The notes below the pieces were generated by a model. That model did not search any database and had not been told where the DNA came from. It was given only the letters and a program-made list of their open reading frames with translations. A stretch of DNA of 5,724 nucleotides, taken from Gammaproteobacteria bacterium (GTDB lineage Bacteria; Pseudomonadota; Gammaproteobacteria; Chromatiales; Chromatiaceae). Where the stretch lies: positions 1 through 5,724 of the forward strand of contig JAGVUH010000502.1 in assembly GCA_019136395.1 (NCBI GenBank), read 5' to 3'. Shown here piece by piece: positions 1 to 5,724 of the stretch; the first letter of the stretch is position 1, and each line of letters opens with the position of its first letter. The translations under genes were made by a program, and so were the position numbers.

Positions 1-1148
1 GTTGGTATGAGAAATCAGCAAAACAAGATTATGCAGTAGCTCAACTTGAGTTGGGGCTATTGTATTCACTCGGAAAAGGGGTCACCCTGGATCATGCAAA
101 GGCGCATGAATGGTACCTTAAAGCCGCAAACCAAAAACTTGCGGGTGCCCAATATGCCATTGGGTTGCAATATTTTCTTGGCAATGGGGTAAACCAGAAC
201 GATAACTTAGCTGCCGACTGGTATCGCAAAGCCGCTGATCAGGGGGTTGCTGATGCGCAGCATGGATTAGGTTTTTTATATGCAAATGGTAGAGGAGTTA
301 AGAAAGATTATGCGGAAGCCGTGAAATGGTATCGGCTTGCAGCTGAACAGAATCATCCTGAGGGTCAACACAAGCTTGGCTTGATGTATACCCTTGCTCA
401 AGGCGTACCAAAGGATAACGAAAAGGCAGCAAAATGGTTTAGAAACGCAGCAGAGCAAGGGCATAGTTATGCTCAATATTTTTTGGGTCATTTTTACCTT
501 ACCGGAGATGGCGTACCAAAAAATGATGAACAAGCTCTCGAATGGTTCTCAAAATCAGCAAGCCAAGACAATACAGATGCACAATTTGCAATTGGTAATA
601 TGCATCTTAGCGGACAAGGTGTGACGCAAAATTATCAAGAGGCTCTATATTGGTTTCAGAAAGTTGCAGATAAAGGTGATCCCAATGGCCAGCATATAGT
701 TGCTGGGTTTCATGAAGAAGGCTTAGGCATCTCTAAAAATCTTAAGAAGGCTTTGGATTGGTATCGAAAAGCAGCAGATCAGGGGCATGCGATGTCTCAA
801 CTAAGGCTTGGAGCAATGTACCAGTTTGGTATTGGCGTGAAAATAAAAAATTCTGATGCAATAAAATGGTACCGTAAGGCGGCTGAACAAGGACTTGATG
901 AAGCTCAATTTAACTTGGGCGTTGCTTATTTAAATGGTACAGGTGTAAAGAAAGATCCTTCCGAAGCTGTAGCGTGGTTCCGAAAAGCGGCTGATCAGGG
1001 TCATGCCCCCGCACAATATAACATGGGAATTGCTTATTTGAACGGTGGAGGGGTCGCAAAAAATAAGAACGAAGGAATTAAATGGCTTCAAAAGGCAGCA
1101 GACGAGGGTTTGCAGGAAGCACGAGACCTCCTTGATCAAATTAATTAA
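1..1148 (+). CDS. Sel1-like repeat (SLR/TPR-like) protein, 5'-truncated by the window edge
   Basis: The frame is open from the first complete codon at base 3, and the residues before base 51 (WYEKSAKQDYAVAQLE) form the normal first part of a repeat unit. The TTG at 51 is therefore an internal Leu codon, and the true start lies upstream of the window. The visible 381 residues are ten consecutive 36-residue units of the Sel1 type, with consensus W-Y/F-x-K-A-A, then A-Q-x-x-L-G-x-x-Y and G-x-G-V. A 21-residue cap ends at the TAA at 1146-1148. Sel1 repeats are paired helices that stack into a solenoid and usually act as protein-binding scaffolds; in bacteria they occur in envelope, secretion and signalling proteins. 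Partner and location cannot be judged because the N-terminus, including any signal peptide, is missing. The gene is AT-rich like the lipoprotein gene downstream and unlike the GC-rich genes after 2045. The family assignment is firm; the function is unknown. Confidence 0.95.
   Translation, partial: WYEKSAKQDYAVAQLELGLLYSLGKGVTLDHAKAHEWYLKAANQKLAGAQYAIGLQYFLGNGVNQNDNLAADWYRKAADQGVADAQHGLGFLYANGRGVKKDYAEAVKWYRLAAEQNHPEGQHKLGLMYTLAQGVPKDNEKAAKWFRNAAEQGHSYAQYFLGHFYLTGDGVPKNDEQALEWFSKSASQDNTDAQFAIGNMHLSGQGVTQNYQEALYWFQKVADKGDPNGQHIVAGFHEEGLGISKNLKKALDWYRKAADQGHAMSQLRLGAMYQFGIGVKIKNSDAIKWYRKAAEQGLDEAQFNLGVAYLNGTGVKKDPSEAVAWFRKAADQGHAPAQYNMGIAYLNGGGVAKNKNEGIKWLQKAADEGLQEARDLLDQIN
3..1082 (+). repeat. 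Ten tandem 108-bp units encoding Sel1-like repeats
   Basis: Units begin at the Trp codons at 3, 111, 219, 327, 435, 543, 651, 759, 867 and 975, exactly 108 bases apart with no insertion or deletion. An eleventh Trp codon at 1083 opens the short C-terminal cap. The units are clearly diverged at the DNA level, so this is a protein-level repeat array and not a recent exact satellite. Unit 7 (651-758) departs most from the consensus: it lacks the usual L-G-x-x-Y step and reads VAGFHEEGLGI. Confidence 0.95.
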
Positions 1149-1171
1149 TTTTGAGTGTTGGTGCTTGGTTC

Positions 1172-1193
1172 CTGAATTGAAATTCAGTGTTTT
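1172..1193 (+). terminator. Candidate Rho-independent terminator of the Sel1-repeat gene
   Basis: CTGAAT (1172-1177) and ATTCAG (1182-1187) are perfect inverted repeats around a TGAA loop, followed at once by TGTTTT (1188-1193). The position, 24 bases after the stop codon, suits a terminator. The stem is short and AT-rich, so it would be weak. Confidence 0.4.
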
Positions 1194-1244
1194 AATATTC
1201 AAGCAACAATCTTTAGCGCCTGACTTAATTTCATACACAAATTT

Positions 1245-1253
1245 TGATAAAAT
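1245..1253 (+). promoter_or_regulatory. Possible extended -10 promoter for the lipoprotein gene
   Basis: TGATAAAAT combines the TG of an extended -10 with TAAAAT, one mismatch from TATAAT. No good -35 lies at 16-18 bases. Transcription would start near 1260 and leave a leader of about 130 bases. AT-rich DNA gives such matches by chance, so this is weak. Confidence 0.25.
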
Positions 1254-1389
1254 TGGATTAATGTTTCCTTAATGGCGGAAATCAGTAATTTACCAAGCGA
1301 GGTGTAGACGATAGAAATACCATTAACCCTATATTTAGATAGTTTGAATTCATTTAACCCACCATCACTCTCCGCGAGGCCAATTTAAA

Positions 1390-1899
1390 ATGAAAAAAAT
1401 ATTACCCATTATGTTACTTGCTATTTTATTGGTTGGTTGTTCAGCTGGTGGTAATACGCCGGTAGCGTATTCCGAAAGGGAAGCCAAGAATTTACTGCAC
1501 CCTCAAGAAGGAAAAGCATTAAAAGATCAACCAAACGTATATCAAACTAAAGAATTTCATTATATCAAAAAAAACCCCAGCGATGCTCTTGCGGTCAATG
1601 CTTTTGTGAAATGGCACTATGGGAAATTTAAAGGTTATTACCGCGCAACCATCATGGAAGGATGGCTGCCAGATGGCAAAGATTTGGGGCTATCTCAAAA
1701 AGCTGGTAGTAGGCTCAGAGGCGTTTTATTTGGCTGTAATCAATCAGATGTAGTGTTAATATATAGCTGGGTTGGCGATATGCAATTAAAAATGCTGGAA
1801 GAAAAAAAGTTAATTATTGGCGATGTCATTATGAAGAAGGAATCTGATGCCGCATTGAATCAAGCTATTGATTATCTGTGCGGTATTGGAGTAGCATAA
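1390..1899 (+). CDS. Small secreted lipoprotein of unknown function
   Basis: The 169-residue product has a textbook lipoprotein signal: MKK at the N-terminus, a hydrophobic stretch (residues 4-15) and the lipobox LVGC with Cys17 as the lipidated residue. Ser18 at +2 would, by the enterobacterial Lol rule, allow transfer to the outer membrane. The mature part of about 153 residues is mixed and soluble-looking, with a YYRATI-type strand segment and two further cysteines (116 and 164) that could pair in the periplasm. I recognise no family or catalytic motif. The ATG at 1390 is well placed: it gives a complete signal peptide and has a weak Shine-Dalgarno (GCGAGG, 1374-1379) ten bases upstream. 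The gene is very AT-rich. It is flanked by 241 and 145 non-coding bases and may be transcribed alone. That it is a lipoprotein is well supported; its role is unknown. Confidence 0.88.
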   Translation: MKKILPIMLLAILLVGCSAGGNTPVAYSEREAKNLLHPQEGKALKDQPNVYQTKEFHYIKKNPSDALAVNAFVKWHYGKFKGYYRATIMEGWLPDGKDLGLSQKAGSRLRGVLFGCNQSDVVLIYSWVGDMQLKMLEEKKLIIGDVIMKKESDAALNQAIDYLCGIGVA

Positions 1900-1917
1900 T
1901 TTGATTTTTGCATGACC

Positions 1918-1927
1918 CACTATAGTG
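1918..1927. promoter_or_regulatory. Perfect 10-bp palindrome containing a TATAGT -10-like box
   Basis: CACTATAGTG is its own reverse complement. Inside it TATAGT (1921-1926) differs from TATAAT at one base, but the best upstream -35-like hexamer, TTGATT (1901-1906), is only 14 bases away, which is short. It could be an operator or a promoter element for the protease-kinase genes, or chance. Confidence 0.2.
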
Positions 1928-1971
1928 ATCAGAAGATGTATTGATGTCGCTTTCGGGTTGCAAATGATTTT

Positions 1972-2010
1972 TTTCATGTTGTTTTGTCAAGCATGAAATC
2001 AACGTTTTTT
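1972..2010 (+). terminator. Imperfect hairpin plus T-run between the lipoprotein and protease genes
   Basis: TTTCATGTTG (1972-1981) pairs with CAAGCATGAAA (1988-1998) around a TTTTGT loop, with a single bulged G. A run of six T follows at 2005-2010, six bases after the stem. Another run of seven T (1968-1974) overlaps the left arm. It may be a weak terminator for the lipoprotein gene or a protein-binding dyad upstream of the protease gene. The gap between stem and T-run makes the terminator reading uncertain. Confidence 0.3.
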
Positions 2011-2044
2011 ACATCTATCGCATGGTGATTGATATTCCAAGCCG

Positions 2045-3391
2045 ATGATCCGCCGACCATTTCTTGATCGTACCCTACCTTGGGTGATTGCGGTTCTCTG
2101 CTATTTCCCGATCGGGTTGCCAGCCGATACCCTCATCACCTCCATGAATGCCGTCACCGTGCGTGTGCTATGCCATGCTACCAATGGTGATGAGGGTACC
2201 GGCTCAGGCTTCATCCTGACTGGTGGCACGCATATCGCCACCAATTGGCATGTGGTCTCCTGCGTTGACCAGGATGGCAAAGTCAGCGTCCTATTGGATA
2301 CAGAACCCCCCTCCTTGGTCGATGCCCAGGTCCTGGAGTGGGACATGGGCAAGGACCTGGCGGTACTGAAACTGCATCGCCTTGTCGCCCGACCCTCAGC
2401 CCACTTTGCCACCCTCGCCACACTGGCGCAGCGGGACCCCGTGGTCGCCGTCGGATTTCCGGGGGGCGCCGATGACCAGGGTGATCTGCAAGCCCTCAGC
2501 GCGGCTACCCTGACTGAAGGGATCATCGGCCGCCTGTTGCCCCGCGGGGATGGGGCCGGTCCTCCGCTGGTCCAGATCAGCGCGGCCATCAACCCCGGCA
2601 ATTCCGGCGGTCCCCTTTTTGATGAGGCCGGACGGGTCATCGGGATCAACACCCTCAAGGCCCTGGCCATGGTCCCAACGGTCAACGAGGAAGGCACCCT
2701 CGGTCTGGAACGGGTGGTGGTGGGCGAGGGCCTGGGCTGGGCCGTTGCGGCGGATGCCCTGCTGCCCCTGCTGGACCGGGCTGGCATCCCCTACCAAGTC
2801 AGCCAGCGTCGCATCACCGCCCTGGAACGTTGGTGGTATCGGGAACCGGTCCTGGTCGGTGCCCTGGGTCTGCTGGGCCTCCTGCTCCTGGCCATCCTCT
2901 ACCAACTCTCCACCCAAACGGGCCGGGCACGGTTGCAGGCCGGGTTCACCCGAGCCATGGGACAGCGGCGTTCCCAGTCTGAAGTCCCGCCCATTCCAAC
3001 ACCACCAGCCCAGACCCCCCTCCACCCACCCGTCCAGTCGCCGGTCCACCAACCCATCCTCCGCGTGGTTGCGGGTCCCTATGCCGGACAGACCCTCCCC
3101 CTGGCGACGCGACCGATCGCCATCGGGCGAAATCCCGCCCTGGTGCAACTGGTCATACCCGCGGAGGAGAGCGCCGTCAGCCAACGTCATGCCGTGGTGG
3201 GCCATGACGCCGCCCAGGGCGGCTTTTATGTCGAGGACTGCTGGTCCACCAATGGCGTCTTTCTGGCCGCTGGACCGGGGCGGGCAGGGGACGCGACCCG
3301 CCTCCAGCCCGGTCAAGCCCAGTCACTGGCGCCGGGCGCCCGTTTTTATCTCGCCACCCCGGCCATCAGTTTCGAGGTGGATTACCAATGA
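2045..3391 (+). CDS. Membrane-anchored trypsin-like serine protease with cytoplasmic FHA domain
   Basis: The 448-residue product starts with a signal sequence (charged MIRRPFLDR, hydrophobic residues 13-25, possible cleavage after LPA27). A trypsin-like domain of the DegP/HtrA-like fold follows (about 34-250) with a complete triad: His69 in TNWHVV, Asp104 in KDLAVLKL and Ser187 in GNSGGP. No PDZ domain follows. A transmembrane helix lies at 269-288; the Arg/Lys-rich stretch after it predicts protease outside, C-terminus inside. A Pro-rich linker (314-337) leads to an FHA domain (about 338-447) with its key elements: GR (361-362), S379-x-x-H382 and STNG (401-404). FHA domains bind phosphothreonine peptides, so a kinase-dependent partner is expected; the neighbouring kinase is the obvious candidate. 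Cys43 and Cys73 flank the active-site His and may form a disulfide. The ATG at 2045 is the first start after an in-frame TGA (2030-2032); no Shine-Dalgarno is visible. The gene lies 60 bases upstream of the kinase gene, probably in one operon. The protease's substrate is unknown. Confidence 0.93.
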   Translation: MIRRPFLDRTLPWVIAVLCYFPIGLPADTLITSMNAVTVRVLCHATNGDEGTGSGFILTGGTHIATNWHVVSCVDQDGKVSVLLDTEPPSLVDAQVLEWDMGKDLAVLKLHRLVARPSAHFATLATLAQRDPVVAVGFPGGADDQGDLQALSAATLTEGIIGRLLPRGDGAGPPLVQISAAINPGNSGGPLFDEAGRVIGINTLKALAMVPTVNEEGTLGLERVVVGEGLGWAVAADALLPLLDRAGIPYQVSQRRITALERWWYREPVLVGALGLLGLLLLAILYQLSTQTGRARLQAGFTRAMGQRRSQSEVPPIPTPPAQTPLHPPVQSPVHQPILRVVAGPYAGQTLPLATRPIAIGRNPALVQLVIPAEESAVSQRHAVVGHDAAQGGFYVEDCWSTNGVFLAAGPGRAGDATRLQPGQAQSLAPGARFYLATPAISFEVDYQ

Positions 3392-3451
3392 CGGCGTTAC
3401 GCGTGGACACCGCCTGTCTCAACCCGTGTACAGCGTGTTCGGTTTTGAGTT
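3392..3451 (+). other. Short spacer between the protease-FHA and kinase genes
   Basis: These sixty bases have no terminator-like hairpin or T-run and no recognisable promoter, which favours co-transcription. Only a weak GAG (3447-3449) lies immediately before the kinase ATG, too close for an efficient Shine-Dalgarno, so kinase translation may be inefficient or coupled to that of the protease gene. Confidence 0.55.
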
Positions 3452-5389
3452 ATGACGGCATCAGACCCTAGCCGTTGTCCGCACTGTTTCGCTCCCCTCG
3501 TCGGCATGCCGTGCCCAGCGTGTGGCTGGCGCACCGGGCTGGACAACTCCCCGCCCGCCCTCGCCCTCGGCCGGGTCCTGGATGGCCGTTACCGCATCGG
3601 CCGGGTCCTCGGCCACGGCGGCTTCGGCATCACCTACCTCGCCTGGGACGACAACCTCCACCTGCGGCTGGCCATCAAGGAGTATTTCCCCCGTGACAGC
3701 GCGGGGCGCGCTCCGGACGGCGTCAGCCTCGCCATCTACTCCGGTCAAGCCGGCGACCAGTTCGCCTACGGCCTCGAGCGCTTCCTCGAAGAGGCCCGCG
3801 CCCTGGCCCACTTCGACCAGCATCCGGGCATCGTCACCGTCAAAAACTTCTTCCGCGCCCATGGCACCGGCTACTGTGTCATGGACTACGTGGCAGGCAT
3901 TACCCTGCGTCACTACCTGGAGCAACAACCGGGCGGCCGGATCAGCGTCGCGGATGCCCTCACACTCCTCATGCCCGTCATGGATGCCCTGCGGGCGGTG
4001 CATAAAGAAGGCCTCCTGCACCGCGACCTGGCCCCGGACAACATCTACCTGACTGAAGACGGGCGCATCAAACTCCTCGACTTCGGCGCCGCCCGCTTCG
4101 CCGCCAGCGAGCACAGCAAGAGCCTCTCCATCATCCTCAAGCCCGGTTACGCCCCGGAAGAGCAGTACCGGACCCGGGGCAAGCAAGGCCCCTGGACCGA
4201 CGTTTACGGTCTCGCCGCCACCTGCTACCGTGCCATTACTGGCCAGGTCCCGCCGGAATCCCTGGACCGGCTCGACCAGGATGAACTGGTGCCCCCCTCC
4301 AGACTGGGGATTGCCATCACCCCTGGACAGGAGCGCGTCCTGCTCAAGGCCCTAGCGGTCAAGGCGGAGCAGCGCTGGCCGGACATGGCGTCCTTTCAAC
4401 AGGCTTGGCGCACGGAACCGCCGGCACGGCCCGCGGAACCGGTGATTCTCCCCTCGCCGGACATCAAGCGGAAGGTGCCGGCGCCAGCGCCACCCGTCGG
4501 CGTTTCACGGTCCGAACCTGGGAAGAATAACCCGCAGGGATTCCTCTCGAGCATCTTGGATGTTTTTTTACCTGGGCTCTTGGTGGCGTTCGCTGGCTTT
4601 TTCTTCGCTGAATTAGTGGCATACCACAAACTGGATCATGACGTCACCAAGCCGGCTATAGCGATGTCTGAAGCGGTGGCGACCACGGCACCCGCCGTGC
4701 AGTCGCATGAACCAGCGATCCCCCCAACGCCAGCAACCCCAGGGGAGAAATTGCCGATTTACTTTGCCGCCGAATTGGCGCCCACAGCTAACGCGCCTCC
4801 GGAAGCGCCCCTCTGTTATAAGTTCATGGTCGCCGGTCCGGAAGAGCAATTGCGGAAACTCAAGGCCAAATATCCGGGCCTGTATGACGAACAGATTACG
4901 ACCAACGGCGAGGGCGGCCAAAACCTCATGGCGAAACGCCGAGACGAGACCGGGAAAGAGATTACCTATTTTTATTCGACCAGCCCCAAGGTTTGTAACG
5001 ATTACCAACAGGCAGTGCTAACACCCCATACCTCGGTCAGGGGTGGTCAATCCTCGGAAACTCGGATAGCAGCTATCCCCGCAGCTAATTCTGCCCTCAA
5101 TGGTGCCTATACCGGGAACGGTTCCAATGCAGATCTGCATATATTTGTCGAGAATGACTTTGCCGTGTTGACGCTGAAGGGGGATGGATGCATAGGTCAA
5201 TTAGAGGGAAGCACGCAAGTTGTTTCGGCGAATAATTGGCGTGTAATAGCGGTCGATGCCGATTCTCCGTGCGTTATTGATTTGCGACGTGCCGGACCAT
5301 TGTCATTTACCGTGGAGCAGGGTCCAGGTTGTACTTATTATCACGGATTCAGTTGCGAGTTTACGGGCTATGTTACGAAGAGTCGGTAA
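3452..5389 (+). CDS. Transmembrane Ser/Thr protein kinase with N-terminal zinc ribbon and extracytoplasmic Cys-rich C-terminus
   Basis: The 645-residue product opens with a zinc-ribbon motif (C9-x2-C12, C21-x2-C24). The Hanks-type kinase domain (about 47-320) has the Gly loop GHGGFG (54-59), Lys76 in AIKEYFP, a helix-C Glu at 113 or 114, HRDLAPDN (190-197, catalytic Asp192), DFG (210-212), APEE (234-237), Asp250 and Arg308. The AIKEYFP motif marks a bacterial subfamily. The Lys usually two residues after the catalytic Asp is Ala194. A Pro-rich, basic juxtamembrane stretch (322-363) precedes one transmembrane helix (about 364-392), so the rest should be outside the cytoplasm. Outside are a Pro/Ala linker, a segment with Cys455 and Cys515, and a terminal beta-rich module (about 546-645) with Cys580, 607, 627 and 635 and the motif GCTYYHGFSCEF. 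The ATG at 3452 follows an in-frame TGA (3446-3448) and keeps the whole zinc ribbon; its ribosome site is poor. The kinase is certain; its signal and targets are not known. Confidence 0.95.
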   Translation: MTASDPSRCPHCFAPLVGMPCPACGWRTGLDNSPPALALGRVLDGRYRIGRVLGHGGFGITYLAWDDNLHLRLAIKEYFPRDSAGRAPDGVSLAIYSGQAGDQFAYGLERFLEEARALAHFDQHPGIVTVKNFFRAHGTGYCVMDYVAGITLRHYLEQQPGGRISVADALTLLMPVMDALRAVHKEGLLHRDLAPDNIYLTEDGRIKLLDFGAARFAASEHSKSLSIILKPGYAPEEQYRTRGKQGPWTDVYGLAATCYRAITGQVPPESLDRLDQDELVPPSRLGIAITPGQERVLLKALAVKAEQRWPDMASFQQAWRTEPPARPAEPVILPSPDIKRKVPAPAPPVGVSRSEPGKNNPQGFLSSILDVFLPGLLVAFAGFFFAELVAYHKLDHDVTKPAIAMSEAVATTAPAVQSHEPAIPPTPATPGEKLPIYFAAELAPTANAPPEAPLCYKFMVAGPEEQLRKLKAKYPGLYDEQITTNGEGGQNLMAKRRDETGKEITYFYSTSPKVCNDYQQAVLTPHTSVRGGQSSETRIAAIPAANSALNGAYTGNGSNADLHIFVENDFAVLTLKGDGCIGQLEGSTQVVSANNWRVIAVDADSPCVIDLRRAGPLSFTVEQGPGCTYYHGFSCEFTGYVTKSR

Positions 5390-5439
5390 ACGGGGATGCC
5401 AGTATCTTTGTGAATGCTACATCTGAAAGGTGCGAGGGG

Positions 5440-5631
5440 GATTACGGACAGCCCACGATTTGGACAGCGGCCTTTCCGAATACGCCTAGGGATGGGTTCT
5501 TCTGGTCTTCGTTGCCGAATGCCAACGTTTGGTACGGCATGTGGAGCGTCAATTTTAACAATGGCTACGTCGGCAGCAACAGCCATAATTACGTTCGGAG
5601 GTACGTTCGTCTCGTGCGCGGCGGACAGTGA
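5440..5631 (+). pseudogene. 3' fragment of a DUF1566 (Lcl C-terminal type) domain gene
   Basis: The frame reads DYGQPTIWTAAFPNTP, then FFWSSLPNANVWYGMWSVNF, and ends in YVRLVRGGQ before the TGA at 5629-5631. These are the ordinary C-terminal landmarks of DUF1566 domains, a C-type-lectin-like fold found in secreted or surface proteins. The N-terminal half of the domain, normally with a WRLP-type motif, is absent. The recognisable part begins only about 50 bases after the kinase stop, in a different frame, and the upstream codons in this frame overlap the kinase's own C-terminus. A GTG at 5410 could start a 73-residue product, but its ribosome site is poor (GGGG at 5392-5395, 14 bases away) and such a product would be half a domain. 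I read it as a remnant left by recombination or deletion, although a short expressed ORF cannot be excluded. Confidence 0.65.
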
Positions 5632-5636
5632 CTTTT

Positions 5637-5654
5637 GCCGCGCAGCGGTCTTTT
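5637..5654 (+). terminator. Candidate Rho-independent terminator after the kinase and DUF1566 fragment
   Basis: CCGC (5638-5641) and GCGG (5645-5648) pair around a GCA loop, extended by a G-U pair (5637 with 5649), and are followed by CTTTT (5650-5654). The stem is GC-rich but only 4-5 bp, and the T-run is four bases. It is a plausible end for the protease-kinase transcript. Confidence 0.45.
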
Positions 5655-5662
5655 GGCCTACT

Positions 5663-5700
5663 TGACGCCCGCCGCCCCAACCCCGGGGCGGTAGGCGTCA
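5663..5700. repeat. Strong GC-rich inverted repeat (hairpin)
   Basis: TGACGCC-CG-CCGCCCC (5663-5678) and GGGGCGG-TA-GGCGTCA (5685-5700) form a 16-position stem: 7 bp, one G-U pair, one C-A mismatch, then 7 bp, around a six-base AACCCC loop. There is no T-run on either side, so it is not a standard Rho-independent terminator. It may be a dispersed intergenic palindrome (REP-like), a transcript-end stabiliser or a recombination-related structure. The pairing is certain; its function is not. Confidence 0.7.
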
Positions 5701-5724
5701 GAGTCGAGGGCTTGGGCCGCCCCT

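Follow-up and report, generated by a model that had tools for sequence, protein, structure and literature searches.

The genes of the locus

The window, that is, the whole stretch of 5,724 nucleotides that was analysed, carries on its forward (+) strand a protease-FHA gene (2045–3391) followed after a gap of 60 bases by a kinase gene (3452–5389). The first gene codes for a protein of 448 residues, for which the AlphaFold2 model (mean pLDDT 85) gives a signal or anchor helix (residues 5–24; 2057–2116), a protease body, a transmembrane (TM) helix also seen in the hydropathy profile (residues 268–289; 2846–2911) and an FHA body (residues 337–447; 3053–3385). Pfam detects a Trypsin_2 domain at residues 53–201 (2201–2647; E 6.4e-26) and an FHA domain at residues 359–434 (E 2.4e-7). 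The His-Asp-Ser triad of HtrA/Deg proteases (S1C) is present in an HtrA-type fold, and the Foldseek matches of the protease domain, DegQ, DegS and Deg1, indicate the periplasmic quality-control type. DegS carries a membrane anchor, as does this protein. The likeness to DegS and DegQ concerns the fold and the triad of the protease; unlike these proteins, the window protein showed no Pfam match to a PDZ domain and has instead a TM helix and a predicted cytoplasmic FHA domain. Full-length NCBIfam HtrA models score far below their cut-offs on it.

When the window protein was aligned with 38 of its best 120 homologues, H69, D104 and S187 were invariant across the 39 sequences, and so were G361, R362, H382 and G404 of the FHA domain. 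An FHA motif consists of GR, SxxH and NG residues, all of which are present (G361/R362, S379, H382 and N403/G404); S379 and N403 vary among homologues, N403 being neither invariant nor among the positions of the 90% list. This FHA domain is a candidate phosphothreonine reader.

The second gene codes for a protein of 645 residues that begins with a Cys4 ribbon-like motif (Cys 9, 12, 21 and 24; 3476–3523) and continues with a kinase domain (Pfam Pkinase, residues 47–269; 3590–4258; E 6.1e-27). The catalytic Lys, HRD, Asn and DFG residues that define a Hanks-type Ser/Thr kinase are all there (K76, H190-R191-D192, N197 and D210-F211-G212), and are invariant in 26 aligned sequences. The sole hydrophobic segment (residues 368–386; 4553–4609), taken as a TM segment from hydropathy, is followed by Cys 455, 515, 580, 607, 627 and 635 in a predicted extracytoplasmic region (4637–5389) that P0121, P0122 and P0123 match right to its end; the model of this ectodomain is poor (pLDDT 51).

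A second kinase gene of the same family flanks the protease gene on its other side. It is cut by the window start, leaving its C-terminal Sel1-repeat part (3–1148; 10 Sel1 stretches in Pfam), which shares 94.8% identity over 381 residues with positions 478–858 of P0206, a kinase of 858 residues with Sel1 repeats. A small lipoprotein-like open reading frame (1390–1899), with a lipobox LVGC recognised by eye and without a hit to any model of Pfam, NCBIfam or PADLOC, is of uncertain membership in the unit.

The initial annotation had described two adjacent genes on one strand 60 bases apart, one with an intact triad, a TM helix and an FHA domain, and the other with a Hanks kinase, one TM segment and a Cys-containing region beyond it; all of this was recovered. 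It had also named R381, H382 and N403 as control residues of the FHA domain. H382 is indeed invariant, N403 is variable, and in place of R381 we take R362 of the GR motif to be the phosphate-contacting arginine, following the usual FHA rule. The tail of the second kinase and the Lcl_C remnant described below are additions to that annotation.

Protease and kinase in other genomes

A kinase of the same family lies 1.1–4.4 kb from the protease-FHA gene, on the same contig, in 4/5 protease-bearing genomes, which span three lineages besides the Chromatiaceae-like one of the window; in the fifth (G412) the kinase is on another contig, with none on the contig of the protease. Under uniform placement the chance of such linkage is about 4e-6, though G589 and G610, which share flanks, amount to a single event. 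Contigs judged by equal size to be shared number 15 of 118, versus 0.71 expected. The recurring linkage and this excess rule out chance adjacency: the pair, whose failure to recur as neighbours had been named beforehand as refuting the original reading, is found side by side in related genomes, is kept near each other in several distant bacterial groups and is not a local accident. The comparison genomes were class draws together with the family of G127, reached through a pufL probe (1/53 matched, G703), and include no Chromatiaceae genome. A kinase of this kind (E<=1e-60) is present in 20 of 369 genomes, 19 of these 20 being without a protease match (E<=1e-30), and all five protease genomes have a kinase. 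Eighty loci from the protease search of genome contigs, which by identity and matched range resemble ordinary HtrA genes, were set aside.

Two Desulfobacterota genomes, G589 and G610, each have one protease and three kinases; the kinase nearest the protease shows no TM segment, and the TM-bearing kinases lie 9–15 kb away. The clusters of relatives also encode a PP2C phosphatase, vWA-TM-FHA proteins and ribbon-FHA proteins, and in three genomes (G207, G610 and G412) PP2C and protease-FHA form a single chain. PP2C is a cytoplasmic enzyme, and relatives with the fusion have the order PP2C-TM-protease-TM-FHA. The picture of a two-component-like unit does not hold: in relatives, PP2C, additional FHA proteins and several kinases for each protease make up a module of many genes. 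The topology first supposed, with kinase and FHA domain meeting in the cytoplasm and protease and ectodomain outside, fits the predicted helices and the fusions; the meeting outside fails for the nearest kinase in G589 and G610, because it shows no TM segment.

The ribbon kinase, PP2C and vWA are found all together at three loci (L103, L106/L146 and L110/L147) and not in the window, where a PP2C gene was not found; a fourth locus (L115) gave a vWA match and no PP2C among the scanned ORFs. This grouping presumably has a further likeness in the TerY-P triad. Zinc-ribbon kinase, PP2C and vWA genes are similarly grouped in actinobacterial GTPase systems, according to PMC7159879; the clusters described here differ from that account in that the vWA is fused to a TM segment and an FHA domain, a protease-FHA protein is added and no GTPase was seen.

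Variable tails of the kinases

Among homologues of the window kinase the kinase domain is conserved, while the C-terminal domains are many and different, and are exchanged within the family. An out-of-frame Lcl_C (DUF1566) remnant at 5329–5631 (PF07603 positions 61–117 of 117; E 4.2e-8, just under the curated cut-off) can be read as the scar of such an exchange; the window kinase has no in-frame lectin-fold tail.

In the Desulfamplus MAG (G610), the kinase beside the protease, STK-C, has a tail that is changed at 18 of the 29 A sites of a template and at none of the 72 others, the pattern of a DGR variable region, which differs from its template repeat at A sites only. STK-C contains a frame break and shows no TM segment. 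Its reverse transcriptase (RT) matches NCBIfam only below cut-offs; we assume its type from the A-only pattern together with RT motifs. Other kinases were rejected as copies of this template, given the changes at non-A sites (18/72 in STK-B, 29 and 17 of 72 in G589 kinases), and STK-A is without a tail of this kind. A direct repeat was sought in the window at 3400–5724 and none was found. Searching proteins with an RT-like frame of G378 gave 7,948 hits, and among the best 120 the six that name an organism lie outside Chromatiaceae. In cyanobacteria, DGR variable proteins combine an N-terminal Ser/Thr kinase with a C-terminal C-type lectin domain, as summarised in PMC7517822; the Desulfamplus kinase, whose lectin-fold domain a retroelement has likewise rewritten, resembles these, whereas the kinases described here adjoin a protease-FHA protein and that of the window is without an in-frame lectin domain.

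A proposed phosphorylation module

The reading that we favour, with a probability of roughly 0.45, is that the pair forms the core of a Ser/Thr-phosphorylation module spanning the inner membrane, in which varied kinases are coupled through FHA to one shared periplasmic protease. The kinases, carrying exchangeable C-terminal sensor domains, would phosphorylate themselves or their neighbours in the cytoplasm, as proposed because their catalytic residues are intact; the FHA domain of the protease protein would bind the resulting phosphothreonine, and this binding may recruit, cluster or switch the HtrA-like protease. Where present, PP2C, in some relatives part of the same chain, would reset the state. 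The original interpretation of the pair is in this form partly supported. Counting against the mechanism are the TM-less nearest kinase of G589 and G610, the separate contig of the G412 kinase, the window without PP2C and the variable N403. Such a module would provide a direct route from cytoplasmic phosphothreonine to a protease outside the cytoplasm, of which, to our knowledge, few bacterial examples exist. That a protein joining protease and phospho-reader is kept near one kinase family in distant groups suggests a little-known way of steering a protease by phosphorylation. Among the matches listed in the literature, as titles and abstract openings with few subscription papers, no description of a protease-TM-FHA protein beside a kinase was found.

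An extension of this reading is a bacterial receptor-kinase system whose recognition repertoire can evolve: retroelement rewriting and domain exchange would keep renewing the sensor tails of the kinases, and every one of these kinases would signal by way of FHA to the one cross-membrane protease. We consider it rather doubtful, its odds being lowered because the rewritten STK-C shows no TM segment. If true, retroelement-diversified kinases, for which PMC7517822 gives no defined output in cyanobacteria, would gain a concrete partner.

The signal could also run the other way, the FHA-docked protease trimming or shedding the ectodomains of phosphorylated kinases and so ending or resetting the signal. 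The same anatomy and linkage would serve, and the ectodomains differ from kinase to kinase whereas the protease stays constant; however, 19/20 genomes with such kinases have no protease match and the nearest kinase in G589 and G610 perhaps has no ectodomain, making this direction unlikely. Still poorer odds attach to a conflict or self-destruction module, in which the kinases would be sensors of an invader or of damage to the envelope, and the protease the damaging effector. Hits of the kinase to PADLOC models, led by PD-T4-6 (E 6.5e-46), and to NCBIfam MAD6, there below cut-off, speak for it, but similarity of the kinase domain by itself accounts for the PADLOC matches. Domains of vWA, PP2C, FHA and FGE occur together in the clusters of relatives, and parallels come from multicellular bacteria, with their vWA/PP2C/kinase systems and their systems linked to retroelements (PMC7159879); on the other side, the protease is of the quality-control type and no phage or plasmid link was found, with no protease relatives on plasmids or viral contigs, no kinase relatives in viral contigs, and on plasmids only kinase relatives from seven Azospirillum records, all below 60% identity.

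We give similarly low credence to separate functions, in which an envelope quality-control protease would use FHA as a tether only and the kinases would be adjacent through shared regulation: the connection is drawn from sequence and kinases are common without the protease, yet the linkage across lineages, the PP2C fusion and the invariant FHA core argue otherwise. It also counts against the favoured module that the protease could act alone, with the FHA domain merely anchoring it. A variant of the PpkA-PppA-Fha regulators of type VI secretion, suggested by PpkA, to which the kinase is closest among solved structures, and by PP2C and FHA partners in relatives, is very improbable; no secretion genes were recognised in the scanned part of the ORFs at L103, L106/L146, L110/L147 and L115, and the G589/G610 cluster is flanked by dxs, farnesyl diphosphate synthase and xseA.

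As a comparison the PpkA pathway of threonine phosphorylation remains instructive: it uses an FHA partner, FHA reads phosphothreonine (PMC5995506), and a PpkA-like kinase, PP2C and FHA proteins are likewise co-encoded in relatives, whereas here FHA is fused to a protease. The abstract on PknQ and MupFHA (PMC4238996) describes no protease; there, as here, an FHA protein and a kinase are encoded together, in that case on one mycobacterial plasmid, and the FHA protein docks on the kinase's activation loop and lowers autophosphorylation of the kinase.

Genes of the window

The initial annotation described a gene for a protease joined to an FHA domain next to one for a transmembrane kinase, and both genes are found in the window of 5,724 bases as it stated (2045-3391 and 3452-5389). 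In the 448-residue product of the first, a Trypsin_2 domain is accompanied by two hydrophobic helices and an FHA domain. Its nearest solved relatives, by sequence and by fold, are the HtrA proteases; no PDZ domain was matched in it with Pfam. The protease triad H69, D104 and S187 and the FHA residues G361, R362, H382 and G404 are invariant in an alignment of 39 sequences, i.e., the window protein and 38 of 120 homologues among the matches listed. By the usual FHA rule, the control residue should be R362, and not R381 as had been proposed.

The 645-residue kinase keeps its catalytic residues (26 aligned sequences), and PpkA is its nearest solved structure. A further ORF, 3-1148, runs open into the window's start and shares 94.8% identity over 381 residues with the C-terminal Sel1 portion of P0206, a kinase of 858 residues that belongs to the same family. 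The protease thus lies between two kinases. Its gene is preceded by a small ORF (1390-1899) that is lipoprotein-like and has no family match in Pfam, NCBIfam or PADLOC. The second half of an Lcl_C domain follows the 645-residue kinase in a different frame (5329-5631). The C-terminal end of this kinase recurs up to the last residues in the homologues P0121, P0122 and P0123; in other paralogues, unlike in the window's kinase, Lcl_C follows the shared ectodomain stretch. The remnant is probably the scar of a domain exchange. Near 2045 (stretch 1751-2500) the G+C content rises, with about 0.40 on the upstream side and about 0.66 on the downstream side, and it falls to about 0.52 over the kinase ectodomain; a mosaic of exchanged pieces would fit this, as would an assembly joint. 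A terminator-like hairpin (5615-5644) sits exactly where the Lcl_C remnant ends, the number of such sites in the region being not above that in shuffles.

Conservation of the pair and the larger module

Of the 369 genomes in a class draw, 1 has the protease-FHA protein; so do 2 of 39 in the family of the relative G207, 1 of 194 and 2 of 86 in two sets around G589, and 1 of 53 around G127; this last is G703, whose protease match is the weakest (32% identity), with the FHA domain confirmed. All whole-genome sets together give five genomes. The pair stays together in four of them, with 1.1 to 4.4 kb between the protease and its nearest kinase on the same contig; the exception is G412, with the protease on a 12.7-kb contig and the best kinase near the start of a different one. 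Eight of the 16 kinase matches in the five genomes are on the protease's own contig, and in G589 and in the Desulfamplus MAG G610 all three of each genome's matches fall within 15 kb. The chance of finding a kinase within 20 kb in four of five genomes is about 4e-6 under uniform placement with G589 and G610 taken separately; dxs, farnesyl diphosphate synthase and xseA flank the cluster in both, and therefore these two count as one event.

When 118 protease homologues of known contig size were compared with 120 kinase homologues, all among the matches listed, 15 of the 118 were on a contig of exactly equal size to one bearing a kinase, versus a mean of 0.71 at shifted sizes, a few of these matches being possibly coincidence (P0065/P0127 and P0003/P0218 differ in source). 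The kinase tails on these contigs are Sel1, FKBP, Lcl_C, FGE-sulfatase or others. In Thiocapsa imhoffii, the protease CKO25_18960 and the kinase CKO25_18955 are presumably neighbours, given the usual tag step of five. The protease-FHA carriers P0090, P0115 and P0118 are named after magnetotactic genera, Desulfamplus, Magnetobacterium and Magnetominusculus.

The finding is real and bigger than first described: it is a candidate Ser/Thr kinase-PP2C-FHA signalling module, in a new variant with an added cross-membrane protease, and its domain anatomy and gene linkage are shown. Locus L103 (G207) carries on a single strand a kinase with a TM segment and an FGE-sulfatase tail, a vWA-TM-FHA protein, a PP2C-TM-protease-TM-FHA fusion of 659 residues, a ribbon-FHA protein and a PP2C. 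At the loci of G589 (L106/L146) and G610 (L110/L147) there are three kinases and additional FHA proteins, along with PP2C genes, a vWA-TM-FHA protein, a MotA/ExbB-like protein, a coiled-coil membrane protein and an AAA protein. G589 encodes PP2C apart from protease-FHA; in G610 the two are fused, and the fusion protein matches P0090 (Desulfamplus sp.). In L115 (G703), protease-TM-FHA, a vWA-like membrane protein and a kinase are consecutive, with one more FHA gene. Since PP2C is cytoplasmic, the fusions speak for a protease that sits in the periplasm with a cytoplasmic domain on either side; of the membrane segments in the G412 fusion, only the second is above threshold. In G382 (L111 1065-8547), a PEGA-domain kinase adjoins a bacterial alpha-2-macroglobulin, a protease-trapping protein.

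Proposed direction of signalling

The best reading is that the kinases would be varied inputs and the protease-FHA protein their shared output, because a protease match was absent from 19 of the 20 genomes that carry a kinase of this kind and all five protease genomes have one, and because kinases are more numerous than the protease and the phosphatase is in some cases joined to the protease protein. FHA binding, gating and signal direction are here what we infer. The main rival has the signal reversed, with the protease trimming kinase ectodomains.

Variable kinase tails and retroelements

Fifteen Lcl_C tails from 14 proteins, sharing one pattern (about 38 Lcl_C kinases are among the matches listed), vary at 16 columns, chiefly among Y, G, S, D and N. 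The residues K, E, Q, M or W occupy 3 of 208 cells in these columns (13 tails, without P0129, which is longer by a residue, and the duplicate P0156) versus 56 of 194 at the variable columns of the domain's upstream part (13 proteins, P0129 among them). At the protein level, this bias is the mark that a diversity-generating retroelement would leave by mutating adenines; PMC6642488 names DUF1566 (Lcl_C) as a common target domain.

One case of such rewriting is clearly visible in DNA. In G610, an RT-like gene (L138; motifs IGNLISQ and YMDD) adjoins a template whose 101-base core contains 29 A sites and 72 others. The local target departs from this core at 20 of the A sites, and STK-C, the kinase adjoining the PP2C-protease-FHA gene, does so in its tail at 18 of them (p 9e-13); at the 72 other sites neither differs. 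STK-C (L110 6135-7910) has in the assembly a frame break within its FGE domain, upstream of the rewritten tail; no TM segment was found in its ORF, and neither TM nor FGE tail in its 410-residue G589 counterpart, so the rewritten tail may be cytoplasmic. The TM kinases of the G589 and G610 clusters gave no match to the G610 template. Kinase-lectin targets of retroelements are described for cyanobacteria in PMC7517822, and PMC7159879 places FGE domains together with retroelements in conflict systems. At L131, L132 and L143, in the family of G207, RT-like genes with SQ motifs adjoin FGE-like tails; these are probably further retroelements.
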